33,542 bases of DNA, taken from contig SYLG01000087.1 in the NCBI GenBank assembly GCA_005808665.1, forward strand, positions 1 to 33,542, given 5' to 3'. This DNA comes from Planctomycetia bacterium (lineage in GTDB: Bacteria > Planctomycetota > Planctomycetia > Gemmatales > Gemmataceae). The notes beneath the pieces were generated by a model. It saw nothing but the letters and a program-made list of their open reading frames with translations. It had not been told where the DNA came from and did no database searches. The translations under genes were made by a program, and so were the position numbers. Shown here one piece after another: positions 1 through 33,542 of the stretch (within the stretch, counting starts at the first letter, position 1; each line of letters opens with the position of its first letter).

Positions 1-741
1 CTCACCTCCGCTGAGGGTGTAAACCCAACCATCCGTGGTGGGAAGCTGTACCCCGGATGCCTCCCATGCCGATTGACTGGCCTCCAAAGTCGATGATACC
101 GTCCCGGTGGCGTATTCCAAAATCAGGTTGCCCATCGCCCCGGAAGGGTCAATGCTTGCCGCCACATCGGCACCGGTCATCCTGGCCAAAGAATCGACCC
201 ATTCCCTACCTCCGAGGGTGGAGGCGACCGAGCATCCATAGAGCAAAATATCCGCATCTGCTGTCAATGCCCGACCCCAACCCGCAAGTGTGGAACTTTG
301 ATTCTCAACCACGGCTTCATCCACCATCTGGCCCCCAAGATAAAGGGCTCCTGCCTTGCCATGGCTAATGATGCGAACGGTTTCAATGCCCTTGGAACCG
401 GCCAACGCATTGCCGATTTGAACGAGGGGATCCCCGGTGGGGCGGATAATCACCACCTCGGAATCTGAAAGTTCTGCTAAAGGAATCCTGCCTGCCAATT
501 CCTGGTCCAAAAAAGTAAAGGAGGCAGGGACCAGCGGGGTATTTCCAGTGAAAACAGGGCTATCCCATTTGGTGCTTCCAAACGATTGGGAAGGGAGGGT
601 TGGGGAAAAGTTTGAGGGAGTGGTCCGATCCTCAAGCGGTTCCAGAGTCAATAGGTTTCGATATGGTTTTGCCAAACGACAACCCAAGGTGCCAAATTTG
701 GGGCTACGATTCCACCGTTTTGTTAAAAGATGCCAAAACAT
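1..741 (-). CDS. DUF4347-domain surface protein, N-terminal part (runs off the window)
   Basis: The minus-strand frame is open from an ATG at 741 to the window edge, giving 247 residues without a stop. An AGGAGA ribosome-binding site lies at 752-757. Residues 29-38 read LTLEPLEDRT, which matches the N-terminal 'LExLExR' tag of planctomycete surface proteins; the same kind of tag occurs in the calpain-like protein at 25448. The rest matches DUF4347: a strand with VVIIRPTG, the core IISHGKAGALYLGG, then a W..AL.ADADILLYGCSVAS segment and LARMTGADVAAS. DUF4347 usually sits at the N terminus of very large repeat-containing secreted or surface proteins, so most of this gene is probably outside the window. 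The domain call is strong; the function is unknown. No classical signal peptide is obvious, which is usual for proteins with this tag. Confidence 0.85.
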   Translation of the reverse strand, partial: MFWHLLTKRWNRSPKFGTLGCRLAKPYRNLLTLEPLEDRTTPSNFSPTLPSQSFGSTKWDSPVFTGNTPLVPASFTFLDQELAGRIPLAELSDSEVVIIRPTGDPLVQIGNALAGSKGIETVRIISHGKAGALYLGGQMVDEAVVENQSSTLAGWGRALTADADILLYGCSVASTLGGREWVDSLARMTGADVAASIDPSGAMGNLILEYATGTVSSTLEASQSAWEASGVQLPTTDGWVYTLSGGE

Positions 742-1225
742 GTGGACGTCTCCTGTGAAAAATAAATACGGTCTGACAGGTGAATTCAACCGAATCCGGG
801 CATCCCTTGGGTTTTCCCGGCAAAAATATCTGTTCACGGTTTTCACCAAATATCAAGTACTGGAAGTGTAACAGTCATCCCAATCATGTCAACTATGTTT
901 GGGAAAAATGGGATGTTTGGTGTAATTATTTCCGGACAAATTGCGTGCCCAATGGGTTGTATTACGGGGCGGCCCCGCCGATTTCCTGGCAAATAGGGAT
1001 CATCTGTAAAATCGTTTCGTAATCCGTTTGACACATTTCTTCAATTAGCCCAATGTTTGAGATCTGCTCTTTTACCCCTTTGGGAAAGCTCTCCCAACCG
1101 TTTTCTGATGGGAATGGTTCAAAGGCATGCACGACAACCGGTTTCAAAAGGAATATCCACCAAAGCCAACTAAAATCCAAGAAACGAGGAAACCTATACC
1201 AAGGACATGTAGGGGAGGATGGATC
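742..1225. other. Intergenic region between divergent genes
   Basis: This stretch separates the DUF4347 gene (-) from the hydrolase gene (+) and should hold both promoters. Open frames here on either strand have no signal, domain or ribosome-binding site that I can support. A GC-rich hairpin (CGGGG-CGG-CCCCG, 965-977) has no T-tract. No RNA gene was recognised. Confidence 0.6.
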
Positions 1226-2512
1226 ATGCGAAGGGTGCTGTTTGGACTTTGCCTTTGGTTGTTGGGGACAGTGCCACCTCCTGCCTGGTCGCAGGTATAT
1301 GAATATGCCTATCCAGGTTCCGACAAGCCTGATGAGTTGATCTACCCGGTTCGGCATATTATGTGGGTTCCTCCCGGCGTCCAAACCCTTCGCGGCATTA
1401 TTGTCCATCAGCATGGATGCGGGGCGGGTGCCTGCAAAGGGGGAGAAACCGCCGCGTTTGACTTGCATTGGCGGGAGTTGGCCAGGCGCAATGACTGTGC
1501 CCTTTTAGGGCCCAGCTATTTCCAAAAAGATGCCGAGGATTGTCGCAAATGGTGTGATCCCAGAAACGGTTCGGAGGTGGTGTTTCTAAAAGCCCTTGGG
1601 GAATTGGCCCAAAAAACCGGCCATCCTGAAATCAAAAATGTTCCCTGGTGCCTTTGGGGCCACTCCGGGGGCGGTTTTTGGGCGAGCATCCTGATGGCCC
1701 GCCATCCCGGCCGGATCGTGGCGGTTTGGTGCCGGTCAGGCACGGCCTTTCCTGCCTGGACCAGTGGCCAAATTCCCAAAGTAATGGTGCCAAAAGAGGC
1801 TTATGCAATCCCTATTGTCCTAAACCCTGGCTTTTTGGAAAAGGGCGACAAACGCTTTCACGGGGCATGGACCGGAGCCGAAGCCATGTTTGCCGCCTGG
1901 CGCCAAAACAATGCCCCCGCCCTCTTTGCCCCCGACCCCCGCTCGGCACACGATTGCGGAGACAGCCGCTACCTTGCCATCCCCTGGTTTGATGCCTGCT
2001 TAAAGGCCCGCTTGGGGCCCGAGGGATTAAAACCTGTGAATCTTTATTCCGGGTTTTTTGTGGGACCGACCCATATGCCCGTTTTCGCCCAGGATTTTTC
2101 GGGTGATTTGCCCACCGCGGGCTGGATTCCAACCAAGGCCATCGCCGATGCCTTTGTCGATTATGTGGTAAGCGGAACGGTGGCGGATTTGACCTCTCCC
2201 AAAGCACCCACGGTAAGGGTGCTTTCCATAATGGGAAAAAAGGTCACCCTCGGCTGGGACGCAGAAGCCGACTTTGAAAGCGGGATACGGTCCTTTGAGA
2301 TCCGTAAAAATGGGAAACGGATCATGACCTTGCCTGAAAAACCGGTGGCCTCGTTTGGTCGGCCCCTCTTTCAGGGACTCAGCTACCACGACACTCCCCA
2401 AGCCTTACTGCCCAAAATGGAGTATACCGACTCCAACGGGGAGGAAGGGGATCAGTACGAAGTCATTACTCTCAATGGGGCAGGGCTCCGTTCCCTCCCG
2501 GGAAAACCGTAA
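1226..2512 (+). CDS. Secreted alpha/beta-hydrolase (esterase-like)
   Basis: The 428-residue protein starts at ATG 1226, behind AGGGGAGGAT at 1211-1220. That choice puts a signal peptide (MRRVLFGLCLWLLG, cleavage near PAWSQ) at the N terminus; an in-frame upstream ATG at 1127 would bury it. A strand HQHGCGAGACKGG could form the oxyanion region. The nucleophile elbow GHSGGG places Ser147 as catalytic, and GPTHMPV is a candidate for the catalytic His. After the hydrolase core, about residues 340-425 look like a fibronectin/Ig-type beta domain (KVTLGWDAEADFESGIRSF). The substrate is unknown. Cysteines are frequent in the core (GCGAGAC, DCRKWCD), consistent with an exported, disulfide-containing enzyme. 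It stands alone, followed by a 117-nt gap. Confidence 0.8.
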   Translation: MRRVLFGLCLWLLGTVPPPAWSQVYEYAYPGSDKPDELIYPVRHIMWVPPGVQTLRGIIVHQHGCGAGACKGGETAAFDLHWRELARRNDCALLGPSYFQKDAEDCRKWCDPRNGSEVVFLKALGELAQKTGHPEIKNVPWCLWGHSGGGFWASILMARHPGRIVAVWCRSGTAFPAWTSGQIPKVMVPKEAYAIPIVLNPGFLEKGDKRFHGAWTGAEAMFAAWRQNNAPALFAPDPRSAHDCGDSRYLAIPWFDACLKARLGPEGLKPVNLYSGFFVGPTHMPVFAQDFSGDLPTAGWIPTKAIADAFVDYVVSGTVADLTSPKAPTVRVLSIMGKKVTLGWDAEADFESGIRSFEIRKNGKRIMTLPEKPVASFGRPLFQGLSYHDTPQALLPKMEYTDSNGEEGDQYEVITLNGAGLRSLPGKP

Positions 2513-2588
2513 GCCGTATTTTTTCATTCCGGAATTCCAGAATCAAACAAGGGTAATTGTAGTGGCAGGAAACCCAAGCGGGTGATAG

Positions 2589-2621
2589 GATATGCATATC
2601 AGAAATTTAGGCTTGCCTAAA
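2589..2621. promoter_or_regulatory. Tandem palindromes upstream of the DUF1559 gene, possible operator
   Basis: Two perfect palindromes sit side by side: GATATGCATATC (2589-2600) and TTTAGGCTTGCCTAAA (2606-2621). The second resembles the DtxR/MntR-type metal-box core (TTAGGC..GCCTAA). It lies immediately before the ATG at 2630, so it could act as an operator if transcription starts just downstream and translation begins at the in-frame ATG at 2666. Function is inference. Confidence 0.4.
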
Positions 2622-2629
2622 AAAATGTT

Positions 2630-3766
2630 ATGCAAGCATGGAAAATTCTTTTTGGGGCCAATCCAATGTCTCCCGAAGTCCATTCAAGAAAACCGCCTAC
2701 CCAATCTGCCAGATCCTCACGAACGGCTTTCACACTCATCGAATTGCTCGTGGTGATTGCAATCATTGCTGTCCTGATCGGCCTGCTATTGCCCGCCGTC
2801 CAAAAGGTCCGTGAAGCGGCCAACCGCATGAGTTGTCAAAACAATCTCAAGCAAATCGGTTTGGCGATGCACAACCATGCTTCCACCAAGGGATGTTACC
2901 CACCCGCCTATAGTACCGCCTCTACCCAAGCCAATGGCACGGCTTTCGGGGTTGCTTATGGTGACAAATACCGGAACGGGCCGCCCGGATGGGCGTGGGG
3001 CGTTTTTTTGTTGCCCTTTCTCGAACAGGAAAACCTCTATAAACAGATCGACCTGTCCCAGCCCTGTTGGGCCCCTCTTTTTGCCCTGCAGGCAAAAACC
3101 AAGGTCGGTATGTTCCTTTGTCCCTCGGCAACGGGTGGGTCAGATGGCTTTGAAGTACAAAAAACCGGGGCGGATATCCGCCATGGCGTACCCCTCCTTC
3201 GGGACGATGGATCTCCCATTGTGTTTTCCCACAGCCACTATGTGACCAATGTTGGGATCCACCAACCCTGGGGAAGAACGACACCTTATTGCTACGACTA
3301 TGACATACCGGAACCGGTGGCGGAGAACAACAACTTTTCCGCCCGAATCGACGGCCCTTTTTACCGAAACTCAAAAACAACCCCTGCCATGGTTCTGGAT
3401 GGCCTTTCCAATACGATTTTTGTCGGCGAACACAGCTCCTTTTTGAGCAACAAAACCTGGGTTGGAGTGGTGCCTGGAGCGGTCACTCCCCCGAGGCTGG
3501 ATTTGCGTCCATGGCCTTCGGAGAACAACGGGGCGGGTTGCCTGGTCAGTGTCCATAGCGGGCCAGACACCCATGACCATCCCCAGGTCATCATTCATGG
3601 ACCCAATGACCCTTTTGGCCACACCGATCAAATGTGGGGGGAACATGGTTATGGCTGCAATGTCCTGATGGGGGATGGTTCCGTTCGCTTCATTACCACT
3701 TTCATTCGCCCCTTGGCATTTGTTGCCCTGTCCACCCGTGACAGTGGGGAAGTGGTTAATGAATAG
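2630..3766 (+). CDS. DUF1559 prepilin-like protein
   Basis: The protein has 378 residues from ATG 2630; an in-frame ATG at 2666 is an equally plausible start, giving 366 residues with a shorter charged N terminus. It carries a type IV pilin-like N-terminal methylation segment ([19 protein letters not shown]), with the F-T-L-I-E boundary that prepilin peptidase recognises, followed by [24 protein letters not shown]. The DUF1559 body follows (LDGLSNTIFVGEHSS), and near the C terminus is H-GYGCNVLMG-DG, the H-X9-DG motif of this family. DUF1559 proteins are greatly expanded in planctomycetes and are thought to be exported pseudopilin-like proteins of unknown role. The stop overlaps the start of the next gene by 8 nt, so the two are translationally coupled. 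Confidence 0.92.
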   Translation: MQAWKILFGANPMSPEVHSRKPPTQSARSSRTAFTLIELLVVIAIIAVLIGLLLPAVQKVREAANRMSCQNNLKQIGLAMHNHASTKGCYPPAYSTASTQANGTAFGVAYGDKYRNGPPGWAWGVFLLPFLEQENLYKQIDLSQPCWAPLFALQAKTKVGMFLCPSATGGSDGFEVQKTGADIRHGVPLLRDDGSPIVFSHSHYVTNVGIHQPWGRTTPYCYDYDIPEPVAENNNFSARIDGPFYRNSKTTPAMVLDGLSNTIFVGEHSSFLSNKTWVGVVPGAVTPPRLDLRPWPSENNGAGCLVSVHSGPDTHDHPQVIIHGPNDPFGHTDQMWGEHGYGCNVLMGDGSVRFITTFIRPLAFVALSTRDSGEVVNE

Positions 3767-4139
3767 TTCGCCCCATCGCAAGGCGGGAATGGAAAAGGTT
3801 TCCCGCAACCGGGACTTTGCCTGGGGCCGCCTTGTTTTGGGGGTGTGCCTTATTGTCGTGGTGGGCCTGTTATGGTTGTTCCTGAGTCCAACGGCGCAAA
3901 TGGGGGCCGACCCGGAGGTTTTCAAAACGGTTGATGCCCTATACACCGCCATTCGCAACCAGGACAAAAAACAACTGGCTTCCTGCGAGGCAACGCTTAG
4001 GGACCAGGCTCGAACAGGAAGGCTTCCAAAAGCGGCTTCCCAATCCCTGGAAAAGGTAATTGCCACCGCTCATTCAGGCCATTGGGAGCCTGCCGCAAAA
4101 AGTCTCTATTCCTTCATGGTGGCTCAACGAAGGGATTAA
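3759..4139 (+). CDS. Small single-pass membrane protein coupled to DUF1559
   Basis: This 126-residue protein starts at ATG 3759, inside the end of the DUF1559 gene (ATGAATAG overlap), with GGGGAAGTGG upstream. An in-frame ATG at 3675 would add 28 residues lying entirely within the upstream gene and is less likely. One membrane helix is visible at about residues 24-43 (LVLGVCLIVVVGLLWLFL). After it comes a soluble, probably helical domain of about 80 residues (FKTVDALYTAIRNQDKKQLASCEATLRDQARTG split over helices). Small membrane proteins directly downstream of DUF1559 genes are a common planctomycete arrangement, which suggests a joint role. No function is recognised. Confidence 0.75.
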   Translation: MNSSPHRKAGMEKVSRNRDFAWGRLVLGVCLIVVVGLLWLFLSPTAQMGADPEVFKTVDALYTAIRNQDKKQLASCEATLRDQARTGRLPKAASQSLEKVIATAHSGHWEPAAKSLYSFMVAQRRD

Positions 4140-4298
4140 AAACCAGGGAGACTGCCAGAATCCCTCTTGCCGTGGTTGTCAGGGTAGGTTTAGACTTTGA
4201 AGGCTCTCAGGTCCGTAACCGGGCTTGGGTTGCATAAAACCGTACACCCACACCCGGCAAAGGATGGCCGGGACCAGGCGGTTGGGAGGATGCCGACC

Positions 4299-5831
4299 AT
4301 GTTTTCATCGTTCATTTTTGCTGGAACCTATTCGGGTTTGACCCTATTGGCGGGCCAAACCGAAGCTCCTCCCAAGGTCATTTCTCCTGTTAAAACCATC
4401 AGCCCCCAAGGACCAACCGGACAAGCACTCGCTTCGCTGGCCGCTGATTGTCCCAATTCGCTGGTGTTGGCAGGGGCCCAGGAACTCGTCTACCGTGGTA
4501 CCTTTCAAGAGGATTTTCTCTCGAGTCAGGTTCAACACGCCAGAACCTGGCGGGTGGAATCACGCAATTTGGTCATGGCCGAAGATCGGGGCTTCAAGGT
4601 TGCCTCGTTTACCCAGATTCGGCCCAAGGAATTAAGACTTCCCGGTTCCCCAGTCAAGGACACGACTCCACGGGTGGAAGATTCCGGTGCCCCTGCCGGA
4701 TATGTGGTGATTTCCTCCATCAACCCCAATGGACAGTGTCAATCCCTCGAAAAACGCAAACGGCCTGTCTCCCTGGAAGGAATTCCGCTTCGGGAAAATT
4801 CCCTTTTTGTAGGCCTGCCGTTGGATAGCGCTCAAGCCATCGAGGGATGGAAATCCCAGGAAGCGGGGCATCCCGACTGGAATTGGCGATTGGCGGGTCG
4901 GGAGGGGGTTCAAGGAACGAGATGCGTGGTTCTTGAAGGGACCCAAACTCCCCCCGAGTGGGAAAAGCCCCGGGCCGATCGGCCCACCTGGAGACGCAAG
5001 GCCTTGGCCTGGATCTCAAGCACGACAGGTATGATTCATCGCCTCGAAAAAACCTACGAAAGGCGTGACCCGGCCCGTGACTACATAAGCCTCAGGACAA
5101 CCTACCGGGTAGAATTGGACAGCACGCTTGGCTATCCCGGCCAACTTTTTGAGGACCGCAAACGCGAAGTACTCCTGGCTTTCCAAACCCAGGAAGATAC
5201 GCTGGCCCTGGTCGATGAAACCAACCGGAATCCGCGAGCCTTTGATGCCCTGGTGCGCCAAATCAGCACCCACCTTTCAGACAATCCTTCGACTCCCTAC
5301 CGGGCCTCCCTGCAAGGGGTTTTGCGTAAAATCGACCTGGCCAAAAAGGGAGAATTGGTTACCGCGGTGGAGGATGAGCCCGCCGGTTCCGAGCCGGTTT
5401 CCGGCCCCGCTTTGGGCAAAATCGCCCCCGATTTCCTGGTTCCCTCCATGGACAAAAGTGGTACGGTCAGCTTGAAAAATTGGAAAAACAAGCCGATCCT
5501 CCTTCTCTTTTACCACCCCGATTCCCCCAGTGCGATCAGCAGCCTGGCCTTTGCCAACGAAATGGCCCGGGAAAACAGGGGCAAAATTCAGGTATTAGGG
5601 ATGACGGTTTTGAGCAACCCCCGCCGGGTTTCCGCCCAAAAAGAGGCCATGAAGCTGGTTTTTCCTTTGGTGGATGGAAGCGGGCTAAAAATCAGCTATG
5701 CCCTCGACTCAACCCCCAAATGGTATTTGTTGGATGCGGCAGGAATCATTCGTTCGGTCCAATCGGGTTGGGGTGATGAAATGAAGGGCGACCTGATTCG
5801 CGAAACACAGAATTTGTTGAACACCCGTTAA
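4299..5831 (+). CDS. Secreted protein with C-terminal thioredoxin/AhpC-like fold lacking CxxC
   Basis: ATG 4299 is chosen because GGGAGG at 4284-4289 lies 9 nt upstream and a signal peptide-like segment (MFSSFIFAGTYSGLTLLAG) follows. The frame is open further up to a TTG at 4197. The 510-residue protein has an N-terminal half of about 370 residues without a recognised domain, rich in beta-strand-like sequence. From about residue 370 it reads as a redoxin: GKIAPDFLVPS, then KNKPILLLFYHPDSPSAISSL, and DSTPKWYLLDAAGIIRS. In active AhpC/TlpA proteins the segment after the FY strand holds the redox cysteine(s); here it is P-D-S-P-S-A with none, so thiol redox chemistry at this site is unlikely. 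It may be a binding or structural module. The nearest gene downstream is 155 nt away. Confidence 0.75.
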   Translation: MFSSFIFAGTYSGLTLLAGQTEAPPKVISPVKTISPQGPTGQALASLAADCPNSLVLAGAQELVYRGTFQEDFLSSQVQHARTWRVESRNLVMAEDRGFKVASFTQIRPKELRLPGSPVKDTTPRVEDSGAPAGYVVISSINPNGQCQSLEKRKRPVSLEGIPLRENSLFVGLPLDSAQAIEGWKSQEAGHPDWNWRLAGREGVQGTRCVVLEGTQTPPEWEKPRADRPTWRRKALAWISSTTGMIHRLEKTYERRDPARDYISLRTTYRVELDSTLGYPGQLFEDRKREVLLAFQTQEDTLALVDETNRNPRAFDALVRQISTHLSDNPSTPYRASLQGVLRKIDLAKKGELVTAVEDEPAGSEPVSGPALGKIAPDFLVPSMDKSGTVSLKNWKNKPILLLFYHPDSPSAISSLAFANEMARENRGKIQVLGMTVLSNPRRVSAQKEAMKLVFPLVDGSGLKISYALDSTPKWYLLDAAGIIRSVQSGWGDEMKGDLIRETQNLLNTR

Positions 5832-5873
5832 AGCATCCGACCCGGAGAACCGTTACGATCGGCTTGCCAAACC

Positions 5874-5897
5874 GCCCGGTGGGATCTCCCCCCGGGC
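5874..5897 (+). terminator. Strong hairpin after the redoxin-like gene
   Basis: GCCCGG (5874-5879) pairs with CCGGGC (5892-5897), and inner GGG/CCC pairs close an ATCT loop. It lies 43 nt after the stop codon. The T-rich tail is weak (TTGGTTCATTT), so termination efficiency is uncertain. Confidence 0.45.
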
Positions 5898-5986
5898 TTG
5901 GTTCATTTGAAGGGGGGGCACCCCGGGAGAGCATCCGATAAAAGGAACTATCTAGGTCATTAAGGGAAAACTACCTTTCGGTTCTC

Positions 5987-6592
5987 ATGCCAACCCTCGC
6001 CCCCGTTTCCTGTGGCCCTTGTGCAACCCAATGTTGTCGCTGCGGGCGGAGTTTTGACACCGGAGAGGGGATTTGGTCGGCCCTTGCAGGCATGGCCCAT
6101 CAGGAAAAAGGGGGAGAAAAAACCCGCCAAAGGATGGATTTTTGCCAAAGGTGCTGGACTGGCCCGGGAGAAGGGCTGCCCAATGGGATCGTTTGCTGGT
6201 TTCGGGCCGTTTGTAACCGGGAAACCTTGGGAAGCCAGTCCCAATCCAGGGAGCAGATTCTCTTGAGGAACCTTCAACAACCCAAAGGAATCGGGCCTGG
6301 GGATGGCGAAAAACCCGATGGCCAAGGATCCCAGGAGGCGGTGCGTTATGCAGCTGCACTTGGGCTTTGGCGTATGCAAAGGCTACGATTGGATTCTGTA
6401 GGGGATCGAGATGGCTGCGAAATCCTTCGATTCCGGATCACCGGAACCCAAAAACGATTCGAAGTTTCCAACCCCGGATTATCCGAGGAAGAACTGCGTA
6501 AGATGGAAGAGGACTTGGTCCACAAAGCGCAAGAGGACTTGCGCTTGGGAGGCTTGACTGGATATTCCCCGGAGGGAAATCAAGCCGCATGA
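5987..6592 (+). CDS. Conserved planctomycete-type protein with a four-cysteine zinc site
   Basis: This 201-residue protein has an N-terminal Cys cluster. CCRCGRSFDTGEGIWSAL and, about 30 residues later, RMDFCQRCW form a C-x2-C ... C-x2-C pattern that suggests a zinc-binding fold. The pattern 'C..CGR...GE.(Y/W)S.L ... (R)DFC..CW' resembles a family I associate with planctomycete genomes. The C-terminal third is charged and helical (LSEEELRKMEEDLVHKAQEDL). Start ATG 5987 has no strong ribosome-binding site. The stop overlaps the next start (ATGA at 6589-6592), so the lipoprotein downstream is coupled to it. The role is unknown. Confidence 0.7.
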   Translation: MPTLAPVSCGPCATQCCRCGRSFDTGEGIWSALAGMAHQEKGGEKTRQRMDFCQRCWTGPGEGLPNGIVCWFRAVCNRETLGSQSQSREQILLRNLQQPKGIGPGDGEKPDGQGSQEAVRYAAALGLWRMQRLRLDSVGDRDGCEILRFRITGTQKRFEVSNPGLSEEELRKMEEDLVHKAQEDLRLGGLTGYSPEGNQAA

Positions 6593-7515
6593 GCAGGAAT
6601 CCCATTATGACCGTGGGCCAAAAAAAATGTTGCATCCTGTTGATGGGCTTGACCCTATCCTTGGCAGGTTGTAATTCGCTTGCCAAAAACCTGAGGCTTG
6701 GACTCCCTAAAGACTCACCAACGGCTCCCCAATCGTTCACAGCAGAGCAAATGGTATCGTACCTGAACGACAATTCCCGCCGGGTGGGCACACTTCAGTG
6801 CAACAATGTATCTATTGATAGCCGTCAAGGCGACCAAAATGCCCCTGGCCTGGAAGGCTTGATGGTTTTGCAAAAACCTCGCAATTTCCGCATGAAGGGA
6901 AAGGTGGTGGGCCAGCCAGCCGTCGATCTTGGTTCCAACAATGACGAGTTTTGGTATTGGGTGAGCAAGGCGGAACCGGTCCCCTATGTATTTCATTGCA
7001 ACTATAACGAGCTGTCCCATGGCCAAACGAGAATGCCCTTTCCATTCCAACCCGAAATGGTAATCCAGGCCCTTGGGGTTTCGGAATATGATCCCGGTCG
7101 GCCCTACCAGGTCAGGGACGCTGGCAAAACAATGGAGCTTGTGGAGGTCGTTCAGGGTCCATCCGGGCCCCCATTGCAAAAAATCACCGTGTTTTTAAAG
7201 GAACCTGCCCCACCCGGCAAACCCCAAGTCATCAAGTATTTATTGCGTGACAATGCGGGAAAGGACATCTGCATTTCCGAAATTTATGATATTCAGATCC
7301 ACCGTGAAACCGGGGCAATCCTTCCCCTGAGAATGAAAATGAATTGGCCGCAGGAGCGGGTGGAAATGCAGCTTCGATTTGGGGAATTCATCATGCCAGT
7401 GCTCACCCAGGATCAAACCGCAAGGATGTTTCAAAGGTCCGATTTGGGAGGCCAACCCAGCTTTGATTTGGCCAGGGGAATGCCCGATGCCCCTCCCACC
7501 GCCCGTGCCCCCTAA
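6589..7515 (+). CDS. Lipoprotein, possibly LolA-like fold
   Basis: The 308-residue protein has a lipoprotein signal: a hydrophobic stretch (CCILLMGLTLSLAGC) ending in the lipobox LAGC, so Cys28 should be lipidated. Translation starts inside the stop codon of the preceding gene (ATGA), which implies coupling; an ATG at 6607 is an alternative start. The mature part contains alternating beta-strand patterns (LEGLMVLQKPRNFRMKGKV, NDEFWYWVSKAEPVPYVF) that recall LolA/LolB-type lipoprotein carrier folds, which bind lipids in a half-barrel. That is fold-level inference only. A Pro-rich tail closes the protein (MPDAPPTARAP). Planctomycetes have an outer membrane, so an outer-membrane or periplasmic location is plausible. 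Confidence 0.7.
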   Translation: MSRNPIMTVGQKKCCILLMGLTLSLAGCNSLAKNLRLGLPKDSPTAPQSFTAEQMVSYLNDNSRRVGTLQCNNVSIDSRQGDQNAPGLEGLMVLQKPRNFRMKGKVVGQPAVDLGSNNDEFWYWVSKAEPVPYVFHCNYNELSHGQTRMPFPFQPEMVIQALGVSEYDPGRPYQVRDAGKTMELVEVVQGPSGPPLQKITVFLKEPAPPGKPQVIKYLLRDNAGKDICISEIYDIQIHRETGAILPLRMKMNWPQERVEMQLRFGEFIMPVLTQDQTARMFQRSDLGGQPSFDLARGMPDAPPTARAP

Positions 7516-7578
7516 CGCACAATCCCTTCCTGAGTTCCCAAAAAACGAACATAATTGACTTTTTTTGCGTCGCCTCTT

Positions 7579-7598
7579 GCACCCTAGGGCAAGGGTGC
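7579..7598 (+). terminator. Hairpin in the 7516-7723 intergenic region
   Basis: GCACCCT (7579-7585) and AGGGTGC (7592-7598) form a perfect 7-bp stem with a 6-nt loop, 63 nt after the lipoprotein stop. There is no T-tract on the plus strand. It may end the 5987-7515 transcript or serve as a regulatory hairpin. Confidence 0.35.
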
Positions 7599-7669
7599 TA
7601 TCATGACATTGTCAAGAACCACTAAATTGTCCAGTTAGGTATCTGGTTGCTATTCGTCCAAGCTCCAAA

Positions 7670-7700
7670 TTCTTTAGGGTTTCTTTAGGACATTACTAGG
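7670..7700 (+). repeat. Short direct repeats upstream of the RHH gene
   Basis: TTCTTTAGG occurs at 7670-7678 and again at 7681-7689 (11-nt period), followed by a degenerate TTACTAGG at 7693-7700. The array ends 23 nt before the RHH start codon. An 11-nt period places the units on about the same face of the helix, as expected for cooperative operator sites. Confidence 0.45.
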
Positions 7701-7723
7701 CTATTGATTTGGAGTACATTGCT

Positions 7724-7927
7724 ATGGCAGATGAATCGCACGGGAAGCGTCCCAGTACCGCCGGTAGGGGAACGAGTATTTTATTGAGGCTACCCCCTCA
7801 GGTCGCCATGGACCTTCGGCGGATCGCCAAATTGGAAGAACGGACCATCACCACCATCGCCTTAAGGGCCCTGCGCATGTACTTCAAACAGGAACATGGC
7901 GTGCAGATCGAATTGGAAAGCAAATAG
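7724..7927 (+). CDS. Small ribbon-helix-helix-like protein
   Basis: The 67-residue protein starts at ATG 7724, with GGAG at 7711-7714. The open frame extends to a TTG at 7709, but that start would overlap the ribosome-binding site. After a basic N terminus (GKRPSTAGRG) comes a beta strand TSILLRLPPQVAMDL, then two helices (RRIAKLEERT, ITTIALRALRMYFKQEH). This strand-helix-helix pattern and size match RHH/CopG/Arc-type DNA-binding proteins. No toxin gene lies beside it, so a stand-alone regulator is more likely than an antitoxin. The direct repeats just upstream could be its own operator. Confidence 0.7.
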   Translation: MADESHGKRPSTAGRGTSILLRLPPQVAMDLRRIAKLEERTITTIALRALRMYFKQEHGVQIELESK

Positions 7928-8165
7928 TTTTCCGGTCATAAAGGGGTGGAGTCCCATCGCTCGATCCCTACCGATCGTTCAAGGTGAAAGTGTGTCCAAG
8001 GGGATACCGCTTTCGCCTTGGTGTTTCGTTGCCTAAATTCCGTAACCTCGGCTCCTTCCAATCAAGCCCGAGCTATTGCAATAAACCCGTTTTTTCAGCG
8101 GGACCCCTGAGACTGGCTATTCCTTTCCCCAAAATCCGGTTTCCCAATACCAAGGCTTTTTTGCC

Positions 8166-9008
8166 ATGTCCATTTCTTGTGCGGTTACCATTGCCCTTGC
8201 TCCTGAAGTAAAAAGTGGTCCCTTTGTTTTTCATTCCGAAGTCCAAAATCTTGACGCAATGTTTGCCATGGTACGCGCCATGGGGTTTCCGGCAGTCGAA
8301 ATTTTCCCCCGCACTCCGGAAGACATTGATCCCCTCATCCTTGGCCCAATGTTACGAAAACACAACCTGCAGTTGGCAGCCGTTGGCACCGGAGCAGGAT
8401 GGGTGATCCACAAACTAAGGCTTACAGATCCTGATCCAAAAACGAGGAAGAAAGCCGTTGAATTCGTGGCGGAAATTCTCCGCCGAGCCGCCAAACTGAA
8501 CGCCCCGGTTATCATCGGCTCCATGCAGGGAAAGGCCGATCCCGATGGCAAAGAGGCTACCCTGGAACGACTGAGAGAATCGGTCATACTGCTTGCCAGG
8601 GAGGCTCAAGCCTTGGGCCAACGGTTGTTACTGGAACCTCTCAACCGGTATGAAACCGACTTGCTCAATAAAGTTGGGGATGTTTGTTTATTGGCGGAAC
8701 AAACGAACGAACCGGCGGTTTCCGTCCTCGCTGATTTGTTTCACATGAACATCGAAGAGAGGGACATTCCCCAAGCCCTCCTTGCTTGTGGAAACAGGTT
8801 GGGTCATGTCCATTTGGCGGACAGCAACCGTCAAGCGGCCGGGCTTGGCCACACCCCCATGGAACCGATCTTTGCAACCTTGAGGGACATGGGCTATCAA
8901 GGTTTTGTGAGTGCAGAAGTATTTCCCAAACCGGATAGCGATACGGCGGCCAAGGCTACCCTTTTGGCTTGGCAATCCATGAGCCTTGTCAACCCAAAAG
9001 TCCTTTGA
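8166..9008 (+). CDS. Sugar phosphate isomerase/epimerase-like TIM-barrel protein
   Basis: The 280-residue protein matches the xylose-isomerase-like/AP-endonuclease-2 TIM-barrel family. The metal and substrate residues of D-tagatose-3-epimerase-type enzymes can be followed in order: Glu in LLLEPLNRYETD, Asp in SVLADLFHMN, His in LGHVHLADSNR, and Glu in FVSAEVFPKP. The repeated strand-helix pattern and the length agree with a complete single-domain cytoplasmic enzyme that interconverts ketoses or inositol derivatives. The precise sugar cannot be told. No clear ribosome-binding site precedes ATG 8166, so the transcript may be leaderless or the site weak. The gene is not in an obvious operon. Confidence 0.85.
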   Translation: MSISCAVTIALAPEVKSGPFVFHSEVQNLDAMFAMVRAMGFPAVEIFPRTPEDIDPLILGPMLRKHNLQLAAVGTGAGWVIHKLRLTDPDPKTRKKAVEFVAEILRRAAKLNAPVIIGSMQGKADPDGKEATLERLRESVILLAREAQALGQRLLLEPLNRYETDLLNKVGDVCLLAEQTNEPAVSVLADLFHMNIEERDIPQALLACGNRLGHVHLADSNRQAAGLGHTPMEPIFATLRDMGYQGFVSAEVFPKPDSDTAAKATLLAWQSMSLVNPKVL

Positions 9009-9036
9009 ACCTCCCGTCGGTTGGCAAAGCCATTGG

Positions 9037-9753
9037 CTATTTTCCCCGAAGGACCGCCACCGGGGCATCGGTATCCTTGAGAAGCTTTTGGGCTTGTTCG
9101 GGATGTTGATCCAGCCACCAGCTCAGGGCCGCAAAAAAGTATTGTAATTGTCCGACATAGTTTTCGGCGAGTTTGGGTGCTGAGGATCCCAGGAGCTTGG
9201 TTCCCAGTTGAATCGCCTTGGAATCGGTCTTCAGGTAAAAGCGATATTGGTGACGAATTGCCGGGTTGCCTTCCGTGTCTTTGCCCGGCACAAAATGGAC
9301 AAGAACGACGGCCTCAAAATCGACTACGGGAAAAAATGGTGCGGGCCGACCCTTGCCTTCACATAGCCAAACCCAGGCATTCTTGCCTTTTGCCACGGCT
9401 TCCCACACGACTTGGCCACGGCCGGGCTCTTCGTAATGGAACCGCCCCTTTTCATCCACCTCAGGGATCGTGCAATGAGCACCCAGGGATTGCCAAATCC
9501 GGAACGCATCCTTGGGATGGCCTAGCAACCAGCGGTATACCTCGGGAGGGGCCTGAAACGCCTCGGCGGGCCCATGGGCAATCACCGTAGGTTGGTCAAT
9601 AACCGCCCTAACCCGATCTCGATGGATCGGGGCCATGATCGAATACGGGATCCCAGCAGGCTCGGTGGAAACCTTTGCCGTTTCAGCGGCAAAAACTCCC
9701 AATGAGGTCAAGCCAATTGCCAGGATCACCAACGCAGCTTTGCGCCGGTGCAT
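9037..9753 (-). CDS. Secreted protein of unknown function
   Basis: The 238-residue protein starts at ATG 9753, preceded by GAGG 8 nt upstream; the frame extends to a TTG at 9792 without support. It has a clear signal peptide (RRKAALVILAIGLTSLGVFA, cleavage near AAETA). The mature part has a segment typical of a small alpha/beta domain: HGPAEAFQAPPEVYRWLLGHP, then VVWEAVAKGKNAWVWLCEG and YRFYLKTDSKAIQLGTKLLG. I recognise no catalytic motif. It is convergent with the epimerase gene (29-nt gap) and divergent from the HEAT-repeat gene. Confidence 0.7.
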   Translation of the reverse strand: MHRRKAALVILAIGLTSLGVFAAETAKVSTEPAGIPYSIMAPIHRDRVRAVIDQPTVIAHGPAEAFQAPPEVYRWLLGHPKDAFRIWQSLGAHCTIPEVDEKGRFHYEEPGRGQVVWEAVAKGKNAWVWLCEGKGRPAPFFPVVDFEAVVLVHFVPGKDTEGNPAIRHQYRFYLKTDSKAIQLGTKLLGSSAPKLAENYVGQLQYFFAALSWWLDQHPEQAQKLLKDTDAPVAVLRGK

Positions 9754-9974
9754 CAATGGAACCTCGTGGGCCCCCCCGGATCGGGATTCCAAGGGTGGTC
9801 GTTTTCATCATCGAAATCCGGGAGGGGGGATCATGAGGGATTTTCGGGTTGGTCTTGTGGTTAGGAAAATAAGGGGCTTAAACTAGCCGATGGAACCGGG
9901 GTATCCAGGAATCCTTTGGCTCTCTTCCCCATTTTGGTGGTTTTTTGATCCAACAACCCGACGGGCCCTTTACC

Positions 9975-11168
9975 ATGAACACCCACCCAAACCCAGTCGC
10001 CCCAACGGGCCAAACCAGGCGTGCCGCTTCCAAACTGCTGGTTCGATTGGGTGCCTTGGCTGTAATCGGGGCCGCCGCCGCGGGGATCTATTTTCAAAAA
10101 GAGCTTCAAGCTGCTTGGCTGGCCAGACAAATTGCTCAAACCACCGAAGCGGAAGCCCCTCAATGGATTGAACAAGCCAAAGAATTGGGTGATCCCGCCA
10201 TGGCCCCCTTGGTTGGATTATTACTGTCCGATCGGGAATTGGTGGTAAAAACCGCAACAAAGGCCCTTCAGGGGCTTTCGGAGAATTGGGCCGAAGATGA
10301 CCCCCGCCGAATTCTTTTGGCAGGGAGGTTAACCATGGGGTTTGCGGCTTTTTCTCCCTTGGGCCAAGCGGCCTCTTTGGAATTGGTCAGCAGCTGGTTG
10401 GTGGAACCTCCCGTTCCAGGGTCCCCCTTGATGCAGGCGGTCTCGGGGCTGTTGGCCCAGGCAGCCTTGGGATTGGTGGAACCGGTCCCCGGCACCGAAC
10501 CCGACGCCACGGTTCCCAAAGCGGCGATGACCCTCCTGGCACGCCTACCCGCCACGGGGGAAGAGGAATTCCAACGCGTGGACACATTGGCCAGGCGGGA
10601 CCTTTTGCGGCAAATCCTCCGCAAGGGGGATCCCGCTTCCAGAGTCGAGGCCATCAGTATCATCATCCGAACCAAAGTAGACCTTTACGAGGATCTGGTT
10701 TCCTCTTTGGAAGATCCCATAGCCGGTGTCAGGAGGGCGTCTGTTTTGGCCTTGGCCCCGGCAACGGACAAGGTCCGGGAGGATGTGCTGTTGGGGGCTC
10801 TTCATGACAGCGATCCCGAGGTGGAGCGGTTGGCGGAATTGGCTCTCTCGGCTCGGGGGCTTTCGCCTGAACACATTCGCTTGGGCAAGCTCTTGACCGA
10901 TGCGGACCCAACCCGGCGCCTTGAGGTCCTTGACATGGTTCATGGGTCTACGGATTTGGACGAAAAGCTTTGGTTGGAACGGCTTAGCCACGATCGGTCC
11001 GCCTCGGTGCGAGCCGCTGCGGCCCGGGCCCTTAGTGGCCGCTTTGGAACCGAGGCCAATGATCGCTTGCGGCAGATGGCAGGTTCGGACCCAAGTCCCT
11101 CGGTGAGCCGGATTGCGGGTTTCTACCTTGGTCAACAGGGGCGTGGGGTTAGGGAAATACCGAAGTAA
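9975..11168 (+). CDS. Membrane-anchored HEAT-repeat protein
   Basis: The 397-residue protein starts at ATG 9975; an upstream in-frame TTG at 9945 is less likely. The N terminus has one membrane helix (LLVRLGALAVIGAAAAGIYF), then a coiled or helical stalk. About residues 60-390 are helical repeats of the HEAT/PBS-lyase type, best seen in LEDPIAGVRRASVLALAPA, LHDSDPEVERLAELALSA, LSHDRSASVRAAAARALSG and MAGSDPSPSVSRIAGFYLG, each about 30 residues long. Such repeats form a curved scaffold for protein binding. The partner is unknown and neighbours give no hint. Confidence 0.8.
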   Translation: MNTHPNPVAPTGQTRRAASKLLVRLGALAVIGAAAAGIYFQKELQAAWLARQIAQTTEAEAPQWIEQAKELGDPAMAPLVGLLLSDRELVVKTATKALQGLSENWAEDDPRRILLAGRLTMGFAAFSPLGQAASLELVSSWLVEPPVPGSPLMQAVSGLLAQAALGLVEPVPGTEPDATVPKAAMTLLARLPATGEEEFQRVDTLARRDLLRQILRKGDPASRVEAISIIIRTKVDLYEDLVSSLEDPIAGVRRASVLALAPATDKVREDVLLGALHDSDPEVERLAELALSARGLSPEHIRLGKLLTDADPTRRLEVLDMVHGSTDLDEKLWLERLSHDRSASVRAAAARALSGRFGTEANDRLRQMAGSDPSPSVSRIAGFYLGQQGRGVREIPK

Positions 11169-11186
11169 TCTATTTGGCGTAATTCC

Positions 11187-11291
11187 TTAGGCAGTGCCTG
11201 GCAAGGATTCCCGGGGCACCCCACGGCTTCTGAACCAACCCATGATTGCGGCCAAAACGACGGCGAGTCCGAAAAGGGTTAGGGTACCGGG
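11187..11291 (-). pseudogene. Stranded PEP-CTERM sorting tail downstream of a TAG codon
   Basis: Reading through the TAG at 11294-11292 in the same frame gives P-G-T-L-T-L-F-G-L-A-V-V-L-A-A-I-M-G-W-F, then R-S-R-G, and finally a TAA at 11189-11187. With VP before the stop this is a PEP-CTERM signal (VPEP + hydrophobic helix + basic tail) in which the expected Glu codon GAG is TAG, a single G-to-T change. Confidence 0.7.
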
Positions 11292-11801
11292 CTAGGGAAC
11301 GGCGGTGGCAGTCGCAGACAAGCTGAATTGGCCGCCTGTGGTAGAGGTAGATAACAAACCCCAACCAAGAGACTCGGTAACACCCACATCGGTGGTACTC
11401 CACCAAGGATCGCCGCTCGAATTATCGAGTCGAAAATAAAGGTAACCGGTATCGCCGCTATTGAACGAACGACCCGTTAAGGTGGAAAGGTCAAACTCGA
11501 AATCGGCTTGTTGACCTACGGCATAGGTACGGGTTCCTGTAATTGAGCCACTTGTGTTCGTACCAAATTTTATCTCCAAGCCAAGTGCGGTGATCGGATT
11601 GGAGGAAGCGTTATCGTTGACCCGTATTTTGACGGTATCAAACGATCCGGTGTACCCGGCAGTCCAGCGAATGCTGCTATAGGTACCACTAGCAATGTCC
11701 GCACTTCCGGAGGCGGTCCCAAAGCGACTCAGAACAACATCGGCCCGGGCGGAGGAGGCGAGGAACAAAATGGCAAATGCCAAAGGCCAATAAAGGGGCA
11801 T
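11292..11801 (-). CDS. Secreted beta-sandwich protein, PEP-CTERM type, prematurely terminated
   Basis: ATG 11801 is chosen because GGAG at 11813-11810 lies 8 nt upstream; the ATG at 11807 is only 2 nt from it. The 169-residue product has a signal peptide (LYWPLAFAILFLASSARA) and a Ser/Thr/Gly-rich beta-sandwich body, with choice-of-anchor-type features (GNxxx-like IRVNDNASSNPIT, GYLYFRLDNSS). This is typical of short-tailed planctomycete and verrucomicrobial PEP-CTERM proteins. It ends ...ATATAVP at a TAG, exactly where VPEP should continue. In the normal pathway the PEP-CTERM tail holds the protein in the membrane until exosortase removes it; without the tail the product would be released or misrouted. 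Confidence 0.75.
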   Translation of the reverse strand: MPLYWPLAFAILFLASSARADVVLSRFGTASGSADIASGTYSSIRWTAGYTGSFDTVKIRVNDNASSNPITALGLEIKFGTNTSGSITGTRTYAVGQQADFEFDLSTLTGRSFNSGDTGYLYFRLDNSSGDPWWSTTDVGVTESLGWGLLSTSTTGGQFSLSATATAVP

Positions 11802-12520
11802 GGGCATTGCTCCGCAGACCGAGAGGCTTTTGAATGAAAAGCTACTCGCAAAGATATCACTTTATAGGGATTTTTCCCCGAAATCAAGGTTTCTTTTGAA
11901 GGATTTGGGGGTGTCTTGCCCTGATTTATGCATTCCCGACCCAAAATCCTGCCAGAAACTTCCCGACCCTTGGATTCGGTCGGCTTTTTATTGGAAAACC
12001 CCATTTTCAATCGCCCGAACCGGGGGTCATTTGGGGCCAAAAGGCGGTCAAAGAAATAGATCGGGCCGTTGGCCCTCGGTTTTATGTCTGGTCTGATTCC
12101 TGGGGCGTTGCCCCAGGCTGGTTTAGGTCGGGCCGTTGGCCCGCAGAATCACCTCATCGAAATTGTCAGGCGACAAACATGAATGGCTATGCCACCTTCA
12201 TGTTCTCTCCTCAGAATATTTTCAACGCCAACGGCGTGGCACCATATCAGCCTGGGGCAACGCCCCAGGTACCCATTGTCAAATCAACCAAGGGCTGAAA
12301 GCCCGACCTATACAAGCCCCAACCTCCCACACACATTGGGTTCGAGGATTATGCCAATGGATCTGGCCTTTGGCCCTCGAAAAATTGCGGTGCCCGATAC
12401 CTGGTGCGTTGCCCCAGGCTGGTATAGGGCCCTTGGCCCTCAGAACACCGAACAGAAAACATTTGATAAAGGATGAACAGGATCCGTTTTGGGGGATAAT
12501 GTGCCCCTCCGGGTTAATTC
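11802..12520. other. Gene-free region with palindromic repeats
   Basis: About 720 bases carry no supportable gene. 11808-12055 looks like unique, AT-richer DNA that should contain the promoter of the PEP-CTERM gene; TATAAAG occurs on the minus strand near 11862. 12056-12450 holds the repeat units described separately. Confidence 0.6.
12061..12440. repeat. Dispersed GC palindrome units in both orientations
   Basis: A 22-nt palindromic unit of the form CCTGGGGCGTTGCCCCAGG plus CTG occurs at 12099-12120. Its exact reverse complement is at 12248-12269, and a one-mismatch copy at 12400-12421. A second palindrome type, TCGGGCCGTTGGCC followed by CTCGG or CGCAG, flanks them (12061-12079, 12128-12146, and variants near 12363-12379 and 12426-12442). 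The units alternate in a fixed order, so they look like composite copies of one dispersed element. There is no CRISPR-type spacing. Confidence 0.7.
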
Positions 12521-12736
12521 CTATTTCCCGTATTCGTCCTTCCATTCTTCGTACCAGGCCATCTGGATCGCTTCGAGCCGTTTTTCGCCCGCACCCTCGG
12601 GGGCACCCGCAAAATCCTCGATATCCAACACCCATTTGTGCATATCGGTAAAGCGTACCGATAAGGGATCAAGGGTATCGTACTTCTCAAAAAGCAAGGC
12701 ACCAATTTCCCGAAAATCTGTCCAATCGAGCTTCAT
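12521..12736 (-). CDS. iscX: IscX, ISC iron-sulfur assembly accessory protein
   Basis: The 71-residue protein is close to the usual IscX length (about 66) and shows its hallmark segments: LDWTDFREIGALLFE at the start, then LDPLSVRFTDMHKWVLDIEDF and a C-terminal LEAIQMAWYEEW. IscX is an acidic protein that binds IscS and tunes iron delivery in cluster assembly. The start has a very strong AGGAGGAG ribosome-binding site 7 nt upstream. It is the last gene of the isc operon, 25 nt after hscA. In proteobacterial operons a [2Fe-2S] ferredoxin gene (fdx) normally sits between hscA and iscX; it is missing here. Confidence 0.92.
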   Translation of the reverse strand: MKLDWTDFREIGALLFEKYDTLDPLSVRFTDMHKWVLDIEDFAGAPEGAGEKRLEAIQMAWYEEWKDEYGK

Positions 12737-12761
12737 TGGGTTCTCTCCTCCTTGAAAATTG

Positions 12762-14633
12762 TCAGGAAATCAAGCCGGTGGTTACCTGATCCGGTTTGCG
12801 ACTGGCAAGAACCTTGAGGGCGGTTTCATCCATCACCCGGGTAGCCAAGGCAAGGGTAACCTCGGAAAGGTGGTTGATCGCATCGTTAAGCCGGTCACCC
12901 GGTTCCGGCGATGTAATGTCATCGGTTTGTGATGCCATAAGGACAAGGACAACCGCGCTCTCAATTTGGGTTCGTTCCCCAGAAGGGATGTCCAAATCGG
13001 TTCGGTCCAGCGTGCGCCTGGTATGGCTAATCAGGATGGCACCCTTGGCTTTGAGTTCAATGAGCCTTCGGGCCCGGAAATCTTCATGGGCATGATCCAC
13101 GCTTTCCAGGACCATTCGCTCCACCTCCTCATCACTTAGGCCATGGGAAGGCTTAATGGAAATCCGTGCCTCCTGATTGCTCCGTTTTTCGCAGGCGGTA
13201 ACAGTAAGCAGGCCATCCGCATTCACCAAAAAGGTCACATCGACCTGAGCCATTTGGGAAGGCATGGGTGGGATGCCCGAAAGCTTGAATCGTCCCAGGT
13301 CACGGCAATCCTTGGCCAATTCCCTTTCCCCTTGAACAATGGTGATTTCCACGGCGGTCTGATTGTCGACGGCGGTTGTAAATCGTTCGGTTGCCCGGGC
13401 CGGAATGGTGGTGTTTCGATGAATGAGTTTGCTGACTGCACCGCCCAGGGTCACGATCCCAAGCGACAGGGGCAGGACATCCAATAAAAGAGTCTGGCGC
13501 CGATTTCCGGCGAGAATGTCCGCCTGGATGGCAGCACCCAAGGCGACTGCCTCGTCCGGGTTGAGTTCGGTGTGGGGCTTTCGACCGAAAAACTCGCCCA
13601 CAAGCCGGCGAACCAGCGGAATGCGGGTGGAGCCACCCACAAGTGCCACCTCGTCGATCTGTTGGGGCGTTTTTTGGGCATCGCGAAGGGCAACGCGGCA
13701 GCGATCAAGGCTTCTCTTGACCAGGGGAAGGATAAGCTCCTCAAACTCCGGTTGGGTAATCCTCTCCCTGTGGCCCAAGGGGGCAATGGGATATGCGGGG
13801 ATTTCAACCACCGTGTCAGGAGCCTCGGAAAGGGCGATTTTGGCTTGTTCGGCCAAGCCACGCAAACTCTGCAGGAAATGGGGATCGAAATCGTTTAATG
13901 CCTCGGTTTGGTGTGGGTTTTGGCCAAGCCTTGCCAAAAGGAACCTCATCAGGGCACGGTCAATATCATCTCCCCCCAAACGGGTATCCCCGCCTGTGCT
14001 TAATACCCTAAAGACGCCATCGTCCAGGTTCAGGATGGTACAATCGAAGGTTCCCCCGCCAAAGTCATAGACCGCAATGGTCCCCTTTCGGCGGCGATCA
14101 AGGCCATAGGCCAGGGCTGCTGCGGTCGGTTCGTTGATGATCCGAAGGACTTCAAGGCCCGCGATCTTGCCAGCATCCCGGGTGGCCTGCCGTTGGCTTT
14201 CGTCAAAATGGGCGGGTACGGTGATAACGGCACGGGTGGGATTCCCCGCCCGGTGTCTGATTTCTTTGAGGATAAGGGCGGAGAGTTCCTCAGGGGTCCT
14301 TTTTTTTCCCTGGATGTCCACACAGAGAACTTTGCGGCCTTCCCCTGCGTCGTGTTCTGTAATCCCCTGGGGAATGAATCCCAACTCGCCCCCAAGGTCA
14401 GAAAGAGTGCGGCCCATGAGGCGTTTGACAGAAAATAGGGTATTAAGGGGATCGCTTAAGGAGCGGGCTTTGGCTTCCTCACCAACGAGAGGAGGTCCCT
14501 TTTGGGGAAAGGAGATAACGCTTGGGACGAGAGGATTGCCCTCGGGCCCCCGCAGAACAACAGGCTTGCCGTCGATCATTTTGGCGACGAGACTATTGGT
14601 TGTGCCAAGGTCGATGCCGACGATTTCACTCAT
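12762..14633 (-). CDS. hscA: HscA, Hsp70-type chaperone for Fe-S cluster transfer
   Basis: The 623-residue Hsp70-family protein has the phosphate-1 motif GIDLGTTNS at the N terminus, the [13 protein letters not shown] segment, the phosphate-2 motif [10 protein letters not shown] and the adenosine motif [12 protein letters not shown]. Its substrate-binding domain starts near [11 protein letters not shown]. Length and the iscU-hscB neighbours identify it as HscA rather than DnaK, which is longer and has an acidic C-terminal tail. With HscB it uses ATP to drive cluster release from IscU. AAGGTGAT precedes ATG 14633. The gene starts 28 nt downstream of a tRNA-Val gene on the same strand, an unusual insertion in the operon. 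Confidence 0.93.
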
Positions 14634-14661
14634 ACCCCTATCACCTTTTCCGGGAACCGAA

Positions 14662-14733
14662 TGGGCGCTGAGGGATTTGAACCCCCGACCAACACGGTGT
14701 AAACATGCCGCTCTACCCCTGAGCTAAGCGCCC
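14662..14733 (-). tRNA. tRNA-Val (anticodon TAC)
   Basis: The reverse strand folds as a complete cloverleaf of 72 nt. The acceptor stem is GGGCGCT/AGCGCCC, the D stem GCTC/GAGC, the anticodon stem GCATG/CGTGT with loop TTTACAC (anticodon TAC), and the T arm GGGGG-TTCAAAT-CCCTC (GGGGG/CCCTC with one G-T pair). The discriminator is A and CCA is not encoded. It lies 21 nt after hscB and 28 nt before hscA on the same strand, hence inside the isc operon. Confidence 0.95.
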
Positions 14734-14754
14734 CAAAATGAGGTCCATACCTGG

Positions 14755-15264
14755 TTAGTAGGAGTCCTCAAGTTCCCGGAGCAGGCCCTCAACCGAGCGA
14801 AGCTGGTTGAGTAGGAGCCTAATCTCTTTTGTACGGATCAGACGGGCCAAGGCATCCTCTTCTGGCCCACTGAATTGTTGTTGAATGTGATTGAGGAGTT
14901 TGGTTCGTTCGGTTTCCAATCCAATGCGCAACCGGGGATGGGTGGCAGGATCCTTGGCCTCTTCGCGCCATTCCAGCATTTGTTCGAGAAACGGCATGGG
15001 TTGGCTTTTGTTGGTGGAAGCGTCTGGTCCCCCCCAAAGGGCCAGCAAATGCTCCGCCCTACGCAAAGGATTGGCCAAAACGGCGTAAGCCTCATTGAGG
15101 GAAGTGCTTTCAACAAGGGCCTTTTCAAGGGCTTCTGGCCCGGATTGGGCGTTATGATCCGGGTGGCAGAGTCGGCTTTGATGGAGGTAGTTTTTCAGAA
15201 GTAGGGCATCATCAATATGAAAAGCGGGAACAATCCCCAGCCTTTCAAACGCCGAAACGGTCAT
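14755..15264 (-). CDS. hscB: HscB, J-domain co-chaperone
   Basis: The 169-residue protein starts at ATG 15264 with GGGGAT upstream; the frame extends to 15414, but that part overlaps an intergenic hairpin and has no homology. The N-terminal J-domain is visible: AFERLGIVPAFHIDDALL, then HQSRLCHPDHN with the invariant HPD motif that stimulates Hsp70 ATPase activity, and LNEAYAVLANPLRRAEHLL. The C-terminal three-helix domain (FLEQMLEWREEAKD ... LLRELED) is the IscU-binding part of HscB. Length fits the family (about 170). It is separated from iscA by 106 nt containing a strong hairpin. Confidence 0.93.
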   Translation of the reverse strand: MTVSAFERLGIVPAFHIDDALLLKNYLHQSRLCHPDHNAQSGPEALEKALVESTSLNEAYAVLANPLRRAEHLLALWGGPDASTNKSQPMPFLEQMLEWREEAKDPATHPRLRIGLETERTKLLNHIQQQFSGPEEDALARLIRTKEIRLLLNQLRSVEGLLRELEDSY

Positions 15265-15284
15265 TGCATCCCCGAAAAGTGATC

Positions 15285-15325
15285 CGGCCAAAATGCCGGG
15301 ACCGGAAACAGGGTGTTTCCGGTCC
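15285..15325 (-). terminator. Strong intra-operon hairpin between iscA and hscB
   Basis: GGACCGGAAACA (15299-15310) and TGTTTCCGGTCC (15314-15325) form a perfect 12-bp stem with a 3-nt loop. On the transcribed minus strand it is followed by a second small hairpin (CCGGC-ATTTTG-GCCGG) that carries a short T run. It could be an attenuator or an mRNA-stability element separating iscRSUA from hscBA-iscX. Confidence 0.6.
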
Positions 15326-15370
15326 AATGGTTTGCCTTGGATTGCCGGGGTTTGACAAGGTTTCGGTAGC

Positions 15371-15706
15371 CTACATGGAAAAGCTGGAACCGCAACCGCA
15401 TGTGCTTTTGGCACTTGGGTTTACCACGCTGAAGCCGGTCTTGGCCAGATCTTCGTCATGGTAGTCCACCGTGGCATCGCCAAGGTACATGAGGCTGCGC
15501 TTGTCGACGACGATTTCCACCCCGTTAAGAGTAAAGACCTCATCGAGTTTTTCGTTCAGGTTGTGGTCAAGGTCGAGCTTGTGCTGAAAGCCGCTGCAAC
15601 CACCGCCAACCACGCTCAGGCGCAGGTAGACTTTGTCGTTGATGCTGTTGTCCTTGATGATTTCCCGAACTTTGCTGGCTGCCTTGTCTGAAACTGTTAT
15701 CGCCAT
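15371..15706 (-). CDS. iscA: A-type iron-sulfur carrier (IscA/ErpA family)
   Basis: The 111-residue protein matches the A-type carrier family. It starts AITVSDKAASKVREI, has LRLSVVGGGCSGFQHKL with the first conserved Cys, IVVDKRSLMYLGDATVDY, and ends FSVVNPSAKSTCGCGSSF with the C-x-C pair. These three cysteines bind a cluster or iron for delivery to apo-proteins. AGGAG-like sequence precedes ATG 15706. It lies 32 nt after iscU. By position it is iscA; by sequence alone erpA cannot be excluded. Confidence 0.92.
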   Translation of the reverse strand: MAITVSDKAASKVREIIKDNSINDKVYLRLSVVGGGCSGFQHKLDLDHNLNEKLDEVFTLNGVEIVVDKRSLMYLGDATVDYHDEDLAKTGFSVVNPSAKSTCGCGSSFSM

Positions 15707-15738
15707 GAGTCAATCTCCTTTGTGGTCCTGAAACCCCA

Positions 15739-16161
15739 TTATACCCCAACGGTAAGTGTTTCGGCCACCGCAGCCGAACCCAAATTCTTGGTCTGATAAT
15801 CTTTGATGGCCGCTTTGATGGCATCCTCGGCAAGGACCGAACAGTGGACCTTCACCGGAGGGAGGCAAAGCTCCTCGACAATGGAGGTGTTTCGGATATC
15901 CATTGCCTCGTCAATCGATTTGCCTTTAAGCCATTCGGTGGCCAGGCTGCTCGAGGCGATGGCACTGCCGCAGCCAAAAGTCTTGAACTTGGCATCTTCA
16001 ATAAGGCCAGTGTGTTCATTGATGCGGATCTGAAGTTTCATCACATCGCCGCACTCGGGGGCACCAACCACGCCTGTTCCCACGAGGGGATCGGCCCGGT
16101 CGAAGCTTCCCACATTGCGCGGGTTGTAGTAGTGGTCAAGCACTTTTTCGCTGTAAGCCAT
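15739..16161 (-). CDS. iscU: IscU, Fe-S cluster scaffold
   Basis: ATG 16161 is chosen for GGAGGA 9 nt upstream and for alignment with IscU; the frame extends to 16239 without support. The 140-residue scaffold shows YSEKVLDHYYNPRNVGSFD, then GAPECGDVMKL (Cys 1 and the metal-binding Asp), KTFGCGSAIASSS (Cys 2), and LPPVKVHCSVLAEDAI (Cys 3). LPPVK is the peptide bound by the chaperone HscA, consistent with hscA and hscB in the same operon. Clusters are built here from sulfur supplied by IscS. The tail after residue 125 (LGSAAVAETLTVGV) is slightly longer than usual. Confidence 0.95.
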   Translation of the reverse strand: MAYSEKVLDHYYNPRNVGSFDRADPLVGTGVVGAPECGDVMKLQIRINEHTGLIEDAKFKTFGCGSAIASSSLATEWLKGKSIDEAMDIRNTSIVEELCLPPVKVHCSVLAEDAIKAAIKDYQTKNLGSAAVAETLTVGV

Positions 16162-16219
16162 AATAATCTGTCCTCCAAAAAGCGGTGAAAAAACGGGTTG
16201 GGGTGTCCCCCATGGGTAC

Positions 16220-17446
16220 TTAGTGGGCGGCCCAGGCAACCGTACTCAGATCGATCCCTTGTTTGTGCATCTCGTAAAGCGGGCTCATCTCGCGCAAATG
16301 ATTAACCGCGGTGATTACCTGCCGGATCACAAAGTCGATCTCGGTCTCGGTGGTAAACCGGCCCAGGCCAAAGCGGATGGAACTATGGGCCAACTCATCC
16401 CCCACCCCAATCGCCCGCAAGACATAGCTGGGTTCCAGGCTGGCACTGGTGCAGGCGGAGCCAGAGCTTACCGCCACATCACGGATGCCCATCATCATGG
16501 CCTCGCCTTCGACAAAGGCAAAGCTAAGGTTCAGGTTTCCCGGAAGGCGATCGGTGGGGTGGCCATTCACGCCGACATCACCCAACTCGGCGGTGATGCC
16601 ATCATGAAGCCTTTTGCGAAGGGAAAGCAGCCTTTGTGTTTCCGACTCGCGCAATTTGCCAGCCAGCTCACAAGCCGCACCTAACCCAACGATACTGGGG
16701 ACCGCCAAGGTCCCTGAACGCATACCACGCTCATGGCCTCCGCCATCCATCAAGGCATCCAGGCGGACACGGGGGTTTTTGCGGCGAACATAAAGGGCAC
16801 CCAAACCCTTGGGGCCGTACAATTTGTGGGCGGTGAGGCTCAAAAGGTCGATTCCCATGGCTTCCACATCCACGGGGACCTTACCCACAGCCTGGACGGC
16901 GTCGGTGTGAAACAGGACCCCCCGAGCCTTGCAGATCGCCCCGATGGCCGCCAAAGGCTGCAATGTGCCTATCTCGTTGTTCGCAGCCATCACACTGACA
17001 AGGATGGTTTTTTCTGTGATCGCCTGGGCTACCTGCTCCGGGGCTACTTGTCCATATTTGTCCACCGGTAGGTAGGTTACTTCAAAACCGTCCCGTTCGA
17101 GCCGTTTGCAAGGGTCAAGCACTGCCTTGTGCTCGATCACGGTGGTAATGATATGGTTGCCTTTTTTCCGATACATCGAGGCCACGCCTTTGATGGCGAG
17201 GTTGTTGCTTTCGGTGGCTCCGCTGGTGAAGATAATTTCCTTTCCTGAGGCCCCAATCAGCCTCCCTACCTGTTCACGGGCATTTTCTACTGCCTCTTCG
17301 GCCACCCACCCAAAAGAGTGGTTGCGGCTGGCGGCATTGCCATAGTTTTCGGTGAAGAAAGGAAGCATCGCTTCCACTACCCGGGGATCACATCGGGTGG
17401 TGGAGTTGTTGTCCATGAAGATCGGGAGTTTCAAACTTGCGCTCAT
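16220..17446 (-). CDS. iscS: IscS, cysteine desulfurase
   Basis: The 408-residue PLP enzyme (usual length about 404) begins [17 protein letters not shown], has [13 protein letters not shown], the PLP-contact segment [12 protein letters not shown], the Schiff-base lysine in [11 protein letters not shown], and the mobile catalytic-Cys loop [17 protein letters not shown] near residue 330. It removes sulfur from cysteine and passes it as persulfide to IscU; in many bacteria IscS also feeds tRNA thiolation. It lies 23 nt after iscR and 58 nt before iscU. The C terminus ([17 protein letters not shown]) resembles the IscU-binding tail of group I desulfurases. Confidence 0.95.
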
Positions 17447-17469
17447 AACGGAAAAACGATCCTTTGGGA

Positions 17470-17991
17470 TTAGGCAATTGCCATCGCCTGTTGATGGACA
17501 GTTGGGGTTTGGGACACAAAAGCAGTTTCAGGGTTGGGGTTATGGGCATTTGGAACAAATCCGATTTGGATGGCACCCACTTCGATGGGGCCATCATCGA
17601 AAAGTGTTTCCAGGGTGGTCCGTCCCAAAATGTCACTAATGCGCTGGTGAACCTTGCCGATGGCACCCTTTACGGGGCATATACCACTTAGGGAGCAGGG
17701 TTCGGTATGGTTGGTGGTACACTCGGTAAGGTGAAAGGGATCATTCAAGGCATCCATCAGCTGGGACATGGTGATGTCGCTTGCTGGCCTGCCCAGGACA
17801 TACCCTCCCCGAACACCCCGGTGGCTTTGGACCAAACCCGTGGCACATAGCCGCTTCAGAATATTGGCCACAAAAGGGCGACTTAAGGCAAACGATTCCG
17901 CTATTTCCCGGGCGGAAGCCCCGCTTCCCCTTCGGTGCAGGATGGACATAATGAGCAGGCTGTAATCCACCTTTCTGCTTAGGAATGTCAT
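17470..17991 (-). CDS. iscR: IscR-like Rrf2 transcription regulator
   Basis: The 173-residue protein starts at ATG 17991 with GAGG 8 nt upstream; the frame extends to 18054 without support. It has an Rrf2 winged-helix domain: [40 protein letters not shown] and the wing [14 protein letters not shown] three-cysteine cluster, C-x7-C-x5-C ([11 protein letters not shown] then SLSGICPV), should hold a [2Fe-2S] cluster; E. coli IscR has C-x5-C-x5-C, so the first spacing differs. IscR senses cluster supply and represses its own operon. Being the first gene of the isc operon here fits that role. Confidence 0.93.
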
Positions 17992-18019
17992 GGGAAACCT
18001 CGAGGGAAAGCCGGTTTTT

Positions 18020-18037
18020 TTTGGAAACGCTTCCAAA
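18020..18037. promoter_or_regulatory. Inverted repeat in the iscR leader, candidate operator
   Basis: TTTGGAA-ACGC-TTCCAAA is a perfect 7-bp inverted repeat between the proposed promoter and the iscR start. It could be a regulator-binding site or an RNA hairpin. It does not match the E. coli IscR type 1 box closely. Confidence 0.4.
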
Positions 18038-18077
18038 GTGGGCCGAAAGAGCACACAATCAGTACTCTTTCCCTTTT

Positions 18078-18106
18078 ATAATAGCACAATGGTGGTGCTG
18101 ATTCAA
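18078..18106 (-). promoter_or_regulatory. Candidate sigma-70 promoter of the isc operon
   Basis: On the minus strand TTGAAT (18106-18101) and TATTAT (18083-18078) are separated by 17 nt. Transcription would start near 18070, giving an iscR leader of about 80 nt. The overlapping plus-strand TATAAT (18077-18082) could serve the divergent gene at 18235. Confidence 0.45.
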
Positions 18107-18234
18107 GGATTCAAAAAAGATATCGAATCGAAAAATATTTGCCTTTTTCCTTTCTTCTGGGCAAATCCACTCCTACACTTGCAAAGCCAGTCTCGTTTTC
18201 CCCTCAGGATCCCTTTGCCTTTCTTTGGGTTGCC

Positions 18235-18642
18235 ATGAAGTTCCCTAAGCCAAACCTGAACACTTTCCAGGGCCTTGTCCTCAGTTTAGTGCTTTTGGCA
18301 TTTGCACAAGCCGGGGCATGGGCTGGGTGCGGAGACCATGTGGTTTTGGGAGGTAAGGCCGCCCTGTCCGAACAGGCCCTCCAACATTTGGCATTGAAAC
18401 CCCAAGGGATTCCCGGTCAACCCATCAAAACACCCTGTTCAGGCCCAACCTGTCGAAAACAATCCCCCATGGCTCCGGCAATTCCTCTGGAAGTGGCCAA
18501 ACGCATGGTAGATCAACCGCTTTGGTTCGCTTTGCTGGGGTTAGCCGAATTGCCCGCCATGGGTTCGTACACTTTTGTGTTTGAAGTTCCGTTGCTCTCC
18601 TGTGGCTTTTCATTGGATGTGTTTCACCCTCCGCGTGTGTAA
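18235..18642 (+). CDS. Small secreted cysteine-containing protein
   Basis: ATG 18235 gives a 135-residue protein with a signal peptide (GLVLSLVLLAFAQAGAWA); an in-frame ATG at 18139 would place it about 30 residues inside. The mature part begins GCGDHVVLGG and contains PCSGPTCRKQ, a C-x4-C motif (C-SGPT-C) of the kind found in small exported planctomycete proteins. The total of four or five cysteines suggests disulfides or metal binding. No enzyme family is recognised. It is divergent from iscR with about 240 nt between the starts. Confidence 0.6.
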   Translation: MKFPKPNLNTFQGLVLSLVLLAFAQAGAWAGCGDHVVLGGKAALSEQALQHLALKPQGIPGQPIKTPCSGPTCRKQSPMAPAIPLEVAKRMVDQPLWFALLGLAELPAMGSYTFVFEVPLLSCGFSLDVFHPPRV

Positions 18643-18847
18643 TCGAATCCGCCAAGGGAAGTGTCAACCCGACCCTTCCATGGCGGACAAATCGGTAGAT
18701 CGACCGGTTGGATCCAATGTGTTAGGGCCTTTGTGCCCGGACACTTGGTAACCGACCCGAAGTCAGATCCTCAAACTCCGGATGCCTGCCCGCATCGCCT
18801 CCCCTTTTTCCCAAACACATTGCCAATTCTTACACAGGAGATCTGTC

Positions 18848-19822
18848 ATGAAATCGAATTCCAGGAATCGTCACGCTTTCACCCTGATCGAGCTACTCGT
18901 AGTCATTGCCATCATTGCCGTACTCATTGGACTATTGCTGCCAGCCGTACAAAAGGTACGCGAAGCGGCCAACCGCATGAGCTGCCAAAACAACCTGAAG
19001 CAACTTGGTTTGGCACTTCATTCTTTTCACGATGCCAATGGTGCCTTTCCCCGTGGCCGAACGATTCCCAATGCGCAATCGTTTTCGGCCCAGTCCCGGT
19101 TGCTCCCTTTCCTGGAACAGGAAAATGCCTCCAAGTTGGTCAATTATGGGGTCAACTACAACGATCCTTCCAACTTGGCCGCATCAGGCATAGTGATCAA
19201 GTCCTTTATTTGCCCCTCCGATTCCACCTCGGCGGTACCTACAGGGATGGCTCCCTTGAGTTACCGGGTTAATGAGGGAACGACGGTTGCCATGTGGCAG
19301 GGGATTAGTGATGCCAACGGTGTGAACAAGAATTTGCCTCCCGACAATGGGCCTTTCTTTTGCAACAACCCCTACCGCTTTGCCGATATTCTGGACGGGA
19401 CCAGCAACACCGCCGGCTTTAGCGAACATCTGATCGGTGACTTTAGCCAATCGCAGGTAAGCCCAAGGTCGGATACCTTTCGTCCCGGAACCTATCCCGC
19501 CACAGCGGATGAGGCGGTTGCCCAATGTGCCGCCGCCAATATCTCTGACCTGGCCATCCAGGGGAATTCCAATGTGGGGGCCCCCTGGATCTACGGGTTC
19601 CACTCAACCTCGAGTTATTGGCACTCCGGGCTTCCCAACAGCCGTTCATGTATGTTTCCTCCCAGTCGCATCATGACCACAGCCGGCAGCAACCACACTG
19701 GTGGGGTCAATGTTTGCATGCTGGATGGGTCCGTCAAATTCTTTACCAGTGCGGTTAGCATTGCAACCTGGCGAGCCATTGGCACCCGAAATCTGGGTGA
19801 GATTCTTGGACCTGATTTCTAG
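18848..19822 (+). CDS. DUF1559 prepilin-like protein
   Basis: ATG 18848 follows AGGAGAT with 6-nt spacing; the frame extends to 18782 without support. The 324-residue protein has the prepilin-type N terminus ([20 protein letters not shown]), the [19 protein letters not shown] continuation, [14 protein letters not shown], and the C-terminal [12 protein letters not shown] motif. It is a paralogue of the gene at 2630: the first 60 residues are nearly identical in protein but differ at many third codon positions, so the conservation is functional and not from recent copying. It lies 48 nt upstream of the AhpD-like selenoprotein gene and may be cotranscribed with it. Confidence 0.93.
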
Positions 19823-19870
19823 GGAATCAGACTTTGAGCTACCTAACCCATCTTTTAAGGAGTCGACTGA

Positions 19871-21154
19871 ATGAGTCCGTTGCTGTTACTCGTCCTGCTT
19901 CAGAACCCGGCTCCTCCGGACGCTGCCCCCAAGCCTGTGGGGCAGACCAGGGTCCAGGAGAAGGAGCTTCTCGAGGCCTACAAGAAGGCCAAACCGCGCC
20001 TGCCTATGCCCCCTGTGGTGGAGGGCCAGGCATCCCGGGTCAACAATGGCCGGTTCCGGCAATACTACCTCGGGCCGGAGTTCCAAACCAGTGGCCTTGG
20101 CGGAAGGGAACCCGACCCGGAATTGACCCTGAACAACACCTTCAAGGTCAAGTTGTTCTGGATTGCCAGCCGGGCCAACAATTGCTTCTATTGACTGGGT
20201 CATCAGGAACACAAGCTTTCCGCCGCCGGGGTCTCCGACGATGGCATTGCCGCCCTTGATAGCGACTGGTCTGTATTTAGCCCGGCAGAACAGGCCGCTT
20301 TCGCCTATGCCCAAAAGCTCACCCATGAACCCTCCTCGATCAATCCTGCAACCATCAAATCCTTGAGGGAGTTTTATTCACCCAATCAGATTCTGGAGAT
20401 GACCATTGCCATTGGTGGCTACAACTCCATGAACCGGTGGACGGATGCCCTGAACATTCCAGGTGAGGAGAATGGAAACTTTTTCAAGAAGGAAGGGGGC
20501 GAAGATCTTTCACGATTTGACACTCCGACCTCTGCGAAATATGCAACTGCAAAGTCGCTAATCATTCCCAAAGCTCCGGCTGGTATTCCTGCCGAGGGGC
20601 CTGGGCGCCTGAGTCTTGCTGACCTTAACAGGAAAGTGGTTGAGGCATCCAAACGCGCCCCGACTTTGCCATTGGCCGAGGCCGCCCCTGCCACCTGGAA
20701 CACTTCCAACAAAGCTTGGGTGAGGCTCCTGGCAACCTTTACCAAGTCGGGCAAAACACGCCATGATGGGGTGATCAATTGCCAAACAAAGGGATCTCTC
20801 TCGCCCAAACTTCGTGGGGCTATCGCCTGGGTGGCGGCTCGGGAGGATGGGGCCCTTTATGCGTTTGACCTTGCCACCAAACAACTCAAGGATCTGGGGC
20901 TCTCGGATTCTGAAATCATGGGGTTGGATGAGGTTGGGTTGGCACTCGAACCGGGCGATCGGACGGCCCTCCCCCTGGTTAGAAAACTAACCGTCGCTCC
21001 AGCAACGGTCGCTGATGCGGATGTGGTTATCCTTCGTAAGGCCTTGGGAGGGTCTTTTACCGACAAACAGGTGGCAGAGATTGTCCACCAGGTTTGTAAC
21101 GCTTCCTTTTTTCACCGGGTAACCGAGGCGGCAAACCTGCCCGTTGGAAACTAG
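19871..21154 (+). CDS. AhpD/CMD-like selenoprotein with CxxU active site (TGA at 20192-20194 read as Sec)
   Basis: The frame runs from ATG 19871 (AGGAGT 8 nt upstream) to TAG at 21154, 427 residues, with one in-frame TGA at codon 108. Sequence on both sides is continuous with an AhpD/carboxymuconolactone decarboxylase fold: FWIASRANNCFY-TGA-LGHQEHKLSAAGVSDD. Family members have C-x-x-C-x-x-x-H here, so TGA replaces the second (peroxidatic) Cys, giving C105-F-Y-U108. After the TGA the domain goes on (FSPAEQAAFAYAQKLT, EFYSPNQILEMTIAIGGYNSMNR). A second, degenerate CMD repeat covers about residues 255-425; its equivalent site reads A328-L-Y-A331. An N-terminal hydrophobic segment (MSPLLLLVLLQ) suggests export. 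AhpD-like selenoproteins are a known group. A simple nonsense mutation is the alternative, but the intact downstream frame and hairpin argue against it. Confidence 0.85.
20220..20244 (+). promoter_or_regulatory. Candidate bacterial SECIS element, AhpD-like gene
   Basis: Downstream of the TGA the sequence can form a hairpin: CCG..CG..CGG on the 5' side and CCG..CG..TGG on the 3' side, with two C-A mismatches and one G-U pair. The apical loop is GGUCU (20230-20234), the loop sequence found in the E. coli fdhF SECIS. It starts 35 nt after the TGA, inside the range usual for bacterial SECIS elements (about 16-37 nt). Confidence 0.65.
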
Positions 21155-21171
21155 CCAAAGACAAGGAACGA

Positions 21172-21205
21172 GGGGCCTGCGGGGATTCCGTTTCCCGCAG
21201 GCCCC
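21172..21205. terminator. Intrinsic terminator between convergent genes
   Basis: GGGGCCTGCGGG (21172-21183) and CCCGCAGGCCCC (21194-21205) form a perfect 12-bp stem with a 10-nt loop, followed by TTGGTTTGTT on the plus strand. It begins 17 nt after the AhpD-like stop and could also stop the convergent operon ending at 21256. Confidence 0.85.
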
Positions 21206-21255
21206 TTGGTTTGTTCATTCCATACTAGAGAAAATGGAGGGTTTTAGGTTCCGCT

Positions 21256-22503
21256 TTAATTAGGTAAAGGTCGACCATCGGGTCGATCTGGGGCAGGACG
21301 GCGTTCCCCACGGGGGGGAGCATCCGCTTCGGGACGACGACCATCGGGACCATCAGGACGGCGATCCCCACGGGGGGGAGCATCTGCTTCAGGCCGACGA
21401 CCATCCGGGCCATCGGGACGGCGTTCCCCACGGGGAGGAGCATCCGCTTCGGGACGACGACCATCCGGGCCATCAGGACGGCGTTCCCCACGAGGAGGAG
21501 CAATCCGGTCATCACCCGGTCCCCCCGGTCCACCAAATCCAGGACGACCACCCCCGGGTCCCCCCGGTCCACCAACGCCTGGTCGGCCACCGGGTCCACC
21601 AGGACCACCGGGTCCTCCCGGTCCACGGCCAATCGGACCATTTTCCCGTATTTCTTTGAGGTGATTGCGTTGCTCTGCAGTAAGGATTTTTTCGAGCTTG
21701 GCGGTCGTCTCCTTTTGAAGGTCATCCATCTGTTTTCTTTGTTCGTCACTTAGCCCAAGGATCTGCCCCAAAAACGGTGGGAAAATCTGGCCGGGACCAC
21801 CGGCGGGCATTCTGCCGCCACCGCCCACACCAGGGAAACCTCCCCGGACACCTGGTCCTCCAGGACCTCGTCCCGGTCCCGCACCAGGCTGACCAGGGAA
21901 CCCTTCACCTCGAGGCCCAGCCCCCTCCCGACCCGGTTCCCTTCCCTGTCCATTACGGCCCGGAGCCCTTTCGCCCGGTTGTCCAGGAGCTCCCTCTCGT
22001 CCCGGTCCACCCGCTGGTCGTTCCGGGCCATCCCGCCCCGGTCCAGCGGTTGGGTGCCCCGGGAACCCTTCGCGTCCTGGTTCTGTTCCATCACGGCCAG
22101 GTCCCCTTTCGCCCCTTGGTCCGGGAGCCCCATCCCTTCCCGGTCCATCACGACCCGGGGCACCATCCCCACCACGGCCACCCTGAGGACCGAGAATCGC
22201 CGCTTCCTGGGCTTTCAAAGCCGTGAGCTCTTCTTTGGTAACTTTGCCATCCTTGTTGGCGTCGGCCCGGTTGAAGGCTCGAAGCAACCCTTCTGGAACA
22301 CTCTCCCGGTTGATGTTTCCTTCTTTGTCCTTTTCCAGGGCAGAAAGGCGAGCGGAAGCGGTTTGACCTCCTTGAATGGGGCGAGCCCCTTCCGGAGGGC
22401 GGTCGGGGGCCCTATCTCCCCGCGGAGGTTGGGCCAGGGCGAAAGAGGCCGAGAATACGCCCATTATCACCCACCCAGATCTTGCAAATCGAAACATTGT
22501 CAT
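21256..22503 (-). CDS. Secreted EF-hand, collagen-like protein with tandem repeats
   Basis: The 415-residue protein has a signal peptide (SGWVIMGVFSASFALA) and two EF-hand-type segments: a degenerate one (LEKDKEGNINRESV) and a good one (ADANKDGKVTKEEL). A long Gly-Pro-rich, Arg/Asp-rich region of collagen-like character follows (about residues 105-235). Next is a helical segment resembling Spy/LTxxQ-type proteins (LGLSDEQRKQMDDLQKET, LTAEQRNHLKEI), then a second Gly-rich stretch. The C terminus is a 20-residue tandem repeat (PPRGERRPDGPDGRRPEADA). It lies 12 nt after the thioredoxin-PDZ selenoprotein gene and is the last gene of that operon. AGGAAAGGG precedes the start; ATG 22497 is an alternative. 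Confidence 0.8.
   Translation of the reverse strand: MTMFRFARSGWVIMGVFSASFALAQPPRGDRAPDRPPEGARPIQGGQTASARLSALEKDKEGNINRESVPEGLLRAFNRADANKDGKVTKEELTALKAQEAAILGPQGGRGGDGAPGRDGPGRDGAPGPRGERGPGRDGTEPGREGFPGHPTAGPGRDGPERPAGGPGREGAPGQPGERAPGRNGQGREPGREGAGPRGEGFPGQPGAGPGRGPGGPGVRGGFPGVGGGGRMPAGGPGQIFPPFLGQILGLSDEQRKQMDDLQKETTAKLEKILTAEQRNHLKEIRENGPIGRGPGGPGGPGGPGGRPGVGGPGGPGGGRPGFGGPGGPGDDRIAPPRGERRPDGPDGRRPEADAPPRGERRPDGPDGRRPEADAPPRGDRRPDGPDGRRPEADAPPRGERRPAPDRPDGRPLPN
21285..21500 (-). repeat. 60-nt tandem coding repeat, about 3.5 copies
   Basis: Units of exactly 60 nt (for example 21301-21360, 21361-21420, 21421-21480) encode the 20-residue C-terminal repeat of the EF-hand/collagen-like protein. 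Copies differ by a few bases only, so copy number may vary between strains. Confidence 0.9.
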
Positions 22504-22515
22504 TACCCTTTCCTG

Positions 22516-23784
22516 TTAGTTGGCAAGAGGCACTGGCACAATCACGCTCCGGCCCATCCGGTTCACGCGAACCCGCACCGTTTCCCCCACCAAAAATTCA
22601 CGCTCCACAAAACCAGTCAAATCCGCCGATTCGAAAACAAGAGTTTTCCCCTCGATTCCAACCACGACATCCTTTGGTTCAAATCCAAGGTCCACCAACC
22701 GGGGCGAAAGCTTGGCCGCAAGGCGAAAAGCCATCAGCTTGGGCGACAGTCCCAACCCCGTTTTCTCATCCTTGGTCAAGTCCTTCCCCGGAAGGGAAAA
22801 CCTCGGAATCATCCGCCGCATGGAGGTGCGCCAAGTGATGTCGCCCTGCCTCCACCCTTCGGTCAATTCCAGAGAGGCCTCCTGGTCCTTGCCAGATCGC
22901 CTAAAGCTTAATGTAATCAATCCCTGCCGAGGGGCACGGTCCAAAGCGGTTTGAGTGTCGGCAAAACCATGAATGGGGATATCTTCAATCTGGCGAAGGC
23001 GATCCCCGATTCGGAGCCCGGCTTTGCCTGCGGCGGATCCTTTGCCAACGGCTTCCACAAGATCCGGATTGTCCACGCCAAGCTTGATGCCGATGTTTTC
23101 GGGTAAGGGATAGCGCCAAACCTGGTCCCTGTCCCATTCTTCCCTGGCCACAAGACGGCGGTTCAATTCTTCCCTGATTTGGTGGCAGTGCATACAGCCC
23201 TTGAATTTCGTGCCCAAATCATGGATGAAAAGGGGCCCGCCCGGCTGTCGTTTGGCAACCCGATCCTTTTCGTTTTGGTGGGTATAAAGCACCGAGGTCA
23301 TCGTTTTTCTCAATCCCTCAAGCGATTGGCGGCTGTCGGGGCCTTCCGCATCGCGGCCCCCATAACGGGCATAGATCCGGTCGTTGGCATCCATGAAAAA
23401 CACCATCATGGTCAGGTCAAAATCAAACTCAAACAGGTTGAGGTCGTCCTGATCTATGCGCGACAATCGTACGCGCACAAATTGGTCCGCTTCCCTTTTG
23501 ATCTTTTCCAGACGAACAACCTGCCCGTCAAATTCATGGCAAGCCGTTCAGGGAATGCAGCGGATCACCACCATTAAAGGCAGGCCGCTTTTCTTCGCCA
23601 GGGCTTTGGCTTCCTGATAGTTGGCGTGCCAACCATATTTCGCTCCGCTCTCGTCTCGTCCTCGCTGGGCCAAAACCCAAGGGGAGGTAACCGTCCAAGC
23701 CCCATAAGCGCAATAGGCAGAAACCGCAACCAAGCTAATCCGTATCCAGGGTACCTGGTGAAAAAGGCCATCCCACGAAAGCAT
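22516..23784 (-). CDS. Membrane-anchored thioredoxin-PDZ selenoprotein with CxxU (TGA at 23550-23548 read as Sec)
   Basis: ATG 23784 follows AAGGGGAC. A single TGA at codon 79 interrupts a frame that otherwise runs to 22516 (422 residues). Residues 14-30 form a signal anchor (RISLVAVSAYCAYGAW). The thioredoxin-like domain follows: ANYQEAKALAKKSGLPLMVVIRC, then IP-TGA-TACHEFDGQVV. The TGA thus takes the second position of a C76-I-P-U79 motif, with a further Cys four residues on (U-T-A-C-H). After it come LFEFDFDLTMMVFFMDAND (the second thioredoxin strand region) and LGTKFKGCMHCHQIRE with a C-x2-C-H haem- or metal-like site. Two PDZ domains follow (about 170-240 and 305-400; VGKGSAAGKAGLRIGDRL, LVDLGFEPKDVVVGI). 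It sits 23 nt after the EF-hand selenoprotein gene. Confidence 0.82.
23507..23532 (-). promoter_or_regulatory. Candidate bacterial SECIS element, thioredoxin-PDZ gene
   Basis: On the minus strand GACGGGC (23529-23523) pairs with GTTCGTC (23517-23511) using two G-U pairs. Past one bulged T (23510), three more pairs extend the stem. The apical loop is AGGUU (23522-23518), starting 25 nt after the TGA. A G at the loop top and a bulged U in the stem are features of known bacterial SECIS hairpins. Confidence 0.55.
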
Positions 23785-23807
23785 TCTTGTCCCCTTTGAA
23801 GTTTCTT

Positions 23808-25187
23808 TTACGGTCTTGAGGAAGGTGTTATTTTCGCAGCTGGGTGTCGGGCCCTGGCCCGGTTTTCCTGTAAATCGGTGACAGGAATGGCAGTTTCCCA
23901 AAATGCCCCTGCCTCAAAACCTGCAGTCAAGTGACCACGAAAGTTGCGGGCGGTGGCTTGAAACCCCGCCGCACCAAGGGCCAGCGTGTCTGCCAGTTTT
24001 CCACCTTTGTCTCCTGGATCCAAACGGGCCAATATCCGCCCGGATAGGCCAAAGGGATCTGCTTGAACCACGGCCATGGCCGGGACCTTTCCGCCGTCAA
24101 GATGCAAAAGTTTACCCATTTCAGAAGCGTTGCCCTGACAAAGAACAAAACGACCTTGCCAGGGAGAATCAAAAAACAGGTCGGTCATGGCGGCCTCAAA
24201 CCCTGGGCCTGCGGCAGGTCCAAGAACAACCAAGGGAAGATTATCACACGCTGCCACATTGATCGCCAACCTCAGGTTGGCAAGGGCAGGTGATGTTTTC
24301 AATCGCCCGGGGGTTTCCTTTGTGGTTTGTTTTGCGGAAATCAGACGCATGGCTTCGGCCATTCGAACCGAGCTGCCAAACACCCGTTCTGGCCCCCGGG
24401 AAATTGGGGAAAGGGGAGTTTTTCCATCGCTTTTGAGCAGCGCAAAGGTGGAGTTTTCCATTTGTCCACTACGGCCTTGGTAGAGGCCAAGGAGGTAGTC
24501 CCGTTCCTTGGCACTTTCATAGGTGGTGGGGCGAATGGCGACAAATGGGCGTGATGCCAGGATCACCTCTACCGTGGACAGGAAACTCCTGTCTGCTTCC
24601 TGTTTTCCCGGTCACCAAACCCCAGGTACGCCTCCACAGCTGGGAGCCGCTGACATGAGCAGGATGGGTTTCCCGGTCTGTTTGGCCTCGGCGAGTCCTG
24701 CCTCCAGGTCGGTGTACCAAGCGATGGCATCCGGGATATTGACTCCCTTGGCAGCACCCTGTTTAGGAGATCCTTTTTCAGATGGATCGGGTTTTTCAAA
24801 GGGTGGCCTTGTTCCAGGTCCCTCTTTTCCATCTTCCGGACCACCCTTGCCGTCGGGGGGGCCTTTCTTGCCAAAACCCTTTTTCCCCTCTTTTTTGCCT
24901 TCATAGCCCTCTTTGCCCAAGCCAAGCCTCATTCTCCTCGGCATCATCTCCTCGCGGCTCAACACACCATCTTTGTTTTTGTCGAGTTTTTTCAACGATT
25001 CAGTGGCTTGTTTGAGTTCTTCCGGGGAAATTTGGCCATCTTTGTCCAAATCAAGGGCTTCGACCAATGGGTTGATGGGAAAACCGCCAGGTCCCATCGG
25101 GGGCCCACCAAAGGGTGGCTGGGCCAGGATCCAACTCCCTCCGGCCATCAAAAGGGAAATCAAGGTCCATTTGGTACTACGATTCAT
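23808..25187 (-). CDS. Secreted EF-hand thioredoxin-like selenoprotein (TGA at 24614-24612 read as Sec)
   Basis: The frame runs from ATG 25187 to 23808 with a single in-frame TGA at codon 192 (459 residues). A signal peptide (WTLISLLMAGGSWILA) is followed by two EF-hands, ALDLDKDGQISPEEL and KLDKNKDGVLSREEM, then a Lys/Gly/Pro-rich linker. A thioredoxin-like domain begins near residue 155: AEAKQTGKPILLMSAAPSCGG, VPGVW-TGA-PGKQEADRSFL, VILASRPFVAIRPTTYES. The W-U-P-G-K segment aligns with W-C-G-P-C/K of thioredoxins, placing Sec at the nucleophile position with no resolving Cys in CxxC; C184 lies eight residues upstream. A second thioredoxin-like region may follow (DSPWQGRFVLCQGNASEMGKLL). It is the first gene of a three-gene operon with the thioredoxin-PDZ selenoprotein and the EF-hand/collagen-like protein. 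Confidence 0.82.
24577..24593 (-). promoter_or_regulatory. Candidate bacterial SECIS element, EF-hand selenoprotein gene
   Basis: GACAGGA (24593-24587) and TCCTGTC (24583-24577) form a perfect 7-bp stem capped by GUU (24586-24584). The loop starts 25 nt after the TGA and its first base is G. This is the cleanest of the three hairpins and lies within coding sequence, as bacterial SECIS elements must. Confidence 0.7.
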
Positions 25188-25325
25188 GGAGAAAACTCCT
25201 TGGGATTGGTTCTTTACCCACCCGCCTTCACGGGGTTCATTCCATTGGTTGCAAGAACCCCTCCATTACCGCCATAATTCCTTTGGCATTTTATGATTTT
25301 AAGGGGGGATTCTGGGTGGTAGCCC

Positions 25326-25355
25326 TTGTAAACCACATGGAGTCCGTTTTATAAT
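25326..25355 (+). promoter_or_regulatory. Candidate sigma-70 promoter of the calpain-like gene
   Basis: TTGTAA (25326-25331) and TATAAT (25350-25355) are 18 nt apart. The leader to ATG 25448 would be about 85 nt. The region 25188-25447 also has to serve the divergent selenoprotein operon, for which I see no convincing promoter. Confidence 0.5.
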
Positions 25356-25447
25356 CCAGAATGCCCGCCTCTCAAGAGGATTAGGATCGGATTCGGCTTG
25401 TTTTTCGATTGGAGTGTTTTCCTCCAGTCAAACCTAAGGAGATCGTT

Positions 25448-28210
25448 ATGGCCAGGCTCAATCGTTTCCCGGTAAAACCGACCGTCCTTCCCTATTTGGA
25501 ATCCCTGGAGAGCAGGGCTCTTCCCGCCGTCAACTTTATTGGGGTTAGTAGCGGTATCCTTTCCATTCGAACGGATGATTTTCCCACGGTTGTAAAAGTG
25601 GAATTCACCCTGACCGGCGTTGCCCCGGTTCAAGTGGAGCGTATCAAGGTAACCGAAGGGAGTTCCCGGGTTATAGGCAATTACATATTTCAGGAGGTGA
25701 CCAGGGTTGAATTTACTGGGGGAAGGGGGGATGACACATTTAACGCAAGGGGTATCCCCTTTCATGTCCAGGCCCTTGGTAATGATGGCCATGACCAATT
25801 ACGAGGCGGATCGGGGACGAACTCGCTGGATGGTGGGAACGGCAACGATTCCATTTGGTATACCGGCCGCGGTTCTGTTTATGGGGGAATGGGCAACGAT
25901 TCCATTACCACCGGTAATGGAATCGACTACATTGATGCGGGGGAGGGAAATGACGGAATCAGTGCCCAAGGTGGTAACGATGAGGTAGATGCTGGGTTGG
26001 GGGATGATCGTATTGATGGGGGCGAAGGGAACGATATCATCCGGGGTGGCGGTGGGGTCGACCAAATCAATGGCGAGGGGGGAAACGACCAGTTGGAGGG
26101 CAACGATGACAACGATGACCTGTTTGGTGGAGCAGGAAACGACACCCTGAACGGGAATGGGGGTAACGACAACCTGCGGGGCAATGATGGGGATGATATC
26201 CTGAATGGCGGCGAAGGCAACGATTACCTGGCCGGATGGATTGGCCATGATTTTCTTAACGGTGGCAATGGCAACGACACCGCCTATGGAGGTGAAGGAA
26301 ACGATACCATCAACGGGTGGGCAGGAGAGGATGCCCTAAATGGGGAATCGGGTAATGACATCCTCAATGGTGGGGATGACAATGATGCCATCCATGGTGA
26401 GGATGGCAACGATACCATCAATGGGGGTGGGGGTAACGATCGGCTTGTTGGACTGGCCGGACAAGACACGATCAACGGGGATGGAGGCAACGATACCATC
26501 ACCGGAGGGCTTGGTGCGGACACGCTCCATGGAGGTGATGGCAACGATACGATCAATGGCAACGAAGATGCCGACCTCATCACCGGCGGAGCGGGACAAG
26601 ACAGGCTTCTGGGCAATGCAGGGAACGATACCATCTCGGGCAATGCGGATGCTGATACCATCGACGGGGGATCCGGCTTGGACCGGCTGGATGGAAACCT
26701 TGGAGGCGATACGATCGATGGCGGAACCGAGGCCGACACGATTTACGGGGGCCCTGATGGGGACACGGTTCGGGGCGGCGGGGGCATAGACACTATCTTT
26801 GGTGGGGATGGTGGGGATTCCCTTTTGGGTGGTGCAGGCAATGATGTCATTTACGGAGGTAACGGCCGCGATTCCCTCCTCGGGGAGGAAGGCAACGACA
26901 CCCTCTCTGGGGAGGCAGACGATGACTTCATCAATGGGGGAATCGGGGCGGACATCCTTACCGGGGGATTAGGAAAGGACCGGCTAGAAGGCAGTAACGA
27001 CAACGACATCATCGACGGTGGTGGGGATGCAGATTTTATTCTGGGTGGGTTGGGCGATGATACCCTTCGGGGGGGAGATGGGAACGATACGATCAACGGC
27101 AATGCCGGCCTGGACCAATTGTTTGGGGGCAATGGCGATGATATTTTGATCGCTCTCGATGACCTTTACACCGATATTTTACAAGGGGATGGTGGGAGGG
27201 ATGCCTTTTGGTCGGACGCAACAGGAGTCATCCGGGGTGGGGTTCGCCAAGGCGATGTAAGGCGGGATCTGGGTGCGGTGGATGTGGACAACTTTGTCAG
27301 AGCATTTACTTTTACGGGCATGGACCGAACCCTGGATGGAGAAGCTATAGGAGACCCCACCGTTACCGGGTTGGGTTATCAGCGTTTTGGCGACCATCCT
27401 CTTTACCCCGCAAACGGTCCAACCGGAGCGGACATCGACCAGGGTGCGGTACCGGATTGCATGATCCTTGCCGCCTTTTCTGCCTTGGCTCACAACACCA
27501 CCTCGGGCTTGGCTTGGCCGATTCGTCGGGCCATGGTCGATTTCGGGGATGGAACGGTAGGATTCGCTTTGAATTTTGGGGGAGGAGTCCCTGAGTTTCG
27601 GTTAAGGATGGATGCCGATTTGCCGGTCGATGCCTTGGGCAACCTCGTTTTCGCAAGGCTTGGCAAGGAGGGCAGTCTCTGGGTGCCCTTGGCGGAAAAA
27701 GCAATTGTGTATCTCAATAACTGGGCCAGTGCTGCGGGCTACCTCGGTGTACCTGCCAATATACCTCTCAATTATGCCAATCTGGATTTCGCTCGAAGGT
27801 CTCCACGCCAAATATTCACCTATTTTGGCTCAGCAGATACAGGTAGGTTTAACTGTTCCAGTTTTGCCAGTGCCCAGGCAATGGCCGATGACCTATTCAC
27901 CCGGTGGAATGGCTACCAGAATGTCGTCTTTGGTGTGGGGGACAACAACTTCGCCCTGGGAATTCCGGTAAATCACGCTTACACACTATGGGCGGTAAAT
28001 CGCAACCCTGCCGGCCAAGTCACCTCCATTGTCCTTCGCAATCCTTGGGGGGTCGATGGCGGCCGGGACCAACAGGGTTATCTGGCGTATGCCGATGCCA
28101 ATCCGAATGATGCGTTAATCACCCTCACCCCGGACCAACTCTATGCAACCACTCCGGGTTTTGATGAGGAAGAGGGCACCTTTTACTGGTGGGGATCCCG
28201 AATCGTCTGA
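25448..28210 (+). CDS. Surface protein: RTX-type calcium repeats plus calpain-like cysteine protease
   Basis: ATG 25448 follows AAGGAGATC; the frame extends to a TTG at 25409 without support. The 920-residue protein starts with a basic segment and the planctomycete tag LPYLESLESRALPAVNF. About residues 105-575 are dozens of glycine/aspartate nonapeptide-type repeats (GGNGNDTI, GGEGNDYLAG) that fold as a calcium-bound parallel beta-roll. The C-terminal 260 residues are a calpain (peptidase C2) domain: GAVPDCMILAAFSALA with Cys671, PVNHAYTLWAV with His843, and LRNPWG with Asn865, so the catalytic triad is complete. Calcium probably stabilises the repeat region outside the cell. It is divergent from the selenoprotein operon. 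Confidence 0.92.
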   Translation: MARLNRFPVKPTVLPYLESLESRALPAVNFIGVSSGILSIRTDDFPTVVKVEFTLTGVAPVQVERIKVTEGSSRVIGNYIFQEVTRVEFTGGRGDDTFNARGIPFHVQALGNDGHDQLRGGSGTNSLDGGNGNDSIWYTGRGSVYGGMGNDSITTGNGIDYIDAGEGNDGISAQGGNDEVDAGLGDDRIDGGEGNDIIRGGGGVDQINGEGGNDQLEGNDDNDDLFGGAGNDTLNGNGGNDNLRGNDGDDILNGGEGNDYLAGWIGHDFLNGGNGNDTAYGGEGNDTINGWAGEDALNGESGNDILNGGDDNDAIHGEDGNDTINGGGGNDRLVGLAGQDTINGDGGNDTITGGLGADTLHGGDGNDTINGNEDADLITGGAGQDRLLGNAGNDTISGNADADTIDGGSGLDRLDGNLGGDTIDGGTEADTIYGGPDGDTVRGGGGIDTIFGGDGGDSLLGGAGNDVIYGGNGRDSLLGEEGNDTLSGEADDDFINGGIGADILTGGLGKDRLEGSNDNDIIDGGGDADFILGGLGDDTLRGGDGNDTINGNAGLDQLFGGNGDDILIALDDLYTDILQGDGGRDAFWSDATGVIRGGVRQGDVRRDLGAVDVDNFVRAFTFTGMDRTLDGEAIGDPTVTGLGYQRFGDHPLYPANGPTGADIDQGAVPDCMILAAFSALAHNTTSGLAWPIRRAMVDFGDGTVGFALNFGGGVPEFRLRMDADLPVDALGNLVFARLGKEGSLWVPLAEKAIVYLNNWASAAGYLGVPANIPLNYANLDFARRSPRQIFTYFGSADTGRFNCSSFASAQAMADDLFTRWNGYQNVVFGVGDNNFALGIPVNHAYTLWAVNRNPAGQVTSIVLRNPWGVDGGRDQQGYLAYADANPNDALITLTPDQLYATTPGFDEEEGTFYWWGSRIV

Positions 28211-28239
28211 GTAGGATCCTGATCCTTACCAACACGCCT

Positions 28240-28305
28240 TCTGGATAAGTCAAAACAAGGGAGGTCGTTACGGCTTGGCTCAATCGTTTTCCAGTAAACC
28301 AACGG
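28240..28305 (+). pseudogene. Decayed copy of the calpain-like gene leader and start
   Basis: The stretch around 28256-28305 aligns with 25437-25486 (ribosome-binding site, start codon and first 13 codons of the calpain-like gene) at roughly 41 of 49 positions, with one 1-nt deletion. The start codon is ACG instead of ATG, the frame is broken, and similarity ends soon after. Similarity also extends some 20 nt upstream (AGTCAAA...AAGG). Confidence 0.65.
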
Positions 28306-28463
28306 TCGCAGGTCGGACCATGAAAACCATGGTTTCCCCAACAAGGATCCCGTTCATCCATTATCAGCCCGAACCCTTTTGGGCGTGTTTCACAACCAAC
28401 CGTGGCGAGATCCTTAGGGGATAGGAGAGGGAAGATTTCCTACCCCTTTCCCTTTCCGAACTT

Positions 28464-28829
28464 TTACCGCACTCCGGATACCTTGAAATGCGGGTTTTCT
28501 ATGATGCCTAGCCTGTTGCCAAACGGGTCTTCCACCGCTGCGACCAGGATTCCCCCTCCCACATCGGTAACCGGATCGAGTTCCTTTGCCCCAAGGGAAA
28601 GAAGCCTCTGAAACTCGGCATGGGCATCCGCCACCCCCCAAAGGGCCTGGGGGCCACTCGTTCCTGGTTGGCCATCTGGAATCAGGCCCAACTCAAAACC
28701 TCCCACCCTAAATCCCACATAAACGGGCTCCTCGAAATAGGGTGGGATGCCAAGGATGGCCTTATACCATTCCTTGCCCTTGGAAATGTCGGAAACCGGG
28801 TAAATCGCAGACCGTAATCCCAAAAGCAT
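28464..28829 (-). CDS. VOC-family (glyoxalase/dioxygenase fold) protein
   Basis: The 121-residue protein is a single VOC unit pair: LRSAIYPVSDISKGKEWYKAILG, EEPVYVGFRVGGFELGLIPD, then ALWGVADAHAEFQRLLSLGA and VAAVEDPFGNRLGIIENP. VOC proteins bind a divalent metal and include glyoxalases, fosfomycin-resistance enzymes and dioxygenases. This one resembles the broad 'glyoxalase/bleomycin resistance' group and the substrate cannot be assigned. AAGGAG precedes ATG 28829. It is transcribed alone. Confidence 0.88.
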   Translation of the reverse strand: MLLGLRSAIYPVSDISKGKEWYKAILGIPPYFEEPVYVGFRVGGFELGLIPDGQPGTSGPQALWGVADAHAEFQRLLSLGAKELDPVTDVGGGILVAAVEDPFGNRLGIIENPHFKVSGVR

Positions 28830-29189
28830 ATTGCACTCCTTAGGGTTGGTTTTTAGTTTGAAAAAGGGGCAGCTCTTGCCATATTACGCCAGCCACCCTT
28901 GGAAAGGTACTTGTCGCCGAACAATCCTTTTGAAACGACACTCGATTATGAGAGATATAAAATTGGGTAAGGGAACGGATCCCTACCCACCGCTTCAAAA
29001 GGGGAAACGGTGGAACAAAGGTTTCCAAACGATGTAAGGAGTGATCGGACCGGGGGCACAGGGGAAATGGAAAGGGGTCGAAGCTTAACAAAATCCCGAT
29101 CCTTGCCAGGACTGGATCGGATCGGGAACCTTGCCCACTGGGTGGAAAGGCATGATTCCTAAAAGAAATTTGCCCCCTTTCCTTTACAC
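28830..29189. other. Intergenic region between the glycosyltransferase and VOC genes
   Basis: The 360 bases contain no supportable gene. They should hold the promoter of the VOC gene (TATAAA-like sequence near 28954-28962) and the terminator of the glycosyltransferase gene near 29095-29126. Confidence 0.55.
29095..29126 (-). terminator. Possible terminator of the glycosyltransferase gene
   Basis: CCCGATCC (29095-29102) and GGATCGGG (29119-29126) form an 8-bp inverted repeat with a 16-nt loop. On the minus strand it is followed by ATTTTGTT. The long loop makes it a weak call. Confidence 0.4.
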
Positions 29190-30539
29190 TCAGTTCTTTA
29201 TTGCCATTTCTTTTTTTCGGGTTATTATTTTTTCATATAGAGATTTCATGATATCACCTACCATTTTCATGGTGTTCAAAGTGGTTTTCCCATTGCCTGG
29301 TAAAAAACTTTCGGGGGCATCTGCCATTTTGGAAACTGCATCCGCCCAAGACCTAGGATTGGCAGGTTCAACCAATAGTCCATTTTTTTTATCCTGAACC
29401 AATTCCGCAATTCCACCCAAATCAGATCCAATTACCGAAATTCCAGCGGCGAAGGCTTCAAGCACAACAATTGGACCGGTTTCCATCCATTGGGAAGGTA
29501 CAGCCAACACATCATATTTTGCCAATGTTTCAACAACATCTGAAATGGGGATAGGAGGTAAAAACCGGATGCGGGAATCGTTCGAACTCAAATGGTGCAG
29601 TTTGGCTTCATAATCTTTCCCTGAATTCCCCTGTACAACCCCATAAATATCCAGGGACACTTTGCATTCCGGAATCAGTGACATAGCCTTCAATAATACC
29701 TCAATCCCCTTGGTCGGATCCAATCTTCCAAGGAATACCAACCTTAAAATTCCTTTTTGACCATCCTGATGGGATCGTTCAGGTATGCCACTGTAATTTG
29801 CTTGCGGAAGACCCTGTCTACATAGGGTAATATTGTTTGCATCAACATTGTTTCGAAGGAGCAGATTTTGGACCCATTGACAAACGGCAACAATATGATC
29901 CATTTTATTTAAAAATTTTTGGGTAGAGGCGTGTTTTAGGGTCACCAGGGAACGGGTTCTTAGAGCGGTCCAAATACCTCCCCTCAATCCCATCCTTCCC
30001 AAACGAGTCCCCGTTGCATTGGGAATCCTGGCGATTAAATGACTTAAGATTTTTGGAACTCCATTTCCATGGAGGGAACAGGCAGCACAGGTAAGGGGTT
30101 CCATTACTCCATTGCATTCCTCCCTTCCCCAACGAAGCATGGTACCCCTTTGACAAGTTACCGTTGGGGTGTGGTAAGTAAAAATAATGGGGATTTGTCG
30201 TGCCCTAACCACATTTAATAATTTTAGTGAAATGGCTCTGGTATGGGCATGAAGGTGAACCAGATCAGGTTTTTCAAGTTCCAGTATTTTGTCAAACTCA
30301 AGGGCCGCCAAACGATCACCTTCCCCGTACATTTCCGCCACATCCCCAAGGTGGGAGGATACCGCAAATCGTCGAACAGGAATTCCATCCCAGTCATAAT
30401 CCCTTGATAAAACTCCCGGGGCCGCAATAACAGTTTCCACACCCAGATTCTTTAACCCCCGCACCAAAGATTCGACATAAATTTCGGTTCCTCCCACCGG
30501 GTCGGGATAATAGGTAAAGGGAACCTGGATAATTTTCAT
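29190..30539 (-). CDS. Glycosyltransferase family 4
   Basis: The 449-residue protein is a GT-B glycosyltransferase. The N-terminal domain begins MKIIQVPFTYYPDPVGGTEIYVESLVRGL, seen as the acceptor-side glycine loop VGGTE, and holds PDLVHLHAHTRAIS and IIFTYHTP. The C-terminal domain has LRLVFLGRLDPTKGIEVLL and the nucleotide-sugar motif with E..GPIVVLEAFAAG (E-x7-E). It likely adds a sugar to a surface polysaccharide, lipid or glycoprotein. A cysteine-rich insert (CQRGTMLRWGREECNG, CAACSLHG) is typical of one GT4 subgroup. The gene is clearly richer in A and T than its neighbours, and no other polysaccharide genes are nearby, which suggests transfer. Confidence 0.9.
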   Translation of the reverse strand: MKIIQVPFTYYPDPVGGTEIYVESLVRGLKNLGVETVIAAPGVLSRDYDWDGIPVRRFAVSSHLGDVAEMYGEGDRLAALEFDKILELEKPDLVHLHAHTRAISLKLLNVVRARQIPIIFTYHTPTVTCQRGTMLRWGREECNGVMEPLTCAACSLHGNGVPKILSHLIARIPNATGTRLGRMGLRGGIWTALRTRSLVTLKHASTQKFLNKMDHIVAVCQWVQNLLLRNNVDANNITLCRQGLPQANYSGIPERSHQDGQKGILRLVFLGRLDPTKGIEVLLKAMSLIPECKVSLDIYGVVQGNSGKDYEAKLHHLSSNDSRIRFLPPIPISDVVETLAKYDVLAVPSQWMETGPIVVLEAFAAGISVIGSDLGGIAELVQDKKNGLLVEPANPRSWADAVSKMADAPESFLPGNGKTTLNTMKMVGDIMKSLYEKIITRKKEMAIKN

Positions 30540-30734
30540 ATTGGTTTTTTATTCTATTTTGGTTTGTAAAGAACCAACGGTCGTTGGGCAATGGATAAAA
30601 GTTCAGCCAAATCTTCGGAGGTACCACCCTCGCACCCAAAACCCTGCCGCCTTTTGCCCTAGGTGGGGAAGGGTCCCATTGCTACCCATTCCGGGTAAGC
30701 TTTCTTGGGTTTGAAAGGGACGGAAACAAAAAAA

Positions 30735-30809
30735 TCGGGGTGACATGATTCGAACATGCGACTTCTTGGTCCCAAACCAAGCGCTCTAGCCAGGCTGAGC
30801 TACACCCCG
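30735..30809 (-). tRNA. tRNA-Pro (anticodon TGG)
   Basis: The reverse strand folds as a full cloverleaf of 75 nt. The acceptor stem is CGGGGTG/CACCCCG, the D stem GCTC/GAGC, the anticodon stem CTTGG/CCAAG with loop TTTGGGA (anticodon TGG), and the T arm GCATG-TTCGAAT-CATGT. The discriminator is A and CCA is not encoded. Confidence 0.95.
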
Positions 30810-31099
30810 GGTGTATTAGGCTATTGTCCCGGTTGAGGGGTGCAATCGTCAAGGAGTCAATGGGTTTTGAGCCCAAAATTTGTTCCCTTTAGGCCCGGAC
30901 ATGGGTTTTTTGAGCCATTTGGAGCCAAAAAACATCATTAACAGGCTCCTTTTTGCCAAATACCCCAACCCAAGAAATGGACTGAGTCCCTTGGCCCCCA
31001 AGCTTTTTCCGAGGCAACCTGTACCCAGTTCCCCCAGGGGAAGCCAAAAAAAGGTGGTTCCTTTTCTTTCGATTTGCCTTTTCCCTTCCGGTAGGATGT

Positions 31100-32443
31100 T
31101 TGGATAATCCCTTTTGGAATCCGACCAAAGGTGTGGCCTTGCTCAACACGCAAAAACCGACCAATATCCGCTTTGGCATGATTGCCATTACCACCCTTGT
31201 CGCCCTCATGCTCTATCTCGACCGGGTTTGCCTGAGCATCGTTGGAAGCTCCATCAAAGAGGACTTGGGTTTTACCGAGCTGGAATTTGCCAGGCTCCTA
31301 TCGGCGTTTTTTTGGGCGTATGCCTTTTGCCAGATTCCTGCCGGGTGGATTGGCGATCGCTATGGCCCACGGGTGGTGCTTGCCTGCTATCTTTTCTTTT
31401 GGTCGCTTTGCACCGGGCTAATGGGTATGGTAAGCGGGTTTACTGCCTTTCTGTTGCTACGGTTGGGGTGTGGGCTCTTCGAAGCGGGAGCCTATCCCTT
31501 GGCCAATGGCATCGTCAGGAGGTGGATTCCCCTTTCGGGAAGGGGCTTGGCAAGTGGCTGTGTGGCGGTGGGAGGCCGGTTTGGCGGAGCGGTCGCCCCG
31601 ATGTTGACTACCTATCTTGCTGTCGGTGCAATCGATGGCTGGCGGCGGCCCTTTATCATCTATGGACTTTTCGGAATGGTGGGTTCTCTGCTTTTCTATT
31701 TTTGGTATCGGGACCATCCCGGCCAACATCCTGCCGTTAACCAGGCCGAGATCGACTTGATCCAGAAACAGGGTGCGGATGCCGATGGTTCCAAACCCTC
31801 GTTTCCAAACCTTTTGGCCCTGGCCATGAGCGGGAGTTTATGGCTAGCGTCCCTGGTGCAGTTTTTAACGAACTTTGCCTGGGTGTTTTTGATCACCCTT
31901 TTGCCTGGTTACCTGGAAGAGGTTTATCAAACGCCCTTGGAAACGCGTGCGTTCTACCAGTCCTTTCCGCTTTATTGTGGCATCCTGGGGATGTTCTTTG
32001 GGGGCTGGGTAACGGACCGTTGCTTTCGGCTTTGGGGGCCAAAGTGGGGTCGGTCTTTACCGATGGCCACCTCCCGGGTGATCGTTGGCTTGTCCTACCT
32101 TATTTGCCTTTTTCTTGGCGATCCCTTCATGATCATCCTGTTAATGTGTGTTGTGGCAATGGCGACCGATATGGGCAACCCCGCCTTTTGGGCCTGGTGT
32201 CAGGATGTGGGGGGCAAACATGTAGGCTCGGTAGTCGGCTGGGGAAATATGTGGGGCAACATCGGAGCCGCCCTTGCCCCGGAAATTTTTATCCTTGTCA
32301 AGCAAATGTACCCCAACGACCCCATCATGGGTTGGCAAGCCGTATTTCTGCTTTGTGCTATCGTCCAAGTGGTAGGAGCGGTGGCTGCTTTGGGTGTCAA
32401 TTCCACCAAGCCAATCCAGGTTGAGCTAAAGAAAAAGAAATAA
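31100..32443 (+). CDS. MFS transporter, anion:cation symporter type
   Basis: The 447-residue protein has about 12 membrane helices and the MFS signature between helices 2 and 3 (GWIGDRYGPRVVLA). The N-terminal LMLYLDRVCLSIVGSSIKEDLG and the LRLGCGLFEAGAYPLANGIVRRW segment resemble the ACS family (hexuronate, glucarate, phthalate and similar organic anions). The start is probably TTG 31100, with GTAGGA 5 nt upstream; ATG 31178 would remove the N-terminal cytoplasmic segment but keep helix 1. A basic tail (VELKKKK) closes it. The esterase-like gene begins 15 nt downstream, so the pair is an operon that may import and process a sugar-derived or ester substrate. Confidence 0.88.
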   Translation: MDNPFWNPTKGVALLNTQKPTNIRFGMIAITTLVALMLYLDRVCLSIVGSSIKEDLGFTELEFARLLSAFFWAYAFCQIPAGWIGDRYGPRVVLACYLFFWSLCTGLMGMVSGFTAFLLLRLGCGLFEAGAYPLANGIVRRWIPLSGRGLASGCVAVGGRFGGAVAPMLTTYLAVGAIDGWRRPFIIYGLFGMVGSLLFYFWYRDHPGQHPAVNQAEIDLIQKQGADADGSKPSFPNLLALAMSGSLWLASLVQFLTNFAWVFLITLLPGYLEEVYQTPLETRAFYQSFPLYCGILGMFFGGWVTDRCFRLWGPKWGRSLPMATSRVIVGLSYLICLFLGDPFMIILLMCVVAMATDMGNPAFWAWCQDVGGKHVGSVVGWGNMWGNIGAALAPEIFILVKQMYPNDPIMGWQAVFLLCAIVQVVGAVAALGVNSTKPIQVELKKKK

Positions 32444-32458
32444 AGGGGGAGTCTTTTC

Positions 32459-33397
32459 ATGAAACCATGCCTAACGGTGTTCTTCCTCCTTGCTTTGCCC
32501 TGGCTGTCCCTTGCCCAGGCAAGGAAAACCGAACCGACCTACGAAGCCGTGGCGTATGGGACCCATCCCAGGCAAGTTCTTGATTTCTATCAAGCCAAAT
32601 CCGAAAAACCGACACCGGTTCTGTTTTTCATCCATGGAGGGGGTTGGGTGGCGGGGGAAAGGCGGGTAGCCGACCTTGACAAATACTTGGAGGCTGGTAT
32701 CTCGGTTTTCGCCATCAGTTACCGTTTCATTGATGATGCGATCGAAGCCAGGATCCAACCGCCGGTCAAGGCGCCGCTTTATGATGCCGCCCGGGCTTTG
32801 CAATTTGTCCGGTCCAAGGCCAAGGAATGGAATCTGGACAAATCCCGAATCGGTGCCTCCGGTGGTTCCGCGGGGGCCTGTTCCAGCCTGTGGCTGGCTT
32901 TTCATAAGGACCTTGCGGAGGGGGATAGTGAGGACCCCATTGCCAGGGAATCGACTCGCCTCTGGTGTGCTGCAGTAACCGGGGCCCAAACGACCCTTGA
33001 TCCCAAACAGATGAAGGAGTGGACCCCCAATAGCCGCTATGGCGGCCATGCTTTTGGATTCTATCCCGACCCCAAGGACAAAAAGACCCGTGACACCCAG
33101 TTTGCAAAATTTCTTGAAGCAAGGCCAACCCTATTGCCCTTTATTCAGGAGTTTTCTCCGTTTGAACATGTTTCCGCGGATGATCCGCGGATCTACCTGA
33201 TTTATGCGGATCCTCCGGATTTGGGGAAACCTGCAAAAGACCCGACCCATAGTGCGAATTTTGGGGTGAAGCTCAAAGAGAAACTGGATGCGGTTGGGGT
33301 GGATTGCGAACTTGTTTACCCAGGTGCAAAAAAGGTAAATCACCCGTCGATGTTGGCCTATCTGAAGGAAAAGTTAAAGGCCACGGAGAAGAAGTAG
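32459..33397 (+). CDS. Secreted alpha/beta-hydrolase, HSL/BD-FAE type
   Basis: The 312-residue protein has a signal peptide (CLTVFFLLALPWLSLAQA). The core matches the hormone-sensitive-lipase-like group: HGGGW at residues 59-63 forms the oxyanion hole, IGASGGSAGACSS carries the nucleophile Ser137, and KVNHPSM near the C terminus should hold the catalytic His. It resembles bifunctional feruloyl/acetyl-xylan esterase-like and lipase-type enzymes of planctomycetes. GGGGGAG precedes ATG 32459. It is coupled closely (15 nt) to the MFS gene, suggesting cleavage of an ester outside the cytoplasm and uptake of the product. Confidence 0.87.
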   Translation: MKPCLTVFFLLALPWLSLAQARKTEPTYEAVAYGTHPRQVLDFYQAKSEKPTPVLFFIHGGGWVAGERRVADLDKYLEAGISVFAISYRFIDDAIEARIQPPVKAPLYDAARALQFVRSKAKEWNLDKSRIGASGGSAGACSSLWLAFHKDLAEGDSEDPIARESTRLWCAAVTGAQTTLDPKQMKEWTPNSRYGGHAFGFYPDPKDKKTRDTQFAKFLEARPTLLPFIQEFSPFEHVSADDPRIYLIYADPPDLGKPAKDPTHSANFGVKLKEKLDAVGVDCELVYPGAKKVNHPSMLAYLKEKLKATEKK

Positions 33398-33407
33398 ATT
33401 GTAGGAC

Positions 33408-33542
33408 TTACGCAGTTGAGGGTCTTGGAGCTTGAAACCAAGGATTCGCTCTGAAGGCCCTCACGGCCTCCTGAACGATCTTTAACTTGGTGGCGACCCA
33501 GTTGTATCCGGTATTGAAACAGTATTTTTCGAATACAAGGAA
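33408..33542 (-). CDS. C-terminal end of a probable transposase (runs off the window)
   Basis: The minus strand is open from the window edge to TAA at 33410-33408, giving 44 residues ending YNWVATKLKIVQEAVRAF, RANPWFQAPRPSTA. The stop lies inside GTAGGACTTACGCAGTTG (33401-33418), which looks like the terminal inverted repeat of an insertion sequence. Having the gene end inside the repeat is typical of compact IS elements. The family is not certain and most of the element is outside the window. It begins only a few bases after the hydrolase stop codon. Confidence 0.5.
   Translation of the reverse strand, partial: FLVFEKYCFNTGYNWVATKLKIVQEAVRAFRANPWFQAPRPSTA

Follow-up and report, generated by a model that had tools for sequence, protein, structure and literature searches.

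The locus described here raises the question of whether a TGA codon within an otherwise open planctomycete reading frame is read as selenocysteine (Sec), and what kind of protein would result. The frame is located in a window of 33,542 nucleotides, the whole stretch of DNA that was analysed, which forms one contig in an assembly of 4.48 Mb (Table 1). As stated in a preliminary description of this DNA, the frame contains one in-frame TGA at codon 108, with 107 residues ahead and 319 beyond, and it closes at a TAG. With the TGA translated as Sec, the surrounding motif would read C105-F-Y-U108-L-G-H111-Q112-E113. In a mechanical list of open reading frames, the locus appears as an ORF of 107 residues and a second one starting with TTG at position 20363, and automatic annotation would very likely split the gene in two.

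The nature of the codon is illustrated in its relatives, which are found in 58 of 99 related genomes. A first alignment of 32 homologous stretches, from which those covering fewer than 250 query residues had been left out beforehand, contains 10 cases of TGA at this position and 22 of TGC or TGT. In a scan of the genome collection, the query started after the Sec position, which renders copies with TGA and with Cys equally findable. Relatives are encoded in 59 of 107 candidate stretches, corresponding to 58 loci, 56 of which are titled with a planctomycete taxon and the other two only as bacterium. Removal of duplicates reduced 120 profile hits to 96, 12 of which match other parts of the protein and have no letters at column 108, leaving 84 non-redundant stretches. 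Among these, the codon is TGA in 14 and Cys in 70 (57 TGC, 13 TGT), and no other codon is found in this column. The subset of 76 copies scoring at least 300 bits contains 11 distinct full-length copies with TGA and 65 with Cys; in their tree, the label changes at least five times, three of these changes being forced by well-supported branches, and 10 of the 11 TGA copies reside within a single supported branch of 19 rows, beside nine Cys copies. A relative from the same genus carries TGA at the same codon and does not end there, its homology extending past the codon with protein identities of 76.6% ahead and 71.9% beyond. In this pair, the coding part beyond the TGA is under purifying selection (dN 0.215, dS 1.47). 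A scan of viral sequences contained no relatives of the protein, and plasmid records gave four matches only, covering 24–27% of its length and all annotated as ordinary CMD proteins.

The genes selA, selB, selC and selD, whose presence the preliminary description had proposed as a check, are all encoded in the same assembly. The tRNA-Sec gene scores 70.4 bits, which is over cut-off, and is also called as SeC with the anticodon tca by ARAGORN, and SelB (335.3 bits), SelA (532.9 bits) and SelD (353.7 bits) each exceed their cut-offs. Eight of the nine genomes harbouring TGA copies contain SelA over cut-off (completeness of the remaining one: 59%), as do 14 of the 21 genomes in which all copies carry Cys. 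This association points in the right direction, although Cys-only genomes often retain SelA, presumably for other selenoproteins. Selenoproteins of the SelD type carry their Sec near the N-terminus, and the SelD of this genome, with an in-frame TGA in that region, is probably a selenoprotein as well.

A third line of evidence concerns the RNA downstream of the codon. As excerpted from PMC13188914, bacterial SECIS elements (bSECIS) are confined to apical loops of 3–9 nt with a G in the first two places, stems of 4–16 bp, a distance of 16–37 nt from the UGA and a minimum free energy (MFE) of –7.5 kcal/mol or lower, and the hairpin in the window falls narrowly within these limits, with its GGUCU loop at 35 nt and five inner pairs with one mismatch. 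The loop had been correctly recognised in the preliminary description, whereas the 35 nt described as the start of the hairpin correspond to the distance between TGA and loop, the stem beginning about 20 nt after the codon. The MFE amounts to –8.8 to –9.8 kcal/mol for stretches of 36–42 nt, while some shorter stretches fold in another register or more weakly. Since 12% of 60 synonymous recodings fold equally well, the hairpin by itself is moderately better than such recodings, and its support comes from the relatives. There, GGTC in the right distance range is present in all 14 TGA copies, at 26 nt after the codon in 12 and at 35 nt in two, compared to 13 of 70 Cys copies. When the loop was constrained and synonymous recodings served as controls, a GGT-loop hairpin of –7.4 kcal/mol or lower was obtained for 14/14 TGA copies and 4/70 Cys copies. 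The 14-mer CTCGCGGTCGCGGG is contained in 11 of the 14 and none of the 70, respectively, and recurs in 18 of 21 further TGA stretches, nearly all of them from paralogues with about 30–36% protein identity. Pairing in an eight-pair stem amounts to 91.7% across 12 TGA copies, with eight covarying cells, in which both sides have changed. None of 500 shuffles gives as much covariation, and the best slid control is 45.8% paired. In contrast, the MFE of the first 66 nt, with z-scores around zero in TGA and Cys copies alike, does not discriminate as a test for SECIS elements.

The window and its genus mate constitute the two copies where the GGTCT loop follows at 35 nt, 9 nt farther downstream than in most relatives. 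Within the 18 codons after the TGA, 15 of the 17 with a synonymous choice are identical between both, compared to 49 of 100 outside this segment (Fisher p = 0.003). In the protein, the hairpin spells L-A-V-A-G, and judged from the sequences the RNA would thus constrain the polypeptide, so that the protein appears to pay for the RNA. Two Cys copies from a branch adjoining the TGA copies, L018 and L061, still read LAVAG at this place and L061 also keeps GCGGTCGC, as if the SECIS element were decaying following a change from Sec to Cys. Such changes, with their retained trace of the hairpin-coded residues, would offer a small natural experiment on the constraint that an mRNA signal exerts on a protein.

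These observations bear on two readings of the codon that do not involve Sec. In one of them, the TGA is a genuine stop, reflecting a sequencing error, a pseudogene or two separate genes, as the two ORFs of the mechanical list would have it. This is very improbable in view of the same-codon TGA in 11 distinct full-length copies with Cys in all others, the homology immediately past the codon, the selection after it, the single confident fold spanning it and the presence of the Sec machinery; a sequencing error in particular is not credible because of this recurrence. The other, in which a changed code would assign TGA to Cys or Trp, would accord with the Cys found in 70 of 84 copies. It is even more remote, as the TGA-associated hairpin is conserved, tRNA-Sec, SelA and SelB are encoded, and TGA also serves as ordinary stop of several long ORFs in the window, including the one for Hsp70 at 12762. 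None of the explanations without Sec, be it plain stop, sequencing error, pseudogene or code change, was therefore retained. Instead, owing to the Sec machinery, the column restricted to TGA and Cys, the GGUC-loop hairpin and the covariation in its stem, the coding sequence almost certainly specifies a C-x-x-U selenoprotein, with Sec as the by far most probable residue at position 108. The corresponding proposal of the preliminary description is supported, and none of the results that it had named as refuting occurred.

Table 1. Coordinates of features in the window and of two related fusion genes (the latter in their own loci).
Feature	Position	Strand	Remarks
DUF1559 prepilin-like gene, upstream neighbour	18782–19822	+	Often adjoins the family in other planctomycetes
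Shine-Dalgarno-like AAGGAG ahead of ATG	19857–19862	+	From sequence
Coding sequence of predicted selenoprotein, two-lobed CMD/AhpD	19871–21154	+	427 residues if TGA is Sec; stop TAG; from sequence, homologues and model
N-terminal CMD/AhpD lobe	20006–20485	+	About residues 46–205; holds C105-x-Y107-U108-x-x-H111-Q112-E113
Putative Sec codon 108, TGA	20192–20194	+	From frame reading and homologue column
Predicted bSECIS hairpin	20213–20254	+	–9.8 kcal/mol; apical loop GGTCT at 20230–20234, 35 nt after TGA
C-terminal CMD/AhpD lobe	20597–21151	+	About residues 243–427; 25% identical to N-terminal lobe; no active-site Cys
Second selenoprotein candidate	23808–25187	–	One TGA at 24612–24614 in V-W-U-P-G-K; EF-hands, then thioredoxin-like stretch
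EF-hand deiodinase-family domain fused to putative two-lobed CMD selenoprotein	L109:1434–4046	+	In-frame TGA in each redox motif
EF-hand deiodinase-family domain fused to putative two-lobed CMD selenoprotein	L115:276–2843	–	In-frame TGA in each redox motif

The continuity of the protein across the TGA, which had been claimed before, is reflected in the match of the Pfam CMD profile PF02627 to residues 99–148 (31.8 bits against a gathering score of 23) and in the homologues, which invariably carry TGA or Cys where the codon is covered. The same profile matches 58 of 58 family members at E ≤ 0.1, the comparison to the gathering score applying to the first member only. The C-terminal half alone, with 20.7 bits, remains just under the gathering score and lacks Cys at the positions of C105 and U108. 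No NCBIfam model is over cut-off, the best, TIGR01926, scoring 58.3 bits compared to a required 81.8, and between 27.1 and 80.5 bits for seven members of the family and its paralogues. A structure model calculated from 58 sequences (pLDDT 91.7, pTM 0.92) shows its best fold match to human Sestrin2 (5dj4), which covers both lobes in order (Z 25.9, rmsd 3.0 over 288 residues; Foldseek E 2.2e-5) and is followed by single AhpD-like chains (2oyo and 6k40, Z 17.6). The earlier label of an AhpD/CMD-like protein is thus incomplete, as the protein would be a tandem of two AhpD lobes with sestrin-like overall fold rather than a simple AhpD. Similarly, the TGA is indeed located at the column of the family's second Cys, whereas the motif is C-x-x-U-x-x-H-Q instead of the described C-x-x-C-x-x-x-H. 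In HMMER alignments with solved AhpD-like chains, Q112 occupies the canonical His column (four residues after the second Cys), H111 being located one residue earlier, and V93 the column of the relay Glu (12 residues before the first Cys).

The relationship to sestrins is not significant on the sequence level, with E-values of 0.31–0.45 for sestrins in the PDB and matches of the PA26 profile in two of 58 members at a best E of 0.026. The protein shares with sestrins (PF04636; Sestrin2 5dj4) the two AhpD lobes per chain, a redox Cys and C-x-Y in the N-terminal lobe and a C-terminal lobe devoid of redox residues. However, as described in excerpts of PMC4674687, Sestrin2 has kept the first Cys only and carries Leu128 in the second place, where the protein of the window would contain Sec. 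Sestrins are further defined by a DDYDY hinge, an acidic motif in the C-terminal lobe, according to the passages of PMC11429811 used here. No such motif is found in the 427 residues, and helices 312–326 and 329–341 are kept in the model. Based on this model, the protein appears to be built like a sestrin, yet its identity as such is not established, and fused AhpD dimers may arrive at similar shapes by convergence. According to the model, the C-terminal lobe of the protein would have lost its redox pair and would complete a pseudo-dimer resembling that of sestrins. The same passages of PMC11429811 propose fused bacterial AhpD proteins, including YciW and those of Corynebacterium and Comamonas, as sestrin analogues. 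These equally combine two AhpD lobes, one of which may be Cys-free, but in the Corynebacterium and Comamonas proteins the active lobe is C-terminal, whereas it is N-terminal here, as in sestrins, and predicted to hold Sec. The window would thus encode a bacterial protein combining the lobe order of sestrins with a complete Sec/Cys redox pair.

CxxU selenoproteins of AhpD- and CMD-like type have already been catalogued, as evident from excerpts of PMC13188914, PMC9312934, PMC1794560 and PMC2398784, and planctomycete selenoproteins were reported earlier for two genomes (PMC4807772, in part). As in the AhpD-like representatives (COG2128/TIGR01926, PF02627, NF041238; PMC13188914 and PMC2398784, as excerpted), Sec would replace the second Cys of CxxC in a CFYU-type motif. 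In contrast to these, the protein of the window consists of two fused lobes, scores below every NCBIfam cut-off, has its His at U+3 and, in the collection scan, belongs to a family found almost only in Planctomycetota. With its two lobes, it would thus extend the range of architectures among AhpD-like proteins that contain Sec. The excerpts of the selenoprotein literature examined describe neither a two-lobed planctomycete family nor a fusion to a deiodinase, and the family is likewise absent from the titles and abstract openings of the literature matches listed, with a prior listing in table S9 of PMC4807772 being possible. Literature searches combining sestrin with Planctomycetes, and Bmp8 with debrominase, gave no match.

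A further feature of the wider family is its linkage to deiodinase-like proteins. Motifs of the deiodinase family are found in the fetched flanks, which differ in length, of eight of 58 loci, the one that was checked scoring 511.6 bits. In six paralogue stretches, such a motif shares one open frame with an active CMD motif, and in four of them both motifs contain TGA. Besides the two fusions listed in Table 1, these comprise L108 and L114, likewise with TGA in each redox motif, as well as L111 and L060; two of the fusion stretches match NF038285, the deiodinase family protein, at 456.7 and 435.8 bits. The NF038285 domain, which occurs close to members of the wider family or in fusion with them, is distinct and not part of the protein of the window, and the deiodinase gene of its own genome resides on a different contig and is devoid of TGA. 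In the paralogues whose sequence was read, the active CMD lobe is C-terminal. These arrangements connect two-lobed AhpD-like proteins to deiodinase-like selenoproteins.

The described features suggest how the protein might be produced and act. SelB would deliver Sec-tRNA to the UGA at codon 108 by means of the hairpin just downstream, and insertion of Sec would complete the C105-F-Y-U108 redox pair in the N-terminal lobe. The protein may be exported, as suggested by the N-termini of many homologues, which look like signal peptides, its own signal sequence being short and without a basic start. In AhpD, the two Cys have separate roles as attacking and resolving residues. By analogy, U108 would be the fast attacking nucleophile and C105 would resolve the selenenylsulfide, in the reduction of organic hydroperoxides or oxidised protein thiols, with electrons possibly exchanged with a partner such as the deiodinase- or peroxiredoxin-like proteins that are encoded next to relatives or fused with them. 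The protein is thus likely to function outside the cytoplasm, as a selenol/thiol peroxidase or redox partner, and a Sec-based mechanism of this kind is favoured with some reservation: since V93 and Q112 are found where AhpD-like enzymes carry the relay Glu and His, the relay must differ and peroxidase chemistry is not assured.

The main rival is a Sec protein catalysing reductive dehalogenation or other thiol chemistry in place of peroxide reduction. The solved relatives of the N-terminal lobe (E 1.2e-11) and of the fold (Z 16.7) include Bmp8, taken from PDB titles to be a debrominase, and the deiodinase motifs near eight loci and in frame with CMD motifs in six paralogue stretches point in the same direction. 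We nevertheless consider this unlikely, as the solved relatives also include chains annotated as alkyl hydroperoxide reductases and as the bacterial 'deiodinase family' bears its name by similarity. The top fold match to Sestrin2, with both lobes in order, could alternatively indicate a sestrin-like sensor or scaffold with a regulatory redox site, which appears less probable still given the missing DDYDY hinge motif, the helix-turn-helix kept in the C-terminal lobe, and the retained Sec, which argues for catalysis. Returning to the favoured role in redox catalysis, it is conceivable, although doubtful, that planctomycetes possess a selenium-dependent extracytoplasmic redox and perhaps dehalogenating system, where sestrin-shaped two-lobed CMD selenoproteins work with EF-hand deiodinase-like enzymes in a pairing resembling AhpD and AhpC, and where the protein of the window is the free-standing partner. 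If so, the pairing would occur either between neighbours or within fusions bearing two Sec, with the protein of the window being active in its N-terminal lobe like sestrins.

The window contains another candidate for Sec insertion on the opposite strand. Seven matches past its TGA site were found in six of 59 genomes, its own included, each with exactly one internal TGA and none in a Cys form. In six aligned copies, the TGA column is shared and followed by a strong hairpin around GACAGGAGTTTCCTGTC or a close variant. The number of paired positions in this hairpin is uninformative, as five of seven pairs are invariant and shuffles score as well. No Pfam or NCBIfam model exceeds its cut-off in the region, with Thioredoxin_7 and the nearest NCBIfam selenoprotein models remaining below. 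Based on its position and conservation, this frame probably encodes a second selenoprotein. Both candidates, which are located within 5.4 kb, end at their TGA in the mechanical ORF list, illustrating how annotation would split such genes.

With respect to other neighbours, the cluster containing the DUF1559 gene of the window is represented near 41 of 62 examined copies, including 9 of the 11 with TGA, as counted by cluster with members not individually scanned and with several copies sharing a locus. Upstream of the DUF1559 gene, a class V aminotransferase gene (16220–18054, minus strand) is located next to a gene for an Rrf2-type regulator. At 25409–28210 on the plus strand, the window encodes a protein of 933 residues with 20 stretches of RTX calcium-binding repeats and a match to calpain-like proteases, which adjoins genes for EF-hand and PDZ proteins.

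What the first reader, a model, noticed from the sequence alone, without database searches (positions are those of the whole stretch)
19871..25187. Selenoprotein island: three Sec-dependent exported redox proteins within 5.4 kb
Three of four consecutive genes need UGA recoding, two of them in one operon with an EF-hand/collagen-like protein and the third convergent and sharing a terminator region. All have export signals and redox folds. TGA is a normal stop elsewhere in the window (for example at 6592, 9008 and 28210), so recoding is local. The cluster suggests a dedicated envelope redox system, perhaps AhpD-like plus thioredoxin-like partners, with calcium-binding modules.
Basis: inference. 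Interest (0 to 1): 0.92.

Follow-up and report, generated by a model that had tools for sequence, protein, structure and literature searches.

The report
Three selenoproteins, one of new family
Three neighbouring genes of a planctomycete really do read a "stop" codon as selenocysteine to make probable cell-surface redox proteins; the grouping is local rather than a conserved system, but one of the three belongs to a widespread selenoprotein family that I could not find described.

Summary
Three of four adjacent genes (CMD 19871-21154 +, Trx-PDZ 22516-23784 -, EF-hand/Trx 23808-25187 -) have one in-frame UGA at the expected redox position. The genome has tRNA-Sec, SelA, SelB and a Sec-containing SelD. 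Homologues keep UGA or put Cys in the same column: Trx-PDZ 30/30 Sec, with Cys paralogues; CMD 11 Sec/20 Cys; EF/Trx 20/20 Sec. A SECIS-like hairpin follows two of the UGAs at fixed spacing, and synonymous sites are conserved just after all three.

The 'dedicated system' reading is only partly supported. Even within the genus, the EF/Trx gene is not beside Trx-PDZ, and in other genera all three lie apart, still with UGA or Cys. The EF-hands look genus-specific. The genome has at least nine selenoproteins.

Trx-PDZ is the known family NF041199. CMD is a new member of the known CMD/AhpD-like CxxU kind. The third is the discovery: an exported tandem-thioredoxin family with motif C-x7-U (WUPGK), found across Planctomycetota and Verrucomicrobiota, Sec in 79 of 80 loci, absent from NCBIfam and from a 119-family 2026 inventory.

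The parts
19871..21154 (+). CMD (carboxymuconolactone decarboxylase / AhpD-like) selenoprotein gene, 427 aa, motif NNCFYULGHQEH
   Evidence: PF02627 31.8 bits over cut-off 23; same column 11 U / 20 C
20192..20194 (+). Sec UGA codon of CMD (residue 108)
20195..20254 (+). synonymously constrained stretch after the UGA: presumed SECIS, non-canonical; candidate GGTCT loop at 20230-20234
   Evidence: 89% identical synonymous codons against 47% for the gene; the maximum of the gene; hairpin weak
21169..21208 (.). terminator-like hairpin between the convergent genes, 17 pairs
21256..22503 (-). probably exported EF-hand / collagen-like protein with Spy-like module, no Sec
22516..23784 (-). Trx7/PDZ selenoprotein gene, 422 aa, motif RCxPUxxC, plus invariant CxHCH
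   Evidence: (NF041199 388 bits, cut-off 300)
23548..23550 (-). Sec UGA codon of Trx-PDZ (residue 79)
23511..23529 (-). SECIS hairpin of Trx-PDZ, 7 pairs, loop AGGUU, 18 nt after the UGA
23808..25187 (-). EF-hand + tandem-thioredoxin selenoprotein gene, 459 aa, motif C-x7-U (WUPGK); new selenoprotein family
24612..24614 (-). Sec UGA codon of the EF/Trx gene (residue 192)
24576..24594 (-). SECIS hairpin of the EF/Trx gene, loop AGUUU, 17 nt after the UGA

Best explanation
Three genuine selenoprotein genes lie together in this genome. Shown by comparison: UGA is decoded as Sec at an active-site position, using a complete SelA/SelB/SelD/tRNA-Sec set and SECIS-type RNA just downstream. Inferred: all three products are exported and act as thiol/selenol oxidoreductases in the cell envelope. 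In the EF/Trx protein, Sec192 sits at the start of the redox helix, where thioredoxin has its nucleophilic Cys (WU for WC); the usual second Cys is a Lys, and the invariant Cys184 eight residues upstream is probably the resolving partner (a selenenylsulfide C184-U192). A second thioredoxin fold without an active site follows, as in PDI-type proteins. Trx-PDZ would use U79 with C82 (and C76), with PDZ domains to hold client proteins and a CxHCH site that could bind haem or a metal. CMD would use a C105/U108 pair as in AhpD-like enzymes. The proximity of the three is not a conserved functional unit; the lasting finding is the EF/Trx core as a new, almost always Sec-containing protein family.
For: Machinery: tRNA-Sec 70.4 bits, SelB, SelD over cut-off with an in-frame TGA, motif CAGUAGK, SelA. 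Sec position: aligned homologues; Cys paralogues of Trx-PDZ read RCxPCxxC; CMD changes between Sec and Cys at least 5 times on its tree; EF/Trx 79 Sec to 1 Cys in 80 loci, and the Cys form has lost the hairpin. RNA: covarying hairpins, synonymous constraint after each UGA. Fold: AlphaFold core pLDDT about 90, Foldseek DsbD-gamma and PDI; Trx-PDZ model pLDDT 87, DegP/DegQ-type PDZ matches. Export: 72 of 77 EF/Trx N-termini examined are hydrophobic. Loose synteny.
Against: No protein, selenium-labelling or activity data. The CMD hairpin in this genus is weak and does not match the GCUCGC-GGUC-GCGGGC hairpin of other genera. C184-U192 pairing is inferred from sequence and secondary structure only. 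Most genomes are drafts, so some adjacency may be hidden at contig ends. The CMD signal peptide is short.
Confidence: 0.85

Rival explanations
1. A dedicated three-selenoprotein envelope redox system, kept together because the proteins work on each other.
For: Tight minus-strand operon with shared terminator region; a chance cluster is unlikely; CMD/EF-hand/Trx-PDZ order kept in G070; the EF-hand protein shares a Spy-like module with EF/Trx orthologues of other genera; known precedents such as the Sao and Tso selenoprotein operons (PMC13188914).
Against: EF/Trx is not beside Trx-PDZ even in the same genus; all three are apart in other genera; EF/Trx has no recurrent neighbour across the phylum.
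Confidence: 0.12
2. UGA codons are stops or sequencing errors and the genes are degraded pseudogenes.
For: Only that table 11 breaks the frames there.
Against: One TGA at the same column in dozens of independent genomes, Cys alternates, covarying hairpins, full Sec machinery.
Confidence: 0.01
3. UGA is recoded to another amino acid genome-wide (code change).
For: None beyond the read-through itself.
Against: TGA ends ordinary genes in the same window; recoding sits only at redox-site positions with SECIS-like RNA; alternates are Cys.
Confidence: 0.01

Closest known systems
NCBIfam NF041199 trx7_PDZ_seleno (Trx7/PDZ domain-containing (seleno)protein)
   Same: Trx-PDZ scores 388 bits against a cut-off of 300; listed as a Sec family in PMC13188914.
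   Different: Nothing essential; I add the invariant CxHCH and a clade-specific EF-hand/collagen partner gene.
CMD-like and AhpD-like CxxU selenoproteins (PF02627, TIGR01926)
   Same: CMD domain over the Pfam cut-off, CxxU at the CxxC site.
   Different: Longer (427 aa), probably exported, below the TIGR01926, NF041238 and NF053654 cut-offs; His at U+3.
Thioredoxin-like selenoproteins, including VPGUxxT (NF041382/NF041383)
   Same: Thioredoxin fold with Sec near the redox helix.
   Different: The window EF/Trx protein scores at most 16.5 bits against the VPGUxxT and Trx7/PDZ models (cut-offs 275-350), and no member of 20 passes any cut-off; motif is C-x7-U (WUPGK); second, inactive thioredoxin fold.
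Protein disulfide isomerase and DsbD C-terminal domain
   Same: Tandem thioredoxin folds, a-b like arrangement; first domain nearest DsbD-gamma.
   Different: Sec, no CxxC, resolving Cys upstream; low sequence identity.
Tso and Sao selenoprotein operons
   Same: Several selenoprotein genes together.
   Different: Those are described as co-operonic systems; here the gene order is not conserved and the families differ.

Membership tests
Bacterial selenoprotein (all three genes) | tRNA-Sec, SelA, SelB, SelD in the genome | tested here: met
Bacterial selenoprotein (all three genes) | In-frame UGA aligned with Cys or Sec in homologues | tested here: met
Bacterial selenoprotein: Trx-PDZ and EF/Trx | SECIS hairpin shortly after the UGA | tested here: met
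Bacterial selenoprotein: CMD | SECIS hairpin shortly after the UGA | tested here: inconclusive
   strong synonymous constraint but only a weak hairpin in this genus; a clear hairpin in other genera
Bacterial selenoprotein (all three genes) | Selenium shown in the protein | not testable with these tools
   needs 75Se or mass spectrometry
NF041199 Trx7/PDZ | Score over curated cut-off | tested here: met
   388.4 against 300 bits
PF02627 CMD | Score over gathering cut-off | tested here: met
   31.8 against 23 bits
AhpD / peroxidase-related models (TIGR01926, NF041238, NF053654) | Score over curated cut-off | tested here: not met
   58.3 against 81.8; 11.9 against 175; 39.3 against 310
PF13899 Thioredoxin_7 (EF/Trx protein) | Score over gathering cut-off | tested here: not met
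   21.6 against 27 bits, partial; thioredoxin fold supported by the model
Any NCBIfam family (EF/Trx) | Any member over any cut-off | tested here: not met
   20 members scanned
Conserved multi-selenoprotein operon | Gene order kept in relatives | tested here: not met
   partly kept within the genus

The most novel reading that the evidence does not exclude
The EF/Trx core is a new, near-obligate selenoprotein family of the planctomycete-verrucomicrobial envelope that uses an unusual C-x7-U redox pair on a tandem thioredoxin scaffold, and the CMD gene of this genus uses a non-canonical SECIS element.
Probability: 0.6. Interest if true: 0.7.

Novelty: new variant of a known kind. Interest (0 to 1): 0.62.

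Why it matters
Planctomycetes are hardly mentioned in the selenoprotein literature I could search, yet Sec machinery appears nearly universal in this family of genomes (SelB over cut-off in 81 of 95). A widespread family that is Sec 79 times out of 80 is useful for the open question of why some enzymes keep selenium, because many selenoprotein families have common Cys forms (general knowledge). Automatic annotation is likely to cut these genes at the UGA, so the family is easily missed.

Tried and rejected
A combined SECIS covariance model was abandoned because MAFFT misaligned the three families. A PF02627 search missed even the window gene, so it cannot be used to count CMD proteins. Recurrent neighbours of EF/Trx were sought; the larger clusters looked mostly like reverse-strand shadows of the gene itself. 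Pseudogene and code-change readings were rejected. The PDB profile hit to an AI-designed protein was ignored as spurious. Supplementary tables of the Porphyra planctomycete paper (PMC4807772) could not be read, so a published listing of one of these families there cannot be excluded.

Full report
What is there. Reading TGA as Sec opens three genes in the window, each with one TGA: CMD at 19871-21154 (+), Trx-PDZ at 22516-23784 (-) and EF/Trx at 23808-25187 (-). Between CMD and Trx-PDZ lies an ordinary gene at 21256-22503 (-) for a probably exported protein with an EF-hand and Gly-X-Y-rich stretches. EF/Trx, Trx-PDZ and the EF-hand gene are separated by 23 and 12 nt, so they probably form one operon. 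CMD is convergent, and a 17-pair terminator-like hairpin lies at 21169-21208. TGA ends ordinary genes in the same window.

Is the recoding real? Yes. The genome has tRNA-Sec (70.4 bits), SelB, SelA and SelD; SelD itself has an in-frame TGA in the motif CAGUAGK. In 95 genomes of the family, close Trx-PDZ hits carry almost without exception one TGA and more distant paralogues carry none. In the alignments the column holds U in 30 of 30 Trx-PDZ, 20 of 20 EF/Trx, and 11 U with 20 C in CMD. The distant Trx-PDZ paralogues read RCxPCxxC and still belong to the same family model. On the CMD tree the residue changes at least five times between Sec and Cys.

RNA signals. Trx-PDZ has a 7-pair hairpin with loop AGGUU 18 nt after the UGA; 95.9% of cells pair against 91.7% in shuffles, with nine two-sided changes. 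EF/Trx has a similar hairpin 17 nt after the UGA; over 82 distinct sequences 95.5% of cells pair, against 90.2% in column shuffles (maximum 91.6%) and at most 55% when slid. CMD of other genera has GCUCGC-GGUC-GCGGGC at about the same distance. In the window genus that hairpin is gone, yet the 20 codons after the UGA are the most conserved at synonymous sites in the whole gene (89% against 47%). I take this as a divergent SECIS, unproven.

What the proteins are. Trx-PDZ is NCBIfam NF041199 (388 bits, cut-off 300), already in the 2026 inventory of prokaryotic selenoproteins (PMC13188914). Its model has a thioredoxin domain and PDZ domains, and its CxHCH motif is invariant in 33 sequences. CMD passes Pfam PF02627 but no NCBIfam AhpD model. 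EF/Trx passes no NCBIfam model in any of 20 members, and I did not find its motif in the 119-family table. Its core is two thioredoxin folds; the first resembles DsbD-gamma and the pair resembles PDI. The Sec immediately precedes helix 193-203; the invariant Cys184 lies in the short strand pair before it. That they form a redox pair is inference.

How widespread is EF/Trx? 58 of 392 sampled Planctomycetota genomes have a match, and the full-length ones carry a TGA. A scan of 84,980 species genomes kept 80 loci: most are named Planctomycetota, 11 Verrucomicrobiota, and a few others. Of these, 79 have Sec and one has Cys (L315, an uncultured Pirellula). One of the two search patterns spelled Cys at this site, which should if anything favour Cys forms. 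The Cys form groups with a Sec form and has lost the hairpin. This is not a census. Of 77 N-termini examined 72 are hydrophobic, so export looks general; an EF-hand pattern was found in none of the 77 but is present in the window and in G070.

Is it an island? Only locally. In G070, of the same genus, the order CMD / EF-hand gene / Trx-PDZ is kept, but EF/Trx is on another contig, not followed by Trx-PDZ. In other genera of the family the three are on separate contigs. No recurrent neighbour of EF/Trx was found across the phylum. The pair Trx-PDZ plus EF-hand/collagen gene is kept in genus g35 as well. A chance cluster of this kind is improbable but the figure is post hoc. A weak link remains: the EF-hand protein shares a Spy-like module with EF/Trx orthologues of other genera (45% over 49 aa).

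Selenoproteome. Besides the three, this genome has a second Trx-PDZ, a peroxiredoxin (TPGU), two double-Sec candidates (UGGU and ULSU), a UxxC thioredoxin-like protein and SelD: at least nine.

Verdict. Observation confirmed. The lasting point is a new selenoprotein family with an unusual C-x7-U motif, found in many genomes and likely truncated in annotation.

Noticed in passing
25448-28210 (+): Protein with 21 RTX/haemolysin-type calcium-binding repeat stretches followed by a calpain-type (Peptidase_C2) domain, next to the selenoprotein operon.
   Followed up: no
L174 (G000:C178) and L175 (G000:C88): Two further genes of this genome with two in-frame TGAs each at the redox site (UGGU and YULSU), candidate double-Sec thioredoxin/AhpC-like proteins.
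   Followed up: partly
L105 (G070:C224), about 2429-2746 (+): In the same-genus relative, the EF/Trx gene has another selenoprotein candidate (UxxC, thioredoxin-like, ALWUPFCK) on the same 6-kb contig.
   Followed up: partly
22516-23784 (-), residues 197-201: Invariant CxHCH in Trx-PDZ proteins, Sec and Cys forms alike: possible haem-c or metal site.
   Followed up: partly
20195-20254 (+): CMD of the window genus lacks the SECIS hairpin of its relatives but has the most constrained synonymous sites of the gene there.
   Followed up: partly
21256-22503 (-), about residues 225-290: Spy-like helical module shared with the N-terminal part of EF/Trx orthologues in other genera.
   Followed up: partly
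L252 (CAMBMH010000224.1): The same-genus relative is titled Singulisphaera although it falls with a genome titled Gemmataceae in family f1; the name may be wrong.
   Followed up: no

What the first reader, a model, noticed from the sequence alone, without database searches (positions are those of the whole stretch)
22516..23784. Thioredoxin-PDZ membrane selenoprotein with C-I-P-U motif
Two open frames on either side of a TGA are in phase and together make one thioredoxin domain followed by two PDZ domains. The TGA is the fourth position of C-I-P-U, with another Cys three residues on. A candidate SECIS with AGGUU loop and bulged U lies 25 nt downstream. PDZ domains suggest docking to or sensing of exported proteins.
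Basis: partly seen in the sequence, partly recalled or inferred. Interest (0 to 1): 0.85.

Follow-up and report, generated by a model that had tools for sequence, protein, structure and literature searches.

The report
Known Trx7/PDZ selenoprotein, overlooked selenoprotein neighbour
The stop codon in this planctomycete gene is almost certainly read as selenocysteine, giving an exported redox protein of an already catalogued family, and the next gene upstream looks like a second selenoprotein of a family missing from the catalogues I could check.

Summary
On the minus strand, 22516-23784 reads as one 422-residue protein across an in-frame TGA (codon 79, C-I-P-U, Cys82): thioredoxin fold, then two PDZ domains. 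It is NCBIfam NF041199, "Trx7/PDZ domain-containing (seleno)protein" (388 bits, cut-off 300), listed as a predicted selenoprotein in reviews of 2022 and 2026, so the headline is already known.

New support: the genome has SelA, SelB, SelD and tRNA-Sec. Homologues carry U or C at codon 79, nothing else. All 17 Sec-type genomes tested have selA; none of 13 CxxC-type genomes does. The hairpin (loop AGGUU, 25 nt after UGA) is nearly invariant in Sec genes and absent from Cys genes. No bulged U is needed.

Its relatives (41 of 294 planctomycete genomes) were Sec in all 20 genes read, with no Cys form seen, no NCBIfam model and no entry in the review's 119-family table.

Likely function: periplasmic selenol/thiol-disulfide oxidoreductase docking substrates through PDZ domains (inference).

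The parts
22516..23784 (-). Trx7/PDZ selenoprotein gene, 422 residues with U79 (P0001)
23791..23797 (-). ribosome-binding-site-like AAAGGGG before the ATG
   Evidence: read from the sequence
23548..23550 (-). UGA codon 79, decoded as Sec (C76-I-P-U79, C82 three residues on)
23511..23529 (-). SECIS-like hairpin GACGGGC-AGGUU-GUUCGUC, loop 25 nt after UGA
23266..23637 (-). thioredoxin-fold domain, residues 50-173
   Evidence: 3f9u_A, Z 13.4
23182..23196 (-). C-M-H-C-H, residues 197-201, invariant CxHCH, candidate c-type haem attachment site
22837..23124 (-). PDZ domain 1, about residues 221-316
22522..22812 (-). PDZ domain 2, about residues 325-421
   Evidence: structure comparison; not called by Pfam on its own
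23808..25187 (-). upstream gene: EF-hands plus thioredoxin fold, 459 residues with U192 (P0002); ends 23 nt before the Trx7/PDZ start
24612..24614 (-). UGA codon 192 of the upstream gene (C184-GGVPGVW-U192-PGK)
24577..24593 (-). SECIS-like hairpin of the upstream gene, GACAGG-AGUUU-CCUGUC
21256..22503 (-). downstream EF-hand protein with G/P/R-rich repeats, 12 nt after the stop; possible third gene of the operon
   Evidence: an EF-hand reading frame also follows the gene in close homologues

Best explanation
It is a selenocysteine-containing member of the Trx7/PDZ family. Shown by comparison: UGA 79 is decoded as Sec by the cell's own SelA, SelB, SelD and tRNA-Sec, directed by a hairpin whose loop starts 25 nt downstream. 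Inferred: the product is exported and works as a periplasmic selenol/thiol-disulfide oxidoreductase. Sec79 pairs with Cys76 as the CxxU redox centre, and Cys82 (absent in two homologues) is an auxiliary or resolving thiol. The tandem HtrA-type PDZ domains hold C-termini or unfolded segments of exported proteins next to the active site, so the protein is built like an HtrA scaffold in which a selenothioredoxin takes the place of the protease. The invariant CxHCH between thioredoxin and PDZ may carry a covalent haem that exchanges electrons with the active site; this step is the least certain (about 0.4).
For: NF041199 at 388 bits, cut-off 300. SelA, SelB, SelD and tRNA-Sec(UCA) in the genome. 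In 66 homologous segments codon 79 is U (52) or C (14) and nothing else. selA is over its cut-off in 17 of 17 Sec-form genomes and 0 of 13 CxxC-form genomes. Hairpin: nearly identical letters in Sec genes of planctomycete and verrucomicrobial records, not formed in Cys genes; Val codons inside it GTT 31/31 and GTC 30/31, against 19% and 38% elsewhere in the same genes; 87.7% of cells pair, against 27-48% when slid. Thioredoxin domain resembles the C-terminal domain of an exported cytochrome c biogenesis-related protein (3f9u, Z 13.4) and both PDZ domains resemble HtrA PDZ domains. CxHCH in 65 of 66 segments; a ResB-like gene in the genome.
Against: No experiment. UGA plus 48 nt folded alone prefers another stem. 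The N-terminus is only moderately hydrophobic. No Pfam cytochrome domain is recognised around CxHCH, no distal haem ligand was identified, and the position of the motif relative to the active site was not measured. Covariation in the hairpin is modest because it hardly varies.
Confidence: 0.75

Rival explanations
1. Redox sensor rather than enzyme: the CxxU pair (with or without haem) reports periplasmic oxidation, and the PDZ domains pass the signal to a partner, as DegS-type PDZ domains pass on misfolding signals.
For: PDZ1 is structurally close to DegS PDZ; no catalytic domain other than thioredoxin is found.
Against: Keeping Sec, including UxxU forms, fits catalysis better than sensing; no conserved regulator was noticed next to the gene.
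Confidence: 0.15
2. Thiol reductase dedicated to cytochrome c maturation or similar assembly: the thioredoxin domain keeps apocytochrome or metal-site thiols reduced.
For: The closest structure to the thioredoxin domain is a cytochrome c biogenesis-related protein (3f9u); planctomycete genomes carry c-type cytochrome domains (general knowledge).
Against: The gene is not beside cytochrome assembly genes in the window; many DsbD-like domains would give the same structural match.
Confidence: 0.08
3. The TGA is a true stop: a 78-residue fragment plus a separate downstream PDZ gene, or a pseudogene.
For: Standard gene calling gives a separate 320-aa frame from GTG 23478.
Against: U/C exchange at the codon, the conserved hairpin, selA correlation, and an intact paralogue with UGA at the same codon.
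Confidence: 0.01
4. UGA is read as another amino acid (changed genetic code or near-cognate read-through) rather than Sec.
For: The frame is open under any sense reading of UGA.
Against: Homologues place Cys, never Trp, at this position, and tRNA-Sec with SelA, SelB and SelD is present.
Confidence: 0.01

Closest known systems
NCBIfam NF041199 trx7_PDZ_seleno, Trx7/PDZ domain-containing (seleno)protein (listed in PMC13188914; 'PDZ domain-containing protein, Thioredoxin_7, CxxU' in PMC9312934; apparently the 'putative secreted serine protease MucD' selenoprotein of PMC2398784)
   Same: Whole-length match over the curated cut-off, CxxU, SECIS-like element
   Different: Nothing essential for this gene. 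The review lists one Sec; some homologues have UxxU. The CxHCH motif was not mentioned in the passages I read.
HtrA/DegP/DegQ proteases (MucD)
   Same: Tandem PDZ domains with sequence and fold similarity
   Different: No trypsin-like protease domain; a thioredoxin domain stands in its place
MamE/MamP magnetochrome proteins (PMC3971196)
   Same: Layout: catalytic domain (MamE) and/or PDZ with short CXXCH motifs; MamP PDZ is among the structural matches
   Different: Similarity found only in the PDZ part; thioredoxin instead of protease; single CxHCH; haem not shown
DsbD gamma / DsbH-like thioredoxins
   Same: Fold of the redox domain
   Different: Sec at the second position of CxxU, fusion to PDZ
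VPGUxxT thioredoxin-like selenoproteins NF041382/NF041383 (closest to the upstream gene)
   Same: Weak similarity over the first part of the thioredoxin domain (best E 0.0036); Sec close to a VPG
   Different: The motif is C-x7-U with G-x-W-U-P-G-K; 14.2 bits against a cut-off of 275

Membership tests
NF041199 Trx7/PDZ (seleno)protein | Curated HMM score, 300 bits | tested here: met
   388.4 bits over residues 51-419
NF041199 Trx7/PDZ (seleno)protein | CxxU (or CxxC) in the thioredoxin domain | tested here: met
   C76-I-P-U79
Selenoprotein | In-frame UGA aligned with Cys in homologues | tested here: met
   U in 52 and C in 14 of 66 segments
Selenoprotein | SECIS just downstream of UGA: small apical loop with a guanosine | tested here: met
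   definition from PMC1088965
Selenoprotein | selA, selB, selC, selD in the genome | tested here: met
Selenoprotein | Selenium in the protein | not testable with these tools
   needs labelling or mass spectrometry
HtrA/DegP (MucD) serine protease | Trypsin-like protease domain | tested here: not met
   Only the PDZ part matches, 35.8 bits against a cut-off of 416.2; no protease domain in Pfam
c-type cytochrome | CxxCH motif | tested here: met
   C-x-H-C-H in 65 of 66 segments
c-type cytochrome | Recognised cytochrome c domain | tested here: inconclusive
   No convincing Pfam cytochrome match; short haem motifs may have no model
c-type cytochrome | Covalent haem | not testable with these tools
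   needs haem stain and spectra
VPGUxxT selenoproteins (considered for the upstream gene) | Curated HMM score, 275 bits for type 2 | tested here: not met
   14.2 bits

The most novel reading that the evidence does not exclude
The operon makes two exported selenoproteins. The first is a selenothioredoxin with a covalent haem on an HtrA-like PDZ scaffold, a redox counterpart of MamE-type proteins. The second, the EF-hand/thioredoxin protein with C-x7-U and G-x-W-U-P-G-K, belongs to an undescribed selenoprotein family for which no Cys form was found, so that searches relying on Sec/Cys pairs would have missed it.
Probability: 0.35. Interest if true: 0.65.

Novelty: new member of a known kind. Interest (0 to 1): 0.42.

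Why it matters
For the gene in question little is new: the family was already catalogued, though I found no experimental test of it. The comparison adds a checkable claim, that a Sec thioredoxin, a possible haem and an HtrA-type PDZ pair sit in one exported protein, with single-Sec, double-Sec and all-Cys natural variants to compare. The neighbour matters more: a widespread planctomycete selenoprotein family apparently without Cys relatives would be invisible to Sec/Cys-pair methods and is cut in two by ordinary gene calling.

Tried and rejected
Wrong strand: the plus-strand reading of the coordinates gives no recognisable protein. True stop or pseudogene: rejected. Other genetic code: rejected. 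HtrA/MucD protease: rejected for lack of the protease domain. Rfam on the window gave only tRNAs. Conserved pairing with the upstream gene: not found; no other fetched locus of the upstream family holds a Trx7/PDZ gene, though the flanks are only up to about 1.5 kb. Neighbour clustering used raw reading frames, so its clusters include spurious antisense frames. Papers: none holds selenoprotein, thioredoxin, PDZ and planctomycetes together. PMC4807772 reports planctomycete selenoproteins, but its table S9 is a supplement I could not read, so the upstream family may be listed there under another name. Plasmid search for the upstream protein: no match.

Full report
Observation. Minus strand 22516-23784 reads as a 422-residue protein with one UGA, codon 79 at 23548-23550, in RCIPUTAC. 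The plus-strand reading is meaningless. Thioredoxin_7 and PDZ pass Pfam cut-offs; the model (mean pLDDT 86.7) shows a thioredoxin fold at 50-173 and two PDZ domains.

Family. NF041199, Trx7/PDZ domain-containing (seleno)protein, matches at 388 bits against a cut-off of 300. A 2026 review lists NF041199 as a predicted selenoprotein, CxxU, one Sec (PMC13188914). A 2022 review lists 'PDZ domain-containing protein', Thioredoxin_7, CxxU (PMC9312934). The 2008 source describes a CxxU 'putative secreted serine protease MucD' (PMC2398784), which I take to be the same family because MucD is a PDZ protease and the reviews cite that work; this last link is inference. So the selenoprotein claim is known, though by prediction.

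Sec decoding. The genome holds SelA and SelB close together on contig C22, SelD with its own UGA and a tRNA-Sec with anticodon UCA on C155. A paralogue with CEPU and its own UGA is on C115. Across 66 homologous segments (a few genes appear twice, from two collections), codon 79 is U in 52 and C in 14; position 76 is C or U, giving CxxU, UxxU and CxxC types; Cys82 is missing in two, L079 and L085. Of 30 genomes, selA passes its cut-off in all 17 with the Sec form and in none of 13 with the CxxC form. Those 13 are all from the window's class, and the 17 are from other classes, so part of this could be shared ancestry; but the window's own genome is a Sec-form genome with selA within that class.

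SECIS. Most Sec genes share GACGGGC-AGGUU-GUCCGUC; one clade has an AGUU-loop version at the same place, with the loop again 25 nt after UGA. Genes from planctomycete and verrucomicrobial records keep the same letters, including synonymous positions: Val codons GTT 31/31 and GTC 30/31, against 19% and 38% elsewhere in those genes. In 22 Sec sequences 87.7% of cells pair, against 27-48% when slid, and three pairs show a change on both sides. Cys genes lack the hairpin. The window's copy has one C-to-U change that keeps a G-U pair. Folded with the UGA on its own, this copy prefers another stem; I expect the decoding ribosome to cover those upstream bases, but that is inference.

The missed motif. 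Between thioredoxin and PDZ1 lies C-x-H-C-H, present in 65 of 66 segments; the exception, L093, is cut off by the end of its contig stretch. This is the pattern of a covalent c-type haem site. The genome has a ResB-like gene. No Pfam cytochrome domain is recognised. MamE has the order protease, CXXCH domain, PDZ (PMC3971196), a similar layout, but nothing here shows that the haem-like part is related. I put haem at about 0.4.

Mechanism. Shown: a Sec-type gene with SECIS and a Trx, CxHCH, PDZ, PDZ layout. Inferred: export, catalysis at CxxU, docking of substrates by PDZ, optional haem electron transfer.

The neighbour. The gene at 23808-25187, ending 23 nt before the Trx7/PDZ start, reads through its own UGA (24612-24614) as EF-hands plus a thioredoxin fold with C184-GGVPGVW-U192-PGK. 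Table 11 gene calling splits it in two. Relatives occur in 41 of 294 planctomycete genomes; nearly all matches that span the motif have exactly one UGA, and those without a TGA are partial matches outside the motif. In 20 of 20 genes read, U is at the same place and C184 is invariant; 17 of 20 keep all six stem pairs of a hairpin with the loop 24 nt after UGA, with A-U for G-C swaps. selA is over its cut-off in 37 of 39 carriers; G280 has a fragment at a contig end, and G082 has none. The model places U192 at the start of the first helix of the fold, the thioredoxin active-site position, with DsbD/DsbH-like matches and a second thioredoxin-like domain. NCBIfam has no model over its cut-off and the 119-family table has no matching entry. 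Classical searches demanded Cys homologues (PMC1088965), which this family seems to lack. I judge it a real selenoprotein family, and undescribed with probability about 0.75.

Verdict. The finding is right but, as stated, it is a new member of a catalogued family. The haem-like motif, the double-Sec forms and above all the neighbouring gene raise the interest.

Noticed in passing
window 23808-25187 (-), UGA at 24612-24614, hairpin 24577-24593: Upstream gene is a second selenoprotein candidate (EF-hands plus thioredoxin fold). Relatives in 41 of 294 planctomycete genomes, Sec in all 20 genes read, no Cys form seen, no NCBIfam model, not in the 119-family table.
   Followed up: partly
window 23182-23196 (-) and homologues: Invariant C-x-H-C-H between the thioredoxin and PDZ domains, a candidate covalent haem site that no Pfam domain covers.
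   Followed up: partly
L007, L010, L013, L016, L017, L020, L022, L030, L034, L079, L083, L091, L095, L096: Homologues with two Sec residues (UxxU) in the thioredoxin motif, where the 2026 review lists one Sec for the family.
   Followed up: partly
L038 about 8836-9933 (contig C115 of the same genome): Paralogue with CEPU and its own UGA; it follows a small exported-looking gene whose relatives precede several homologues (L072-L075, L078-L080).
   Followed up: partly
L062 (contig C155:15072-16007): SelD of this genome has an in-frame TGA, so it is itself probably a selenoprotein.
   Followed up: no
   Followed up: no
window 21256-22503 (-): EF-hand protein with long G/P/R/D-rich, collagen-like low-complexity repeats directly downstream of the selenoprotein gene.
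   Followed up: no
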